From assembly GCF_900109545.1 (NCBI RefSeq), contig NZ_FOAP01000034.1, positions 1 to 64,000 on the forward strand: DNA of 64,000 nt, read 5' to 3'. Every line of letters begins with the position of its first letter. Within the stretch, counting starts at the first letter, position 1. Made by a program: the position numbers and the translations under genes. The notes under the pieces are model-generated. The model did not search any database. It worked only from the letters and a program-made list of their open reading frames with translations, and was not told the DNA's origin. This DNA comes from Stigmatella aurantiaca. Its GTDB lineage: Bacteria > Myxococcota > Myxococcia > Myxococcales > Myxococcaceae. Positions 1-64,000 of the stretch are shown in pieces.

Positions 1-393
1 TGAAATCAGAACCGACACCAGGCAAGGCGCGAGGGCCTCCGCGGGCTCCGCTACGACACCAGCCCTATCTCCGTCCCCGGTGTGACCGATCCGGGCTAGA
101 GTCAGCGTTAAGGAGCCGTCTGGAAATAACCTTTCCAGTTGAGATTGGCTCCCCCTCTGCCGTCCAGAGATATCTTGGCTATGTAATTTCCAGACGGGCC
201 CTAAGTTTGAAGGCGCCGACAGACGGGCGCTTCAGTAGGGTGCATGCCCATGACGATAAGGAACAACGCGCCTTGCTGGCGACGGCTTGCGATTTTGGTG
301 TGACGCTCTCTATACGACTGCTTGCGCCGCTGCGAAGGCCAGTATGACTGGCCCCTTGACATGTGCCGCCCGAAAAAGTGAAGGCACTGATCA
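1..393. other. Gene-poor leading segment
   Basis: No convincing coding region is seen here. Base composition is visibly less G+C-rich than the rest of the window, and short open frames on both strands lack the strong third-position G/C bias of the neighbouring genes. It holds an inverted repeat (116-197). The following stretch 652-876 has the same character and also shows no gene I can support. The segment may be an accessory or decayed region entering from the left. Confidence 0.5.
116..197. repeat. Inverted repeat, 15-bp arms
   Basis: The left arm 116-130 starts CCGTCTGGAAAT. The right arm 183-197 is its reverse complement with one mismatch in 15 positions (ATTTCCAGACGG at 186-197 is exact over 12). 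The inner TTTCCAG at 132-138 also pairs with CTGGAAA of the left arm, giving a small hairpin. The 82-bp size and terminal inverted repeats resemble a MITE-like element or a paired operator. No flanking target duplication was identified, so its nature is open. Confidence 0.5.
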
Positions 394-651
394 ATGGATG
401 CTGCCCAGCCCGATGGGGGACCCTTTCGAGTACTTGCAAGCCGGACCCTGCGCGACAACGCTCCCCTCGTGCTCACGGACGACGTACGCGCGTTGCTCCT
501 TCGCACTGCACGGGAGGTTGCCATCCCCGATGCCGATGGGGAGTTCGATGGCGCGCGCCAAGAAATGCGTGACGTGCTGGCTGTCGAAGTGGTGCCTTAC
601 TACCTACTGCTTGCCCAAGAGCAGCTCGATGACATGGCGGACGAGCCGTGA
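394..651 (+). CDS. Small acidic hypothetical protein
   Basis: I do not recognise this 85-residue protein. It starts at ATG with GAAGG about nine bases upstream, and an in-frame stop sits just before the start, so it cannot extend further upstream. The product is acidic, without signal peptide, membrane segment or cysteine motif. The middle (residues 25-75) is probably helical and the end is rich in Leu, Asp and Glu. It stands alone in a lower-G+C segment with no same-strand neighbour. It could be a genuine small gene of an accessory region or a chance frame. Confidence 0.4.
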   Translation: MDAAQPDGGPFRVLASRTLRDNAPLVLTDDVRALLLRTAREVAIPDADGEFDGARQEMRDVLAVEVVPYYLLLAQEQLDDMADEP

Positions 652-876
652 CGCCCGATGAAAGTGCATCGCCTCCAAGGGAAGCATCCGCATTCCGTGC
701 CATTCATGGCCTAAAATAGACCTCTCAGATTCGCGTGACTCCAGTATCGACTTGCAGTTTGATCCGCTGGTGTACCCATCCTTCATGGCATTGGTTGTCA
801 GTCAGAGGGTGTTCGTACTCGCCACTGCTCGTCCATTCCATTTTCGGTTCTCCTTCGAGTCGCTGAGTCTCTTGAT

Positions 877-1527
877 TCAGGCGGCATCTCGCGTCCGGCG
901 GAGCAGCCGCTGAACGTACTCCCAGGCGAACTCGATCTCCCGGATCCGCTGTTCGGACAGCGCGTGCAGCAGCGGGTTGAGTTCCGACACCGTGCCGGGG
1001 CGGCATTCCTTCAACTGCGCTTCGTAAGCGGCGCGGGCCTGTTCCAAGGTGACGGGCCCGTGGACGCCCAGGATCCTCCAAAACACCTGAGCCTGAGAGA
1101 TCTGAAGCTCCGTGGGACGATCCTCGGGCAGCGGACGTTTCCCTTGAGGACGGGCCTCGGCGGGCGGCGGAGGCGCGATGCGCCCCGGGCGTTCCGTTCG
1201 TACCGGCGTGGAGAACGTGTTCGCCGCCCCGCCCACCAGGGACTGCACCCTCAGCACATAGGGCCCGGCGCGCAGCTCGTCATCCGCGGTCATCATCGTG
1301 GGGCGGACCACGAGCTCGCCATTGAGGAACGTTCCGTTCGTTGAGCCCGCATCCGAGACGATGGCTCCGCCCTCGACGGCGATCAGGCGGCAGTGGACGC
1401 CCGAGACGGTCTCGTCCCGGAGCAGGAGGTCACACTTCGACGAGCGGCCGACCAGGATCTCCCGGCTGGCCAGCGTGCCCTTCATCGTGAGCCGCGTTTG
1501 GCCATTCACCACCGAAATGTTGAACAC
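877..1527 (-). CDS. FHA-domain protein with J-domain-like C-terminus
   Basis: A 216-residue cytoplasmic protein starting at GTG, preceded by GGAG five bases upstream. Residues 5-95 form an FHA (phosphothreonine-binding) domain with GRSS at 27-30, SGVH at 42-45 and the NGT turn at 64-66. A Pro-rich linker (115-140) leads to residues 148-210, which look like a J-domain: a W..LGV start, an amphipathic helix with AYEAQLKE, a turn, then a helix with IREIEFAWEYV. The HPD tripeptide needed to stimulate Hsp70 is absent; CRPG (175-178) occupies that place. It is divergent from the FHA-type sigma54 activator next door, which suggests a shared phospho-signalling pathway. The FHA call is firm; the J-like call is by pattern only. 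Confidence 0.85.
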   Translation of the reverse strand: MFNISVVNGQTRLTMKGTLASREILVGRSSKCDLLLRDETVSGVHCRLIAVEGGAIVSDAGSTNGTFLNGELVVRPTMMTADDELRAGPYVLRVQSLVGGAANTFSTPVRTERPGRIAPPPPAEARPQGKRPLPEDRPTELQISQAQVFWRILGVHGPVTLEQARAAYEAQLKECRPGTVSELNPLLHALSEQRIREIEFAWEYVQRLLRRTRDAA

Positions 1528-1581
1528 GTGCGCTCCAGGCTCTCCTGCTCGGGGAAGCAGGCGGTTTTCATCCCCTGAGGG

Positions 1582-1703
1582 CTGTCAAAGCATGGGGCGT
1601 GCCGCTCCCTGCAAAGTGGGGGAGATGCAGTGATTTCAGTAGGTTGGAGGCTCTGTCGCTGGGGGCGAGGACAGCTGCTCCTCTTGCCTGTCAAGATTGA
1701 CAG
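1582..1703. promoter_or_regulatory. Candidate operator between divergent FHA genes
   Basis: A perfect palindrome, CTGTCAA-GA-TTGACAG, lies at 1688-1703, about 36 bp before the sigma54-activator start. A further exact half-site, CTGTCAA, lies at 1582-1588, about 55 bp before the start of the divergent FHA gene. The arrangement suits a regulator acting on both genes, possibly one of the two products. The regulator is unknown. Confidence 0.45.
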
Positions 1704-1739
1704 CAAAGTTGATGGGCAGCGTCTCCCACGAGGGCTTCC

Positions 1740-3368
1740 ATGACGAGCGGCGATGACCCGAAGGTGAAGCAGCCCACGCCGCTGGAGGAGCCGCAAGCGG
1801 CAGCAGCTCCAGGCCCGTCGCTTGATCGGACGGCGTTCATTCCCATTCCCACCACGCTTCAGGCTCCTTCAGAGAAGGAGTCTCCATTCCAGAGCGCTGT
1901 TCTGACGCGCCGGGAGCGGGTTGCCCGTGGGGCTGTGACGCCCGCGCCGCTCCCACGCGCGCCCTACCGCGAGCCCAAGGCCCTGCGTGTTCAGCGCGAG
2001 GGGGTGCCGGATTTGATCATCCCCCTCTACCCGGATCGCTCCTACGTGTTCGGGCGGGCCCCGGAGTCCACGGTGGTGTTCGCCCATGACGCTGTTTCGC
2101 GCCAGCACGGCCGCCTGGCCTTTCGGGAGGATCACCGGTGGGTGTACCGGGATCTCAACTCGCGAAACCAGAGCTTCCTGGGCGAGGCGGAAGTGCCCTT
2201 TCCGGGAGACGAGCGCGAGTTCTTCCAATTGATGAGCGCCTCGCAGGACTGGGTCGTCGAGGCGGGCAACGTCATCTTGCTGGGCAACGGGCGCAGCCGG
2301 ATTCTGCTGCTGGCCGAGGTGCCAGAGGGGCTGATCGCGGGGCCGCGTCCTGGGCAGGAGGGGTCCGCGGCGGCAGCGCGGCTGGAGCGCTCGATCAACA
2401 TCTGCACGCGGCACCTGCTCCCGGTGTTCATCCTCGGCAAGTCCGGTACGGGGAAGACGTTCATCGCACGGGAGATTCACAGCCGGAGCCGGCTGGATGG
2501 GAACTTCGTCAACCTCAACTGCGGCCGGCTCCCCCAGGACGCCAGCATGTTGCACAGCGAGCTGCTCGGGCACGTGAAGGGGGCGTTCACGGGGGCCGCG
2601 TTCGCGCGGGTGGGCAAGTTCTATCTGGCCAATGGGGGGACGCTCTTCCTGGACGAGGTGGAGTTTCTTCCTTCCGCGGCCCAGGACTTCCTGATCGACG
2701 TGCTGGAAGGCTCGGGGAGCCTGGCCCCGCTGGGCGCGGTACCGGACTCGCGGGAGCCGCCGCCGCGCTTCCGGCTCATCTCCGCCTCGAAAACCCCCCT
2801 GCAGCAGACAGGGCTGCGGCCGGACCTGGCTCAACGCCTGGCGACCGGGGATGTGATTGTTCTGCCGACCTTGGAGGAGCGGCGGGACGACATCCCGAAC
2901 CTCGTGGAGGACTTCCTCCACCGTCTGAAGACAGAGCAGCAGTACGATGCCAGGTTCACCAGTGACACGATCGCCTACCTGCAACAGGTCGATTGGCCAG
3001 GGCAGATCCGCGAGCTGGAGGCCACCGTGAAGGCCGTGGTGGCCCGTGAAGTGGCGGCGCGGTCCATTGATGGCATGGGGGCCTCGCGGCTGGTGATCAC
3101 CCTGGAGGCGGTGAAGGCCTACCTGCTTCAGCGCAGAATTGGCTTTGGCGCCTCGGCTGCGGCTCCTCCGCTGGCATCCGGGATGCCAGGGGATTCAGGA
3201 CCCGGGGTGCCCGCGCCACCGGTGCGCAAGCGGCCCGGCGATCTGACGGAAGCGGATATCCGTTCCATGTTGGAGAAGCATCAGGGCAACAAAACGCGGG
3301 CCGCCCAGGAACTGGGGATCGCGCTCAACACCCTCAAGGACCGGATGAAGAAGCTCGGGCTCTCGTGA
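1740..3368 (+). CDS. FHA-domain sigma54-dependent activator
   Basis: A 542-residue bacterial enhancer-binding protein. Residues 1-80 are low-complexity. Residues 82-192 form an FHA domain with GRAPES (105-110), SRQH (120-123) and a DLNSRN loop near 138-143. The AAA+ module covers about 205-440, with Walker A GKSGTGKT (233-240), the sigma54-contacting loop GAFTGA intact (281-286) and Walker B around LFLDEVE (302-308). A Fis-type helix-turn-helix closes the protein (about 500-542). An FHA domain in place of a receiver implies control by binding a Thr-phosphorylated partner, probably from a Ser/Thr kinase; such activators are characteristic of myxobacteria. No kinase is encoded nearby. The ATG start is 212 bp from the divergent FHA gene. 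Confidence 0.93.
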   Translation: MTSGDDPKVKQPTPLEEPQAAAAPGPSLDRTAFIPIPTTLQAPSEKESPFQSAVLTRRERVARGAVTPAPLPRAPYREPKALRVQREGVPDLIIPLYPDRSYVFGRAPESTVVFAHDAVSRQHGRLAFREDHRWVYRDLNSRNQSFLGEAEVPFPGDEREFFQLMSASQDWVVEAGNVILLGNGRSRILLLAEVPEGLIAGPRPGQEGSAAAARLERSINICTRHLLPVFILGKSGTGKTFIAREIHSRSRLDGNFVNLNCGRLPQDASMLHSELLGHVKGAFTGAAFARVGKFYLANGGTLFLDEVEFLPSAAQDFLIDVLEGSGSLAPLGAVPDSREPPPRFRLISASKTPLQQTGLRPDLAQRLATGDVIVLPTLEERRDDIPNLVEDFLHRLKTEQQYDARFTSDTIAYLQQVDWPGQIRELEATVKAVVAREVAARSIDGMGASRLVITLEAVKAYLLQRRIGFGASAAAPPLASGMPGDSGPGVPAPPVRKRPGDLTEADIRSMLEKHQGNKTRAAQELGIALNTLKDRMKKLGLS

Positions 3369-3388
3369 TGAGAACTGAGACGCAGCCC

Positions 3389-3751
3389 TCAGGCATCCAG
3401 TGACTGAAGGAGGAGCGAGAGTTCGTCCCGGCTGGCACCCTTGGGCAGGTAATAGTGGGGACCGGAGAGCAGCGCGCTGCCCACGTCCTGGGCCGCCGCG
3501 GAGGTCAGGAAGACGATGCGGGGGGATGCATTCCGGGGCAGCCGCTCGACGACCTCCAGGCCGCTCATTCCCGGCATGTTCAGGTCCAGCAGCATGACGC
3601 CGCACCGTTCCCGGGTGAGCGAGGCCAGGGCCTCGTGCCCATCGGCCGCCTCAATGGTTTCGTAGCCGAGTTCTTCGAGGCAGACCCTCAGGAACTCCCT
3701 CCAGTCCGCGTCGTCGTCCACGACCAAGACCTTGCGTGCATCGTCCGCCAT
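3389..3751 (-). CDS. Single-domain response regulator
   Basis: A 120-residue CheY-like receiver with no output domain. The acidic pocket is DDD (12-14), the phosphoacceptor Asp56 lies in LLDLNMP, Thr83 follows FL, and the conserved Lys is in YLPK (104). ATG at 3751 gives a standard receiver. A TTG at 3763 is an alternative: it lies four bases after GGGGAGG, whereas that ribosome site is rather far from the ATG. It ends 20 bp from the convergent sigma54 activator and lies downstream of the glucosyltransferase on the same strand. No histidine kinase is adjacent, so its phosphodonor is not known. Confidence 0.85.
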   Translation of the reverse strand: MADDARKVLVVDDDADWREFLRVCLEELGYETIEAADGHEALASLTRERCGVMLLDLNMPGMSGLEVVERLPRNASPRIVFLTSAAAQDVGSALLSGPHYYLPKGASRDELSLLLQSLDA

Positions 3752-3918
3752 CGGTCGACTCAAAGAACCTCCCCTCGATGAGAAATGAACCCGGTGCCGT
3801 CCCTCCGTCATTCGGATCATTAGAATGGGGTGTGCTGGTCCGGAGAGCAGGCTTCCGGGAGCCGGGAGCCCTGCGCTGGTTGTTGAGCAGCCAGGCAGAG
3901 AGGCGGACGGCGAGGCGT

Positions 3919-5133
3919 CTAGCCCGCGAGCAACTCTTCGCGGGCTGTCACCTCGGCGGGGACGAGGGCGGGGCTGCTGGGGACGGCCGCTGTGGCCAGC
4001 CGGGTGCCCGGAAGCACGTGGAGCCGTGTCCCGCGCCACTGGACCGTCCGGCTGAACAGGCCATTGAACCACGCCACGAAGAGCAGCGCGTCCTTGAGGA
4101 AGACGACCGGCAGCGCGCCCCAGGAGACCGGCTCCGGGCGCAGGAGGCGGAACACCGCGACATCGAGCAGGGCCTTCAGGCAAGCCACCGCTCCGGCCAT
4201 GGAAAGGGTCTCCGGGGAGGGGGCGAGCAAGGCGGCGAGCAGGGCCAGGGGGGCCGGGTTGAGCAGGCCCTGGGCCAGGTACGTGGGCGTGGACACGGAC
4301 ATGTGGTGGATGACGCTCCAGCGCAGGTACCGCTTGAAGAAGTCCCCCACACGCTTGCGCAGCGAGACATTGAAGACCGGCGTCCGGGCGACCACCACGC
4401 GTTTGCCCAGCTTGCGGGTGATCCACAGGCCGATGACAAAGTCCTCCGCAAGCACGTCCTTGACGGAGAAGAAGCCTCCCAGCGCCTCCACGTCCTCCCG
4501 CCGCAAGGCCATGGACTTGCCCACCACGATGTCCTTGCCCGCCAGGTGCTTGGCGGTAATCACCCCGGCCGCCGCGCTGGAGGCCAGGTGCAGGTTGTCC
4601 ATCAACGAGCCCACGGTCCGCTCACCGACGCCCGCGATGGGGTGCGTGACGCAGCCGGTGTCCAGGTCCTCGAACCCGTCCGCGATCTCCTGCAGGTACC
4701 CCGGGGACACGCGCACGTTCGAGTCGCTGATGACCCAGAGGTCATACCGGGCCTCCGCGGAGAGCGTGATGAGCTGGTTCACCTTGGGGTTGAGGCCGGG
4801 CTCGCCTTCCTGGAGCGCCAGCTTCATCACGTGAGGCCAGCGCGCGACGGCCGCCCGGGCCAGCGCATAGGCGGGGTCTGTCCGGTCCTTCACCCCGAGG
4901 ATGACCTCGTACCGGGGGTAGTCCAGCGTGGCGAACTGCTCCAGGTTGGCCTCCAGGTCATCGTCCACGCCGCACAGCGGCTTGAGGATGGAGATGCCCG
5001 GGGAGGCGGTGGCCGCACGGGGCAGGGCCTGGTGGGAGCGGGGCCGGTGGCGCAGGACGAAGAGGAACTGCACGGCCAAGGCGAGCAGTCCCAGGGCGGC
5101 GGCGGAGAACAGCAGCAGGGAGGCAACGGGCAT
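3919..5133 (-). CDS. GT21 ceramide glucosyltransferase-like enzyme
   Basis: A membrane glycosyltransferase of family GT21 (ceramide glucosyltransferase/HpnI type), 404 residues from the ATG at 5133. The open frame continues 42 codons upstream, but this start places the membrane anchor (residues 4-28) at the N-terminus. GT-A motifs are present: DDD (57-59), SDSN (136-139), the ED pair (230-231) and R..RW (268-272), the pattern of processive-type GT2/GT21 enzymes. Two or three hydrophobic segments follow in the C-terminal third. Family knowledge predicts transfer of glucose from UDP-glucose to a lipid such as ceramide; myxobacteria make sphingolipids. It lies 137 bp downstream of phoU on the same strand, so it may share phosphate control. 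The acceptor is not shown by sequence. Confidence 0.8.
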   Translation of the reverse strand: MPVASLLLFSAAALGLLALAVQFLFVLRHRPRSHQALPRAATASPGISILKPLCGVDDDLEANLEQFATLDYPRYEVILGVKDRTDPAYALARAAVARWPHVMKLALQEGEPGLNPKVNQLITLSAEARYDLWVISDSNVRVSPGYLQEIADGFEDLDTGCVTHPIAGVGERTVGSLMDNLHLASSAAAGVITAKHLAGKDIVVGKSMALRREDVEALGGFFSVKDVLAEDFVIGLWITRKLGKRVVVARTPVFNVSLRKRVGDFFKRYLRWSVIHHMSVSTPTYLAQGLLNPAPLALLAALLAPSPETLSMAGAVACLKALLDVAVFRLLRPEPVSWGALPVVFLKDALLFVAWFNGLFSRTVQWRGTRLHVLPGTRLATAAVPSSPALVPAEVTAREELLAG

Positions 5134-5270
5134 GCGTGGTTTCCGGAGCGGCACGCGGTCATCGCGCGACCTGCCCCGAACGCTAGAAGAGCCCGGCGAC
5201 AGCCCCGCGACCTGCTCGCGGCGGCCGCGGAAAAACGGGGTGACGGCGGTGTGTCGCACCGCCGCCGCCG

Positions 5271-5960
5271 CTACTCCATGGTCAGGTTCCGGCTCAGCGG
5301 GTGGCGGATGTCCTTGCCACGCACCATGTAGACGACCATCTCCGCCACGTTCAGCGCGTGGTCGCCGATGCGCTCCAGGTGCTTGGCGATGAACATCAGC
5401 GCCGTGGCCCGCCGGATGTTCCTCGAGTCCTCCATCATGTAGGCGAGCAGCTCGTTGAAGATCTTCAGGAAGAGGGCATCCAGCAGGTCATCGCCCCGCA
5501 GCACTTCCTCCGCCTTGGCCACGTCGTTGGAGACGAAGGCATCCAGCGCCTTCTTCACCTGCTGCTGGGCGAGCTCCGCCAGCTTCGGCGTGTCCACGTA
5601 GGGTGCCAGGGGCGGCACCTGGTTCAGGTCATTGGCCCGCTCGGCGATGTTCACCGCCAGGTCGCCAATGCGCTCCAGGTCGGTGACGATCTTCAGAGCC
5701 GTGGTGATGAGCCGCAGATCGCTCGCCGCGGGCTGGCGCAAGGCCAGGATGCGGCGGCAGAGATCGTCGATCTCCACCTCCAGCCGGTTCACGTCCTTGT
5801 CGGACTGGATGACCTTCTCGGCCAGCACGGAGTCCCGCTCGGTGAGGGCCCGCACGCTGCCCGCGATGAGCGCCTCGACCTTGGCCCCCATGGCCAGCAG
5901 CCGCTCGCGCAAATCCCGCAGGTCCTGCTCAAACGCTTTGTCGGTATGGGTCGCCGGCAT
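5271..5960 (-). CDS. phoU: Phosphate regulatory protein PhoU
   Basis: A 229-residue all-helical PhoU, about the usual length. The two tandem three-helix repeats each carry the metal-site signature, seen as LERIGDLAVNIAE in the first half and LERIGDHALNVAE in the second. PhoU couples the PstSCAB transporter to PhoR and silences the Pho response when phosphate is plentiful. It is the last gene of the pstS-C-A-B-phoU run, 15 bp after pstB, and starts at ATG. No anomalies are seen. Confidence 0.97.
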   Translation of the reverse strand: MPATHTDKAFEQDLRDLRERLLAMGAKVEALIAGSVRALTERDSVLAEKVIQSDKDVNRLEVEIDDLCRRILALRQPAASDLRLITTALKIVTDLERIGDLAVNIAERANDLNQVPPLAPYVDTPKLAELAQQQVKKALDAFVSNDVAKAEEVLRGDDLLDALFLKIFNELLAYMMEDSRNIRRATALMFIAKHLERIGDHALNVAEMVVYMVRGKDIRHPLSRNLTME

Positions 5961-5975
5961 TCGTGTTCCTCGTTC

Positions 5976-6752
5976 CTACCCGAACTTCCCGGTGACGTAG
6001 TCCTCGGTGCGCTTCTCGCGCGGGTTCGTGAAAATCTGCTCCGTCGGGCCGCATTCCACCAACTCACCCATGTAGAAGAAAGCGGTCCGGTCGCTGACCC
6101 GGGCCGCCTGCTGCATGTTGTGGGTGACGATGGCGATCGTGTACGTGGCCTTCAGGAGGTAGATGAGCTCTTCGATCTTCGCGGTGGCGATGGGGTCCAG
6201 GGCGCTGGCCGGCTCGTCCATGAGGAGCACCTCGGGCTCCACCGCCAGGGCGCGCGCGATGCACAGGCGCTGCTGCTGGCCGCCCGACAACCCCAGGGCG
6301 CTGTCCTCGAGCCGGTCCTTCACCTCGTCCCAGAGCGCCGCGCTCCGGAGGGACTTCTCCACCCGCGCGGCCAGGTCCGCCTTGTTCTTCAGCCCGCCCA
6401 CCCGCAGGCCGTAGGCCACGTTCTCGAAGATGGACTTGGGGAAGGGGTTCGATTTCTGGAACACCATGCCCACGCGGCGGCGCAGGTCCACCACGTCCAC
6501 GTTCCGGTCGTGGATGCTCGTGCCATCCAGCAGGATGGTGCCGGTGTGGTGCGTGTGGGGGATGAGATCATTCATCCGGTTGAGCGAGCGCAGGAAGGTG
6601 GACTTGCCACACCCCGAGGGGCCAATCATCGCCGTCACCTGGTGCTCGGGGATGGTGAGGCTCACCTCGCGGATGGCCACCTTGGCGCCATAGCGGAGGG
6701 TCAGGGCCCGCGCCTCCATCTTGATGCGCGGGCTGTTCGGCTGGAAGGTCAT
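5976..6752 (-). CDS. pstB: Phosphate ABC transporter ATPase PstB
   Basis: The ATPase of the high-affinity phosphate importer, 258 residues. Walker A is GPSGCGKST, the ABC signature is LSGGQQQRL, and Walker B is VLLMDEP followed by the D-loop SALD. The switch histidine is in VTHNM. It would act on the cytoplasmic face with PstC and PstA. ATG at 6752 is used; an internal ATG eleven codons on (before EARALTL) is possible. It lies 10 bp after pstA. Confidence 0.97.
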
Positions 6753-6762
6753 GAACGGCGTC

Positions 6763-7674
6763 TCAGTGGGCGTTCGCGGCGCGCCGGCGGGTCCGGGTCC
6801 GGATGACGACCGCGACGAGGTTGAGGGCGAAGGTGAGCATCAGCAGCACCAGCACCGTGGCGTAGAGCAGCGGGCGGGTGGCCTCGATGTCGGGGGACTG
6901 CGTGGCGAGCACGTACGTGTGGTAGCCCAGGTGCATGAACTGGGAGTTCAGCGACGTGGGCAGGTCCGGCAGGAAGTAAGCCGCGCCCGTGAAGAGGATG
7001 GGGGCCACCTCGCCGGCGCCGCGGGACACCGCCAGCACCGCCCCCGTCAGGATGCCCGGCAGCGCGCCCGGCAGCACCACCCGCATGAGCGTCTGGGACT
7101 GGGTGGCGCCCAGGGCGAGGCTCGCGGTGCGGTGGTCCAGGGGCACCGCGCGCAGGGCCTCTTCCGTGGAGACGATGACCACGGGCAGCGTCAGCACCGC
7201 CAGGGTGAGCGAGGCCCAGAGGATGCTCGGCTGGGCCCAGTGCATGGTCTGGTAGCCCAGCGCGCGGTCCATGCCGCCGCCGATGAAGTGGATGAAGAAG
7301 CCCAGGCCGAACAGGCCGAAGACGATGGAGGGCACCCCCGCCAGGTTGACGATCGCCACCCGCACCCAGCGCGCCAGCCGCGAGTCCGGTGAGGCGTACT
7401 CGTGCAGGTAGACCGCGGTGAGCACGCCCACGGGCATCACCGCCAGGGTCATCAGCAGGGTCAGCGCCGCCGTGCCGTAGAGGGCCGGGAAGATGCCTCC
7501 GCGCATCATGCCGTCGGAGGGAGGCTGGGAGAGGAACTCCCAGGTGACGTGGCCCGCACCCCCGCGGAGGACATCCAGGAGGATGAGGGCGAGCATGGCC
7601 ACGATGAGCAGCGCGGCCAGGCCCGTGAGGGAGGTGAGGGCGGCCCCCACCGTGCGGCGAGTGGCGTGCTTCAC
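6763..7674 (-). CDS. pstA: Phosphate ABC transporter permease PstA
   Basis: Inner-membrane permease of the phosphate importer, 303 residues from GTG at 7674. The GTG overlaps the pstC stop as GTGA, which argues for translational coupling and against the longer open frame that runs upstream inside pstC. About six hydrophobic segments are seen, together with the family's cytoplasmic coupling loop (EALRAVP, then ASLALGAT). Its partners are PstC, PstB and PstS. Confidence 0.95.
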
Positions 7675-8705
7675 GAGGCGCCCCCGGTGAGCCGCTTGAG
7701 GACGCGCTTCGTCCAGGCGGAGGCCACCATGTTCAGGATGAAGGTGAAGACGAACAGCTCCACGCCGATGAAGAACAGCAGCGAGTAGTGGGGACTGCCG
7801 ACCACCACCTCGCCCATCTCCGCCGCGATGGTCGCCGACAGCGAGCGGACCGAGTCTCCCAGGTTCGCCGAGACGATGGCCGCGTTGCCCGAGGCCATCA
7901 GGATGATCATCGTCTCGCCGATGGCGCGGCCGAAGCCCAGCACGCACGCGGCGAGGATGCCGGGGGCCGCGGCGGGCAGCACCACCTTCCAGGCGGTCTC
8001 CCAGGGGGTGGCGCCCAGGGCCAGGGAGGCCTCCCGGTAGCTACGGGGCACCGCCGTGAGCGCATCCTCGGCCACGGTGAAGATGACGGGCACGATGGCC
8101 AGCGCCAGCCCCAGGCCCGCCACCACCGCGTTGAGCCGGTAGGTGAAGCCGAAGGTGTCCTGGAGGAAGGTGGCCAGCACCATCAGCGCGAAGAAGCCGA
8201 GCACCACCGAGGGGATGCCCGCCAGCAGCTCGATGATGGGCTTGAGGAACTCCCGCAACCTGCGGGGGGCGAACTCCGCGGCGAACAGCGCACCGGCCAC
8301 ACCCAGCGGCACCGCCACCAGCATGGAGACGAGCGTCGTCTTCAGCGTGCCGATGAAGAGCGGAATCATGCTCACCTTCGGCACCGAGGACACCGGCTGC
8401 CAGGTGAAGGTCGCGGGCCTCCCTGCACGGGCCACCTGGGGCAGGAACATCTTGGCGGGGCTCGCCTCCTGCTGGGCGTGGGCGTCCGTGAAGAGCGCCA
8501 GCGCCTCCTTCGCGACGAAGACGATGATCAACACCAGCGCGGCGATGCCGGTGAAGGCCATGAGGGTGATGAAGCCCGCGATGGCTTTTTCCCGGAGTTG
8601 CCGCCGCCGGGCCGTCGGCGACAACTGCGGGACCACGACGGTTTCCGCGAGACTCTGCTGCATGAGGGCCTCTCTATCCATCTGTGCCGGAGCCTCGCGT
8701 GACAA
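7671..8705 (-). CDS. pstC: Phosphate ABC transporter permease PstC
   Basis: The second permease of the Pst importer, 344 residues. An N-terminal cytoplasmic segment of about 40 residues precedes the first membrane helix. Residues about 75-120 form a periplasmic insertion, then five further hydrophobic segments follow. The coupling-loop motif ([19 protein letters not shown]) is clear. ATG at 8705 is used; ATGs at codons 9 and 15 are alternatives. It lies 14 bp after pstS and overlaps pstA by 4 bp. Confidence 0.95.
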   Translation of the reverse strand: MSREAPAQMDREALMQQSLAETVVVPQLSPTARRRQLREKAIAGFITLMAFTGIAALVLIIVFVAKEALALFTDAHAQQEASPAKMFLPQVARAGRPATFTWQPVSSVPKVSMIPLFIGTLKTTLVSMLVAVPLGVAGALFAAEFAPRRLREFLKPIIELLAGIPSVVLGFFALMVLATFLQDTFGFTYRLNAVVAGLGLALAIVPVIFTVAEDALTAVPRSYREASLALGATPWETAWKVVLPAAAPGILAACVLGFGRAIGETMIILMASGNAAIVSANLGDSVRSLSATIAAEMGEVVVGSPHYSLLFFIGVELFVFTFILNMVASAWTKRVLKRLTGGAS

Positions 8706-8719
8706 TCGTGTGACGGTGC

Positions 8720-9541
8720 CTACTTCACCGGGAAGTAGCCGACTTTGTTGACGATCTGCTGGCCCTCGGGGGACAGGGCGAAGTCGATGAAGGACTTCAC
8801 CTCACCGGTAGGCTTGGTGCGCAGGTAGAAGTACAGGTCGCGCGAGAGCGGGTACTTGCCGCTCTTGATGTTCTCGGCGGAGGGGGCGATCTCCTCGGTG
8901 CCCACCTTGACCTTCAGCTCCTTGATGCCCTTGGCGTAGGCCGCGCCGCCGTAGCCGATGCCGTTCTTCTCCTTGGTGATGGCGTTGACCACCGCGGCGG
9001 TGCCGGGCAGCGTCTGCGCCTCGGGGGCGTAGTCCTCGCCGTTGAGCAGGTTGTCCTTCACGAAAACGTACGTGCCGGAGGAGTTCTCGCGCGAGTAGAG
9101 GACGATGGGGGCATTGGCGCCGCCCACGTCCTTCCAGTTGGTGATGTCGCCCAGGTAGATGCCCTTGAGCTGCTCGACCGTGAGGGCGTTGAGCGGGTTC
9201 TTCTCGTGCACGTAGAAGGTGACGCCGTCCTTGGCGACGGAGATCTGCTCGGCGGGGGCCTTGGCCTGGGCCCGCACCTTCTCGTTCTCCGCGTCCTTGA
9301 TGGGACGGCTGGACATGGCGATGTCCGTGGTGCCGTTGATGAGGGCCGCCAGGCCCGTGCCCGAGCCTCCGCCGGTGACCTGGATCTTGGTGGAGGTGTT
9401 CTTCTTCATGAACTCCTCGGCCCAGCGCTGGCCCAGGATGACCATGGTGTCCGAGCCCTTGACGGAGAGGGTGCCTGCCTGGGCCGCGGCGGGAAGAACG
9501 AACGGGAGGAGGACGAGCAGCGACGCGAGGAACTTCTTCAT
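8720..9541 (-). CDS. pstS: Phosphate-binding protein PstS
   Basis: Periplasmic phosphate-binding protein, 273 residues. A Sec signal peptide (Lys-Lys, hydrophobic core, cleavage near AQA at 20-22) leads directly to GSDTM, the phosphate-binding start of the mature family. Later ligand-loop motifs are SGTG (a GGGSGTG turn), SSRPI and ENSSGTY. No lipobox cysteine is present, so it is soluble periplasmic. It is the first gene of the pst operon, with a Pho-box-like repeat 81-98 bp upstream. Confidence 0.96.
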   Translation of the reverse strand: MKKFLASLLVLLPFVLPAAAQAGTLSVKGSDTMVILGQRWAEEFMKKNTSTKIQVTGGGSGTGLAALINGTTDIAMSSRPIKDAENEKVRAQAKAPAEQISVAKDGVTFYVHEKNPLNALTVEQLKGIYLGDITNWKDVGGANAPIVLYSRENSSGTYVFVKDNLLNGEDYAPEAQTLPGTAAVVNAITKEKNGIGYGGAAYAKGIKELKVKVGTEEIAPSAENIKSGKYPLSRDLYFYLRTKPTGEVKSFIDFALSPEGQQIVNKVGYFPVK

Positions 9542-9605
9542 GGGGAGAGGCGCTCCTGGTGGGGCTTGTGCAGTGGCAAGGGCGGCTTATGGGAGCCCTG
9601 TGGCC

Positions 9606-9639
9606 GTTTCACGACGTGAAGGTGACAAATGGGTGACGG
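9606..9639 (-). promoter_or_regulatory. Pho box and promoter of pstSCAB-phoU
   Basis: Minus strand 9639-9622 reads CCGTCAC-CCAT-TTGTCAC: two 7-bp repeats with a 4-bp spacer, the geometry and core (GTCA) of PhoB boxes. Ten bases further, 9611-9606 reads TGAAAC, a weak -10 at the spacing known for phoA-type promoters. It lies just past the stop of the upstream PhoB-like regulator gene and 81 bp before pstS. Confidence 0.75.
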
Positions 9640-9640
9640 C

Positions 9641-10330
9641 TCAGGCGAGCTGGGGGTCCACGATGCGGTAGCCGACCCCCCGGACGGTCTCCAGGTACGG
9701 GCGCGCCGGGCCGAGCTTGTCGCGCAGCCGCATCACGTGGGTGTCGATGGTGCGCGTCTCCAGGCTGCTGGACAGGCCCCAGACCTCCTCCAGGAGCTGC
9801 TCGCGGGTCTGCACGCGGCCCAGCCGCGTCATCATGTACTCCAGGAGCCGGAACTCGAGCGCCGTGAGGAGCACCTCCTTGCCCTCCACGTAGAAGCGGT
9901 GGGTGCTCACATCGAGCTTGAGCGGCCCCAGCGCGAGGGGGGCCGTGCCTTCCTTGGAGGGCAGGGCCCGGCGCAGGACGGCCTTGATGCGCAAGACCAG
10001 CTCCCGGACGCTGAAGGGCTTGGTGACGTAGTCATCCGCCCCTACCTCGAAGCCGCGCACCCGGTCGGCCTCCTCGCCCTTGGCGGTGAGCATGACGATG
10101 AGCACGTCACGGGTGAGCACGTTCGTGCGCAGCTGCCGGCACACCTCCGTGCCGGAGATGTCGGGCAGCATCAGGTCCAGCAGGACGAGCTGGGGGGGCT
10201 GTTCGCTGGCGGCGGCCAGGGCGGCCTCGCCCGTGCCCGCGACGCGGGTGGAAAATCCGGCTGCCTGGAGATTGAAGTCGATGAGCTCGGCGAGATCTCG
10301 CTCGTCATCGACGATGAGGACGTGGGACAT
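9641..10330 (-). CDS. PhoB/PhoP-like OmpR-family response regulator (second copy)
   Basis: A 229-residue receiver plus winged-helix regulator. The receiver has DDE (8-10), phosphoacceptor Asp52 in LLDLMLPD, and Lys in YVTKPF. The C-terminal OmpR/PhoB DNA-binding domain (about 130-225) has the recognition-helix pattern TRTIDTHVMRLRDKLG and ends VRGVGYR. ATG at 10330 matches the paralogue at 12796-13476 residue for residue at the start; a TTG four codons upstream is an alternative. It has no kinase of its own: the gene before it is a metallophosphoesterase. It immediately precedes the pst promoter, so it is probably a direct phosphate regulator. Closest in organisation to the orphan PhoP-type regulators known in Myxococcus, but that assignment is inference. 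Confidence 0.92.
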   Translation of the reverse strand: MSHVLIVDDERDLAELIDFNLQAAGFSTRVAGTGEAALAAASEQPPQLVLLDLMLPDISGTEVCRQLRTNVLTRDVLIVMLTAKGEEADRVRGFEVGADDYVTKPFSVRELVLRIKAVLRRALPSKEGTAPLALGPLKLDVSTHRFYVEGKEVLLTALEFRLLEYMMTRLGRVQTREQLLEEVWGLSSSLETRTIDTHVMRLRDKLGPARPYLETVRGVGYRIVDPQLA

Positions 10331-10367
10331 GGCACCGCGCAATCTCCACGTCCCCGCGGGCGCTTGC

Positions 10368-10394
10368 GTGACTCACTGGAAACAAGTGCGTGAC
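10368..10394 (-). promoter_or_regulatory. Weak Pho-box-like repeats before second phoB-like gene
   Basis: Two GTGAC elements (10368-10372 and 10390-10394 on the plus strand) lie exactly 22 bp apart, two helical turns, with a degenerate GAAAC between them at the 11-bp position. This resembles tandem PhoB half-sites but lacks a good central repeat. It falls in the gap before the regulator start at 10330. No convincing -10 is seen. Confidence 0.3.
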
Positions 10395-10412
10395 GAACGG
10401 CGTCCCGTTCCG

Positions 10413-11414
10413 TCAGCCGTCGAGATCTGTCGTGCCAGTGGACAAGGAGGCCTCCTCCGCCGCCTCGATGTCCTGCACGGGGGGCAGCTCCACGGAGTCC
10501 AGCGCCTCCATGCGGAGCACGGCGGCCTCCGTCTCGTCCTGGCGGGGCACGGGCGGCTCTGTCTCCAGGTCCCCCGTGGGGGGCACGCCCGGAGGCGGGG
10601 GGCGCCGGGGCGGAGCCCCAGGGGGCGGCCGCAGCACGGGCCCCGGGGGCGGCAGGCCCGAGTGGCGGCGCGCCGCCTCGAGCAGGGAGTGGTGGTGGCG
10701 GTAGCGCGCCTCCACCAGCTTGTGGATGAGGATGGGGCCGCCGGGAACCCGGCGCGCGGTGAGCGCCTGGGTGGCCTTGCGGACGGGGTAGCGCACCCGG
10801 CGGATCTGCACGCGCCAGCCCTTGGGCGTGTAGGTGAAGATGCCGTAGGCGGGCCGCAGGTCGCCATCCCGGGGAATGCCCGCGCTGGCCACGTCCGCGA
10901 TGAGCATCCGGCCGACCCGGCGGCGGTAGGGGAAGTGCAGGTGGCCAAAGGCGCACGCCGCCGCGTCCAGGTGCATGAAGAAGCGGCGGATGGAGATTTC
11001 ATCGAGGGTCGGGTCCAGCGACTCCTCGAGGTTCTTCGGGTTCGCGTGGCAGACGAAGAGGTCCTGCCCCTTGCGCGGGGTGTAGCGCATGGAGAAGGGC
11101 AGGGCGCCCAGCGTCTTGAGGTGGGCCTCGCCCAGCTGGTCCCGCGTCCAGCGCAGCAGCTCGGTCTTCCAGTGGTCGCGCTCGCGGTAGGCGCCGCCCA
11201 GGTAGTTGCCCGCGAGGTAGCAGTCCGTGTTGCCCATCAGCACGGAGTCACAGCGGTCCAGCAAGAGCTCCACCGTCTCGCGCGGGTGGGCCCCGCGCAG
11301 CGCGAGGTCGCCCGCGGCCACGATGTAGTCGGGCGCCATCCGCTCGATGTCCTCGAGGACGGCCTCGCAGGCAGGGAGATTGCCGTGAATGTCCGCGAGG
11401 ATCGCGACCCGCAT
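10413..11414 (-). CDS. Calcineurin-like metallophosphoesterase
   Basis: A 333-residue cytoplasmic metallophosphoesterase of the YfcE/MJ0936-like group. All metal motifs are present in order: D.H in ADIHGN, GD in AAGDLA, GN.D in GNTD, H in VCHAN and GH.H in FGHLH. The catalytic domain covers about 1-255; the rest is a Pro/Arg-rich, then acidic, disordered tail unusual for the family. No signal peptide is present. It sits inside the phosphate locus, 12 bp after phoR and before the second phoB-like gene, so a role in phosphate release or signalling is plausible; the substrate is unknown. Confidence 0.85.
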   Translation of the reverse strand: MRVAILADIHGNLPACEAVLEDIERMAPDYIVAAGDLALRGAHPRETVELLLDRCDSVLMGNTDCYLAGNYLGGAYRERDHWKTELLRWTRDQLGEAHLKTLGALPFSMRYTPRKGQDLFVCHANPKNLEESLDPTLDEISIRRFFMHLDAAACAFGHLHFPYRRRVGRMLIADVASAGIPRDGDLRPAYGIFTYTPKGWRVQIRRVRYPVRKATQALTARRVPGGPILIHKLVEARYRHHHSLLEAARRHSGLPPPGPVLRPPPGAPPRRPPPPGVPPTGDLETEPPVPRQDETEAAVLRMEALDSVELPPVQDIEAAEEASLSTGTTDLDG

Positions 11415-11426
11415 GGTTACCCCATC

Positions 11427-12785
11427 CTACCCAGATGTGGCCTCCGAGGGGGTGGCTGGAAGAAAAATTACGAAAACACTGCCTACATTAGGGCGGCTTT
11501 CCACCTTCACCTCGCCGTCCATGGCCCCCAGGAGGTGCTTGACGATGGACAGGCCCAGGCCCGTACCGCCCATGTCCCGGCTGCGACCTTTGTCCACCCG
11601 GTAGAAGCGCTCGAAGATGCGCGACAGGTGCTTGGGCTCGATGCCCACCCCCGTGTCCTTCACGCGGACGACGCAGCGCCCGTTCTCCTGGCCTCCCGAC
11701 ACGTCCACCCGCCCGCCCGCCGGGGTGTACTTGACGGCGTTGTCGAGCAGGTTGAGGAGCACCTGCTCGATGGCCCGCTCGTCCGCGCGGGCCTTCAGGT
11801 CCGGGGACAGGTGCAGCTCCAGGTGGATGTTCTTGCCCTCGGCCTTGGGTTTGACCGTCTCCGCGGCGCGGGAGGCGGCGACGGCGAGGGACACGTCGGC
11901 GAACTTGAGCTTCATCTCGCGCGACTCGAGCCGGGACAGCTCCAGCAGGTCCTCGACGAGCTCCGAGAGGCGCTCGGACTGGCGGTGAATGATTTCCACC
12001 ATCTTGGGGGCCACGGCGGGGTCCTGCAGGGCCCCGGTCTGGAGCGTCTCCGCGTAGCCCCGGATGGCGGTGATGGGGGTGCGCAGCTCGTGGGAGACGT
12101 TGGCCACGAAGTCCTTGCGGACATTCTCCAGCCGGCGCAGCTCGGTGACGTCGTTGAAGACGGCGGCGCTGCCGGGCAAGTCCCGTCCCAGGGGCGTTAC
12201 CCGGATGGCGAGCGTGAGGGGAAAGAGCCCCTCCAGCGTCAGCTCCAGGCGGGACGAGGCGCCCTCCCGGCAGGCCCGGGCCACAGCGTCATTGAGGGCC
12301 TCGTCGCGGATGAGGGCCAGGGGGCGCTGGCCCACGATGGGCCCGTTGCCCGGCTGGAGCATCTCCCGCAGGGCGTCGTTGTGCCGGATGACGGTGCCCT
12401 CGGCATCGGTGATCCAGATGCCTTCGATCATGCCATCCAGCACGGCGGTGAGGGTGCGCGTCTCCTGGGTCCGCTGGACGTTCTGGGTGGTGAGCCGGGA
12501 GTGGAGCGAGTCGATCGCGCCCTCCAGGCTGGCCATCTCGTCCAGCCGCTCCGGGTCCGGCGGGGGACGGTGGGGGCTTCCCTCGGCGCGCTCCAGCGTC
12601 TTGCTCGCGAGGGCCTGGAGCTGCCGCTGGACCTGGTCGCGGTTGGCCACATGGGCCGCGATGGACCCGGCCAGGGTGACGAGGGCCGCGCCTACGGCGG
12701 TGCCAGGCTGGCCCAGGACCACGAGCAGCAGCATGACCACGGCCGCGGGCAACAGGAGGGAGAGGAGCACGGCGCGCAGGGTCAT
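11427..12785 (-). CDS. phoR: PhoR-like sensor histidine kinase
   Basis: A 452-residue membrane kinase. Two hydrophobic stretches (about 5-24 and 30-46) give a hairpin anchor with almost no periplasmic loop, as in PhoR. A linker of about 60 residues and a PAS domain (110-215) follow. The HisKA phosphorylation site is His232 in SHELRTP. The HATPase domain has NLLDNAVKYTP (N box), DTGVGIE (G1), FERFYR (F box) and GGTGLGLSIVK (G2). Order and spacing (10 bp after the phoB-like gene) and its place beside pst-phoU support a phosphate sensor coupled through PhoU. Myxobacteria carry several PhoR paralogues, so the number cannot be assigned. Confidence 0.9.
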   Translation of the reverse strand: MTLRAVLLSLLLPAAVVMLLLVVLGQPGTAVGAALVTLAGSIAAHVANRDQVQRQLQALASKTLERAEGSPHRPPPDPERLDEMASLEGAIDSLHSRLTTQNVQRTQETRTLTAVLDGMIEGIWITDAEGTVIRHNDALREMLQPGNGPIVGQRPLALIRDEALNDAVARACREGASSRLELTLEGLFPLTLAIRVTPLGRDLPGSAAVFNDVTELRRLENVRKDFVANVSHELRTPITAIRGYAETLQTGALQDPAVAPKMVEIIHRQSERLSELVEDLLELSRLESREMKLKFADVSLAVAASRAAETVKPKAEGKNIHLELHLSPDLKARADERAIEQVLLNLLDNAVKYTPAGGRVDVSGGQENGRCVVRVKDTGVGIEPKHLSRIFERFYRVDKGRSRDMGGTGLGLSIVKHLLGAMDGEVKVESRPNVGSVFVIFLPATPSEATSG

Positions 12786-12795
12786 GGCGGGCTCC

Positions 12796-13476
12796 TCAAG
12801 GAGGGTTGAGCTTGTAGCCCACGCCCCGGACCGTCTCGATGATGTCGCCCGCGGGGCCCAGCTTCTCGCGCAGGCGCTTGATGTGCGTGTCCACGGTGCG
12901 GGTGTGAATCTCCGCCTGGATGCCCCAGACGTCCGAGAGGAGGATCTCGCGCGTCTGCACCCGGCCGCCGCGCTCCAGCAGGGTGTGCAGCAGGCGGAAC
13001 TCCAGGGCGGTGAGGACCACTTCCTCGCCCTGGACGCGCACCTGGTGCCGCGAGGTGTCCAGCTGGATGTCCCCCGCAGTGAGCTGGGTGGCGGGCCCCT
13101 CCTCCGTGTCCGCCCGGCGCAGCACCGCCTTGACCCGGAGCATCAGCTCCCGGACGGAGAAGGGCTTCACCACATAGTCGTCCGCCCCCATCTCCAGCCC
13201 CTGGATGCGGTCGGCCTCCTGCCCCTTCGCGCTGACGATGACCACGGGGACGGCCCGCAGCCCGGGGTCATTCTTCAGCATCCGGAGCACCTCGTGGCCC
13301 GAGATGTCCGGGAGCATCAGGTCCAGGAGCACGAGGTCTGGCAGCCGGGCGCGGCTCTTGGCGAGCCCCCCGGCGCCGGTGTTCGCCGTCTCCGGGTCGA
13401 AGCCTGCGGCCCGGAGGTTGTATTCGATGAGTCCGGCGAGGTCCTGCTCGTCTTCGATGATCAGGATTCGCGCCAT
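12796..13476 (-). CDS. phoB: PhoB-like OmpR-family response regulator
   Basis: A 226-residue receiver plus winged helix. Receiver residues are ED (8-9), Asp52 in LLDLMLPD and Lys in YVVKPF. The effector domain ends TRTVDTHIKRLREKLG and VRGVGYKL, typical PhoB. The open frame extends 70 codons upstream through the Pho box, so ATG at 13476 with GGAG seven bases before it is chosen. It is the first gene of the regulator-kinase pair and the presumed cognate of the PhoR-like kinase. Predicted autoregulation: a strong Pho-box-like repeat lies 71-88 bp upstream. Confidence 0.93.
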   Translation of the reverse strand: MARILIIEDEQDLAGLIEYNLRAAGFDPETANTGAGGLAKSRARLPDLVLLDLMLPDISGHEVLRMLKNDPGLRAVPVVIVSAKGQEADRIQGLEMGADDYVVKPFSVRELMLRVKAVLRRADTEEGPATQLTAGDIQLDTSRHQVRVQGEEVVLTALEFRLLHTLLERGGRVQTREILLSDVWGIQAEIHTRTVDTHIKRLREKLGPAGDIIETVRGVGYKLNPP

Positions 13477-13530
13477 GGTGTTCTCCGCATCCTGGAAAAA
13501 GGAGGGGGCCGGGGCCCTTGGCGCGGGAGC

Positions 13531-13564
13531 ACTAGCAGATCCAATTGTGACAGCGATGTGAAAG
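13531..13564 (-). promoter_or_regulatory. Pho box and -10 of phoB-phoR
   Basis: Minus strand 13564-13547 reads CTTTCAC-ATCG-CTGTCAC, nearly the textbook Pho box (two 7-bp repeats, 4-bp spacer). After ten bases comes GCTAGT (13536-13531), matching the position and last four bases of the phoA -10 TATAGT. This is the best Pho-box candidate in the window and predicts activation by phosphorylated PhoB. Confidence 0.8.
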
Positions 13565-13735
13565 CCGCTGCGGCTCCAAGCTTCGGGGGAAGCCCTTGAG
13601 GAGGCCTGGCGTACCGGGGGCGGGGAGGGCTGCCAGGGGCCTGCCTGCCCGAAGGGGACTCCACTTGGGCAGGATCTCCCTCGCACGAGAGGCGGGCCTG
13701 GCCGTTATAGAGGAGGGAATGACAACGACGGCGCG

Positions 13736-13764
13736 TTGACTTTTGGGAGACCCCCCTCTATGTT
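13736..13764 (+). promoter_or_regulatory. Housekeeping promoter of yceD-rpmF
   Basis: TTGACT at 13736-13741 and TATGTT at 13759-13764 with an exact 17-bp spacer form a good sigma70-type promoter. The predicted start of transcription near 13771 leaves a leader of about 23 bases before the yceD ATG. The rest of the 317-bp divergent gap (13477-13793) holds the Pho box of phoB-phoR and nothing else recognised. Confidence 0.75.
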
Positions 13765-13793
13765 GCGCGCCCTTTTGCCTGGAAGCCTTGTAG

Positions 13794-14375
13794 ATGGTCG
13801 TAAAGATTGAACAAATTCTAGAGACGGGGCTGAAGCTGGACGAGCCCATCGGTCTCCAGCTCCTTCAGGAGGCATTGGGCGAGGCCGGTCAGAACACCGG
13901 CTTCCGGGCAGCCCAGCCTTCGACGCTGCACGCTTCCTTCCGGAAGGTGAGCGGAGGGGTGCTGTTGCAGGCGAACTTCACCGTCCACCTGGCGGCACCG
14001 TGCAAGCGGTGCCTGACGGACGTGGCGCTGGACGTGCCGGTGGCCTTCACCCTCAACCTGGTTCCCGAGTCCCTCGCCAAGGGTGAGGGGATCGGCAAGG
14101 GTGACACCGAGGATGACCGCGGCCAGGGTGAGCGTGCCGGGACCTTCGATTTGGAGGACACGGACGAGGAACTGTTCAACGGCAAGACGATCGATCTGGA
14201 TCCGATCGTCCGGGAGCAGGTATTGCTCGCCCTGCCGATGAGTGCGGTCTGCCGTGAAGACTGCAAGGGGCTCTGTGCGCAGTGTGGCCAGAACCTCAAC
14301 GAGAAGCCGTGCGGCTGCCAGCCAAAGGTTGTAGACCCCCGGCTAGCGCCGTTGATGAATATCAAGCTGAACTGA
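13794..14375 (+). CDS. yceD: YceD/DUF177 23S rRNA accumulation protein
   Basis: A 193-residue DUF177 protein, linked in other bacteria to 23S rRNA accumulation and almost always encoded before rpmF. Cysteine motifs are clear: PCKRC near residue 78-82 and, at 160-182, C...C...C..C followed by CGC, which suggests a bound zinc ion. The middle (95-125) is an acidic, Gly-rich insertion. It begins at ATG 30 bp after a good promoter, and rpmF follows 61 bp later, the usual order. Its biochemical role remains unclear in the family. Confidence 0.9.
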   Translation: MVVKIEQILETGLKLDEPIGLQLLQEALGEAGQNTGFRAAQPSTLHASFRKVSGGVLLQANFTVHLAAPCKRCLTDVALDVPVAFTLNLVPESLAKGEGIGKGDTEDDRGQGERAGTFDLEDTDEELFNGKTIDLDPIVREQVLLALPMSAVCREDCKGLCAQCGQNLNEKPCGCQPKVVDPRLAPLMNIKLN

Positions 14376-14436
14376 CGGCTCCTATGTCCCTCGCACCCCG
14401 CGAGGGCGGACGGAGCCGATGATGACGAGGTGAGTC

Positions 14437-14619
14437 GTGGGAGTTCCCAAGAAGCGGACGTCGAAGATGCGCCGGGACCGCCGCCGCGCGGCCAACAGCA
14501 ACCTGCGGACGGCTGTGCAGGTCATCAAGTGCTCCAAGTGCAAGGAGCCTGTGTTGCCCCACCGCGCCTGTGCCGCGTGCGGCAACTACGGCGACCGCGA
14601 GGTCATCGCCACGCAGTAG
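14437..14619 (+). CDS. rpmF: 50S ribosomal protein L32
   Basis: A 60-residue L32 starting at GTG. The N-terminus GVPKKRTSK fits the family's usual A-V-P-K start. A basic stretch with RRDRRRA is followed by a four-cysteine zinc knuckle: CSKC at about 37-40 and CAAC at about 50-53. The length is normal. It is cotranscribed with yceD. The gene that usually follows, plsX, is missing. Confidence 0.97.
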   Translation: MGVPKKRTSKMRRDRRRAANSNLRTAVQVIKCSKCKEPVLPHRACAACGNYGDREVIATQ

Positions 14620-14916
14620 CTGTCGGCCTCCTGCCGGTCATCGTCGGCCTCTGTTTCGGATGAGCCCAGGGCCCATCCGTGGCGGAGGCCGTGTGTCCTC
14701 TATCAGGGCCGAAGACGTCTTCCAGGGGCTCCAGCGAGGAGTCCGTGGGAGACGTGTGCCGTGAAGAGGGCAGGGCGGGCCTGACGCGATGCATCGGAGG
14801 AATGCACGGCTGGATGCTTGCCCGGCAGACGAGGAAAAAGGGCGACAGGAAACAAGATTTCCGATTAGACACTGCCTGCGGTGCGTTGGGGTCCGACGAC
14901 ACTTTGGGAGTCTCCC
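14620..14916 (+). other. Gap between rpmF and fabH where plsX is expected
   Basis: About 297 bases without a supported gene. In many bacteria plsX sits here; nothing resembling it or a remnant is seen in any frame. The last part (from about 14850) is locally A+T-richer and may hold the promoter of the fab operon, but no clear -35/-10 pair was found. Confidence 0.5.
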
Positions 14917-15900
14917 GTGGCGCTCGCGCAGATCATTGGAACCGGTTCATACGCTCCGACCCAGGTCATCACCAATCAGGAGCTAGAGAAGACTGTCGAC
15001 ACCTCTGATGCCTGGATTGTGGAACGCACAGGCATCAAGCAACGGCGGAAGGCCGCGCCGGGGGAGGCGACCAGCGACATGGCGCTTGCCGCCGCGCGTC
15101 AAGCCCTGGCCATGGCGGGGACCCGCCCGGAGGAGATCGACCTCATCGTCGTGGGCACCGTGACCGCGGACATGCCCATGCCCTCCTGTGCCGCGCTCGT
15201 GCAGGCGAAGCTGGGGGCCGTCAACGCCTTCGCCTTCGATGTGGGCGCGGCCTGTGCCGGGGCGCTCTATGCCATGTCCGTGGCGGAGCAGTTCCTGCGC
15301 ACCGGAAAGGTCCGCCGGGCGTTGGTCATTGGCGCCGACCTCTTCACCCGCATCCTGAATTGGGAGGACCGCAACACCTGCATCCTCTTCGGGGATGGGG
15401 CGGGCGCGATGGTGCTGGCCCCGGCGGAGGAGGAGGGGCGCGGCATCCTCTCCACTCACCTGAAGACGGACGGCACGCTGTCGGAGATCCTCGCCATCCC
15501 CGGAGGCGGCTCGCGGGAGCCGATGACGGAGGAAGGCGTCCGCGCCCACCGGCAGACGGTGACCATGAACGGGCGCGAGGTCTTCAAGTGCGCGGTGCGC
15601 ACGCTGACGGAGGTGACCCTGGAGGGGCTGCGCGCCAACGGGCTCGTGCCCTCGCAGGTGGACCACGTCATCGCCCACCAGGCCAACATCCGCATCCTCG
15701 AGGCGGTGATGCACCGGTTGGAAATCCCGCTGGAGAAATGCTGGCTCAACCTCGACAAATACGGCAACACGTCGGCGGCCTCGGTCCCGCTGGCGCTGGA
15801 CGAGGCCCACCGGGCCGGCCGCTTCAAGCGGGGTGACGTCATCGCCATGATGGCCATCGGGGCCGGGATGACGTGGGGTTGCTCGGTGGTGCGCTGGTAA
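14917..15900 (+). CDS. fabH: Beta-ketoacyl-ACP synthase III
   Basis: FabH starts type II fatty-acid synthesis by condensing an acyl-CoA with malonyl-ACP. It has 327 residues from GTG at 14917, six bases after GGGAG; the open frame extends 12 codons more without a ribosome site. Catalytic residues are Cys113 (GAACAG), His in AHQAN and Asn in YGNTSAAS. It opens the fabH-D-G-acpP-fabF operon. Myxobacteria make many iso-branched acids, so branched acyl-CoA primers are likely, but this cannot be read from the sequence. Confidence 0.97.
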   Translation: MALAQIIGTGSYAPTQVITNQELEKTVDTSDAWIVERTGIKQRRKAAPGEATSDMALAAARQALAMAGTRPEEIDLIVVGTVTADMPMPSCAALVQAKLGAVNAFAFDVGAACAGALYAMSVAEQFLRTGKVRRALVIGADLFTRILNWEDRNTCILFGDGAGAMVLAPAEEEGRGILSTHLKTDGTLSEILAIPGGGSREPMTEEGVRAHRQTVTMNGREVFKCAVRTLTEVTLEGLRANGLVPSQVDHVIAHQANIRILEAVMHRLEIPLEKCWLNLDKYGNTSAASVPLALDEAHRAGRFKRGDVIAMMAIGAGMTWGCSVVRW

Positions 15901-15920
15901 CACGGAGGGAGTAGCCACAC

Positions 15921-16859
15921 ATGTCGAAGGTCGCGTTCGTCTTCCCCGGGCAAGGCAGTCAGAAGGTCGGCATGGGGAAGGACCTTTACGAGAAGTTCCC
16001 CGAGGCCCGGGCCGTCTTCGAGGCGGTGGATGAGGTCTTGGGCGACAAGCTCTCGGCCCGCTGCTTCCAGGGGCCCGATGCCGAGCTGAAGCTCACGGCC
16101 AACACCCAGCCGGCCATCCTCACGGTGTCCCTGGCGGTGCACGCGGTGTTCGCCCAGCGCGGGCCCACCCCGGCCTTCGTCGCCGGGCACTCGCTGGGCG
16201 AGTACTCCGCGCTGGTGGCCGCGGGGGCCCTGACGCTGGGGGATGCGGCGCGCTCGGTGCGCGCGCGCGGAACCTTCATGCAGGAGTCCGTCCCGGTGGG
16301 GACGGGGGCCATGGCGGCGGTGCTCGGCCTGGAGCCGGACAAGGTGAAGGCCGTCTGTGACGCGGTCGCCGAGGGCGAGGTGCTGTCCCCGGCCAACTAC
16401 AACTCCCCGGAGCAGACGGTCATCGCCGGCCATGCCGCCGCGGTGGCGCGCGCCGAGGCGAAGCTCAAGGAGGCGGGCGCCAAGCGCGTGCTGCCCCTGC
16501 CGGTCTCCGCCCCCTTCCACTGCGCGCTGATGGACCCGGTGAAGCCGCTCCTCGCGGAGGTGCTGGGCCAGGTGAAGGTGTCCGCGCCCCGGATTCCCGT
16601 GGTGACCAACGTGGAGGCCCGGCCCAACAGCGATGCCTCCCGCGTGGTTCCGCTCCTGTTGGAGCAGGTGAGTGCCCCGGTGCGCTGGATCGAATGCGTC
16701 GAGGCGCTGCACGCCCAGGGCGTCACGCGCGTGGTGGAGTTGGGGCCGGGCAAGGTGCTCGCCGGGCTCGTCAAGCGCATCAACAAGGACATCGAGACGT
16801 TCAACATCGAGGATTCCGCGAGCTTGGAGAAGACGCTCGCGGCGCTGGGGGCCGCATGA
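15921..16859 (+). CDS. fabD: Malonyl-CoA:ACP transacylase
   Basis: A 312-residue FabD that loads malonyl groups onto ACP. It opens with VFPGQGSQ, has the nucleophilic serine in GHSLGEYS near residue 91, and the catalytic histidine in APFHC near residue 199; the end carries VVELGPGKVL. The length is typical. It starts 20 bp after fabH, and its stop overlaps the fabG start as ATGA. Confidence 0.97.
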   Translation: MSKVAFVFPGQGSQKVGMGKDLYEKFPEARAVFEAVDEVLGDKLSARCFQGPDAELKLTANTQPAILTVSLAVHAVFAQRGPTPAFVAGHSLGEYSALVAAGALTLGDAARSVRARGTFMQESVPVGTGAMAAVLGLEPDKVKAVCDAVAEGEVLSPANYNSPEQTVIAGHAAAVARAEAKLKEAGAKRVLPLPVSAPFHCALMDPVKPLLAEVLGQVKVSAPRIPVVTNVEARPNSDASRVVPLLLEQVSAPVRWIECVEALHAQGVTRVVELGPGKVLAGLVKRINKDIETFNIEDSASLEKTLAALGAA

Positions 16860-17605
16860 GCGGGTTCAAGGACAAGGTGGTGCTGGTTACCGGGGGTTCA
16901 CGGGGCATTGGCCGGGCGTGCGCGGTGGCGTTCGCCCAGGCGGGCGCCGCCACGGTCGTCATCAACTACGCGGGCAACGAGGCCGCCGCCCAGGAGACGC
17001 TGGGGCTCATCCAGGCCGCGGGCGCCAAGGGCGAGGCCCTGAAGTTCGACGTGGCGGATACCGCCGCGTGCTCCAGCGCCGTGGAGGGCATCCTCAAGGC
17101 GCACGGCCGGCTGGACGTGCTCGTCAACAACGCCGGGGTGGCCGTCGATGGCCTCGTCATGCGCGTGAAGGACGAGGACTGGGACAAGCAGCTGGACACC
17201 AACCTGAAGGGGGCGTTTGCCCTCATCCGCGCCGTCAGCCGCCCGATGATGAAGCAGCGGGGCGGGGCCATCGTCAACCTCACCTCCATCGTGGGCGAGT
17301 CGGGCAATGGCGGGCAGGCGGCCTACGCGGCCTCCAAGGCGGGCCTCATCGGCCTGACGAAGTCCATCGCCAAGGAGCTGGCCAGCCGGAACATCCGGGT
17401 GAACGCCGTGTCCCCGGGCTTCATTGGCACGGACATGACGGCCTCCCTGCCCGAGGAGACGCGCAAGCGGATGGTGGACGCCATTCCCCTGGCCCGGCTG
17501 GGGGGCGCCGAAGAGGTGGCCCAATCCGTGCTTTTCCTGGCCAGTGACGCCGCGTCCTACATTACCGGAGAAGTTCTGAAGGTAAATGGCGGCATGTACA
17601 TGTAG
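16856..17605 (+). CDS. fabG: 3-oxoacyl-ACP reductase
   Basis: A 249-residue NADPH-dependent short-chain dehydrogenase that reduces 3-oxoacyl-ACP. The cofactor motif is TGGSRGIG near residue 12, followed by NNAGV; the catalytic set comprises Ser in NLTSIVGE and Tyr/Lys in YAASK. The C-terminus GEVLKVNGGMYM is the FabG signature. ATG at 16856 overlaps the fabD stop (ATGA). The longer upstream frame lies inside fabD and is not coding. Confidence 0.97.
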   Translation: MSGFKDKVVLVTGGSRGIGRACAVAFAQAGAATVVINYAGNEAAAQETLGLIQAAGAKGEALKFDVADTAACSSAVEGILKAHGRLDVLVNNAGVAVDGLVMRVKDEDWDKQLDTNLKGAFALIRAVSRPMMKQRGGAIVNLTSIVGESGNGGQAAYAASKAGLIGLTKSIAKELASRNIRVNAVSPGFIGTDMTASLPEETRKRMVDAIPLARLGGAEEVAQSVLFLASDAASYITGEVLKVNGGMYM

Positions 17606-17623
17606 CCCAAGGTTGGATTGCAG

Positions 17624-17649
17624 GCGGGCGTGGGATATACCGCGCCCGC
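17624..17649 (+). other. Hairpin between fabG and acpP
   Basis: GCGGGCG (17624-17630) pairs with CGCCCGC (17643-17649) around a 12-base loop. No run of T follows, so it is more likely an RNA processing or partial-termination structure that could set acpP apart from the upstream genes. Confidence 0.4.
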
Positions 17650-17712
17650 TTCTGACCGCGCCCTGGGAAGTACGTTGGGCCCCCACATGGTTCCCTGGAG
17701 GATTTTGAACGT

Positions 17713-17955
17713 ATGTCGACCTCAGCCATCGAAACCAAGATCAAGTCCATCATCGCCGACCAGCTCGGGGTGGGAGAGGATGAGATCAAGCCGGAGTCCC
17801 AGTTCATTGAGGATCTGGGTGCTGACAGCCTCGACATCGTGGAGCTCGTGATGGCGATGGAAGAGGAGTTCGAGGTCGAGATTCCTGACGAGGAAGCCGA
17901 GAACATCAAGACTGTTGGCGACGCCATCAACTACATCAATACCCACAAGAAGTAA
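17713..17955 (+). CDS. acpP: Acyl carrier protein
   Basis: An acidic 80-residue ACP. The phosphopantetheine attachment site is Ser39 in GADSLD, and the protein has the usual four-helix length and strongly acidic helix II ([10 protein letters not shown]). It starts at ATG with GGAGG 11 bases upstream, between fabG and fabF as in most bacteria. Confidence 0.98.
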
Positions 17956-18028
17956 GGAAGCCTGGCGCGGCCGGTGGGTGGAGCGCTGATTCCAGCGTTC
18001 CATGGCCGCGCCCCTGTTGGAGAGGAAC

Positions 18029-19285
18029 GTGTCAAACCGTCGAGTCGTCGTCACCGGGACTGGGTTGATCACCGCCCTGGGTACCGGCACCGAGAAAAAC
18101 TGGCAGGCGCTACTCGCCGGCAAGTCGGGAATTGCTCCGATCACGCGCTTCGATACCGCGAAGCTCGACACCCGTTTTGCGGGTGAGGTGAAGGACTTCC
18201 AGGTCGAGGACTTCATCGACCGGCGCGAGTCGCGCCGCATGGACCTGTTCGCTCAGTACGCTCTGGCCGCCGCGGATCTGGCGGTGCGTGAGAGCGGTCT
18301 GCCCGTCGGGGCGGACAAGCCGAACGGCTACGAGCCGGAGCGCGTGGGCGTCATCGTGGGCTCCGGCATCGGAGGCATTTCCTCTCTGGAGGAGCAGCAC
18401 AAGAAGGGGCTGGAGAAGGGCTTCGACCGCCTGTCTCCCTTCTTCATCATCCAGATGATCATCAACATGGCGCCGGGCCTCATCTCCATCCGGTACGGTG
18501 CCAAGGGACCCAACTGGTCCCCCGTGTCGGCCTGCGCCACCAGCGCCCACGCCATCGGTGAGGCGTGGAAGTCCATCAGGCTCAACGAGTGTGACGCGGT
18601 CATCGCGGGCGGCGCCGAAGCCTCCATCACCCCGCTGGGCATGGGTGGGTTCTCGGTGATGAAGGCGCTGTCGTCGCGCAACGGCGACCCCGCCGCCGCC
18701 AGCCGGCCGTTCGACAAGGAGCGCGACGGCTTCGTCATGGGCGAGGGCGCCGGCATCATCGTCCTGGAGGAGCTGGAGCACGCGAAGAAGCGTGGCGCCA
18801 CCATCCTGGCGGAGCTGGTGGGCTACGGGGCCAACTCCGATGCCCACCATGTGACGGCACCGGCTCCCGAGGGCGAGGGGGCGGCCCGCTGCATCCGCCT
18901 GGCCCTGGCGTCCGCGGGCATGCGGCCCGAGGACGTTGGCTACATCAACGCGCACGGCACCTCCACGCCTTTCAACGACGCGAACGAGACGAAGGCCATC
19001 AAGACGGTCTTCGGCGACCATGCCCGCAAGGTGGCGGTCTCCTCGACCAAGTCGATGACGGGCCACATGCTGGGGGCGGCCGGCGGTGCGGAGGCCGTCA
19101 TCAGCGTCCTGGCGCTCACGCGCGGGGTGCTGCCTCCCACCATCAACCTCACCACGCCCGACCCGGACTGCGATCTGGACTACGTCCCGAACCAGCCTCG
19201 GGAAGTGCGCGTGGATGCCGCCATGAGTAACTCGTTCGGCTTCGGTGGCACCAACGTGGTGCTGCTGTTCCGCCGCTTCAAGTAG
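18029..19285 (+). CDS. fabF: Beta-ketoacyl-ACP synthase II
   Basis: The chain-elongating condensing enzyme FabF, 418 residues. Cys169 (SACATS) with His in NAHGTSTP and His in [10 protein letters not shown] form the Cys-His-His triad; the C-terminus has [12 protein letters not shown] at 18029 with AGAGGA close upstream gives the usual family start (SNRRVVVTG); an ATG nine codons earlier is possible. It closes the fab operon. Confidence 0.96.
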
Positions 19286-19297
19286 GCCCTCCGCTGA

Positions 19298-19320
19298 CCC
19301 CTCCCGGAGCGCGGGAGGGG
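19298..19320 (+). terminator. Strong hairpin after fabF
   Basis: CCCCTCCCG (19298-19306) pairs perfectly with CGGGAGGGG (19312-19320) around the five-base loop GAGCG. No T-tract follows, so termination would be weak or factor-assisted. It separates the fab operon from rpiB. Confidence 0.5.
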
Positions 19321-19348
19321 CACGGAATGCCCAGCAGGAGGTGCTCGC

Positions 19349-19792
19349 GTGAAGATCATCCTCGCGTCGGATCATGCGGGTTTCGAGTTGCGCCAGGAGC
19401 TCGTCACGGTGCTCCGGGAGCGGGGCACTGCCTTCGAGGATGCGGGCCCTGCCACCCGTGAGTCCGTGGACTACCCGGACTTCGCGGCGAAGGTCGCCCG
19501 GGCCGTGGCGGCCGGGGAGTACGCGCTCGGGGTGCTCGTGTGCGGCACCGGCATTGGCATGAGCATCATGGCCAACAAGCAGCGGGGCGTGCGCGCGGCG
19601 CTGTGCACCACCGAGTTCGAGGCCCGCATGGCCCGCGCCCACAACGACGCCAACGTGCTCTGCCTGGGGCAGCGCGTGGTGGGCGCAGGGGTGGCCCGGA
19701 CCATTCTCGAGGCCTTCCTGGCCACGCCCTTCGAGGGCGGCCGGCACGAGAAGCGCGTGCAGAAGATCCGCGAGGCGGATGCGGAGCGCTGA
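19349..19792 (+). CDS. rpiB: Ribose-5-phosphate isomerase B
   Basis: A 147-residue RpiB interconverting ribose-5-phosphate and ribulose-5-phosphate. It starts at GTG. The phosphate-site start ASDHAG, the catalytic Cys in CGTGIGMS and the AHNDAN region with its His are all present. Typical length. It lies about 100 bp before glyA in the rpiB-glyA-nrdR order common in deltaproteobacterial relatives. Confidence 0.96.
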   Translation: MKIILASDHAGFELRQELVTVLRERGTAFEDAGPATRESVDYPDFAAKVARAVAAGEYALGVLVCGTGIGMSIMANKQRGVRAALCTTEFEARMARAHNDANVLCLGQRVVGAGVARTILEAFLATPFEGGRHEKRVQKIREADAER

Positions 19793-19894
19793 CGCTCGCT
19801 TGGAGGACAAAGTAGGTTTCTGCCCCCTGCCGTCTCGCCGTGCTTGTTCCGGCGGGTCTGGGCGTTCCAGTCTTGATCTACTCCCGAGGGAACC

Positions 19895-21151
19895 ATGGAA
19901 AATACCCGCACGCTGGCTGAGGTCGATCCGGAGATCGCTCAAGTCCTTCGCCAGGAGACGCAGCGCCAGGAGGAGGGCATCGAGCTCATCGCCTCGGAGA
20001 ACTTCGTCAGCCCCGCGGTGCTGGAGGCCCAGGGCTCCACGCTGACGAACAAGTACGCCGAGGGCTACCCGGGCAAGCGCTACTACGGGGGCTGCGAGGT
20101 GGTGGACGTGGCGGAGACGCTGGCCATCCAGCGCGCCAAGGAGCTGTTCGGCGCCGAGGCTGTCAACGTCCAGGCCCACTCCGGCAGCCAGGCCAACATG
20201 GCCGCCTACATGGCCCTGATGAAGCCGGGCGACACCCTGCTGTCCCTGGACCTGAACTCCGGCGGCCACCTCACCCACGGCGCGGCCTTCAACTTCTCCG
20301 GCAAGCTCTACAAAGTCGTCCACTACGGGCTCACCCGGGACACGGAGACCATCGACTTCGCCCAGGTGGCCAGCCTCGCCCAGGAGCACAAGCCCAAGGT
20401 GATTGTCGTGGGTGCGAGCGCCTACCCGCGGACGATCGACTTCTCCAAGTTCCGGGAGATCGCCGACCGCGTGGGCGCGGCGATGATGGTGGACATGGCG
20501 CACATCGCGGGCCTGGTGGCCGCGGGCATCCACCCTTCGCCGGTGCCCCTGGCGGAGTTCGTCACCACCACCACGCACAAGACGCTGCGCGGGCCCCGCG
20601 GGGGCATGGTGATGAGCCGCGAGCAGTTCGCCAAGGCCGTCAACAGCCAGATCTTCCCCGGCATCCAGGGCGGTCCGCTCATGCACGTCATCGCCGCCAA
20701 GGCGGTGGCGTTCAAGGAAGCCCTCTCCCCGGAGTTCAAGGTCTACCAGCGGCAGATCGTCTCCAACGCCCAGGCGCTGGCCGAGGCGCTCCAGCGCGCG
20801 GGGCTGCGCCTGTGCTCCGGCGGGACGGATAACCACCTGATGCTCGTGGACCTGCGCGCCAAGAAAATCACCGGCAAGGACGCCGAGGCGGTGATGGGCA
20901 AGGCGGGCTTCACGGTGAACAAGAACATGATTCCGTTCGATCCCGAGAAGCCGGTGACGACCTCGGGCATCCGGGTGGGCACGCCCGCCGTCACCACCCG
21001 TGGGATGAAGGAAAAAGAGATGGCCCTCATCGGCCAGCTCATGGGCGAGGCGCTGGACCATGCCTCGGACGAGGCCCGGCTTTCCCGCATCCACGGCCAG
21101 GTGAAGGAGCTGACGAAGTCCTTTCCGCTTTATGCCTCGCGCTTGAGGTAG
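19895..21151 (+). CDS. glyA: Serine hydroxymethyltransferase
   Basis: A 418-residue PLP enzyme making glycine and methylene-tetrahydrofolate from serine. The Schiff-base lysine is Lys229 in [14 protein letters not shown], the same position as in the Escherichia coli enzyme. SENFVS near the start and [13 protein letters not shown] are family hallmarks. It starts at ATG about 100 bp after rpiB and 10 bp before nrdR. Confidence 0.98.
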
Positions 21152-21161
21152 CCTCTCCTTC

Positions 21162-21659
21162 GTGCGTTGCCCCTTCTGCCAGGACGCCGAGAACAAGGTC
21201 ATCGACTCGCGCGAGTCGCACGAGGGGACCGTCATCCGCCGGCGCCGCGAGTGCTTGCAGTGCAAGCGGCGCTTCACCACCTATGAGCGGGTCGAGGAGC
21301 TCTACCCGCTCATCGTGAAGAAGGACGGCCGCCGGGAGGCCTTCGACCGGGAGAAGATCCTCTCCGGCCTGAAGAAGGCCTGCGAGAAGCGGCCCGTCTC
21401 CGCCGACCAGATTGAGGAGACGGTGGGCGCCATCGAGCGGCTCCTCCAGGGCATGGGCGAGAAGGAAGTGCCCTCGCGCGTCATTGGCGAAGAGGTGATG
21501 CGGCGGCTGCAGGCGCTGGATGTGGTGGCCTACGTGCGCTTCGCCTCGGTGTACCGGAGCTTCCGGGACGTCGATGAGTTCATGAAGGAGCTCAAGGACC
21601 TCGCCGATCAGTCGAAGGCCGCCAGCCCCAAGCCCGGGGAGGAGGGGCCGTCATCATGA
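21162..21659 (+). CDS. nrdR: Transcriptional repressor NrdR
   Basis: A 165-residue nucleotide-sensing repressor of ribonucleotide reductase genes. The zinc ribbon uses Cys3, Cys6, Cys31 and Cys34; an ATP-cone domain (about 46-136) follows, with [14 protein letters not shown] at its start. It begins at GTG. The tail after residue 150 is a short Pro/Lys-rich extension. It is coupled to ribD by an ATGA overlap, a frequent arrangement. Confidence 0.97.
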
Positions 21660-22819
21660 GGTTGCTGACGCGGGCGCAGCTCAAGGCGGCAGGCACGCCG
21701 CGCGCCAAGCGGGCAGCGGATTTCGACCGTGCGGTGGCCGAGTTCTTCATGCGCATCGCGCTGGAGGAGGCCGCCAAGGGGCTGGGACGCACCAGCCCCA
21801 ACCCCGCCGTGGGCGCGGTGCTCGTCAAAGGCGGCCGCATCATCGCGCGCGGCTACCACAAGAAGGCCGGCACGGCGCACGCCGAGGTGGTGGCTCTGGA
21901 GGCCGCGGGCCCCCGGGCCCGGGGCGCGGACCTCTACACGACGCTCGAGCCGTGTGACCACTACGGGCGCACGGGGCCGTGCAGCCAGGCCATCATCGAC
22001 GCCGGGGTGCGCCGGGTCATCTGCGGCTCCTCGGACCCCAACCCCAAGGTGAACGGCAAGGGCGTGGCCCGGCTGAAGCGGGCGGGGGTCGAGGTGCTCA
22101 CCCACGTCCTCCAGCAGGAGGCCGACCAGCTCAACCAGCCCTTCTTCAAGGTCATCCGGACGGGGCTGCCCTACGTCACCCTCAAGGCGGCGGTGACGCT
22201 GGATGGCAAGCTGGCCACGGCCACCGGGGACTCGCGCTGGGTGACGGGCGAGGCGGCCCGGCACTGGGTGCACCAGCTGCGCGACCGGGTGGACGTCATC
22301 CTGGTGGGGGCCAACACCGTGCGGCGGGACAATCCGCAGCTCACCACGCGGCTTCCCGGCGGCGGGGGCAAGGATCCGGTGCGCGTGGTGGTGGACTCGC
22401 ACCTGCGCCTGAAGTCCACGCACACCGTCTTCACCCAGCGCTCCCCGGCCCGAGTGATTGTCGCCACGCTGGAGGAGCCCCAGGGCGCCAAGGCCCGCCG
22501 CTTCGCCCGGCTGGGTGTGGAAGTGTGGCAGATGCCCGCCCGGCAGGGGCAGGTGGCCCTGAAGGCCTTGCTGGAGCGGGTGGCCCAGGAAGGCCTCAAC
22601 CACGTGATGGTGGAGGGCGGCGCGGAGATCTACGGCTCGTTCCTGCGGGAGAAGCTCGCGGACTCGCTGGCGCTCTTCCTCGCGCCCAAGCTGATTGGCA
22701 GCCAGGGGCTCTCCTGGTCGGGGGACCTGGGCGTCAAGCTCATGGCCAATGCTTTTTCCCTGAAGAACCTCACCTTCCAGCAGCTGGGCGAGGACCTGCT
22801 CCTCCAGGCACGGCTGTGA
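21656..22819 (+). CDS. ribD: Bifunctional riboflavin deaminase-reductase RibD
   Basis: A 387-residue enzyme for the second and third steps of riboflavin synthesis. The N-terminal cytidine-deaminase-type domain (about 30-165) has the zinc motifs HAE and [11 protein letters not shown]. The reductase domain (about 175-387) has TLDGK, then [12 protein letters not shown], and [11 protein letters not shown]. The first 25 residues are a basic extension beyond the usual start; an in-frame ATG at codon 32 begins the conserved part, but the ATGA overlap with nrdR supports 21656. Confidence 0.95.
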
Positions 22820-22842
22820 AGAATCCGTTATAAGCCCCGCCG

Positions 22843-23493
22843 ATGTTCACCGGCCTCATTCAGGATGTGGGTGTCGTCGAGCGGGTCGTCCCCGGCGGCA
22901 TGACGGACTTGTGGATTCGCACCTCGCTCGGCGCGGGCACCTTCGACCTGGGCGAGTCCATCGCCGTGGACGGCGCCTGCCTCACGGTGGTGGAGCGCGG
23001 CGGGGAGACGTTCAAGGTCCAGGCGGCCCCCGAGACGCTGCGCCGGACCACCGCCGGCGCGCTGCGCCCCGGCGCCCGCGTGAACCTGGAGCGGGCGATG
23101 GCGCTGGGGGACCGGCTGGGCGGGCACCTCGTCGCGGGCCACGTGGACGCGGTGAGCGAGGTGCTGGAGACGCGGGCCGAGGGGGGCTCGTGGGTGATGG
23201 CCTTCCGCCTGCCGCCCGAGCTCGCCCCGTACTTCATCGACAAGGGCTCGGTGGCGGTGGATGGCATCAGCCTCACCGTCAACGCGGTGCTCGCCGACCG
23301 GTTCACCGTGCAGCTCATCCCGGAGACGCAGGAGCGCACCACGCTGCGCGCCAAGGCGGCGGGCGCCCAGGTGAACCTGGAAGCGGACATGATTGGCAAG
23401 TACGTGGCGCGGCTGTTCTCGCTGCGCCAGGGCCCGGTGAGCGGGCTGACCGAGGAGGCCCTCAGGGCGGCCGGCTTCGGGGTGAAAGGCTAG
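22843..23493 (+). CDS. ribE: Riboflavin synthase alpha subunit
   Basis: A 216-residue riboflavin synthase, dismutating two lumazine molecules. It opens with MFTGLIQ, the family signature, and comprises two similar barrels, each with a VDG motif (DGACLTV in the first, DGISLTV in the second) and a paired G(G)HLVAGHVD. The length is normal. It sits between ribD and the DHBP synthase gene. Confidence 0.97.
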
Positions 23494-23505
23494 AGGGACG
23501 GCAGC

Positions 23506-24696
23506 ATGGGGCGCGGGACGCAGGGACACGACGTCATCGAGCTGGTGGAGCGGGCGCTCGCGGAGATCCGCAAGGGCCGCATGGTCATCCTCACGGATGA
23601 CGAGGATCGCGAGAACGAGGGCGACCTCGTCATGGCCGCCGAGAAGGTGACGCCCGAGGCCATCAACTTCATGGCCCTGCATGGGCGCGGGCTCATCTGC
23701 CTGTCGCTCAACGAGGAGCGCATCCGCCGGTTGAACCTGCCGCTGATGGTGCAGGACAACAACTCCCCGTTCCAGACGGCCTTCACCGTCTCCATCGAGG
23801 CGGCCCGGGGCGTGACGACCGGCATCTCCGCGGCGGACCGGGCCCGCACCATCCTGGCCGCGGTGGCCCCCAACGCCAAGCCGGGCGACCTGGTCCGGCC
23901 CGGCCACATCTTCCCCCTGCGGGCCCGGGAGGGCGGGGTGCTGGTGCGCACCGGGCAGACCGAGGGCAGCGTGGACCTGGCGCGCATGGCGGGGCTGTCC
24001 CCGTCCGGCGTCATCTGCGAAATCATGAACCCGGACGGCACCATGGCCCGCAGGCCGGACCTGGTGAAGTTCGCCCGGAAGCACAAGATGGTGCTGCTCT
24101 CGGTGGCGGACATCATCCGCTACCGGCTGGAGCGCGAGCGGCTCATCAAGCGCATCAGCTCGGCCACCTTCGAGCGCCGGGGGGCGGGCACCTTCCAGGC
24201 CTACTCCTACGGCAGCGAGGTGGATGCCGCCGTCCACGTGGCCCTGGTGAAGGGGGACGTGCGCGGCAAGGACGCGGTGCTCACCCGCGTGCACCGCGGT
24301 TGCCTGGTGGGCGACCAGCTGGGCAGCGCCCAGTGTGACTGCGGCAGCCAGCTCGATCAGGCCTTCCAGCGCATCCAGGAGGCGGGCAAGGGGGTCATCA
24401 TCTACCTCCAGAAGGACATCCCGGCGAAGGCCCGGCTCCAGTGCACCCACATCCCCAACGAGGAGACCGTCCAGGGCAAGCCGGACCAGACGCGCCTCCG
24501 GGAGTTCGGGGTGGGGGCGCAGATTCTCAAGGACCTGGGGCTGTCCCGGCTGAGGCTCTTGACCAACAATCCCAAGAAGATCGTGGGTCTGGAGAGCTAC
24601 TCGCTGGAGGTGGTGGAGCAGGTTCCCCTGACGGACGGGGAGGCTTCCCGCCGGATGGCGGCGCGCACCCCCCGGCGCCGGCGTGACAAGTCGTGA
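23506..24696 (+). CDS. ribB: DHBP synthase with degenerate GTP cyclohydrolase II domain (RibBX-like)
   Basis: A 396-residue two-domain protein. Residues 1-205 are a 3,4-dihydroxy-2-butanone-4-phosphate synthase: [11 protein letters not shown] and [13 protein letters not shown] are intact; the usual GHTEA is GQTEG, which I do not treat as inactivating. Residues 206-380 align with GTP cyclohydrolase II: zinc-site cysteines survive (CLVGD, CDCG) and TNNPKK is present. However, the catalytic EGR.IGL stretch is replaced by an unrelated QKDIPAKAR segment, and the Asp two residues before the conserved Arg (DxR in RibA) is Arg. The second domain is therefore probably not a cyclohydrolase, as in the RibBX variant of Proteobacteria. 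A GTP cyclohydrolase II should be encoded elsewhere. Confidence 0.88.
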
Positions 24697-24731
24697 AGAC
24701 GCGGAGCGGGCCCCTGGTGTAGGAAGCGCAC

Positions 24732-25229
24732 ATGCCTCGTTACATCGAAGGTGATTTCCTGCCGCCCAAGGGGCGCTTTGCCATTTGCGTGGCCCGCTTC
24801 AACGCGTTCATCACCGAGGAGCTCGTCAAGGGCGCCGTGGACTCGCTCGTCCGCCACGGGGTGGCGGATGCGGACATCGACGTCTACCGCTGCCCGGGCA
24901 CCTATGAGCTGCCGGGGCTGACGCGCCGGGTGACCGAGTCCCAGGGCTACGTGGGCGTCATTACCCTGGGCGCCGTCATCCGGGGGGGCACGCCCCACTT
25001 CGACTACGTGGCGGGGGAGTGCTCCAAGGGCATTGGCTCGGTGGCCTTCAGCGCCGCCGCCCAGGCCAAGCCCGTCTCCGTCACCTTCGGCGTGCTCACG
25101 TGCGATACGGTGGAGCAGGCCATCGACCGGGCGGGCGTGAAGGCGGGCAACAAGGGCGCCGACGCGGCCATGGCGTGCCTGGAGATGGTGAACCTCTACG
25201 CGAAGATGGCGGAAGGGAAGCGGGGCTAA
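24732..25229 (+). CDS. ribH: 6,7-dimethyl-8-ribityllumazine synthase
   Basis: A 165-residue lumazine synthase that joins the RibB and RibD products. FN.FITE near the start, GTYELPG, the GAVIRGGTPHFDYV active-site segment with its His, and the FGVLT strand are diagnostic. It starts at ATG 35 bp after the RibBX-like gene and ends 3 bp before nusB, the common ribH-nusB pairing. Confidence 0.97.
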   Translation: MPRYIEGDFLPPKGRFAICVARFNAFITEELVKGAVDSLVRHGVADADIDVYRCPGTYELPGLTRRVTESQGYVGVITLGAVIRGGTPHFDYVAGECSKGIGSVAFSAAAQAKPVSVTFGVLTCDTVEQAIDRAGVKAGNKGADAAMACLEMVNLYAKMAEGKRG

Positions 25230-25232
25230 CCG

Positions 25233-25658
25233 ATGGGTGCTCGCAGAACGGGGCGTGAGCGGGCGCTCCAGGCGCTCTACCAGTTGGAGATGACGCCGGG
25301 CACCTCCGTGTTCGAGGCGCTCTCGTCCGCGTGGTCGGCCTCCACCGAGGAGGGCAAGCCCGACCCCGAGGCCGTGCGCTTCGCCCAGGAGCTCGTCGAC
25401 GGTGTGCAGAAGCACCGGGACGAGGTGGATCAGCTCATCGAGAAGCACAGCCACAACTGGCGGCTCGACCGCATGTCGCGGATCGACCGCAACGTGCTGC
25501 GCCTGGGCGTCTTCGAGCTGAAGTACCGCCCGGACATCCCCAAGAAGGTCTCCATCAACGAGGCGGTGGAGCTGGGCAAGAACTTCGGCACCGAGGAGTC
25601 CAGCGCCTTCGTCAACGGGCTGCTCGACCGCGTGGCCGTGGCCCTTGGAAAGCCGTGA
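25233..25658 (+). CDS. nusB: Transcription antitermination factor NusB
   Basis: A 141-residue all-helical NusB that binds boxA RNA with ribosomal protein S10 (NusE). It has the family opening ARRTGRERALQALYQ, the middle WRLDRMSRIDRNVLRLG, and the closing INEAVELGKNFGTEESSAF with FVNGLLD. It starts at ATG and ends in a GTGA overlap with the next gene. Confidence 0.96.
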   Translation: MGARRTGRERALQALYQLEMTPGTSVFEALSSAWSASTEEGKPDPEAVRFAQELVDGVQKHRDEVDQLIEKHSHNWRLDRMSRIDRNVLRLGVFELKYRPDIPKKVSINEAVELGKNFGTEESSAFVNGLLDRVAVALGKP

Positions 25659-26146
25659 GCGTCTCCGCCCATGACATCGGCCTCGACGGCCTGGATTCCC
25701 TGGCCGGGGTGGATGCCCTGTGCCTCTTCGTGGCCGAGGATGACCGGCCGCTGAGCGGCACCGCGGGCTACGTGGACTGGCGCCTGTGCGGGGCCCTGTC
25801 GCGGGTGCTCCAGCAGGGCTTCTTCCAGGGGGCCAAGGCTGACTGGCTGCTCTTGCCATCGGATGGGCGGATGCCGTTTCCCCGCATCTTCGCGGTGGGG
25901 CTCGGCCGGCGGAAGACCCTGGATGCCGGCTCCCTGGCGGAGGCCCTGGCCGATGCCGCGCGGGTGCTGACCAAGGCCAAGGTGGAGTCGGTGGCCCTGG
26001 AGATTCCGGGCGGGGACCGGGTGGATGAGGCCGCTCAGGCCGCCGCCCTCCGAGAGCACTTCCTGCCGGGCTTCAAGGGGAAGAACGTTGCGGTGCTGGC
26101 GGACAAGGCGCTGGCGAAGCTGGTGGCCACCCCCCGCAAATCCTGA
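25655..26146 (+). CDS. Orphan M17 aminopeptidase N-terminal domain protein
   Basis: A 163-residue protein starting at the GTG that overlaps the nusB stop. The body resembles the N-terminal, macro-domain-like part of leucyl aminopeptidases (peptidase M17): an AGVDALCLFVAEDDRPL strand, DWRLCGALSRVL, then FPRIFAVGLGRR and a helix with ADAARVLTKAKVESVALEIP. The catalytic metallopeptidase domain is entirely missing, and the protein ends naturally. It is therefore not a peptidase; in this family the domain mediates hexamer regulation or DNA/ligand binding. It may partner a full-length enzyme or have an independent binding role. Confidence 0.7.
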   Translation: MSVSAHDIGLDGLDSLAGVDALCLFVAEDDRPLSGTAGYVDWRLCGALSRVLQQGFFQGAKADWLLLPSDGRMPFPRIFAVGLGRRKTLDAGSLAEALADAARVLTKAKVESVALEIPGGDRVDEAAQAAALREHFLPGFKGKNVAVLADKALAKLVATPRKS

Positions 26147-26217
26147 AGGATCCGCCGTCTGAGGGCTCACCGGCCCGCCGTGCTTCTGCTAGCATTGCCC
26201 GGAGCGAGGCGCGCGCT

Positions 26218-26592
26218 ATGGGATTCAAGGTCCTGATCGTTGAGGATTCCAAGTCATCGCGCGAGTTCATCGCGTCGGCCGTGGAGTCCATTTCCGGCGT
26301 GGAAGCCATCACCACCGCCAGCGGCTTCGAGGCGCTCCGGCTGCTGCCGCGCCACCGCTTCGATCTCATCATCACCGACATCAACATGCCCGACATCAAC
26401 GGGCTGGAGCTGATCCACTTCGTCAAGAAGTCCCCCGTGCACTGCGAGACGCCCCTGTTCATCATCACCACCGAGGGGCGGGAGCAGGACCGGGAGCGGG
26501 GCATGAAGCTCGGGGCGGTGGAGTACCTGGTGAAGCCCTTCCAGCCGGCCAGCCTGGAGCGGCTCCTGCGGCAGTACCTGAAGCTGGCATGA
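26218..26592 (+). CDS. cheY: CheY-like response regulator (first)
   Basis: A 124-residue single receiver. Glu9/Asp10 form the acidic pocket, Asp54 (ITDINMPD) the phosphoacceptor, a Thr follows FII, and Lys lies in YLVKPF. It is the first gene of the chemosensory cluster, 19 bp before cheA, and starts at ATG. Presumed to receive phosphate from the CheA kinase. Its target (motor, ABC exporter or transcription) cannot be told from the sequence. Confidence 0.92.
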   Translation: MGFKVLIVEDSKSSREFIASAVESISGVEAITTASGFEALRLLPRHRFDLIITDINMPDINGLELIHFVKKSPVHCETPLFIITTEGREQDRERGMKLGAVEYLVKPFQPASLERLLRQYLKLA

Positions 26593-26611
26593 GCCAGGAA
26601 TCGCCGCCGCC

Positions 26612-28801
26612 GTGAATCCGGGAGGCAAAGCGCTGGCGGAGTTCGTCGCCGAGGCGACGGAGATCCTCGACACGCTGGGCAAGGACTTGCTCACGCTGGA
26701 TGAGCAGCGTGGCCAGGAGCCGGACCCCGAGCTCATCAACGGCATCTTCCGCGCGGCGCACTCGCTCAAGGGGCTCGCGGGCCTGTTCAGCCAGGACCGC
26801 ATCGCCCGGCTGGCGCACGGCACGGAGGACCTGCTGGACCGGCTGCGCCTGGGCAAGATGGCCCTGGACGGCATCATCCTGGATGCGCTGATCGAATCGC
26901 TGGACGTCTTCCACGCCCTGCTCACGGAGGTCTCCCGGGGCGACATCTCCTCCGCGCTGGCGGCCCGCTCGGAGGCGCTCGCCGAGCGCTTCACCCGGCT
27001 GGGCACCCCGGCGGCGGCGGGCGAGGGCGACCCGCTCGACTGGCTGGAGCTGGATCCGCAGATCCGCGCGGTCTTCACGGAGTACGAGGAGCACCGCCTC
27101 CGGGAGAACGTCCGGCGAGGCGTTACCCTGTGGCGGGTGCGGGCGGACTTCGATCTGTCCGACTTCGACAAGGGGCTGTCCGAGCTCAACCAGCGCCTCA
27201 AGCCCAAGGGGGAAATCATCAGCACGCTGCCCTCCGCGCAGCCCAGCAGCGCGAGCGGCATCGCGTTCGATCTCATCTTCGGCGCCAAGGTGCCGGAGGC
27301 GGAGCTGGCCTCGGCCCTGGAGGGCACCCCCGCGCAGCTCTTCCGGCTCACGGTGCACGTGCCTGCTCCCGCCGCGCCGCCCCTGGCGGTGGTGCCCGCC
27401 CCGCCTGCTTCCGCCGGGCCCCCCTCCACCTCCGCGTCGCGCCGCCCGGGCTCCCGGAAGGGCCCGCCCCCCCCGGTGGGCGAGCCGCCCGTGCCCGCCG
27501 TGCCGGTGTCGCCCGTGCCGGTGCGCTCCGCGGTGAATGGGAACGAGGCCCCCTCCCAGACGCCCCGCATGGACGCGGACATGTCCTTGCGCTCGCTCAC
27601 GCAGACGGTGCGGGTGGACATCCGCCGGTTGGATGGGCTGATGAACACGGTGGGCGAGCTGCTGCTCATCAAGGCCAACCTGCAGCGCATCGCGGAAGGG
27701 GCCCGGCAGGACGGCGCCCACACGCCCTCCAAGGTGTGGGGCCAGGAGCTGGCGCGGGAGGCGCGGCAGCTCGAGCGCAAGCTGGACTCGCTCCAGAACG
27801 GGCTGCTCGAGGCGCGCATGGTGCCCGTGGGCCAGGTGTTCGACAAGCTGGCGCGCCTGGTCCGGCGCATCGCCCGCGAGGCGGGCAAGGAGCTGGACTT
27901 CGTCAGCAGCGGCGGCGAGGTGGAGCTCGACAAGCTCATCGTCGAGGAGCTGAGCGATCCGCTGATGCACATCATCCACAACGCCATCGACCATGGCGTG
28001 GAGAAGCCCGAGTCGCGGGTGGCCGCGGGCAAGCCCCGGCGGGCCTCGGTGTCCCTGCGGGCCGAGCAGAAGGGCAACCACGTCATCATCCAGGTGAGCG
28101 ACGATGGGGCCGGCATCGACGAGTACCGCGTGCGCGAGGTGGCCCTGCAGCGGGGCCTCATCACCGATGCGCAGGCCGCGGAGATGAGCCGGCGCGAGAT
28201 GCTCAACCTCATCTTCCTGCCGGGCTTCTCCACCGCCCGGAGCGTCTCCGAGCTGTCCGGCCGGGGCGTGGGGCTGGACGTGGTGAAGAACAACCTGGGC
28301 AACCTCTCGGGTCTCATCGACGTGTGGAGCGAGCGGGGCCGGGGCTCGGCCTTCCAGCTCACGCTGCCCTTGACGCTCGCCATCATCCGGGCGCTGGTGG
28401 TGGGGGTGAGCGGCCGCACCTACGCGGTGCCCATCAACAGCGTGCTGGAGATCCTCTCCGTCCAGCCCCAGGACATCCGGACGGTGGAGCGCCGGGAGGT
28501 GCTGGACTTGCGCGGGCAGACGCTGCCCTTCGTCCGGCTGGCGCGGATGTTCTCCCTGCCCGAGCGCCCCGTGAGCCGGCACTTCGTGGTGGTGGTGGGG
28601 CTGGCGCAGCAGCGGCTGGGCATCGCCGTGGACGAGCTGTCCGGCCAGCAGGACATCGTCACCAAGCCCCTGGGCGGGCGGCTCCAGTCCATCCGGGGCA
28701 TCTCCGGGGCCACGGACCTGGGCAACCGCCGGACGGTCCTGGTGCTGGATGTGGCGGCCCTCCTGGAGGAGGGAATGAACCCGGAGCGACGCTGGGCGTG
28801 A
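26612..28801 (+). CDS. cheA: Chemosensory histidine kinase CheA
   Basis: A 729-residue CheA starting at GTG. Domains: P1 Hpt (1-105) with phosphorylatable His50 in RAAHSLKG; a P2-like region (about 145-255) without the standard E. coli P2 pattern; a Pro-rich linker (255-320); P3 dimerisation (about 328-400); P4 ATPase (about 400-575) with HNAIDHGVE (N box), DDGAGID (G1), FLPGFST (F box) and GRGVGLDVVK (G2); and a P5 CheW-like domain (about 585-725) that ends the protein. It has no fused receiver. Partners are the two CheW proteins just downstream; no chemoreceptor gene is present in the cluster. Confidence 0.96.
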   Translation: MNPGGKALAEFVAEATEILDTLGKDLLTLDEQRGQEPDPELINGIFRAAHSLKGLAGLFSQDRIARLAHGTEDLLDRLRLGKMALDGIILDALIESLDVFHALLTEVSRGDISSALAARSEALAERFTRLGTPAAAGEGDPLDWLELDPQIRAVFTEYEEHRLRENVRRGVTLWRVRADFDLSDFDKGLSELNQRLKPKGEIISTLPSAQPSSASGIAFDLIFGAKVPEAELASALEGTPAQLFRLTVHVPAPAAPPLAVVPAPPASAGPPSTSASRRPGSRKGPPPPVGEPPVPAVPVSPVPVRSAVNGNEAPSQTPRMDADMSLRSLTQTVRVDIRRLDGLMNTVGELLLIKANLQRIAEGARQDGAHTPSKVWGQELAREARQLERKLDSLQNGLLEARMVPVGQVFDKLARLVRRIAREAGKELDFVSSGGEVELDKLIVEELSDPLMHIIHNAIDHGVEKPESRVAAGKPRRASVSLRAEQKGNHVIIQVSDDGAGIDEYRVREVALQRGLITDAQAAEMSRREMLNLIFLPGFSTARSVSELSGRGVGLDVVKNNLGNLSGLIDVWSERGRGSAFQLTLPLTLAIIRALVVGVSGRTYAVPINSVLEILSVQPQDIRTVERREVLDLRGQTLPFVRLARMFSLPERPVSRHFVVVVGLAQQRLGIAVDELSGQQDIVTKPLGGRLQSIRGISGATDLGNRRTVLVLDVAALLEEGMNPERRWA

Positions 28802-28838
28802 CGCGGGGGGCGCCAGGGCTGCTATTCTCCGGGGCCGC

Positions 28839-29399
28839 GTGTCTCGCTTCTCCGAACTGCTCGATGAGTTCTTCTACCGCCCGGACGAGGACGTCGGAGG
28901 CTTGCTGGAGTTCGCCGCTGGCAGCGACGAGGCTCCGGCGCCCCTGCCCGAGGAAGTCCCCGAGGAGTACCTCGCCTTCCTCCTGGAGGGAGAGTGCTAC
29001 GCCGTGCCCATCCGCTCCGTGCAGGAGATTGGCAAGGTGCCGCCCTTGACGGAGATTCCCCGGGCCGAGCCCTCCCTGCTGGGGGTGATGAACCTGCGCG
29101 GGGACGTCATCCCCGTGTACGACATCAAGCTTCGGTTGAAGTTGACGGACAAGCCTCCGAAAGTGGCGGGTCCGGACGCAGCGCCGCCCCCCCGCGCGGC
29201 GCGCATCGTGGTCGCCCGGACCGAGGAGGGCCCCGCGGGGATATGGGTGGATTCCGTGAGGGACGTGGTGCGCTTGAAACCTTCCATGCTGGAGCCCCCC
29301 CTGCCGGGCAAGGGCAACGAGCGCGACTGCGTGGTGGGCATCGGGCGGCGCAACTCCCAGCTCTTCATCCTCCTGGATGTCCAGCAGGCCCTCGCATGA
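28839..29399 (+). CDS. cheW: CheW adaptor (first), with N-terminal extension
   Basis: A 186-residue CheW-like coupling protein starting at GTG. An acidic extension of about 40 residues (rich in Glu, Pro) precedes the SH3-like CheW fold, which starts at YLAFLLEGECYAVPI and contains the conserved LLGVMNLRGDVIPVYD turn. A short Pro/Ala insertion (about 108-120) sits in a loop. The stop overlaps the next cheW as ATGA. It is expected to bridge receptors and CheA. Confidence 0.93.
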   Translation: MSRFSELLDEFFYRPDEDVGGLLEFAAGSDEAPAPLPEEVPEEYLAFLLEGECYAVPIRSVQEIGKVPPLTEIPRAEPSLLGVMNLRGDVIPVYDIKLRLKLTDKPPKVAGPDAAPPPRAARIVVARTEEGPAGIWVDSVRDVVRLKPSMLEPPLPGKGNERDCVVGIGRRNSQLFILLDVQQALA

Positions 29400-29914
29400 G
29401 GGAGCCCGTGAACCTGTCCGTCCGGCGGATGCCGGAGGGCGCCCCCGGCCGCGATCCCCTCGTTCAGCTCTGCGCCTTCCGGGTGGGCAACGAGGAGTAC
29501 GCCATCGACATCATGCGGGTGGAGGAGATTCTCCCACCTCAGCGGGTGCTCTCCGTGCCGCACGCGCCCGCGTTCGTGGAGGGCATGTTGCACGTGCGCG
29601 GCGTGTTGTTGCCGGTGGTGGACCTGCGGCAGCGGCTGGGCCTGGCGGCGGCGGCGGCGTCCGAGCGGACGCGGCTGCTGGTCTGCCTGCTGGGAAAGCG
29701 GCGGCTGGCGTTGAGGGTGGATCGCGTGACGGAGGTGATGCGGGTGCGCCGCAGTGACATCAAACCCGCGCCCGCGCTGCTCTCGCCGGGCCGGGCGCCC
29801 TTCGTGGTGGGCGTGTGCGGTCCTCCGGAGCGCGCCCGGTTGCTCCTGGACATCAAGGCGCTGCTGCGCTGGGAGGCCGGGCGCGAGGCCCCAAGGCCCG
29901 GGGGGAGCGCGTGA
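29396..29914 (+). CDS. cheW: CheW adaptor (second)
   Basis: A 172-residue CheW domain protein. ATG at 29396 overlaps the preceding cheW stop (ATGA); the longer frame upstream is noncoding. CheW features: CAFRVGNEEYAIDIMRVEEIL, FVEGMLHVRGVLLPVVDLR and RVDRVTEVMRV. It differs strongly from the first CheW, so the pair is not a recent duplication. The stop overlaps the HEAT gene start (GTGA), which suggests equimolar production of the three products. Confidence 0.92.
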   Translation: MREPVNLSVRRMPEGAPGRDPLVQLCAFRVGNEEYAIDIMRVEEILPPQRVLSVPHAPAFVEGMLHVRGVLLPVVDLRQRLGLAAAAASERTRLLVCLLGKRRLALRVDRVTEVMRVRRSDIKPAPALLSPGRAPFVVGVCGPPERARLLLDIKALLRWEAGREAPRPGGSA

Positions 29915-31887
29915 CCGACCCCCGCTCGCTCCAGGAAGAGGAGGCGCGCTACCAGGCGGTGCTGGCGTTGAATCCCCTGAACAAGGGGTCCCTCGATGCG
30001 CTCATCACCCACCTGCATGACGAGAGCTGGCGCGTGCGCCGCGCCGCCGCGGAAGGGCTCCGGCGGCTGCCGGGGCCCAGCGAGGCCGCCACGCGGCTGG
30101 TGTCCGTGCTGGGCGAGCGGGGCGAGACGGGCGCGCGCAACGCCGCGGCCGAGGCGCTGGTGGGGCTGGGCGATGCCTCGGTGGCGCCGTTGATCCAGCT
30201 GCTGTCCCACCCGGATCCGGACCAGCGCAAGTTCGCCGCGGACATCCTCGGCCAGCTCGGGCGCCGCGGCGCCGAGAGTGCGCTGATGGGCGTGCTGGCG
30301 GACCCGGACCTCAACGTCCGCGTCTCCGCGGTGGAAGCGCTGGGCCAGGTGGGCTCCGAGCTCGGGGCCCGGGCCGTGGAGCAGCTGCTCAAGGAGCCCT
30401 CGTCCCTGCTGCGGCTGGCCGCGCTGGAGGCGCTCGCCCAGCTTCAGTGGCCCCCCCCGCTGCCGGTGGTGGTGCCCATGCTCGTGGAGCCGCAGCTGCG
30501 GCGCAGCGCCTACCGGGTGCTGGGGCTCATCCCCCAGATGGCCGCCACGGAGCTCATCATCCGGGGCCTGAGCCACGAGTCCCGCTCCACGCGGGAGGCC
30601 GCCCTGGCGGCGCTCGGCACCCAGGTGGGGGTGGTGGATGCCACCCTGCGCGCGGAGATCGACATCGAGGTGCGCACCGCGCTCAAGCGGATTCCGGACG
30701 CCGTGGCGTTCGTGGCCAAGGCCTTCGAGGCCGAGGAGGTGGCCTTGCGCGCCGGGGCGCTGGTGGCCGCCGGGGCCCTGCGGGAGGCCTCGCTGGCGGC
30801 CCAGGCCGCCGAGGCGGCGCGGGAGGACCGGCTGCTGCGCGAGGTGATTCGCACCCTGTCCCGGCTGGGCTCCGAGGCGGGGCGGGAGCTGCTCGGGCGC
30901 ATGGCGGAGCTGTCCCTGCCGGCGCGGGCCGCGGCGGCCCAGGCCCTGCTGGAGCTGGCGGACCCCTCGTACGTGCCGGCGCTGAGCGCGCTCTTGGAGT
31001 GGGCCGAGGATGACCTGCGCGCGGTGGCGGTGAAGGCGCTGGGCCGCACCCAGTCCCAGGACGCGGTGCGGCCGCTGGTCATGCTGCTGGATGAGCCCGC
31101 GCTGGCGGGCGCGGCGGTGCGGGCGCTGGGGGTGCTCTCCGGCGGCTGCCGCGAGGCCGTCCTCCGGGGACTGGAAGAGGCGATGAGCCAGAAGCCCTCC
31201 CCGGCGGCGGTGGCGGCCTTCGCCCACGCGGGTGGGGTGGCCGCGCTGCCCACGCTGCGGCGGCTGGCGCGCGACGCGGATCCGCTCCTGCGCGCCGCGG
31301 CCCTGGATGCCGCGGTGGACGTGGACCCGTCCGTGGGGCTGGAGCTGGCGCGGGGCGCGCTGGTGGACGAGTCCTCCCGGGTGCGGGCCGCCGGGGCGCG
31401 GGCGGTGGGCCGGGTGGGGGACAAGCTTGCGAGCGCGTTGCTCAAGCGGGCGCTCCAGGACGAGGATATTGCTGTACAGCTCGCCGCCGTGGAGGCGCTG
31501 GGCGAATGTGGCACCACCGAACGGGTGCCCGATTTGGAGGTGTTGGTGCGCCACCCGGATGGGGCGCTGGCAGGGCGGGCTGTGCGGGCGCTGGCGCGCA
31601 TCAGCATTGTCCGGCCGGATGTCCTTCGAGAGGCCGCGCACCACGCCGACGCGGAGGTGGTGAAGGCGGCGCTCCAGGCGGGAGCCGTGTCCGCCGAAGG
31701 GGTGGCGCTGGCCATCGAGCTGCTGGGCCACTCCGGGTGGGACGTGCGGGCCGCGGCGGCGCGGGTGCTGGGCGATTCGGGAGGCCGGGAGTGCCTCAAC
31801 GCGGTGCAGACCGCGCTCGAAGCCGAGCAGGACACGCTGGCACGGCGGGCGCTGTCGGACGCGGTGGACCGGCTTTCACGGCGCTGA
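29911..31887 (+). CDS. HEAT-repeat protein of the chemosensory cluster
   Basis: A 658-residue solenoid made of about 18-20 HEAT/PBS-lyase-type repeats of roughly 31 residues, each with the R.AAA.ALG.LG pattern and a short acidic turn. No signal peptide, catalytic motif or membrane segment is seen. The GTG start overlaps the cheW stop. Its position inside the operon between cheW and cheR implies a protein-interaction role in the signalling complex. Some myxobacterial chemosensory systems are known to include HEAT-repeat partners; what this one binds is not evident. Composition is extremely G+C-rich, as usual for such repeats. Confidence 0.85.
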   Translation: MTDPRSLQEEEARYQAVLALNPLNKGSLDALITHLHDESWRVRRAAAEGLRRLPGPSEAATRLVSVLGERGETGARNAAAEALVGLGDASVAPLIQLLSHPDPDQRKFAADILGQLGRRGAESALMGVLADPDLNVRVSAVEALGQVGSELGARAVEQLLKEPSSLLRLAALEALAQLQWPPPLPVVVPMLVEPQLRRSAYRVLGLIPQMAATELIIRGLSHESRSTREAALAALGTQVGVVDATLRAEIDIEVRTALKRIPDAVAFVAKAFEAEEVALRAGALVAAGALREASLAAQAAEAAREDRLLREVIRTLSRLGSEAGRELLGRMAELSLPARAAAAQALLELADPSYVPALSALLEWAEDDLRAVAVKALGRTQSQDAVRPLVMLLDEPALAGAAVRALGVLSGGCREAVLRGLEEAMSQKPSPAAVAAFAHAGGVAALPTLRRLARDADPLLRAAALDAAVDVDPSVGLELARGALVDESSRVRAAGARAVGRVGDKLASALLKRALQDEDIAVQLAAVEALGECGTTERVPDLEVLVRHPDGALAGRAVRALARISIVRPDVLREAAHHADAEVVKAALQAGAVSAEGVALAIELLGHSGWDVRAAAARVLGDSGGRECLNAVQTALEAEQDTLARRALSDAVDRLSRR

Positions 31888-31903
31888 GGGGACGGGGGCT
31901 CGG

Positions 31904-32782
31904 GTGGCACCACACTTCAAGGACGAGGACCGGCCTGAAATGACCGCGGAAGAATTCCGGTTGCTTCGCGACCACGTGTACTCGCACTGCGGCATTCTCG
32001 TGCGTGACGACATGAAGTTCGTCATGGAGCGGCGCCTGTGGCCGCGGCTGGAGGCGTTGGGGATGTCCGACTTCTCGGCCTACCACCGCTACCTGCGCTA
32101 CGACGCGCAGCGCCGCGCGGAGCTGGAGGCGGCCGTCGAGGCGCTCACCACGCACGAGACGTATTTCTTCCGGGAGATGGCCCAGCTCAACGCCTTCTCC
32201 GAGGAGCTGTTGCCGCTGCTCCAGCAGCGCAATGGCGCCCTGCGGCGCCTGCGCATCTGGTCGGCGGGCTGCTCCACCGGCGAGGAGGCCTACACCATCG
32301 CGATGCTCCTCCGGGACAGCCGCCGCTTCGAGGGCTGGGACGTGGAGGTGTATGGCACGGACATCTCCCGCCGCGTGCTCACCACGGCGCGGCGCGCCGA
32401 GTACGGCCCCTCCTCGCTGCGAACAACGCCGCCGGAGATGGTGCCGCGTTTCTTCGTGCCGCTTGCGGGCAACAAGGTCCGGGTGCGTGACGAGGTGCGC
32501 TCCTGGGTCTCCTTCGGCCACCTGAACCTGCTGGACGAGGAGTCCTACCAGCTGGTGCCGCGGATGGACGTCATCTTCTGCCGCAACGTGATGATCTACT
32601 TCGACCTGCCCGCGCGCCGGCGCCTGCTGCGCATCTTCAACGAGCGGCTCGTGCCCGGGGGCTACCTGATGCTGGGCCACTCGGAGAACCTGCTCAACCT
32701 GGGCGCCGACTTCGAGCTGGTGCACCTGAACGGGGACCTGGCGTACCGCAGGCCCATGCTGCCGCCGAAGGGGAGCGGATGA
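31904..32782 (+). CDS. cheR: Chemoreceptor methyltransferase CheR
   Basis: A 292-residue CheR. The N-terminal helical domain (about 15-80) precedes the SAM-binding fold: THETYFFRE, then WSAGCSTGEEAYTIAM (motif I), YGTDIS, and the late FCRNVMIYF motif. It has no TPR extension. GTG at 31904 is used; ATG at 31940 (before TAEEF) is an alternative. It methylates receptor glutamates, although no receptor is encoded here. It overlaps cheB as ATGA. Confidence 0.95.
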   Translation: MAPHFKDEDRPEMTAEEFRLLRDHVYSHCGILVRDDMKFVMERRLWPRLEALGMSDFSAYHRYLRYDAQRRAELEAAVEALTTHETYFFREMAQLNAFSEELLPLLQQRNGALRRLRIWSAGCSTGEEAYTIAMLLRDSRRFEGWDVEVYGTDISRRVLTTARRAEYGPSSLRTTPPEMVPRFFVPLAGNKVRVRDEVRSWVSFGHLNLLDEESYQLVPRMDVIFCRNVMIYFDLPARRRLLRIFNERLVPGGYLMLGHSENLLNLGADFELVHLNGDLAYRRPMLPPKGSG

Positions 32783-33828
32783 CCGCGCGCGCGCCCATCC
32801 GGGTGCTCGTCATCGACGACTCGGCGCACAACCGGCGCACGCTGACCCAGCTGCTGGGCTCCGCGCGGGATGTGGAGGTCGTGGGCGAGGCGGAGCACGG
32901 CGAGGAGGGGCTCCGCAAGGTCCTGGAGCTGCACCCGGACGTGGTAACGGTGGACCTGGAGATGCCCCGGCTGGGGGGTTACACCTTCCTGCGGCTGCTG
33001 CGCGGCACGGCGCCCACGCCGGTCATCGTCATCTCCAGCTACAGCCACCAGACGGACGTGTTCAAGGCGCTGGAGCTGGGCGCCTTCGACTTCATCGCCA
33101 AGCCGCAGAAGGCCACCCCCGAGGCGCTCGAGAGCCTTCGTGTGGAACTGCTGGAGAAGGTCCGGGCCTCGCGGCTCGCCCTGTCGCGCGGCTCCCGGCG
33201 CGAAGCGCTCCAGCGGGCCCTGGGCACCCACGAGCAGCCGCCCTTCGTCGTGGCGGTGGCGGCCTCCACCGGAGGGCCTCCCGCGGTGCAGCGCTTGCTG
33301 GAGGCGCTCGCGGTGGAGCCCACGCCCTGCGTGCTCGTCTGCCAGCACATGCCCGCCCAGTTCACCCGGGCGTTCGCCGAGCGGCTGGATCGCATCGGGC
33401 CCTTCAACGTCACCGAGGCGTGCGAGGGGGACCGGCTGTTGCCCGGCCATGTCTACATCGCCCCGGGCGGCCGGCACATGGTGCTGGAGGAGCGCTCGGG
33501 GCGGCTGGAGCTGAGCGTGCCGCAGCAGGTTCCCGGAGACCGGTATGCGCCCTCGGCGGACCGGCTCTTCGCGAGCATCGCCCGGCACCTGGGGGACAAG
33601 GCGCTGGTGGTGGTGCTGACGGGCATGGGCTCGGACGGCGCGGAAGGGGCGAAGCAGATCCACCAGGCCGGGGGCGAGGTCTGGGCGGAGTCCGAGGAGA
33701 CGGCGGTGGTCTTCGGCATGCCCCAGGAGGTCATCGCCACCGGCGTGGTGCGGCGGGTGCTGCCGCTGGGCAAGATTGGCCCGGCGCTGGTGGTGCGCGC
33801 CCGGCGCCGCCGCTCGTCGCAGGAGTGA
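32779..33828 (+). CDS. cheB: Chemoreceptor methylesterase CheB
   Basis: A 349-residue CheB. The receiver (8-130) has DD at 13-14, Asp58 region VDLEMPRLGG, and Lys in IAKPQ. After a linker, the methylesterase domain (about 155-345) has the catalytic Ser in AASTGGP, His in CQHMPAQFT and Asp in LTGMGSDGAEG. It would deamidate and demethylate receptors and be activated by CheA. The start overlaps cheR, so the adaptation pair is translationally coupled. Confidence 0.96.
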   Translation: MTARAPIRVLVIDDSAHNRRTLTQLLGSARDVEVVGEAEHGEEGLRKVLELHPDVVTVDLEMPRLGGYTFLRLLRGTAPTPVIVISSYSHQTDVFKALELGAFDFIAKPQKATPEALESLRVELLEKVRASRLALSRGSRREALQRALGTHEQPPFVVAVAASTGGPPAVQRLLEALAVEPTPCVLVCQHMPAQFTRAFAERLDRIGPFNVTEACEGDRLLPGHVYIAPGGRHMVLEERSGRLELSVPQQVPGDRYAPSADRLFASIARHLGDKALVVVLTGMGSDGAEGAKQIHQAGGEVWAESEETAVVFGMPQEVIATGVVRRVLPLGKIGPALVVRARRRRSSQE

Positions 33829-33870
33829 ACGGCTGACTTCCCCGGGAAGCGTGGTGGTATTCTGCCGGCC

Positions 33871-34248
33871 ATGACGGAGATCAAGGCGCTGGTGATCGAC
33901 GATTCCCAGGCGATGCGGCGCAGCCTGATGCACGCGCTGCAGCGGCTGGGAGGCGTCGTCTGCACCGAGGCCGAGGATGGGGCCGACGGGCTCAAGAAGT
34001 TCACCCAGGGCGAGTTCGACCTGGTGCTCACCGACATCAACATGCCCCTGATGGACGGGCTCAAGCTCATCAGCCACATCCGCCAGACGGCGGAGAACCG
34101 GACGGTGCCCATCGTGGTCATCACCACGGAGTCGGCGGCGGCGGACCGGGACCGGGCCATGGCGCTGGGGGCGAGCGCGTACCTCGTCAAGCCCGTGCAG
34201 TCGAAGGTGGTGCTGGACACGGTGAAAGAGCTGCTCAACCTGCACTGA
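33871..34248 (+). CDS. cheY: CheY-like response regulator (second)
   Basis: A 125-residue single receiver: Asp10/Asp11, phosphoacceptor Asp55 in LTDINMPLMDG, a Thr in VITTES and Lys in YLVKPVQ. It resembles the first receiver of the cluster but is clearly distinct. It ends 11 bp before the ABC ATPase gene. Two CheY proteins could serve as output and phosphate sink; which is which cannot be told. Confidence 0.92.
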   Translation: MTEIKALVIDDSQAMRRSLMHALQRLGGVVCTEAEDGADGLKKFTQGEFDLVLTDINMPLMDGLKLISHIRQTAENRTVPIVVITTESAAADRDRAMALGASAYLVKPVQSKVVLDTVKELLNLH

Positions 34249-34259
34249 CCGGGACGCTG

Positions 34260-35063
34260 GTGACTTCGTCCGACGATTTTCAGGAAGGCCCCATCTCCGT
34301 GCTGCCGCCCGCGCGGCCCACCGTGGCCATGCTCAAGGTGGACGCGCTGGAGAAGACCTATGGGGACGTGAAGGCCGTCCAGGGGCTGAACTTCCGGGTG
34401 GCGCCGGGCGAGGTGCTGGGGCTGGTGGGCCCCAACGGCGCGGGCAAGACGTCCACGCTGCGCTGCCTCGCGGGCATCCTCCCGGTCTCCTCTGGCCGCG
34501 TGGTGGTGGCGGGGCATGACATGGCGCAGTCGCCGGTGGAGGCCAAGCGGACCCTGGCCTTCCTGCCGGACGAGCCGCGTCTCTTCGAGTACCTCACCGT
34601 GTGGGAGCACCTGAACTTCGTGGCGCGCCTGTACGGGGTGGAGGACTGGGAGCCCGCGGCGCAGGCGCTGCTGAAGGAGATGGAGCTGGAGGGCAAGGAG
34701 CGGGCGCTGCCTGGCGAGCTGTCCCGGGGCATGAAGCAGAAGCTGTCCATCGCGTGCGGCTTTCTCCACAAGCCCCGGCTCATCCTGCTGGACGAGCCGC
34801 TCACGGGGTTGGATCCGCTCGGCATCCGGCGCATGAAGATCTCCCTGCGCGAGCGGGCGGAGCGGGGGGCGGCGCTGGTGCTCTCCTCGCACCTGTTGCC
34901 GCTGGTGGAGGAGCTGTGCCACCGCATCCTCGTCATCGCGGGGGGCCGGGCGGTGGCGCTGGGGAGCCTGGCGGAGATCCGCACGCAGCTCACGGGCCTG
35001 GAGGGCGGCAGCGCCTCGCTGGAAGAGCTCTTCATCCGCATCACGAGCGCGTCCAAGCCGTGA
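34260..35063 (+). CDS. ABC exporter ATPase
   Basis: A 267-residue ATPase. Walker A is GPNGAGKTS, the signature is LSRGMKQKLS (a variant of LSGGQ typical of ABC-2-type exporters), and Walker B is LILLDEPLTGLDP. The first 25 residues before MLKVDALEKTYG are an extension; that internal ATG (34329) is a possible start. The gene is 11 bp after cheY and couples to the permease by a GTGA overlap. Substrate unknown. Confidence 0.9.
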   Translation: MTSSDDFQEGPISVLPPARPTVAMLKVDALEKTYGDVKAVQGLNFRVAPGEVLGLVGPNGAGKTSTLRCLAGILPVSSGRVVVAGHDMAQSPVEAKRTLAFLPDEPRLFEYLTVWEHLNFVARLYGVEDWEPAAQALLKEMELEGKERALPGELSRGMKQKLSIACGFLHKPRLILLDEPLTGLDPLGIRRMKISLRERAERGAALVLSSHLLPLVEELCHRILVIAGGRAVALGSLAEIRTQLTGLEGGSASLEELFIRITSASKP

Positions 35064-36787
35064 GCTTCCCGCGCGCGGTGGCCTTTCTGTGGTGGGCGTC
35101 CCTGTGGAACCGGGTGCGCAAGCAGGTGGAGCGCCTGCGCCGGCCGAAGTACCTGCTCGGCCTGCTGGTGGGGGGCGTCTACCTGTACTCCTTCTTCCTG
35201 CGGCGGTTGAGCCTCGGGGCGCGCTCGGAGGCGCTCACGCCGGAAGCCCATTCGCTGGCGGAGCTGTCGCTGGCGGGGATGATGATGGTGACGTTGGTCT
35301 CCGCGTGGGCCCTGGGACAGGACCGGCCCGCGGTCTCCTTCACCGAGACGGAGATTCAGCAGCTCTTCCCGGCCCCCGTCAGCCGGCGGGCGCTGGTGCG
35401 CTACAAGCTGGCGCGCGGGGTGGTCGGGGCGGGCATGGCGGCCTTCTTCTCCACGCTCTTCATGGGCCGCCTGGTGACCCAGCACCCGGTGCTGTTCTTT
35501 CTCGGGGCGTTGGTCACCTTCGTGACGGTCAACCTCCACGTGGTGGCCGTCTCCTTCCTCCGGACACGGCTGGCGCGGTGGGGCTGGCGGGGGACGGCGC
35601 TCCGGTGGACGGTCCTGTTGGGGCTGCTGGCGGCCGTGGGGGGCTCGGTGTACGCGGCCTTCCAGGCCCACCCGTTCCCCGAGAACGTCCTCCGCGAGAA
35701 GCAGGTGTGGGGGTGGCTCTCCACGCTGATCGAAGGCTCGGCGCTCCAGGTAGCGCTCTGGCCGGGCCGGGTGCTGGTGGCGCTGCCCATGGCCGCGAGC
35801 CTCCGGGACTTTCTCTACACGCTGCCCATGGCGCTGGGGCTGCTCGGGGTGCACTACCTCTGTGTCCTGGCGCTCATCGTTCCCTTTGAAGAGGTGGTGG
35901 TCACCCGCACGGAGGAAATGGCGCTGCGCCGGGGCCAGCGGCTGGCCCGGGTGGGGCACATCGTCCTGCGCGCGCCTTTCTTCCGCCTCCGGCCCGTGGG
36001 GCGCCCGGAGGTGGCGCTCCTGTGGAAGAACCTCCTCGCGGCGCGGCGGACGGGCGGCATCGACGTCCTCTTCTTCCTGGCGCTGCTGAGCCTGGCTGTC
36101 CCCGTGGGCGTGGCCCTCTTCCTGCCCCACGCGCTCCCGGGGGTCCGCCAGACCCTGGCCAGCATCTACCTGGCGGTCGCGGCGCTGCTCACGTTCGTCG
36201 GCCCGGGCTCTTTCCGCTCGGACCTCCGCATGGACCTGCCGAAGCTGGACCTGCTCCGGGCCATGCCTTTGACGGGAACGCAGGTGGTGGCGGCGGAGCT
36301 GCTCGCGCCGGGGCTGTTGCTGGCGGTCCTGCAGGTGGGGCTGCTGTCGCTTGCCCTGCTCATGGTGGGGGAGATGCCCGGTCGTTGGAGCTTCGAGCTT
36401 TGGGTGGCCGCGGGGCTGGGGTTGATGCCGGTGCTGCCCGCGCTGAGCCTGGGCGGGCTGCTCGTCCAGAACGCGGCGGTGGTGCTCTTTCCCGCGTGGT
36501 TGCCCCCGGAGGGAGAGCGGGCGCGGGGGGGCATCGAGGCCCTGGGGCAGCGCCTGCTGATGCTGGCGGGCTCGCTGGTGGTGATCCTCGGTGGGCTGCT
36601 GCCCGCCGCGGTGGCCGCGGCCCTGGTGGGCTTCACGCTGGAGGTGTGGCTGGGCGTGTGGGCGCTGCCGGTGGCGGGGCTCACGGCGGCCACGGGGCTG
36701 GGCCTGGAAATCGTGTTGGGGATTGTCGCCCTGGGGCGGGCCTTCGACCGGATGGATGTGTCCAGTGAGGGCCCCGGCGCGCCGTGA
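35060..36787 (+). CDS. Putative ABC exporter permease
   Basis: A 575-residue polytopic membrane protein starting at the GTG that overlaps the ATPase stop; the longer frame upstream lies within the ATPase gene. About ten to twelve hydrophobic segments are arranged as two halves. The segment FTETEIQQLFPAPVSRRALVRYK (split here by eye) matches the putative ABC exporter family PF16949. No periplasmic solute-binding protein or outer-membrane partner is encoded nearby. Together with the ATPase it should form a transporter of unknown cargo. Confidence 0.8.
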   Translation: MSFPRAVAFLWWASLWNRVRKQVERLRRPKYLLGLLVGGVYLYSFFLRRLSLGARSEALTPEAHSLAELSLAGMMMVTLVSAWALGQDRPAVSFTETEIQQLFPAPVSRRALVRYKLARGVVGAGMAAFFSTLFMGRLVTQHPVLFFLGALVTFVTVNLHVVAVSFLRTRLARWGWRGTALRWTVLLGLLAAVGGSVYAAFQAHPFPENVLREKQVWGWLSTLIEGSALQVALWPGRVLVALPMAASLRDFLYTLPMALGLLGVHYLCVLALIVPFEEVVVTRTEEMALRRGQRLARVGHIVLRAPFFRLRPVGRPEVALLWKNLLAARRTGGIDVLFFLALLSLAVPVGVALFLPHALPGVRQTLASIYLAVAALLTFVGPGSFRSDLRMDLPKLDLLRAMPLTGTQVVAAELLAPGLLLAVLQVGLLSLALLMVGEMPGRWSFELWVAAGLGLMPVLPALSLGGLLVQNAAVVLFPAWLPPEGERARGGIEALGQRLLMLAGSLVVILGGLLPAAVAAALVGFTLEVWLGVWALPVAGLTAATGLGLEIVLGIVALGRAFDRMDVSSEGPGAP

Positions 36788-36885
36788 ACCGTGGGTCCGT
36801 GCCGACCGGGGGACAACACATCTTCTCCACACTATTTCCGGCGGAACGATGTATCTGTCGGGCGGCATGACGCCCGCTGGGGCAG

Positions 36886-38613
36886 ATGGTTAAAATGAGC
36901 GATATGTCGAGCAGCCAAGCACGCGCTGAGGTGTGGGCCCGTCTCTCCCAATCCTGGGACCTCATCGTGGTGGGAGGGGGCATCACCGGCGCGGGCATCC
37001 TCCGGGAAGCGACCCGCGCGGGGCTCAAGGCGCTGCTGATCGAGCAGAAGGACATCGCCTGGGGCACCTCCAGCCGCTCCTCCAAGCTGGTGCACGGCGG
37101 GCTGCGCTACCTGGCCCAGGGGCACGTGCTGCTGACCTACCACGCCGTGCGCGAGCGCGAGCGGCTCATCCGGGAAGGGCCTGGCCTCGTCGACCGGCTG
37201 GACTTCATGCTGGCGAGCTACACGGGCGACCGGCCCAGCATCTGGATCTTCGGCGTGGGCCTGCTGGCGTACGACTTGTTGGCGGGCTGCTGGGACCACG
37301 AGTACCACGGGGCGAAGGCGTTCGGAGAGCAGGTGCCGCAGCTGGACCGGCACGGGCTGGCCGGCGGGTTCCGCTACCACGACGCGCAGACGGATGACTC
37401 GCGGCTGGTGCTCCGGGTCATGCGCGAGGCGGTGGACGCAGGCGGCACGGTGCTCACCTACGCGCCGGCCACGGAGCTGATCCTGGAGGGCGGGCAGGCG
37501 GTGGGCGTGCGGGTGAAGGACATGGCCGGCAGCGGCCAGGTGGCCGAGTGCCGCGCGCGCGCGGTCATCAACGCGACGGGCGTCTGGGCGGACCGGCTCC
37601 GCCAGCAGGTGAAGGCGCCTCCGCGGATGCGGCCCCTGCGCGGCAGCCACCTCATCTTCTCCGCGGAGCGGCTGCCGGTGAAGGAGGCCTTCACGCTCCA
37701 GCACCCCATCGACCACCGGGTGATGTTCGTCTTCCCGTGGGAGGAGATGACCGTGGTCGGCACCACGGATCTCGATCACGACCTGCCGCTGGACGAGGAG
37801 CCGTCCATCTCCGCCCAGGAGGTGGCCTACCTGATGGCGGCCGTGGAGGCGCGCTTCCCCACGATGCGCATCACGCTGGACGACATCATCTCCAGCTACA
37901 GCGGCGTGCGGCCCGTGGTGAACTCGGGCAAGGCGGACCCCTCCAAGGAGACGCGGGACCATGTCGTGTGGTCGGAGGACGGCCTCATCACCGTGACGGG
38001 CGGAAAGCTCACGACGTTCCGGCTCATTGCCCGGGATGCGCTCAAGGTGGCCGGCCAGCGCCTGCCGGGCTTCAAGATGCCCAAGCAGAACCTGCCCCTG
38101 CTGAACCGGATGGAGACCACGGGCGACGGGTGGGGCAGCCTCCCGGAAGGGGAGCGCCGCCGGCTCGCGGGCAAGTACGGCGCGGACGCGCTCAAGCTGA
38201 TCCAGGCCGCGCAGCCGGGCGAGCTGGAGCGCATCCCCGGCTGCAACGTGCTGTGGGCCGAGCTGCGGTGGGCGGCCCGGTCCGAGTGGGTCGTGCACCT
38301 GGACGACCTGCTCTTGCGGCGCGTGCGCCTGGGGCTGCTGGTGCCCGCGGGCGGCCAGGCGTTCCTGCCCCGCATTCGCGCCATCTGCCAGGCGGAGCTG
38401 GGCTGGGACGACGCGCGGTGGCAGCGGGAGGAGGGCGAGTACCTCGAGCGGTGGCGCAAGCACTACAGCGTCCCGGAGGCCTCCCTCATCCCGGACTGGC
38501 GCGTCATGCTCGCCCAGTCCCAGGCGATCTGGCGGCCCCGGGCCCCGGAGCTCGCCGCGGGTGCCGTCAGCACCGCCAGCCCCGCTCCGGCGCCCGCCCA
38601 CGCGAGGGACTGA
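36886..38613 (+). CDS. glpD: Glycerol-3-phosphate dehydrogenase
   Basis: A 575-residue FAD-dependent dehydrogenase of the GlpD/GlpA family, oxidising glycerol-3-phosphate at the membrane. The dinucleotide fold has VGGGITGAG (about 29-37), the FAD loop is SSRSSKLVHGGLRYL, and TGGKLTTFR lies before the C-terminal cap domain. ATG at 36886 is used; 36895 and 36904 are alternatives, and no strong ribosome site separates them. It is monocistronic, 98 bp from the transporter and 138 bp from leuS. No glpK or glpF is nearby. Confidence 0.93.
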   Translation: MVKMSDMSSSQARAEVWARLSQSWDLIVVGGGITGAGILREATRAGLKALLIEQKDIAWGTSSRSSKLVHGGLRYLAQGHVLLTYHAVRERERLIREGPGLVDRLDFMLASYTGDRPSIWIFGVGLLAYDLLAGCWDHEYHGAKAFGEQVPQLDRHGLAGGFRYHDAQTDDSRLVLRVMREAVDAGGTVLTYAPATELILEGGQAVGVRVKDMAGSGQVAECRARAVINATGVWADRLRQQVKAPPRMRPLRGSHLIFSAERLPVKEAFTLQHPIDHRVMFVFPWEEMTVVGTTDLDHDLPLDEEPSISAQEVAYLMAAVEARFPTMRITLDDIISSYSGVRPVVNSGKADPSKETRDHVVWSEDGLITVTGGKLTTFRLIARDALKVAGQRLPGFKMPKQNLPLLNRMETTGDGWGSLPEGERRRLAGKYGADALKLIQAAQPGELERIPGCNVLWAELRWAARSEWVVHLDDLLLRRVRLGLLVPAGGQAFLPRIRAICQAELGWDDARWQREEGEYLERWRKHYSVPEASLIPDWRVMLAQSQAIWRPRAPELAAGAVSTASPAPAPAHARD

Positions 38614-38751
38614 GGCCTACGCCCCCAAAAGTGCAACCGGGCGGGGGCTGCCACCCGGCCTGGCGGGCTTCCCGTGGTATGGGTGTGTCTTTCCCGGGTG
38701 ATGGGCCTGTTGCTTGGCGCGCGGGCCTCTCATAAGAGTCGCAACGACCAT

Positions 38752-41250
<2,499 letters not shown>

Positions 41251-41263
41251 GCGGAGCGCCCGA

Positions 41264-41833
41264 GTGCCCACCGAGGTCCTCGTCATGTGCACGGGGTGCG
41301 GGCAACCCCAGGAGGCCGGGGACGGCCGCTGCGTGGCATGCGGGGCGGCGCTGCCCGAGGCGCCGCGTCCCGCGAACCCGGCCTCCGAGGAGCCTTTCTT
41401 CCTGCTGGAGCTGGGCGGCCGCGTGGTGGCCGGGGGCGGGCGGCGGTTGACGTACCGGGCGGATGCCACCGTGACGCCCACCGTCGTCGAGCTGGGCCGC
41501 CTGCGGGCGGTGCGGTTCGGCCGCCGCTTCTTCCTGGAGCCGCTGGCCATCGTGCCGCTGGTGCTCGTGCTGACGCTCCTGGAGCCCTCCGTGCGGCCCG
41601 TCACCACGGCGCTGTCGGCGCTCGGGGTGCTCCTGGCCCTGTTGTGGCGCCAGTCCTTCGTGGTGCTGGAGTTCCTCGACGGGAAGCAGGTGCGGTGGAC
41701 CCTGGGCACCGCGCTCATCGGCTCGGCGCGGGCCCGCCGCATCGACGAGGCGTGTGCCGCGGCCCTTCGGGGGCTGGTGGCCCGTGGGGTGGCCTCCGAG
41801 GACCAGCGGGGAGGGCTCTGGCGCCGCGCTTGA
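41264..41833 (+). CDS. Zinc-ribbon membrane protein of unknown function
   Basis: I do not recognise this 189-residue protein. It starts at GTG 13 bp after leuS. The N-terminus carries a zinc ribbon, CTGC at about 9-12 and CVAC at about 23-26. A beta-rich region (about 45-90) follows, then two hydrophobic segments (about 91-107 and 112-126) and a C-terminal cytoplasmic part. Placement between leuS and lptE suggests cotranscription, not a shared function. Confidence 0.65.
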   Translation: MPTEVLVMCTGCGQPQEAGDGRCVACGAALPEAPRPANPASEEPFFLLELGGRVVAGGGRRLTYRADATVTPTVVELGRLRAVRFGRRFFLEPLAIVPLVLVLTLLEPSVRPVTTALSALGVLLALLWRQSFVVLEFLDGKQVRWTLGTALIGSARARRIDEACAAALRGLVARGVASEDQRGGLWRRA

Positions 41834-41864
41834 CCGGAGATCTCAGCCCGCTACTGTGGCCTTC

Positions 41865-42392
41865 ATGGCTCGGGTTCGCGTGGTGGCGTGGGGTCTGCTG
41901 GTGACAGGGCTGGGGTGTGGCTACCGCTTCGTGCCCCGGGACTCGACGCTGCCGCAGGGGCTGCGCTCCGTCTGCGCCCCCGTGTTCCACAACCAGACGC
42001 CCGAGCCTGGCCTGGAGACGCTTTTCACCGAGTCCTTCCGCCAGGAGCTGGTGCGCGCGGGGACGCTGGGCGCGACGGGCGCCTGTGGGGGGACGGTCGA
42101 AGGGACCGTGACGGGCATGAGCAGCGCCCCGACCATCGTGACCGAGCCCACGGTGGAGAACGGGGTGACGCGGCCCGCACAGCTCGCCAGCTACCGCGCC
42201 TATGCGGAGGTGCGCCTGCGGCTCGTGAAGGACGGGCAGCCCATCGCGGAAACGGCCGTAGCCGGGACAGAGGACTATCTGCCCGGCAGCGGGGATGTGC
42301 TGGAAGCGGAAGCCAACCGGTTGGCCGCGCTCCGCCGTCTCTCGGAGACGTTGATGCGGGAGGGCTATCAGCGGTTGGCGCAGAACTGGTAG
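41865..42392 (+). CDS. lptE: LPS-assembly lipoprotein LptE
   Basis: A 175-residue outer-membrane lipoprotein that plugs the LptD barrel. A short signal ends in VTGLGC (lipobox Cys about residue 18, slightly atypical) followed by GYRF, the usual LptE mature start. The remainder has the family's alternating strands: FHNQTPEPGLE, then YRAYAEVRLRL and a C-terminal helix RLSETLM. ATG at 41865 is chosen; the open frame upstream lies in the previous gene. The leuS-lptE neighbourhood supports it. holA, often next, is absent; rpsT follows convergently. Confidence 0.85.
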   Translation: MARVRVVAWGLLVTGLGCGYRFVPRDSTLPQGLRSVCAPVFHNQTPEPGLETLFTESFRQELVRAGTLGATGACGGTVEGTVTGMSSAPTIVTEPTVENGVTRPAQLASYRAYAEVRLRLVKDGQPIAETAVAGTEDYLPGSGDVLEAEANRLAALRRLSETLMREGYQRLAQNW

Positions 42393-42412
42393 CGCCCGGC
42401 GAAGCGGGCGCT
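42391..42412. terminator. Bidirectional hairpin between lptE and rpsT
   Basis: AGCGCCCG (42391-42398) pairs perfectly with CGGGCGCT (42405-42412) around the loop GCGAAG. It begins inside the lptE stop codon and lies 15 bp from the convergent rpsT stop, a natural terminator for both. No T-run. Confidence 0.6.
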
Positions 42413-42427
42413 GGGCCTGGCCGGGAA

Positions 42428-42703
42428 CTACTGGGCCTTGGCGGCCGACTTCGCGGCGGCCTTGGCGAGGCGCGAGATGCGGCGGGAGGCGGTGCGCGGG
42501 TGCAGGACGCCCTTGGAGGCGGCCTTGGCCAGCGTGCGGGTCGCTTCCTTCACGGCGTCCGCGCTCTTCGCGCCGTCCTTGGACGTGAGGTTCTCACGAG
42601 CCTTCTTCACGGCGTTCTTCACCGTGGTGCGCACGGCGGTGTTACGGGCGCGGCGCTTCTGGGCCTGACGGTTGCGCTTCTCTGCGGACTTGGTATTCGC
42701 CAA
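42428..42703 (-). CDS. rpsT: 30S ribosomal protein S20
   Basis: A 91-residue, very basic S20 that binds 16S rRNA. It begins ANTKSAEKRNRQAQ, as in the family, with Lys/Ala-rich helices and the SKGVLHPRTASRRISRLAK end. The start codon is TTG, with GGAGA about 8 bases before it. The same unusual UUG start is used by E. coli rpsT, where it takes part in autoregulation. The gene is monocistronic with its own promoter. Confidence 0.97.
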   Translation of the reverse strand: MANTKSAEKRNRQAQKRRARNTAVRTTVKNAVKKARENLTSKDGAKSADAVKEATRTLAKAASKGVLHPRTASRRISRLAKAAAKSAAKAQ

Positions 42704-42743
42704 AGGTCATCTCCAACGGGACGGCTGTGGACAAAGAGGGCCG

Positions 42744-42772
42744 TACCTACAGCGGCGTCCCGCGAGCGTCAA
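42744..42772 (-). promoter_or_regulatory. Promoter of rpsT
   Basis: Minus strand: TTGACG (42772-42767), a 17-bp spacer, then TAGGTA (42749-42744) preceded by TG. The predicted leader before the TTG start is about 34 bases. Confidence 0.5.
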
Positions 42773-42782
42773 GGCGTGCGTG

Positions 42783-43949
42783 CTAGGCGGTGTATTCCCA
42801 GAGAAGGCCCGCCGGGTCCTGGAAGCGGACCCCGGGGGGGGCGCCCCCCTGAACGGCCCCCGGGTGAGAGGCCTCCAGCGTGGCCCGGAGCCGCTCCACC
42901 GAGCGGGAGGACGGCGCCCCCAGGGTCAGCCCCGTGCCCGGGGCACCCCCGGCCCCTCCCGAGGTGAACACCAGCAGCAGCGCCCCATCGCTGTAGCGGG
43001 CCTCGCCGGAGGGGGCCGGCACCGCGTGCCAGCCGATCAGCGGCGCGACGGCGTCCCAGAACGCCCGCTGGGCCGCCAGGTCCTTCGCGGGGAAGCGCAG
43101 GGCCGTCAGGGGCGCGCGGGGCAGGGAAGCGGGCGGGGGGAGTGCCTTTTCCGCCGCCTTGGCACCCTGCCAATGTCGCTCCATGTGCTCCAGGGTCGCA
43201 CTCCCCAGGGGCACCCCCTCGGCCTGGAGGGCGGACTCGATGTGCTGGAAGCGGGTGGTGAAGCGGCGGATGGCCATGCGCAGCGCGTCCTCGGGGGGCG
43301 TGTGCAGGAACCGGCCGAGGTTGGCCAGGGAGAAGAGGACATCGCCCAGCTCGTGCTCCAGCGCGTCCCGGTCCTTGGAGGCGATGGCCTCGTCCAGCTC
43401 GGCGAGCTCCTCGTCCAGCTTGGCGCGGACTCCGGCCACGTCCGGCCAGTCGAAGCCGATGCGGCTGGCCTTCTCGGTGAGCCGCTCGGCCCGCAGCAGG
43501 GCAGGGGCGGCCGTCGGCACGCCGTCGAGCACGGAGCCTACCCGGCCCGTCTTCCGCTTCTTCTCCTCGGCCTTGAGCTGCGCCCAGTTGAAGAGCACCT
43601 CGGTGGAGTTCTGCACCTGGCGATCGCCGAAGACGTGGGGGTGGCGGCTCTCGATCTTGTCGCTGATGGCGCGGCACACGTCCGCCATCGTGAACTCGTC
43701 CTTCTCGGCCGCCAGCTGCGCGTGGAAGACGATCTGGAAGAGCAGGTCGCCCAGCTCCTCGCACAGCGAGCGCCAGGGGCCGCCGTAGGCCACCCGGTCC
43801 ATCTCGTCGAGGACTTCGAAGGTCTCCTCGGCGAGGTAGGGGCGCATCGAGCGCAGATCCTGCTCGCGGTCCCAGGGGCACCCCCCCTCCCCACGCAGGC
43901 GGCGCATGATCCCTACCAGCCGTTCCAGTTCTGTCCCGGTCGTACTCAT
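42783..43949 (-). CDS. mazG: MazG pyrophosphohydrolase fused to a VOC-like domain
   Basis: A 388-residue protein from ATG at 43949 (the frame runs 33 codons further, but family homology begins here). Residues 1-265 are a full-length, two-half MazG that hydrolyses nucleoside triphosphates: GGCPWDREQ, metal ligands in EETFE (41-45) and EELGD (64-68), and a second set with EELAELDEA and HELGDVLFSLAN. Residues about 283-388 add a glyoxalase/VOC-type fold (FWDAVAPLIGW, then VRFQDPAGLLWEY). The ordinary MazG stops near residue 265, so the tail is an extra domain. Its ligand is unknown. Confidence 0.9.
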   Translation of the reverse strand: MSTTGTELERLVGIMRRLRGEGGCPWDREQDLRSMRPYLAEETFEVLDEMDRVAYGGPWRSLCEELGDLLFQIVFHAQLAAEKDEFTMADVCRAISDKIESRHPHVFGDRQVQNSTEVLFNWAQLKAEEKKRKTGRVGSVLDGVPTAAPALLRAERLTEKASRIGFDWPDVAGVRAKLDEELAELDEAIASKDRDALEHELGDVLFSLANLGRFLHTPPEDALRMAIRRFTTRFQHIESALQAEGVPLGSATLEHMERHWQGAKAAEKALPPPASLPRAPLTALRFPAKDLAAQRAFWDAVAPLIGWHAVPAPSGEARYSDGALLLVFTSGGAGGAPGTGLTLGAPSSRSVERLRATLEASHPGAVQGGAPPGVRFQDPAGLLWEYTA

Positions 43950-44106
43950 GTGCGTGTCAACCTCTGGCTGCCCCGTCTGGATCCCACCCCGCTGTCCCCA
44001 GGGACTCCTGCCCCTCTGTAAAGGACTGTTTCCCCGGTAAGCGGGCAAGCGGGAGGGGGCTATTGCTTTCGTCGTGCCAGCCCCTCGCCTATCATCGACG
44101 GTCTGG

Positions 44107-46284
44107 ATGCCTCACTCCTTTTGTTTGCGTTTGCTCCCGGTGATTCTCTCGCTGCTGGCGCTGCCTGCGCCGGCGGTTGCTCAGGGCATGGATGCGCCTT
44201 CGCTGATCCAGGAGGTGGATCCCTCGCCCGAGCCTCCCCCCGAGGAGGAGTCCGATGACTCCGTCTACGAGGATGAGGATCGCGCCCCGGCGCGCCGTCC
44301 CGGCCGGTCGAAGCGGCCCGTCGCGGAGGACGCGCCCCCGGAAGAGCCCCCGGAGCGGGGGGCCACGCCGTCGATAGCCCCTCCCACGGCGGCCCCCACG
44401 GCGCCGAAGCCCGCGGCGCCCAAGGCCGAGACGCCGGCCCGCACGCCGCCGCCCCCGCTGCTGGCGCCCCGCGTCTCGGATGCGGACCTGCTGGCCGTCT
44501 GGGAGCGGTGGGTCCAGGCGCGGGCGGCGAAGGACACGGCCGCCGCGGATCAGGCGCGGAAAGACCTGCTGAAGCTCCGGGACGAGGTGGCCGCCTCGGA
44601 CTTCGACACCTTCAGCGCGAGCCTGCTGCGCGAGTCCCAGGCGCGGCTCCAGGCCAAGGACATGACGTCGGCGGTGCACCTCGCCGAGGACGCGGCGTCG
44701 CTGTCGCCCAACCTGCCCTATGCGCGCTTCGTGCTCGCGGATGCCTATGCGCGCAGGGATCCGGGCTCCGTGGGCAAGTACATGGGGGAGTTCCAGGCGG
44801 CCCTCGCCGCGGTGGTGAAGGATCCGCGCTACCTGCGGCCCGCGCTCGCGAACACGGTGGCCACGGCGCTGCTGGCGCTGCTGGCCACGGCGGTGGCGGT
44901 GGTGGGCGTGCTCTTCCTGCGGCGGATCCGCTACTTCCTGCACGACATCCACCACGTCTTCCCCCGGGGCGTGGGGCGCTGGCAGTCCATCATGGTGGTG
45001 GTGGCCATCCTGCTGATGCCCGTGCTGCTCCGGCTGGGCGTGGTGCCCGTGCTGGTGGTGCTCCTCGGCATGGTGGTGCTCTACCTGAGCGCCGCGGAGC
45101 GGACCGTGGCGGCCGTGCTGCTGGCGCTGGTGGGGCTCATCCCGCTGATCGCCGGGCAGGTCGCCAAGGCCACCACCTTCGCGGGGACGGTGGCCGAGGA
45201 CGTGTACCTGCTGGAGCGCGGCGGCTTCGCGGCGGATGACGCGGCGGCCCGGCTCCTGGTCCGCCAGGAGGCGAAGGAGTCCACGTTCGCGGAGCTGTTC
45301 GCCCTGGGGCGCTACGAGGCCCGCCGCGGACAGCTCGAGGAGGCCACCCAGCACTTCAAGGCGGCGGTGGCCTTGCGCCAGCGCCACGCGCTGCTGCTCA
45401 CGAACTTTGGCAACGCGCTGCTGGCCTCCGGCGACGTCGATGGCGCCACGCGCCTGTACCAGGAGGCGGCGCAGGCGGACACCTCGCTCGCGGCGGCGCC
45501 CTACAACCTGGCGCAGATCTACCGGCGCCGGGCCCGGGAGCTGCCGGACGACAAGGTGGGCGCCGAGCTGCAGCGGGCCAGCGAGACCATGGCCGTGGCG
45601 CAGCGGCTGGATGCCTCGCTCGTGGGCCGGGACGTCCCCCCGGATGACCGGCTGCTGGCGAACCAGCTCCTGCTCTCGCCGGCGCTGCCCGTCGCGGACA
45701 TGCTGGCCCTGGCGGACGGCTCGGCCGCGGGCAAGCGCGTGCAGTCCCAGCTGGACCGCATGCTGCTGGGCGCGTCGGGGCCGGTGGCGCGGTTCTACCC
45801 GCTGGTGCTGGCCGGCCTGCTGTTCCTCCTGGGCTCGGTGAGGGACCGGCTCCGCGCCTCCAAGGGCTGCGAGAAGTGCGGCCGCACGGTGTGCCGCCGG
45901 TGTGATCCGGATCTCGGCATGGGCAGCTTCCTGTGCAGCCAGTGCACGAACGTGTTCGCCCGCAAGGGCGTGGTGCCCGAGCCGATGCGGGCGCGCAAGC
46001 AGGCCGAGGTCCAGCGCCACCAGACGTGGCTGGGCCGCATCTCCCTGGCGCTCGGGGCGGTGGTGTCGGGCGCGGGCCACGTCTTCTCGGGGCTCCCCGT
46101 CCGGGGCGCGCTCTACTGCTTCCCGTTCTTGCTGGCGGTGACCGTGCTGCTGATGACCCAGGGGGTGCTGCGCGCGCCCTATGGCGAGGCACCGCACTAC
46201 CTGAAGATGGCACCGGCCGTGTTGGTGCTCCTGCCCCTCTACCTCCTGTCGCTGCGTGGGCTGTTCAAGCGGCGCACGCAGTAA
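44107..46284 (+). CDS. Secreted/membrane TPR protein with zinc finger
   Basis: A 725-residue protein of unknown function. ATG at 44107 gives a clean signal peptide (cleavage near AVAQ, residue 24-25). Residues 30-130 are acidic, then Pro/Ala-rich and probably disordered. A helical, TPR-like part (135-250) is followed by a group of four hydrophobic segments (about 255-365), then TPR repeats (about 400-500; EEATQHFKAAVALR, DVDGATRLYQEA). Another membrane segment near 565 leads to a four-Cys-pair zinc finger (CEKCGRTVCRRC and CSQC, about 585-615), then two or three further membrane helices. It lies 15 bp before the DUF4388 gene, likely one operon. Confidence 0.7.
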   Translation: MPHSFCLRLLPVILSLLALPAPAVAQGMDAPSLIQEVDPSPEPPPEEESDDSVYEDEDRAPARRPGRSKRPVAEDAPPEEPPERGATPSIAPPTAAPTAPKPAAPKAETPARTPPPPLLAPRVSDADLLAVWERWVQARAAKDTAAADQARKDLLKLRDEVAASDFDTFSASLLRESQARLQAKDMTSAVHLAEDAASLSPNLPYARFVLADAYARRDPGSVGKYMGEFQAALAAVVKDPRYLRPALANTVATALLALLATAVAVVGVLFLRRIRYFLHDIHHVFPRGVGRWQSIMVVVAILLMPVLLRLGVVPVLVVLLGMVVLYLSAAERTVAAVLLALVGLIPLIAGQVAKATTFAGTVAEDVYLLERGGFAADDAAARLLVRQEAKESTFAELFALGRYEARRGQLEEATQHFKAAVALRQRHALLLTNFGNALLASGDVDGATRLYQEAAQADTSLAAAPYNLAQIYRRRARELPDDKVGAELQRASETMAVAQRLDASLVGRDVPPDDRLLANQLLLSPALPVADMLALADGSAAGKRVQSQLDRMLLGASGPVARFYPLVLAGLLFLLGSVRDRLRASKGCEKCGRTVCRRCDPDLGMGSFLCSQCTNVFARKGVVPEPMRARKQAEVQRHQTWLGRISLALGAVVSGAGHVFSGLPVRGALYCFPFLLAVTVLLMTQGVLRAPYGEAPHYLKMAPAVLVLLPLYLLSLRGLFKRRTQ

Positions 46285-46299
46285 GCCTGGACGACACTC

Positions 46300-47472
46300 A
46301 TGGCCCTTCAGGGAACGCTCAAGGACTTCGGCATCGCGGACATCCTCCAGCTCATCGGCCAGCAGCAGAAGACCGGCCAGCTGTACCTGGAGAGCAAGGA
46401 GCAGGAGGTCAACGTCTTCTTCAAGGACGGCAACATCGCCCGGGTCGAGAGCATCACCCGCAAGAAGAAGGACCTCATCGGCAACATGCTGGTGCGCGCG
46501 GAGATCATCACCGAGGCGCAGCTCGAGGAGTCGCTGGAGACGCAGCGCCGCACCCTCAAGCGCCTGGGCGACGTGCTCGTCTCCAGCGGCTTCATCACCG
46601 CCGACCGCTTCAAGAAGATGATGCAGTTGCAGGCCACCGAGACGCTCTACCGCCTGTTCAGCTGGGACGCGGGCACCTACGCCTTCAAGGCCGAGCCCGT
46701 CGAGTCCGACACGGAAGCCATCACGCCGCTGCGCGCCGAGTCGGTGCTGATGGAAGGCTTCCGGATGGTGGATGAGTGGCCCGTCATCCGGAAGAAGATC
46801 AACCGGCTGGACATGACGTTCGAGTGCCTCAAGCCCCTGCCTCCGCCCGTCAACACGGAGCCGGACTTCGATGCCGCGTTCGACGACGCGTTCGCGGAGA
46901 AGAAGAAGGACGAGAACAAGGGCGAGTTCAAGTCGGTGGGTGACTCGGAGCGGCGCGTCTACGAGGCCATCTCCCCCACGCGCGATGTGCGCAAGCTCAT
47001 CGACGTGAGCTGCCTGGGCGAGTTCGAGACCTGCAAGGCGCTGCTCAACCTCATCAACCTGCAGTACGTGCGGCCCTATTACCCCGAAGGACAATCGCCT
47101 TCGGCGGGGGGCTCGGCGCTGTTGGCCAAGGCGGGCCAGAGCCTGGGGCGGGTGGGGGCCAGCATGGCCGCGCTGGGGGCCATCCTGTTCCTGGCCGTGC
47201 AGGTCCTGGGGTTCCTGTCGCCGAAGGAAATGGCTGCTTCCTCGTTCGCCGACCCGGGGGCCCAGCGGTTCATCTCCCGCAACCAGCTCAAGCGGATTGA
47301 GGCGGCGGTGGAGGTCTTCCGCCTGGAAAAGGGCGAAGTCCCGGAGCGTTTGGATGCGCTGGTGGAGGCGGGCTTGTTAAAACCAGAGGAGCTTCGGTAC
47401 CCGTGGCGCGAGCCCTATTATTACAGGCGCTTGGCGTCCCGGGAGTTTGTTCTGCTTCCGCCGTTGCAGTAG
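46300..47472 (+). CDS. DUF4388 protein with pseudopilin-like C-terminus
   Basis: A 390-residue protein. Residues 1-100 are a DUF4388 (PATAN-like) domain: GTLKDFGIADILQLIGQQQKTG and VFFKDGNIARVES, common in myxobacterial signalling proteins. Residues about 105-265 are a helical region with an acidic Lys-rich loop. A single membrane segment lies at about 287-304. The last 65 residues (RIEAAVEVFRLEKGEVPERLDAL, then YPWREPYYY) strongly recall the C-terminal half of type II secretion pseudopilin GspG, without its prepilin leader. The topology puts this part outside the membrane. Function is unknown. Confidence 0.75.
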   Translation: MALQGTLKDFGIADILQLIGQQQKTGQLYLESKEQEVNVFFKDGNIARVESITRKKKDLIGNMLVRAEIITEAQLEESLETQRRTLKRLGDVLVSSGFITADRFKKMMQLQATETLYRLFSWDAGTYAFKAEPVESDTEAITPLRAESVLMEGFRMVDEWPVIRKKINRLDMTFECLKPLPPPVNTEPDFDAAFDDAFAEKKKDENKGEFKSVGDSERRVYEAISPTRDVRKLIDVSCLGEFETCKALLNLINLQYVRPYYPEGQSPSAGGSALLAKAGQSLGRVGASMAALGAILFLAVQVLGFLSPKEMAASSFADPGAQRFISRNQLKRIEAAVEVFRLEKGEVPERLDALVEAGLLKPEELRYPWREPYYYRRLASREFVLLPPLQ

Positions 47473-47572
47473 CCATTCGACGCCTGCCTCTTTGCCCGGC
47501 CGGGGGGGCAGCCTTACGTTGATTCTGGGACTTTGAAGCGAGGTACGAAACGCATTGAGAAATCCCTCCTCT

Positions 47573-48643
47573 ATGGAATCTCCCGTCATCCGTCCTCCTA
47601 CCTCCGCCAAGGTCGATGTCCGCGACAATGAGACCGCCCTGGCGCTCTGCGGCAACCAGAACGAAAACCTGAAGCTCATGGAGCGGCGGCTCGGTGTGCG
47701 CGTGGGCCAGCGCGGCACGGAACTGCACCTGTCCGGCCCCGCGGATGCCGTCGCCTTCGCCGTGCGGCTGGTGGAGAACCTGGAGGAGATGATTCGCGCG
47801 GGCCGGCCCGTGTACCGGGAGGACGTGGAGCAGGGCATCAAGGTCCTGGGACGGGGCACGGAGTCCCTGCAGGACGTCATGCTGGGGCCGGTGCTCAAGA
47901 GCTCCGGCAACCGGCAGATCGCCCCCAAGAGCCTGGCGCAGAAGCGCTATGTGGAGAACATCCGCGCCAACGACATCGTCTTCGGCATCGGGCCCGCGGG
48001 CACGGGCAAGACGTACCTGGCCATGGCCATGGCGGTGGCCTTCCTGCAGGAGCGGAAGGTCAAGCGCATCATCCTGGCCCGGCCCGCGGTGGAGGCGGGC
48101 GAGAAGCTGGGCTTCCTGCCAGGCGACATCGCCGAGAAGGTGAACCCGTACCTGCGCCCGCTGTACGACGCCCTCAACGACATGATGGCGGGGGAGCGCG
48201 CGGCGCAGCTCGTGGAGCAAGGTGTCGTCGAGGTGGCCCCGCTGGCGTTCATGCGCGGCCGCACGCTCAACGACGCCTTCGTCATCCTGGACGAGGCGCA
48301 GAACACCACCGTCGAGCAGATGAAGATGTTCCTCACGCGCCTGGGCTACAACAGCAAGGCGGTGATTACCGGTGACGTGACGCAGGTGGACCTGCCGGTG
48401 GGGAGGATGTCGGGCCTCAACCATGCCCGCTCCATCCTCAAGAACATCGACGGCATCTGCTTCTCGGAGTTCACCGAGGTGGACGTGGTCCGCCACCCGC
48501 TGGTGCAGGAAGTCATCCGCGCCTACGACAAGGCCGAGGCCGCCAAGGCCGAAGCCGCCGCCCGGGAGCAGCAGGGGGCCCAGGAGGCGCAGGAGCCCGC
48601 GGTGTCCGAGACGCCGGAGGCCGAGGAGCCGCTCGCTACATGA
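47573..48643 (+). CDS. phoH: PhoH-family ATPase
   Basis: A 356-residue PhoH-like ATPase. The KH-like N-terminal region (about 15-110) precedes the ATPase core with Walker [10 protein letters not shown], Walker [10 protein letters not shown] and the [11 protein letters not shown] motif. The last 40 residues are an Ala/Glu-rich tail. ATG at 47573 is preferred; a TTG at 47555 with GAGG upstream is possible. phoH-pgpH-ybeY is a widespread order linked to RNA metabolism. Confidence 0.93.
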
Positions 48644-48752
48644 GGTGAATCGCTGGCCAGCCGGCCAGGCAGTTCAGCGGGGCACCGGAGAATGTTCCGG
48701 TGCCCTGCGTCCTTGATGTAGCCGCCCAGGCTTTCGTAGGGTGAGGAATCGC

Positions 48753-51266
48753 ATGGCCGAACCGGAACCTACGCCCGCTGGGCCCAGCCCCTTGGACGCG
48801 CTGACGCGCCGCCTCAAGCTCAGTGGAGAGGTGTGGGGCAAGCGCGTGACGCACGTGCTGCTGCTGCTCATCGTCTCCGTGGCCGCGGGCTTCGTCATTT
48901 CCCCTGGGCTCTACAGCCAGCAGATCCCTGCCCTGGCCGAGGAGCACCTGGGCAAGCCCTTCCGGGCCAACTCGCCCGCGGGCTTCAAGGCCGCGCGGGA
49001 TTACGAGATCAGCCACGTGGCCATGACGGAGCAGCGGCGCCAGGAAGCGCGCGGCGCCGTGCGGCCGGTGTACGACTTGAACCCCGGGGTGGGCTCCGAG
49101 GTCCGCAACGCCGTGAAGGGCGCCTTCGCGGACATGCGGGCCCGCCTGGCCGCCAAGGCCGCCGAGGAGAGCGCCCAGGAGGGCGAGGGCGCGGAGGTCC
49201 GCCGGGAGCCGGTGAAGCCCAACCGCAAGGCCCCGGCGCTGCCGCCCCAGGAGGCCGAGCGCCAGCGCAAGGAGCGCGAGGCGCTGCAAGCGGACTTCCA
49301 GGAGTTGCTGTTCGGCCAGCGCGACGCCTCCATGGAGGCGGAGGATTTCCAGGCGCTGGTCACCAACGGCTTCGCGGAAGAGGCCGAGCTGGCCACGCTG
49401 GCCTTGCTGGAGCGGGCCTATGGCTCGGAGCGCGGCCCCCTGTTCATCGGGGGCTCCCGCGAGGAGCTGTCGCGCGAGGGGGCCCTGGGCATCACCGTCC
49501 GGGATGTGCGCCACGCGGGCGAGCAGAGCTTGCCGGGCACCGCGCCGGGCGTGCTGGACGTGCGCGAGACGCACGCGGAGCTGGACCGGTTCGCGTCCAT
49601 TCCGGGCAACCTGCTGCCGGATGCGCCCGTGGCCCAGCGGCGGGCGGTGCTGCGGCTGGCCAAGCGGCTGGTGCGGCCCAACCTCACCATCAACATCGCG
49701 GAGACGAACGCGCGGCGCCTGAAGGCCTCGGATGCGGTGAAGGACGCCGTCATCTCCATGAAGAAGGGCCAGCGCGTCATCGGGGACGGGGAGCTCGTCA
49801 ACGAGACGCACCTGGTCATCCTCAAGGGCATGCGGGCGCAGACGGACCGGTTGGATCTGCTGCAACTGCAGATCGGCGGCACGGGGCTGGTGGCGCTGCT
49901 CATCGCCGCCTCGTTCGTGTTCTGCCGGACGGCGTTCCGGCGGTTCCGGCCCACGCGCAAGGACGGCATGCTGCTGGGCCTGCTGCTGGTGGGAATCCTC
50001 GGGCTGCTCCAGCTCTGGGTGTCCATCGCGGACGCCATCCAGGACCGGTACACGGCGCTGCCCATCGAGGCGCTCTACTACGCCTTCCCCATGGCGGCCG
50101 GCGCCATGCTGGTGCGCTTCCTGCTCTCCGAGGAGCTGTCGCTCTTCTTCGCGCTGGTGCTCGCGTGCCTGGCGGGCGTGATGCTGGGCAACTCCCTGTC
50201 CTTCGGCATCTACACGCTGGTGGGCTCGCTGGTGGCGGCGGACCGCATTCCCCGGGCGCGCGACCGCGTGGGCATCTTCAAGGCGGGCTTCGTCACCGGC
50301 CTCGTGAGCCTGGTGGCCGTGCTGTGCCTCTTCCTGGTGGAGGGCAAGGGGCTCACCCCGGAGACGGTGCTCTCCGCGCTGTTCGCGGCGCTGGGCACTG
50401 CCCTGGCCGTGCCGGTGATGGTGATGGCGCTCACGCCGCTGCTGGAGGCTCTCTTCGGCTATGCCTCGGACATCAAGCTGCTGGAGCTGGCGAACCTGAA
50501 CCACCCGGCGCTCAAGGAGCTGATCGTCCAGGCCCCGGGCACCTACCACCACTCCATCATCATCGGCTCGCTGGTGGAGAACGCGGCCGAGGCCATTGGC
50601 GCGAACCCCCTGCTGGCCCGCTCGTGCGCCTACTACCACGACATTGGAAAGGGCCGGAACCCGCTCTTCTTCGGGGAGAACCAGAAGGGGGAGAACCGGC
50701 ACGACGCGCTGGCCCCCGCCATGAGCGCCGTCATCATCAAGCGGCACGTGACGGAGGGGCTGGAGATGGCGCGCCAGTACCGGCTGCCCAAGCTGGTGGC
50801 GGACGCCATCCCCCAGCACCACGGCACCCGGCTGGTCGGCTACTTCTTCCACAAGGCCATGAAGGAGCAGGAGGGCAAGGAGAACGCCCCTCCGCTCGAC
50901 GAGAGCATCTTCCGCTACCCAGGCCCCAAGCCCCAGTTCCGCGAGGCGGCGCTGGTGATGATCGCCGATGCGGTGGAGGCCTCCACCCGCGCCATGCCCG
51001 AGCCCACGAAGGCGAAGCTGCACGCGCAGGTGCAGAAGATGATCAACATCATCTTCTCCGAGGGGCAGCTCGACGAGTGCGATTTGACGCTCAAGGACCT
51101 GAATCTGATCTCGGATTCCTTCCTGCACACGCTGGAAGGCATCTACCATGCGCGTCCGGAGTACCCGGCCGGAGCGATGGGTGGAGGGCCGAAGAGCGCA
51201 CCGCTGATGGTGGCCTCCCCCCCGAAGCCGGAAGCCAAGAGCGATGGCAAGGCGCGCAGCGCCTGA
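48753..51266 (+). CDS. PgpH/YqfF-type membrane HD phosphodiesterase
   Basis: An 837-residue 7TMR-HD protein. A cytoplasmic N-terminus (1-30) and first membrane helix (about 34-52) lead to a large external 7TMR-HDED domain (about 55-370), then six to seven membrane helices (about 375-555). The C-terminal HD domain (about 580-790) has GTYHHSIIIGSLVENAAEAIG, YYHDIGK and a later PQHHGTR. Family members hydrolyse cyclic di-AMP. Whether this organism makes that nucleotide is not known from the window. ATG at 48753 with GAGGA upstream is chosen; a GTG 4 codons earlier exists. It overlaps nothing essential and sits between phoH and ybeY. Confidence 0.88.
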   Translation: MAEPEPTPAGPSPLDALTRRLKLSGEVWGKRVTHVLLLLIVSVAAGFVISPGLYSQQIPALAEEHLGKPFRANSPAGFKAARDYEISHVAMTEQRRQEARGAVRPVYDLNPGVGSEVRNAVKGAFADMRARLAAKAAEESAQEGEGAEVRREPVKPNRKAPALPPQEAERQRKEREALQADFQELLFGQRDASMEAEDFQALVTNGFAEEAELATLALLERAYGSERGPLFIGGSREELSREGALGITVRDVRHAGEQSLPGTAPGVLDVRETHAELDRFASIPGNLLPDAPVAQRRAVLRLAKRLVRPNLTINIAETNARRLKASDAVKDAVISMKKGQRVIGDGELVNETHLVILKGMRAQTDRLDLLQLQIGGTGLVALLIAASFVFCRTAFRRFRPTRKDGMLLGLLLVGILGLLQLWVSIADAIQDRYTALPIEALYYAFPMAAGAMLVRFLLSEELSLFFALVLACLAGVMLGNSLSFGIYTLVGSLVAADRIPRARDRVGIFKAGFVTGLVSLVAVLCLFLVEGKGLTPETVLSALFAALGTALAVPVMVMALTPLLEALFGYASDIKLLELANLNHPALKELIVQAPGTYHHSIIIGSLVENAAEAIGANPLLARSCAYYHDIGKGRNPLFFGENQKGENRHDALAPAMSAVIIKRHVTEGLEMARQYRLPKLVADAIPQHHGTRLVGYFFHKAMKEQEGKENAPPLDESIFRYPGPKPQFREAALVMIADAVEASTRAMPEPTKAKLHAQVQKMINIIFSEGQLDECDLTLKDLNLISDSFLHTLEGIYHARPEYPAGAMGGGPKSAPLMVASPPKPEAKSDGKARSA

Positions 51267-51291
51267 GCCGTCCGCCCCAAGGAACCCCATC

Positions 51292-52140
51292 GTGAGACTG
51301 CGCAAGGGCAAGCTCATTCCCCGCAAGGACGGCAAGCGCATCGAGGAGTTCGTCGGTGCGGCCACCACGGGCACGTCCGCCGCCTCCGTGGCGCGCATGC
51401 TGGCGCCGCCGGGCTGGTCCGAGCCCGCTCAGAAGCCCGAGTTCGACGAGGTGGTGCTCGTGCAGCTCGGCGAGCTGACCCTCGTCATCGACGGCAAGCG
51501 AGAGCGCATTGGCCCCGGCGAGGTGGGGCTCGTGCCGCGCGGCCAGCGCGTCATCTACCGCAACGACGGGAAGGGGGCCTGCGACTACTGGTCCATCTGC
51601 TCCCCGGCGTTCCGGCCCGAACTGGCCCACATCGAGGTGCCGGTGGCCCCGCCCCCGCCGGACAACCACGTCACGGTGCAGGTGGCCCACTCGCAGGGCG
51701 AGGGCCATGCCCGCACGCTCGCGGCGCTGGGGCGCACCTTCCTGGACCGGCTGGAGCTGAGCGGGTGCGAGCTGTCGCTCTCCCTGGTGGGGGACCGGGC
51801 CATCCGCCGGCTCAACCGCACCTGGCGCAAGAAGGACAAGGCCACGGACGTGCTGAGCTTCCCGGCCGGGGAGCTGCCCAAGGGCACCCCGGGGCCCCGG
51901 CAGCTCGGGGACGTGGTCATCTCCATTGATACCGCCAAGCGCCAGGCCAAGGAGTACGGCCGGACGCTGGAGTCCGAGATGGCCCGCTACCTGGCGCACG
52001 GCCTGCTGCACCTGCTCGGGCACGACCACGAGCGCACCTACGACGCCCGGAAGATGGCGACCCTGGAGGAGAAGCTGCTCGGGGAGCGGGGCATGGTGTC
52101 CGACGCCGTCCGCGCCGACCGGGTGCGCCGGCTCGTCTGA
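51292..52140 (+). CDS. ybeY: Cupin-YbeY fusion (rRNA maturation endonuclease)
   Basis: A 282-residue protein with two parts. Residues 1-115 are a cupin-like beta-barrel (VVLVQLGELTLVIDGK, then GPGEVGLVPRG), similar to small cupins such as the EutQ type. A Pro-rich linker (119-123) leads to a complete YbeY domain (about 125-282) with the zinc triad HGLLHLLGHDH (His236, His240, His246) and DVLSFP. YbeY processes 16S rRNA and aids ribosome quality control. GTG at 51292, eight bases after AAGGA, is chosen; an ATG at 51244 within pgpH is possible. Normal YbeY is about 150 residues, so the cupin half is an addition, not a frame artefact visible to me. Confidence 0.85.
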   Translation: MRLRKGKLIPRKDGKRIEEFVGAATTGTSAASVARMLAPPGWSEPAQKPEFDEVVLVQLGELTLVIDGKRERIGPGEVGLVPRGQRVIYRNDGKGACDYWSICSPAFRPELAHIEVPVAPPPPDNHVTVQVAHSQGEGHARTLAALGRTFLDRLELSGCELSLSLVGDRAIRRLNRTWRKKDKATDVLSFPAGELPKGTPGPRQLGDVVISIDTAKRQAKEYGRTLESEMARYLAHGLLHLLGHDHERTYDARKMATLEEKLLGERGMVSDAVRADRVRRLV

Positions 52141-52160
52141 GGGGTGGACGAAGCTCGCGG

Positions 52161-52188
52161 TTGTTCCGTCCGGGGGCCATGATAGGTA
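52161..52188 (+). promoter_or_regulatory. Candidate promoter of the DUF4105 gene
   Basis: TTGTTC (52161-52166), a 16-bp spacer and TAGGTA (52183-52188), the same -10 hexamer as the rpsT promoter. The predicted leader is about 20 bases. Modest match. Confidence 0.35.
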
Positions 52189-52214
52189 GGCACCTCCCGC
52201 GTGTTGGACGGAAC

Positions 52215-53522
52215 ATGCCTCGCCTTGTGCCCCTGCTCATCTGCCTGCTCGGCTTGTTGCTGTTCCCGGCCCCGGCCTCTGCCGCCGCGCGTCCCCCCTG
52301 GGGAACGGGCGAGAGCCAGGGCGAGGACCTGGTCATCTCCCTGGTGACCTTCAGCCCCGGCGACGACGTGGCCTCCTGGTGGGGCCATGGCTCGCTCGTG
52401 GTGGAGGACACGCGGCTGGGCCGCCAGCGCCTCTACAACTACGGCATGTTCTCCTTCGACAGCACCATGCTGGGCCGCTACGCGATGGGGCGGCTGGAGT
52501 TCTGGGTGGACGAGGCGAGCGTGGCCGGCACGTACCGCCACTACGAGGTGCTCAACCGCGATGTCCGCGTCCAGATTCTCAACCTGACGCCGGAGCAGCG
52601 GCTGCTCATCGCCCGCCTGCTCGCGGACAACGTGCTGCCCGAGAACCGCGAGTACCTGTACCACCACTACGACGACAACTGCGTCACGCGGCTGCGCGAC
52701 ATGATCGACCGGGCCATCGGCGGCCAGCTCCGGCAGGCCGACCAGGCCCCGGCCCGCATGACGCTGCGCGAGCACACGCGCCGGTACACCGCGGTGAGCC
52801 CGCCTATGAGCGTGCTGCTCGACTTCCTGATGAACGATGAGATCGACCGGCCCATCACCCGCTGGCAAGAGGCCTTCCTGCCGGACGAGCTGGAGCGGCA
52901 GGTGGCCGCGCTGCAGGTGCAGCGCCCGGAGGGGCAGCCGGTGCCGCTGGAGGAGAAGCGGTGGATCTACTTCCAGTCGAACCGGCCCGCAGTCCCCGAG
53001 CAGCCGCCCCAGTACGGCCCGTGGATGCTGGGGATGGGGCTTGCCGTGGGCGCGAGCGCCGTGGGGCTGATGGCCTGGGCGCGCCGGGGAAGCCGCTGGC
53101 CGCGCGTGCTGCTCGGGCTGGAGCACGTGGTGCTGGGGCTGGTGTTCGGCCTGCCGGGCACGGCCCTGTTCGTCATGTGGCTGGTGACGAACCACACGGT
53201 GACATACCGCAACGAGAACCTCTTCCTGGCCAATCCGCTGACGCTGCTGCTGGTGCCGCTGGGGCTCCCGCTCCTGTGGGGCTCCACGAAGGCCCCGGCG
53301 CGGCTGCGCGCGGTGTGGGGGGCGCTGGCGGCCCTGGGCGTGCTGGGGCTCGTGCTCAAGGTGCTGCCCCCGTTCAACCAGGACAACTGGCGGCTCATCG
53401 CGCTGCTCTTGCCCATCTCGGTGGGCTTCGCGGGCGCGTTCTTCCTGGAGCGGGCGTGGGCCCGTGCGAAGCCCGGGCCGCCGGGTGAACAGTCCCTTCC
53501 GTCTTCCCCGAAGACCCCCTAG
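52215..53522 (+). CDS. DUF4105 (Lnb-like) predicted periplasmic thiol hydrolase
   Basis: A 435-residue protein from ATG at 52215, seven bases after GGACGG. A signal peptide (1-24) precedes a DUF4105 domain (about 35-280) with SWWGHGSLVVED (His) and HHYDDNCVTRLRD (Cys), the permuted papain-like active-site pattern of this family. About five membrane helices occupy residues 285-415, placing the enzyme on the periplasmic face of the inner membrane. Proposed family activities act on peptide or lipid bonds; the substrate is unknown. Codon usage is normal. Confidence 0.8.
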   Translation: MPRLVPLLICLLGLLLFPAPASAAARPPWGTGESQGEDLVISLVTFSPGDDVASWWGHGSLVVEDTRLGRQRLYNYGMFSFDSTMLGRYAMGRLEFWVDEASVAGTYRHYEVLNRDVRVQILNLTPEQRLLIARLLADNVLPENREYLYHHYDDNCVTRLRDMIDRAIGGQLRQADQAPARMTLREHTRRYTAVSPPMSVLLDFLMNDEIDRPITRWQEAFLPDELERQVAALQVQRPEGQPVPLEEKRWIYFQSNRPAVPEQPPQYGPWMLGMGLAVGASAVGLMAWARRGSRWPRVLLGLEHVVLGLVFGLPGTALFVMWLVTNHTVTYRNENLFLANPLTLLLVPLGLPLLWGSTKAPARLRAVWGALAALGVLGLVLKVLPPFNQDNWRLIALLLPISVGFAGAFFLERAWARAKPGPPGEQSLPSSPKTP

Positions 53523-53554
53523 CGCGCGGGCCGCGCGCTGACGAGGATTGAGAC

Positions 53555-54677
53555 ATGGCGAACGACACGATGGAGAAGATCAACGGCTTGCGAGAGCGCC
53601 TGCTGGCGCTCCGGGGGCATCTTTGACCTCGACCGCAAGAGGTCCCGCATCTCGCTGATCGACCGTGACTCCACGCTCCCCAACTTCTGGGACGACAACA
53701 CCAAGGCCCAGGGCCTGCTGAAGGAGAAGTCCACGCTGGAGGCCAGCGTGGGTGCCTTCGACAAGGTGCTGCGGGGGCTGGACGACGCGCAGACCCTGAT
53801 GGAGCTGGCCAAGGAGGCCAACGACGAGGCCAGCGCCCAGGAGGCGGAAGGTTCGCTGTCCGGGCTGGAGGCGGAGATCGCCAAGCTGGAGCTGGCGCGG
53901 ATGCTCTCGGGCGAGAACGACCGCAGCAACTGCTTCATGGACATCAACGCGGGGGCGGGCGGCACGGACAGCATGGACTGGGCCGCCATGCTGATGCGCA
54001 TGTACACGCGCTTCTGCGAGGAGCGGGGCTGGGAAGTCGAGATCAGCGACATGGTCGCGGGCGAAGAGGCGGGCTTCAAGAACGTCTCGCTGCACATCCG
54101 GGGCGAGTACGCCTACGGCTACCTCAAGGCCGAGGTGGGGGTGCACCGGCTGGTGCGCATCAGCCCTTTCGACGCGAACGCGCGGCGGCAGACGGCCTTC
54201 GCCTCGGTGGACGTCTACCCCGAGGTGGATGACTCCATCCGCATCGACATTCCGGAGAAGGACTACGAGCTGAAGTTCATCCGGGGCGGCGGCGCGGGCG
54301 GCCAGAAGGTGAACAAGACGTCGTCCACGGCGCAGCTGCGCCACCTGCCCACCAACATCCTCATCACCTGCCAGACGGAGCGCTCGCAGTCGGCCAACAA
54401 GGACATGGCCTTCAAGATCTTGCGCGCGCGCCTCTACGAACTGGAGCTGAAGAAGCGCGAGGCCGAGCGCGACGCGGCCGAGGCGCAGAAGAAGGACATC
54501 AGCTTCGGCAGCCAGATTCGCAGCTACGTGCTGGCCCCGTACCGGATGGTGAAGGACCTGCGCACCGGGGTGGAGACGGGCAACGTGGACGCGGTGCTGG
54601 ACGGGGACCTGGAGCAGTTCGTCACCGCCCAGCTCCTGGGGGTGAAGAACCCCAACCGCGGCGCCTCGCCCGATTAA
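53555..54677 (+). CDS. prfB: Peptide chain release factor 2 (programmed frameshift)
   Basis: RF2, about 373 residues, decodes UAA and UGA. Frame 0 runs ATG 53555 to CTT 53621-53623, then meets in-frame TGA (53624-53626). A +1 shift on CTT resumes at GAC 53625, giving LRGHL-D-LDRKRS as in other RF2 proteins, through to 54677. The codon-recognition motif SPF is present (RISPFDANARRQTAF), and GGQ falls at 248-250 in GAGGQKVNKTSS. The coding region must be read as one gene: 53555-53623 joined to 53625-54677. Conserved autoregulation: low RF2 favours the shift. Confidence 0.97.
53612..53627 (+). promoter_or_regulatory. prfB +1 programmed frameshift site
   Basis: The sequence CGGGGG-CAT-CTT-TGA-C (53612-53627) differs from the E. 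coli AGGGGG-TAT-CTT-TGA-C at only two positions. The internal Shine-Dalgarno-like G-run lies three bases before CTT, the spacing required for slippage, and the stop-C context is kept. Confidence 0.95.
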
Positions 54678-54796
54678 CCGGAAAAAATCCGGGAACCTCC
54701 GCGCGGCCCGGGTGTCCAAAGGGCAGGAGGGCAGGGTGTCCGGGGCCTGGAGAGGGCCCCGGGTACGCCTGCGCACCAGGCCGCGGGAGGTCTCGG

Positions 54797-55423
54797 GTGT
54801 TCTGGAGCGGAGTGCTCGACATCGGACGGGAGCCAACAGACGCCGCCGGGGGCCCGGGGGAGGCGGAGCGGGCGCTGCTGGCACGGTTGCGCCAGGGCGA
54901 GCCCGAGGCCTTCGAGGCGCTCGTCCGCGAGCACCAGGACCGGGTGTACGACTTCTGTGTGCGGATGCTGGGAGACCGGGAGGAGGCGCAGGACCTGGTC
55001 CAGGACATCTTCGTCAGCGTCCACCAGAACCTCCGCAAGTTCCGCGAGGACGCGAAGCTCTCCACGTGGCTGCTGCGCATCAGCAAGAACCAGTGCCTCA
55101 ACCGGCTGAAGTACCTCAAGCGCCGGGGGAAGGGGCGCACGGACGAGTATGTGGACGTAGGTGAAAAGGTGCTCTCCGGGGCGCTGGAGGCCCCGCCCCT
55201 GCCGGATGCCATGCTCGACGCGGCGCGCGAGCGGGCCCGGGTGCAGCGGGCCATCTCGCAGCTCGAGCCGGACGCGCGGATGCTGGTGGCGCTCCGGGAC
55301 ATCGAGGGGCTGAGCTACGAGGAGATTGTCGACATCACGGAGCTGCCCGAGGGCACGGTGAAGAGCCGGCTGCACCGGGCACGGGAGAAGTTGGCGGACA
55401 TCCTGGGACGGCTTGAGGAATGA
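54797..55423 (+). CDS. ECF-type RNA polymerase sigma factor
   Basis: A 208-residue extracytoplasmic-function sigma factor. Region 2 (about 40-105) has FEALVREHQDRVYDFCVRMLGD and DLVQDIFVSVHQNLRKF; region 4 (about 150-205) has LPEGTVKSRLHRAREKL. Regions 1.1 and 3 are lacking. GTG at 54797, six bases after GGGAGG, is chosen. It overlaps the anti-sigma gene by ATGA, the usual pair. Targets are not visible; no promoter match was attempted. Confidence 0.93.
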   Translation: MFWSGVLDIGREPTDAAGGPGEAERALLARLRQGEPEAFEALVREHQDRVYDFCVRMLGDREEAQDLVQDIFVSVHQNLRKFREDAKLSTWLLRISKNQCLNRLKYLKRRGKGRTDEYVDVGEKVLSGALEAPPLPDAMLDAARERARVQRAISQLEPDARMLVALRDIEGLSYEEIVDITELPEGTVKSRLHRAREKLADILGRLEE

Positions 55424-55803
55424 GTACGAATCAGCACAGACTGACGGGCGTGGAACCGCGACTGAGCCACCGCGACGCGAAGGCCCTCTTCTTCGCGCTC
55501 GCCGATGAGGAGCTGCCCCCGCCGCAGGCGCAGGCGGTGCGCAGCCACCTGGACGGGTGCGACGAGTGCCGGGCGGGCTGGGTCCGCTACGCGCAGACGG
55601 TCCAGCGGGTGCGCGGGGTGGAGCGGGAGAAGGCCCCCGCGGCGCTGGCCTCCATGGTGCTGACGCGGGTGAAGCGCGAGCGCAGGTTCGGCCTGCGCAA
55701 GCTGCACCTGGCCCACGTGTATTACCGCTTCCCCGTGGAGGTGCTCATCCCCGTGCTGCTGGCGGCGGCGGTGGCGGCCTTCCTGGTGATGTCCGCCGCG
55801 TAA
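55420..55803 (+). CDS. Zinc-finger anti-sigma factor
   Basis: A 127-residue membrane anti-sigma factor. The N-terminal ZAS-type domain has HRDAKALFFALADEELP and the zinc signature HLDGCDEC (about 43-50). A positively charged juxtamembrane stretch leads to one C-terminal membrane helix (about 106-125), and almost nothing lies outside. It would bind and silence the ECF sigma made from the overlapping gene. The release signal is unknown. Confidence 0.9.
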   Translation: MSTNQHRLTGVEPRLSHRDAKALFFALADEELPPPQAQAVRSHLDGCDECRAGWVRYAQTVQRVRGVEREKAPAALASMVLTRVKRERRFGLRKLHLAHVYYRFPVEVLIPVLLAAAVAAFLVMSAA

Positions 55804-55838
55804 TCTCTCCGGGGCAAGCCGGGGGCCGTCATGTTGCG

Positions 55839-55867
55839 TTGCGTCCGAGGGGCGCCTTGGCTACGGT
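55839..55867 (+). promoter_or_regulatory. Candidate promoter of lysS
   Basis: TTGCGT (55839-55844), an exact 17-bp spacer and TACGGT (55862-55867), about 25 bp before the lysS ATG. Each hexamer is a moderate match to the housekeeping consensus. Confidence 0.45.
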
Positions 55868-55891
55868 GCCGCGCCCTGCGGAAGGCGTGCC

Positions 55892-57442
<1,551 letters not shown>

Positions 57443-57454
57443 TCAAGGGTTCTC

Positions 57455-59869
57455 GTGCAAAGCGCCGAACGGCAGACCGTCTATCGCTGGGGTTTCGTCT
57501 GGGGAGGCGCGCTCGTCGCCTTCGTGGGGGCGGTGCTGCTCGCGGTGGCGGTGTCCCGCTCCGACGCGTGGGCGGAGGTCTCCAGCTTCCTGGGGCTGTC
57601 CCTTATCGGCTGGGGCAGCCTGCTTCAGGGCCTCAACGCCGCCTCGCTCTTCGCGGCCCAGTCCGCGCTGAAGGAGGCGCTGCCGCCGCCCGGGGGAACG
57701 CAGTTCCTGGTGGCGGGCATGCTGGCCTGGCTGGGCGGGTGGGGGCTGCTGGCGGCGGGCATTCGCCGGGCCCCTGCCGCGGTGGAGGGGCCAAGCGCCG
57801 CGGCCGGGGCGGCGCTGTACCCGAGGCTCGCGAACTACCGGGACTTCTACTGGAGCACGCTGGGGGCCTACGGCGGCGGCGTGCTGCTGGCCGAGCTGGT
57901 GCTCATCCTGCTCCAGACGTGGTTGTCCAGCGGCGGGCAGCTCGCGGAGGCGGGCGCGGAGGCGGCCGGGGGCTCGGGCTTCCAGCTCGCGCCGCCCTGG
58001 GCCTTCGCCATTGCGCTGCTGGTGGCCAGTGGGGTGGCCTTCCTGTCGGGCGCCATCGGCTCGGCGCGGGCGCGCCGGTTGTCGCTGCCCGAGGCCACCA
58101 TTGGCGTCTTCTACCTGGGCCTGCCCGTCCCCATCCTCCTGACGCTGATGGAGCGGGTGCCCGCGCTGCAGCTCTCCCTGGGCTACCGGCTGCGCGAGGT
58201 GACGTACGTGGCGGGCCTCATCGGCCGGCCGGAGCTGAGCTACTGGCTCGTCTTCGTGCTGCTGGTGCTGATGCTGGTGCTGGGCATCAACTCGGGCTTC
58301 ATCGCCGCGGGCAGCGGCCGGGTGGACCTGCGGCTGGGCTTCGAGCTGTTCGTGGCGCGGCGCCACGTGGCGGTGTTCCGGCCCTCGCTGCTGCTGGGCA
58401 CGCTGGCGGTGCTGATGTTCGGCATCATCCCCCCGCTGCTCGTCTACGGCATCGTCCGGGCGGTGGAGGCGGCGGTGGAGCGCACGCGCATCCGCGCCCT
58501 GGGGCTGGCGGACCCGCTCGAGGCCGCCTCGGCGCTCAACCGGCTGAAGCTGCGCGAGCAGTCGCCCACCATGATGATGACGGCCCTGTCCGTGGGCGGC
58601 GTCGGCGTGGGGGTGATGGCGCTCATCATCGTCCTGTCGGTGATGAGCGGCTTCGAGCTGGACCTTCAGAAGAAGATCCTCGGCACCCACTCGCACGCGG
58701 TGGTGTCCAAGTACGCGGGCGACCTGCCCGAGTACCCGAAGCTGATGGAGCAGGTGGCCAAGGTGCCGGGGGTGCTCGGCCAGTCCCCCTTCATCACCAA
58801 CCAGGTGATGATCGTCTCCGACGGCAACGTGGATGGCGTGGTCATCAAGGGCATCGACCCGGCCACGGTCGGGTCGGTGACGGACCTGCCGCAGTACATG
58901 CAAGCGGGCGGCTCGCTGGAGAACCTGACCTCGCCCGAGAAGATCCTCCCCCGGCGGATGCAGGGGGGGGCGGACGCGCCCGTGCTGGATGACCGGCCCG
59001 CGGGTGGCGCTGCTGGGACCGAGGAAGAGGAAGACCCCATCATCGGCAAGCGGAGCAAGCCCACGCAGGAGGCGGTGCTGCCGGGCATCATCCTGGGCCG
59101 GGAGCTGGCCGCCTCGCTGCGAGCCGTGGTGGGCGACCGGGTGAACATCGTCTCGCCGCTGGGCACGGAGCTGGGGCCGACGGGGCCCGTGCCGAAGAAC
59201 CGGGTCTTCCGCGTGGCGGGCATCTTCTACTCGGGCATGTACGAGTATGACGCCAAGTTCGTCTACATCCTCCTGGAGGAGGCCCAGCGGTTCTTCGAGG
59301 TGAAGGGCGCCAACGGCATCGACCTCAAGGTGGCGGACATCGACAACGCGCGGCGCATCGCCGCCGACGTGGTCCGCAAGCTCGGGGGCTACCCGTACCG
59401 GGCGCGCGACTGGAGCGAGACGAACCGCAACCTCTTCTCCGCGCTGCGCCTGGAGAAGCTGGTGATGGGCATCATCCTGTCCATCATCATCATCGTGGCC
59501 GCGGGGCTCATCGTCGCCACCGTCATCATGTTGGTGCTGGAGAAGCGCAAGGAGATCTCCGTCCTCAAGGCGCTGGGCGTCTCGGATGGCGGCATCGTGA
59601 AGATCTTCCTCTCGGAGGGCCTGCAGATTGGCGTGGCCGGGGGGCTCCTGGGGCTCCTGTCCGGGCTGGCCTGGTGCTTCTTCATCGAGAAGGTCGGCAT
59701 CAAGCTGGACCCGGAGGTCTATTACATCCCCGCACTGCCGGTGCGCATCGAGCCGGTGCAGACCCTCCTGTCCGTGGTCATCGCGGTCCTGGTCACGTAT
59801 CTGGCGTCCATCTACCCCGCGCTCAAGGCGAGCAGCGTGGAGCCGGTGGAAGGCCTGAAGGGGGAATAG
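57455..59869 (+). CDS. Lipoprotein-releasing permease (LolC/LolE-like) with large N-terminal membrane extension
   Basis: An 804-residue protein from GTG; ordinary LolC/LolE has about 400. The canonical part starts near residue 360: membrane helix with VGVMALIIVLSVMSGFE (about 384-401), a periplasmic domain (about 405-660, with an acidic low-complexity insertion near 515-535) and three membrane helices with LVLEKRKEISVLKALG. Residues 1-290 add about six to seven membrane segments, and FELFVARRHV (297-306) looks like the normal LolC/E N-terminus displaced by that extension. It pairs with lolD, 3 bp on. As only one permease gene is present, it may work as a homodimer (LolF-like). The role of the extension is unknown. 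Confidence 0.85.
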   Translation: MQSAERQTVYRWGFVWGGALVAFVGAVLLAVAVSRSDAWAEVSSFLGLSLIGWGSLLQGLNAASLFAAQSALKEALPPPGGTQFLVAGMLAWLGGWGLLAAGIRRAPAAVEGPSAAAGAALYPRLANYRDFYWSTLGAYGGGVLLAELVLILLQTWLSSGGQLAEAGAEAAGGSGFQLAPPWAFAIALLVASGVAFLSGAIGSARARRLSLPEATIGVFYLGLPVPILLTLMERVPALQLSLGYRLREVTYVAGLIGRPELSYWLVFVLLVLMLVLGINSGFIAAGSGRVDLRLGFELFVARRHVAVFRPSLLLGTLAVLMFGIIPPLLVYGIVRAVEAAVERTRIRALGLADPLEAASALNRLKLREQSPTMMMTALSVGGVGVGVMALIIVLSVMSGFELDLQKKILGTHSHAVVSKYAGDLPEYPKLMEQVAKVPGVLGQSPFITNQVMIVSDGNVDGVVIKGIDPATVGSVTDLPQYMQAGGSLENLTSPEKILPRRMQGGADAPVLDDRPAGGAAGTEEEEDPIIGKRSKPTQEAVLPGIILGRELAASLRAVVGDRVNIVSPLGTELGPTGPVPKNRVFRVAGIFYSGMYEYDAKFVYILLEEAQRFFEVKGANGIDLKVADIDNARRIAADVVRKLGGYPYRARDWSETNRNLFSALRLEKLVMGIILSIIIIVAAGLIVATVIMLVLEKRKEISVLKALGVSDGGIVKIFLSEGLQIGVAGGLLGLLSGLAWCFFIEKVGIKLDPEVYYIPALPVRIEPVQTLLSVVIAVLVTYLASIYPALKASSVEPVEGLKGE

Positions 59870-59872
59870 GCG

Positions 59873-60547
59873 ATGTCATTCCTCTCCATTCGCAACGTCT
59901 TCAAGAGCTACTTCCTGCACGGCAAGCGCATCGACGTGCTGAGAGACGTGTCCCTGGACATCGGCAAGGGCGAGCTGGTGAGCCTGGTGGGGCCCTCGGG
60001 CGCCGGCAAGAGCACCTTCCTGCACGTGCTGGGCACGCTGGATGCCCCGGCGGCCGGCGAGGTGCTCTTCGAGGGGCAGTCCGTCTTCGCGATGAACGAC
60101 GCGCGCATCGCCGACTTCCGCAACCGCACCATCGGCTTCGTCTTCCAGAGCCACTACCTGCTGCCGGAGTTCTCCGCGCTGGAGAACGTGGCCATGCCCG
60201 CCCTCATCCAGCGCCGGGACCGAGGCCAGACATACGCGGAAGCCCGGAAGCTGCTGGAACGGGTGGGGCTGGGCAGCCGGGTGGACCATCGCCCCGGGGA
60301 GTTGTCGGGCGGGGAGGCGCAGCGGGTGGCCCTGGCGCGCGCCCTGGTGCTCCAGCCTGCCATCTTGCTCGCCGACGAGCCGACCGGGAACCTGGACCCG
60401 GCCACCGGCGAGGGCATCCACCAGCTTCTCCGGGATGTGAACCGGGATTTGGGCATCACCGCCGTGGTGGTGACCCACAATGAGGCCCTGGCCCGCTCGA
60501 TGCCCCGGCGCTTGCGCCTTGCAGGCGGCCAGGTGACAGACGCGTGA
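59873..60547 (+). CDS. lolD: Lipoprotein-releasing ATPase LolD
   Basis: A 224-residue ATPase of the MacB/LolD family. Walker A is GPSGAGKST, the signature is LSGGEAQRV, and Walker B is ILLADEPTGNLDP; the His switch is in VVTHNE. It energises the preceding permease to extract outer-membrane lipoproteins. It begins 3 bp after that gene and its stop overlaps a GTG in frame with bamA, pointing to one operon for envelope assembly. Confidence 0.95.
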   Translation: MSFLSIRNVFKSYFLHGKRIDVLRDVSLDIGKGELVSLVGPSGAGKSTFLHVLGTLDAPAAGEVLFEGQSVFAMNDARIADFRNRTIGFVFQSHYLLPEFSALENVAMPALIQRRDRGQTYAEARKLLERVGLGSRVDHRPGELSGGEAQRVALARALVLQPAILLADEPTGNLDPATGEGIHQLLRDVNRDLGITAVVVTHNEALARSMPRRLRLAGGQVTDA

Positions 60548-60627
60548 GGAGGGGGCCGCGCTTTTGGATTGAGGGACGGCGAACCTATCCCGTAGATTGC
60601 CCCGCCCCTTACAGGCCGACTGCTTCC

Positions 60628-63054
60628 TTGAGGTTTCCCGTTCTGTCGCTCAAGCCTTTCCTGACGCTGCTCGCGGTGACCCTGTGGGCGCTCGTTCCTT
60701 GCCGTGCCCTGGCGCAGGCCGAGGTGGGCGCGCCGCAGGAGCCCCCTGCCACCGCGTCCCCCGCCGCTCCCCCCGCCGACGCCCCCGTGGATGCGGTGGA
60801 CGAGGATCAAGGCGAGCGCGTCGTCGAGTTGCGCGTCGAGGGCAACCGCCGCGTGGAGACCGAGGCCATCCGCCGCGCGCTCCGCACCAAGCAGGGGGCC
60901 GCGTTCGATCCGGCCCGCACGTCCGAGGATCTCCGGGCGGTCTGGGCCCTGGGCTACTTCACGGATGTTCAGCTGCTCGTGCAGCGGCTGCCGAGCGGCA
61001 TCGCCTACGTCGTCCGCGTGGCCGAGCGCCCCACGGTGCGCAACGTGAAGGTGGTGGGCAATGACGAGCTGAGCGCCGACGACCTCAAGGAACAGATCGA
61101 CGTCAAGGCGGGCACCATCCTGGACGTGGACACCGTCCGCTCCTCGCAGAAGAAGATCCAGGAGAAGTACGTCGAGAAGGGCTACTTCCTGGTGGAGGTG
61201 AAGCACCGCATCGAGCCAGTGGAGGGGGGCGCGAGCGTCGACGTGGTGCTGGTGGTGGAGGAGAACGCGAAGGTGATGGTGAAGGAGATCTCCTTCATCG
61301 GCGCCCAGAAGGTCGGTCCGGACGAGCTCAAGGCGGTGATGGTGACCCGCGAGGGCGGCTACTTCTCGTTCCTGACGGGCGAGGGCACCTACCGCGAGGA
61401 GGCGTTCCAGCGCGACCTGGCCGTCATCCAGGCCACCTATTACGACCGGGGCTACATCAACGTCCGGATCGACAAGCCCACCACGGCGCTGTCGGCGGAC
61501 AAGCGCTCCATCTTCATCAACATCCGGGTGGTGGAGGGCGAGGCCTACGACATCGGCCAGATCGGCTTCGGGGGCGACCTCATCGTGCCCAAGGAGCGGC
61601 TGGCGAAGTTGATGACCTCCACGAAGGGCGAGCGCTTCAACCGCTCCAAGCTGTCGCAGGACATCCAGGCCATCACGGACGTCTACTACGACCAGGGCTA
61701 CGCCTACGCGAACATCAACCCCGTCACTTCGGTGAACGCCGAGGAGAAGACGGTGGACCTGACCTTCGACGTGCAGAAGGGGCCGCAGGTCACCATCGAG
61801 CGCATCGACATCGTGGGCAACACGAAGACGCGCGACAAGGTCATCCGCCGCGAGCTGCGCGTGTACGAGGGCGAGCTGTACAACGGCACGGGCGTGCGCC
61901 GCAGCCGCGAGCGCGCCACGGCCCTGGGCTTCTTCGAGACGGTGGACATCACCCAGAAGCCCGGCAGCGCCGATGACCGGATCGTCCTCCAGGTGGAGGT
62001 GAAGGAGAAGGCCACGGGCACCTTCCAGGTGGGCCTGGGCTTCTCCAACGTGGAGAACTTCATCTTCACGGCCCAGGTGTCCCAGAACAACTTCCTGGGG
62101 TGGGGGCAGACGGTGTCCGCCTCGGCGCAGATCTCCGGCCTGCGCTCGCTCATCCAGCTGTCGTTCTATGATCCGTACTTCCTGGACACCCAGTACCTGC
62201 TGTCGGCGGACTTCTTCCGGGTGGACGCGGACTATGACGGGTTCATCCGGCGCTCCACGGGCGGCAGCGTCTCGCTGGGCTACCAGTTCGTCGACGACCT
62301 GCTGGGCACCGTGGGCTACACGCGCGAGTACGTGGACGTGGAGGCCGGGCAGAGCCTGGGCGCGGTGCTCCTGGCCAACCAGTTCCTGAGCGGCGTCACC
62401 AGCGCCGCGCGCCTGTCGCTGTCGTTCGACCGGCGCGACAACCGCCTCTTCCCGTCCCGGGGCTTCATCCACTACGGCTCGGTGGAGTTCGCGCCGAAGC
62501 TGTTGGGCGGCACGTTCCTCTTCACGCGCTACTCGGCCTACTCGCGCCTGTACTTCCCGCTGCCGCTGGGCTTCGTCTTCAAGACGAACGCCACGGTGGG
62601 CTACATCCAGCAGCTGGACTCGAACAGCCCACTGCCCATCTCCGAGCTCTACTACCTGGGCGGCATCAACACGATCCGCGGCTACTACCTGCGCAGCATC
62701 AGTCCCACCTTGCTGGTGCCGCGCTCGGACTCGCCCGATGCCACCGTGGTGGAGTTCCGCTCGGGCGGCAACAAGCAGCTCATCTTCAACCTGGAGCTGG
62801 AGTTCCCCATCTTCGAGAAGGCGGGCATCCGGGGCGTGCTCTTCTATGACGCGGGCAATGCCTACTCGGCCAACGAGCGGCTGTTCCAGGACCTGCAGAA
62901 CGACCTGCCACTCGGCCTCTTCCACTCCGCGGGCTTCGGGTTCCGCTGGTTCTCGCCCATTGGCCCCCTGCGCTTCGAGTGGGGCATCCCGCTGACCCGG
63001 CGTCCGGAAGATGAGCCCCTCCTGTTCGAGTTCACCATCGGCAACTTCTTCTAA
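60628..63054 (+). CDS. bamA: Outer-membrane assembly factor BamA
   Basis: An 808-residue Omp85 protein from TTG at 60628, which places the signal peptide first (cleavage near ALAQA). The frame extends to GTG at 60544, overlapping the lolD stop; that longer start would add 28 residues before the signal and is less likely. A Pro/Ala-rich segment precedes five POTRA domains (about 50-440), each with the VRVVGN-type turn (ELRVEGNRR, VKVVGNDEL, ISFIGAQKV, IGFGGDLIV, IDIVGNTKT). The 16-stranded barrel carries the family loop motif as INTIRGYYL. It ends in Phe (IGNFF), the usual barrel signal. Confidence 0.95.
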   Translation: MRFPVLSLKPFLTLLAVTLWALVPCRALAQAEVGAPQEPPATASPAAPPADAPVDAVDEDQGERVVELRVEGNRRVETEAIRRALRTKQGAAFDPARTSEDLRAVWALGYFTDVQLLVQRLPSGIAYVVRVAERPTVRNVKVVGNDELSADDLKEQIDVKAGTILDVDTVRSSQKKIQEKYVEKGYFLVEVKHRIEPVEGGASVDVVLVVEENAKVMVKEISFIGAQKVGPDELKAVMVTREGGYFSFLTGEGTYREEAFQRDLAVIQATYYDRGYINVRIDKPTTALSADKRSIFINIRVVEGEAYDIGQIGFGGDLIVPKERLAKLMTSTKGERFNRSKLSQDIQAITDVYYDQGYAYANINPVTSVNAEEKTVDLTFDVQKGPQVTIERIDIVGNTKTRDKVIRRELRVYEGELYNGTGVRRSRERATALGFFETVDITQKPGSADDRIVLQVEVKEKATGTFQVGLGFSNVENFIFTAQVSQNNFLGWGQTVSASAQISGLRSLIQLSFYDPYFLDTQYLLSADFFRVDADYDGFIRRSTGGSVSLGYQFVDDLLGTVGYTREYVDVEAGQSLGAVLLANQFLSGVTSAARLSLSFDRRDNRLFPSRGFIHYGSVEFAPKLLGGTFLFTRYSAYSRLYFPLPLGFVFKTNATVGYIQQLDSNSPLPISELYYLGGINTIRGYYLRSISPTLLVPRSDSPDATVVEFRSGGNKQLIFNLELEFPIFEKAGIRGVLFYDAGNAYSANERLFQDLQNDLPLGLFHSAGFGFRWFSPIGPLRFEWGIPLTRRPEDEPLLFEFTIGNFF

Positions 63055-63169
63055 TTTCTGATAAGCCGTCCGTCCGGCGCACCGGGAGTGTCCGCCCGGG
63101 TTGAAGAACCATCCCGTGCGGACGTCGGAGCCAGCATCATCCCTGTTGAGTCTTGAGGAGCCGTTGAAC

Positions 63170-63763
63170 ATGTCGCTTCGAAGCATCCTGGCTGCCACCG
63201 CCGCCGCCCTGTCGCTTGCCCTGCCGCTTGCCGCCTCCGCCCAGAACCTGAAGATGGGCTACGTGGACTACCAGCGTGTTCTGCTGGAGGTGCAGGACGG
63301 GAAGGACGCCAAGAACCGTCTCCAGAAGACCCTCGACGATCGCCAGAAGGAGATCGACCAGGAGCAGACGAAGCTGCGCAACGCCAAGGAGCTGCTCGAC
63401 AAGCAGGCGAGCGCCATGAGCGAGGAGACGCGCATTCAGCAGGCCACGGACCTCCAGAAGCGCATCATGGAGCTGGCCCAGAAGTGGGACCGCTACCGCG
63501 CTGAGGCCGCCAACGAGGAGCGCCAGCTGATGGCGCCCATCATCGACCGCATCGACGGCGTCATCGCGAAGATCGCCGAGCGCGACGGCCTCGCGTTCGT
63601 GTTCGAGCGGCGGGACTCGGGCCTGGTCTACGGGCAGACCCAGTACGATCTCTCCAACGAGGTCATCCGCTCGTACAACGCCCTGCCGAAGCTGCAGGCG
63701 CCGAAGCCGGCCGCCTCGAAGGCGCCCGCGGCGCCGGTGGCCAAGGACGCTCCGAAGAAGTAA
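63170..63763 (+). CDS. Periplasmic chaperone Skp/OmpH
   Basis: A 197-residue OmpH-family protein. ATG at 63170 gives a signal peptide (cleavage near ASAQ, residues 23-26); the upstream extension is not family-like. The mature part has MGYVDYQRVLLEVQDGK, long charged helices (about 50-130) that form the tentacles and coiled coil, and an Ala/Pro/Lys tail. It would carry unfolded outer-membrane proteins to BamA. Placed between bamA and lpxD, the classical order. Confidence 0.93.
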   Translation: MSLRSILAATAAALSLALPLAASAQNLKMGYVDYQRVLLEVQDGKDAKNRLQKTLDDRQKEIDQEQTKLRNAKELLDKQASAMSEETRIQQATDLQKRIMELAQKWDRYRAEAANEERQLMAPIIDRIDGVIAKIAERDGLAFVFERRDSGLVYGQTQYDLSNEVIRSYNALPKLQAPKPAASKAPAAPVAKDAPKK

Positions 63764-63774
63764 CGCGCACGCCC

Positions 63775-64000
63775 GTGAGCCACACCTCCACACCCCGCCG
63801 GCTCGGCGAGCTTGCCACCCACGTGGGCGGTGAGCTGCTCGGGGATGCCGGCCTGCTGATCCACGGCCTCAACGGGCTCGCCGAGGCGGGCCCGGGGGAC
63901 GTGTCCTTCTATGGCAACACCCGGTACCGTCGGCAGTTCGAGGCGACCCGGGCCTCGGCCGTGCTGGTCGGCCGGGATGCGCCCGCGCGCGAGGGCCTGG
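63775..64000 (+). CDS. lpxD: LpxD UDP-3-O-acylglucosamine N-acyltransferase (partial)
   Basis: The first 75 codons run off the right edge. GTG at 63775 begins a sequence matching the LpxD N-terminal uridine-binding domain: a short LGELATHVGGEL helix, a strand with IHGLNGLAEAGPGDVSFYGN and the LLV strand SAVLVGRDAP. The hexapeptide-repeat part is not in the window. It would add the N-linked acyl chain in lipid A synthesis, and completes the bamA-skp-lpxD order. Confidence 0.88.
   Translation, partial: MSHTSTPRRLGELATHVGGELLGDAGLLIHGLNGLAEAGPGDVSFYGNTRYRRQFEATRASAVLVGRDAPAREGL

Follow-up and report, generated by a model that had tools for sequence, protein, structure and literature searches.

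The glycosyltransferase gene that follows phoU at the end of a phosphate-transport cluster in Stigmatella aurantiaca raises three questions: what kind of enzyme it encodes, whether its expression is tied to phosphate, and which lipid would receive the sugar. These were investigated in the window, the whole stretch of 64,000 nucleotides analyzed here, and by comparison with related loci and genomes. The features identified are collected in Table 1.

Table 1. Genes and putative regulatory elements of the pho cluster in the window
Feature	Position	Strand	Basis
GT21-type membrane glycosyltransferase, 404 aa, D-D-D-RxxRW motifs	3919..5133	-	PF13506, 26qf alignment, residue conservation, AlphaFold2 model
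Promoter (-10)-like element TCTAGCGT	5180..5187	-	Spacing to box
Hairpin (12 bp, 5-nt loop) and T5 run directly behind phoU, overlapping box	5231..5269	-	z -3.2
Candidate Pho box before GT21, CGACACACCGCCGTCAC, one mismatch in first half-site	5240..5256	-	PWM
phoU	5271..5960	-	TIGR02135, 232.8 bits
pstB	5976..6752	-	TIGR00972, 405.7 bits
pstA	6763..7725	-	TIGR00974, 246.1 bits
pstC	7671..8705	-	TIGR02138, 242.9 bits
Candidate Pho box before pstC, GTCACACGATTGTCAC	8699..8714	-	Kept between pstS and pstC in relatives
pstS	8720..9541	-	TIGR02136, 254.8 bits
Candidate Pho box before pstS, GTCACCCATTTGTCAC	9622..9637	-	Direct-repeat match
phoB-type response regulator	9641..10342	-	Response_reg and Trans_reg_C; TIGR02154, 258 bits, below cut-off of 296
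Calcineurin-like phosphoesterase within pho cluster	10413..11414	-	PF12850/PF00149
phoR/pnpS-type sensor kinase	11427..12785	-	NF046044, 391 bits against cut-off of 400
First cluster gene, second PhoB/OmpR-type regulator (start codon inferred)	12796..13476	-	Response_reg and Trans_reg_C
Candidate Pho box at cluster head, before first regulator, TTCACATCGCTGTCAC	13547..13562	-	Direct-repeat match

A GT21 gene linked to phoU

The open reading frame behind phoU is a real gene. Its product matched the Pfam GT21 family (PF13506) at 148.8 bits (cut-off 21.7), is 94% identical to its counterpart in a sister genome, and was the single GT21 match at E<=1e-5 in its own genome of 9.37 Mb. The closest named relatives of the locus are myxobacteria, for example Hyalangium. 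All motifs of GT21 membership are present, namely D1 (VKDRTD), D2 (ISDSN), D3 (LAEDF) and (Q/R)xxRW (RYLRW), and residues D86, D137, D231, R268, R271 and W272 are invariant among 15 relatives. The best sequence match to a solved structure was ceramide glucosyltransferase 26qf (E 1.1e-29). The AlphaFold2 model (mean pLDDT 87) consists of an N-terminal helix, a GT-A-like domain and C-terminal membrane-type helices, and has a processive-synthase fold whose nearest solved counterparts are hyaluronan synthase, an archaeal mannosyltransferase and cellulose synthase; ceramide glucosyltransferase structures (26qf) were not among the matches in a library extending to April 2026. What the fold search indicates for the model is only the wider hyaluronan/cellulose-synthase fold. 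The original prediction of a glycolipid glucosyltransferase was borne out as to the GT21 family by the motifs and PF13506, while the sequence does not justify a term as narrow as "glucosyl". Among the 66 GT21-like proteins of a tree, the pho-linked enzymes of the Myxococcota were separate from the hpnK-linked HpnI proteins and also from a group made up of alphaproteobacterial GT21 enzymes and the human enzyme, and they thus represent a third GT21 branch.

The cluster reads on the minus strand as regulator, phoR-type kinase, calcineurin-like phosphoesterase, phoB-type regulator, pstS, pstC, pstA, pstB, phoU and GT21. PhoU, PstB, PstA, PstC and PstS passed their NCBIfam cut-offs, and the PhoB- and PhoR-like proteins gave strong scores, yet under the equivalog cut-offs. 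There are two OmpR/PhoB-type regulators against one PhoR-type kinase, and the phosphoesterase sits between the two regulators. The 137-bp distance from the end of phoU, at 5271, to GT21 on the same strand was confirmed.

In 21 of 30 related loci phoU is the gene directly upstream of GT21, at a distance of about 90-205 bp, and an order kept to this extent shows that the adjacency is not due to chance. In three loci of Anaeromyxobacter phoU is 0.7-3.6 kb upstream of GT21, and in one of these an alkaline phosphatase gene intervenes. A second survey comprised 60 GT21 loci spread over the Myxococcota, several of which overlap the first 30, so that the two counts are not independent; here 21/60 have phoU no more than 4 kb upstream in the same orientation, and in five more loci other phosphate genes adjoin GT21 in a different order. 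These five are phoB-phoR-phosphoesterase-GT21 facing phoU-pstB (L105), phoB-GT21 (L117), phosphoesterase-GT21 (L099), a phosphate-selective porin, identified by Pfam, divergent from GT21 (L091; likewise L022), and GT21 behind alkaline phosphatase (L118; likewise L115). Such rearranged orders belong to the more distant Myxococcota. That pho neighbors are retained despite rearrangement argues more strongly for a functional connection than synteny by itself would. One record titled Comamonas sp. KCTC 72670 (L018, BNCN01000006.1) carries a Myxococcus-like pho cluster and a GT21 with 70% identity to the window enzyme; it is probably mislabelled or contaminated.

Regulatory signals in the phoU-GT21 gap

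The phoU-GT21 gap contains an 11-bp direct repeat of the Pho-box type, (G/T)T(C/T)AC-N6-GTCAC, which recurs before the first regulator, pstS and pstC, giving four sites in the cluster. In relatives a candidate box likewise precedes pstS and pstC. Alignment of the intergenic sequences of 21 relatives revealed divergence everywhere apart from the direct repeat, there (G/T)TCAC-N6-GTCAC, and a CTAGNGT-like element, and the distance between these two is 52-53 nt in nearly all genomes scored, that of L016 being taken from the intergenic alignment and L021 not fitting; the constancy was counted among related genomes, which are not independent evidence for each.

A position weight matrix (PWM) was built from the pho-cluster sites with the GT21 sites excluded. 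With this matrix the box in the window ranked 7 of 127,968 positions (shuffle p 0.004), and a best site in the GT21 gap was obtained in 22/22 genomes, each with shuffle p<=0.006, although the match of L021 is weak. Exact copies of the box number 36 genome-wide (9.4 Mb), against 17 for a reversed control pattern, and three of the 36 lie upstream of this cluster's first regulator, pstS and pstC. In the 60-locus survey a perfect box was present upstream of GT21 in 17/60, compared to 2.9% of random segments. The excess is found mainly in GT21 homologs above about 55% identity; for proteins below about 55% identity it is hardly more frequent than background, though some of these genes are still pho-linked. 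One further perfect box in the window's genome (L067, C19:102348-102363) lies about 80 bp before a gene for a Ppx/GppA-type exopolyphosphatase, and in Archangium a second box-like repeat occurs between GT21 and a phosphoesterase gene (L016 7212, L019 7247, L021 7250). A sigma-54 site in the phoU-GT21 gap was rejected by eye, as spacing and GG element do not fit, and a scan for sigma-70 promoters gave no matches, such a scan being uninformative at this GC content.

Two peculiarities of the window concern this gap. The first half-site of the box reads GACAC and not (G/T)TCAC, the three nearest sisters being perfect, and the box is overlapped by a hairpin with a T5 run which is possibly an intrinsic terminator of the pst transcript. 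The standard terminator scan reported none on the GT21 strand; it permits almost no gap before the T-run and so missed the hairpin. On account of the mismatch and the overlap, phosphate control in this strain could be weaker than in its relatives.

That GT21 is merely the last gene of the pst transcript, with no promoter of its own and with a terminator or attenuator as the reason for the conserved gap, has in its favor the common strand, the lack of any gene between phoU and GT21, and the strong hairpin with T5 in the window. The hairpin, however, reaches significance solely in the window and its closest sister (L082) and therefore does not explain the conservation of the gap; on the same grounds a conserved terminator was rejected as an alternative to a DNA box. 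What is conserved is the direct repeat and the CTAGNGT element. A perfect box also precedes GT21 genes which are not behind phoU: in L023 and L028 it occurs without phoU placed upstream, and in L022 it is read from the other strand, in the interval separating porin and GT21. With promoter-like signals conserved in the gap, cotranscription as the sole explanation was rejected, and this reading of GT21 appears quite improbable. The preferred reading is that GT21 belongs to the Pho regulon and has a promoter of its own. Phosphate control, which the original prediction had made conditional on cotranscription with phoU, finds good support in the comparative evidence, but by way of a Pho-type box belonging to GT21 itself and not of simple cotranscription.

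Putative reaction, lipid acceptor and phosphoesterase partner

The best explanation of these observations is that the GT21 enzyme would act in the inner membrane at low phosphate, transferring sugar from a nucleotide sugar onto a membrane lipid, so that a phosphorus-free glycolipid would replace phospholipid. Control would fall to the PhoR/PhoB-type system encoded in the cluster, its regulator being postulated to activate the promoter of GT21 after binding to the 11-bp direct repeat between phoU and GT21; read-through from pstSCAB-phoU may contribute to expression. Taken as a whole this explanation is considered probable. The identity of the gene, its conserved linkage, the conserved box and the constant spacing from box to promoter-like element are established; PhoB binding, induction, enzymatic activity and the nature of the acceptor are predicted from gene content and sequence. 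The myxobacterium and its relatives probably resort to sugar lipids once phosphate is exhausted.

The product is most likely a glycosyl-diacylglycerol or its ether analog. Glycosyl-ceramide is possible, and ceramide is the main rival to diacylglycerol (DAG) or an ether analog, which is more likely as the acceptor. A serine palmitoyltransferase gene was identified in the window's genome (C2:480522-481688), followed by genes for a GNAT acyltransferase and an NAD-dependent epimerase/reductase. This trio matches the ceramide gene set spt, bcerS, cerR (PMC11087976), and ceramide is therefore probably available in the host. The sphingolipid-making bacterium of the original prediction is thus plausible; its ceramide acceptor fared less well. 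Glycosylation of ceramide at low phosphate, as by Caulobacter Sgt1/Sgt2 but with a GT21 enzyme, would agree with that gene set and with ceramide glucosyltransferase being the best sequence match in the PDB. It is opposed by ten genomes (>=90% complete) which possess a GT21 ortholog, defined by >=300 bits, and in which no strong match to serine palmitoyltransferase was found at the threshold used. In addition, the tree groups the human enzyme, albeit on a long branch, with alphaproteobacterial GT21 and not with this clade, the genome-wide exact search revealed no Pho box in the vicinity of the operon for serine palmitoyltransferase, and between DAG and ceramide Agrobacterium Pgt has a preference for DAG (PMC3972451). 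Ceramide as the acceptor at low phosphate is accordingly judged unlikely.

A still different function would be that of HpnI, which transfers GlcNAc onto bacteriohopanetetrol, in which case the position beside phoU would be unrelated to lipid replacement. The HpnI model TIGR03472 was indeed the only full-length NCBIfam match, at 243.8 bits, but this is 66 bits short of the cut-off of 310, no HpnH over cut-off was found in the genome, and the sole cyclase match fell under the hopene cyclase cut-off. Moreover, the hpnK-linked HpnI proteins constitute a separate, fully supported clade, to which two Myxococcota from the same order belong (L136, L137). Membership of HpnI was rejected based upon the score and the separate clade; a true HpnI is unlikely, and this account of the locus as a whole is highly improbable. 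The cyclase in question (L032, C11:141058-142995) scored 279.9 bits against the hopene cyclase cut-off of 431.1 and is perhaps a sterol-type or other triterpene cyclase.

In most relatives the gene after GT21 encodes an Icc/Rv0805-like phosphoesterase (e.g., L002 7291-8127; L025 7566-8399), and it adjoins GT21 also in loci without pst/phoU. In Myxococcus it is not beside GT21, and the window's genome has lost it altogether. Its best PDB matches were Rv0805/Icc, and its best NCBIfam match was an anti-phage phosphoesterase (DS9), far below cut-off. Identification as a PlcP ortholog was rejected, the similarity being marginal (best E 6e-4, partial), though the protein may be a functional analog which frees DAG. 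A tentative and rather doubtful extension is that the Myxococcota have a lipid-remodelling module of their own, in which a separate Pho-boxed GT21 clade would be joined, in most relatives, by an Icc-like phosphoesterase freeing diacylglycerol in place of PlcP, the pair travelling together even without adjacent pst/phoU. An LpxH-like protein, read as PlcP-type, precedes GT21 in Pannonibacter and Gemmobacter, and the Icc-like phosphoesterase is not clearly related to it. Alphaproteobacterial plasmids show such a phosphoesterase immediately before a GT21 that bears the annotation "ceramide glucosyltransferase" (L076 2027-4068, L077 2126-4047); the two genes more likely form a pair for lipid remodelling.

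Comparison with known systems

A link between phosphate and glycolipid synthesis of this kind, which had been supposed to be undescribed, has precedents in other bacteria, so that the supposition is wrong in general. The GT21 enzyme Pgt of Agrobacterium tumefaciens and Mesorhizobium loti forms glycosyl-DAG under phosphate deprivation (PMC3972451, PMC8231724), and in Caulobacter Sgt1/Sgt2 glycosylate ceramide under PhoB control (PMC6445935). For myxobacteria no report on low-phosphate lipids was found in the literature, and the phosphate-stress glycolipid strategy, known elsewhere, is as far as found unreported for them. The present locus would extend the phosphate-driven exchange of phospholipid for glycolipid to the soil phylum Myxococcota and offers an enzyme and a promoter as concrete candidates. 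With the putative Pho box of myxobacteria the whole phosphate regulon could be mapped, and as ceramides are probably also made, the choice of backbone under phosphate stress becomes testable.

The pairs of PlcP and a glycosyltransferase (PMC8231724), of which L076 and L077 are GT21 examples, likewise have a calcineurin-superfamily phosphoesterase beside a glycolipid glycosyltransferase, but the myxobacterial partner is Icc/Rv0805-like, with marginal similarity to the LpxH-like PlcP type, and the window's genome has no partner. HpnI (TIGR03472, bacteriohopanetetrol GlcNAc transferase) is the nearest named bacterial protein model, distinguished from the window enzyme by cut-off, clade and HpnH as set out above. 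With Sgt1/Sgt2 the locus would share PhoB-regulated glycolipid formation in a bacterium that probably makes ceramides; the Caulobacter pair, however, was picked as putative GT4 and works as two enzymes in sequence, whereas the window enzyme is of GT21. Pgt has in common with it the GT21 family and a predicted Pho box, the latter evident here by comparison with relatives and carrying one mismatch in the window; glycolipid synthesis under phosphate deprivation is established for Pgt and proposed for the window enzyme. The branch of the window enzyme is distinct from the alphaproteobacterial GT21 sampled in the tree, which were unannotated rhizobial and PlcP-linked proteins, and location in a pst-phoU cluster is not described for Pgt (PMC3972451, PMC8231724). 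New in relation to these systems are the phylum, the separate GT21 branch, the position of the gene as the last of a pst-phoU cluster and the Pho box proposed for myxobacteria.
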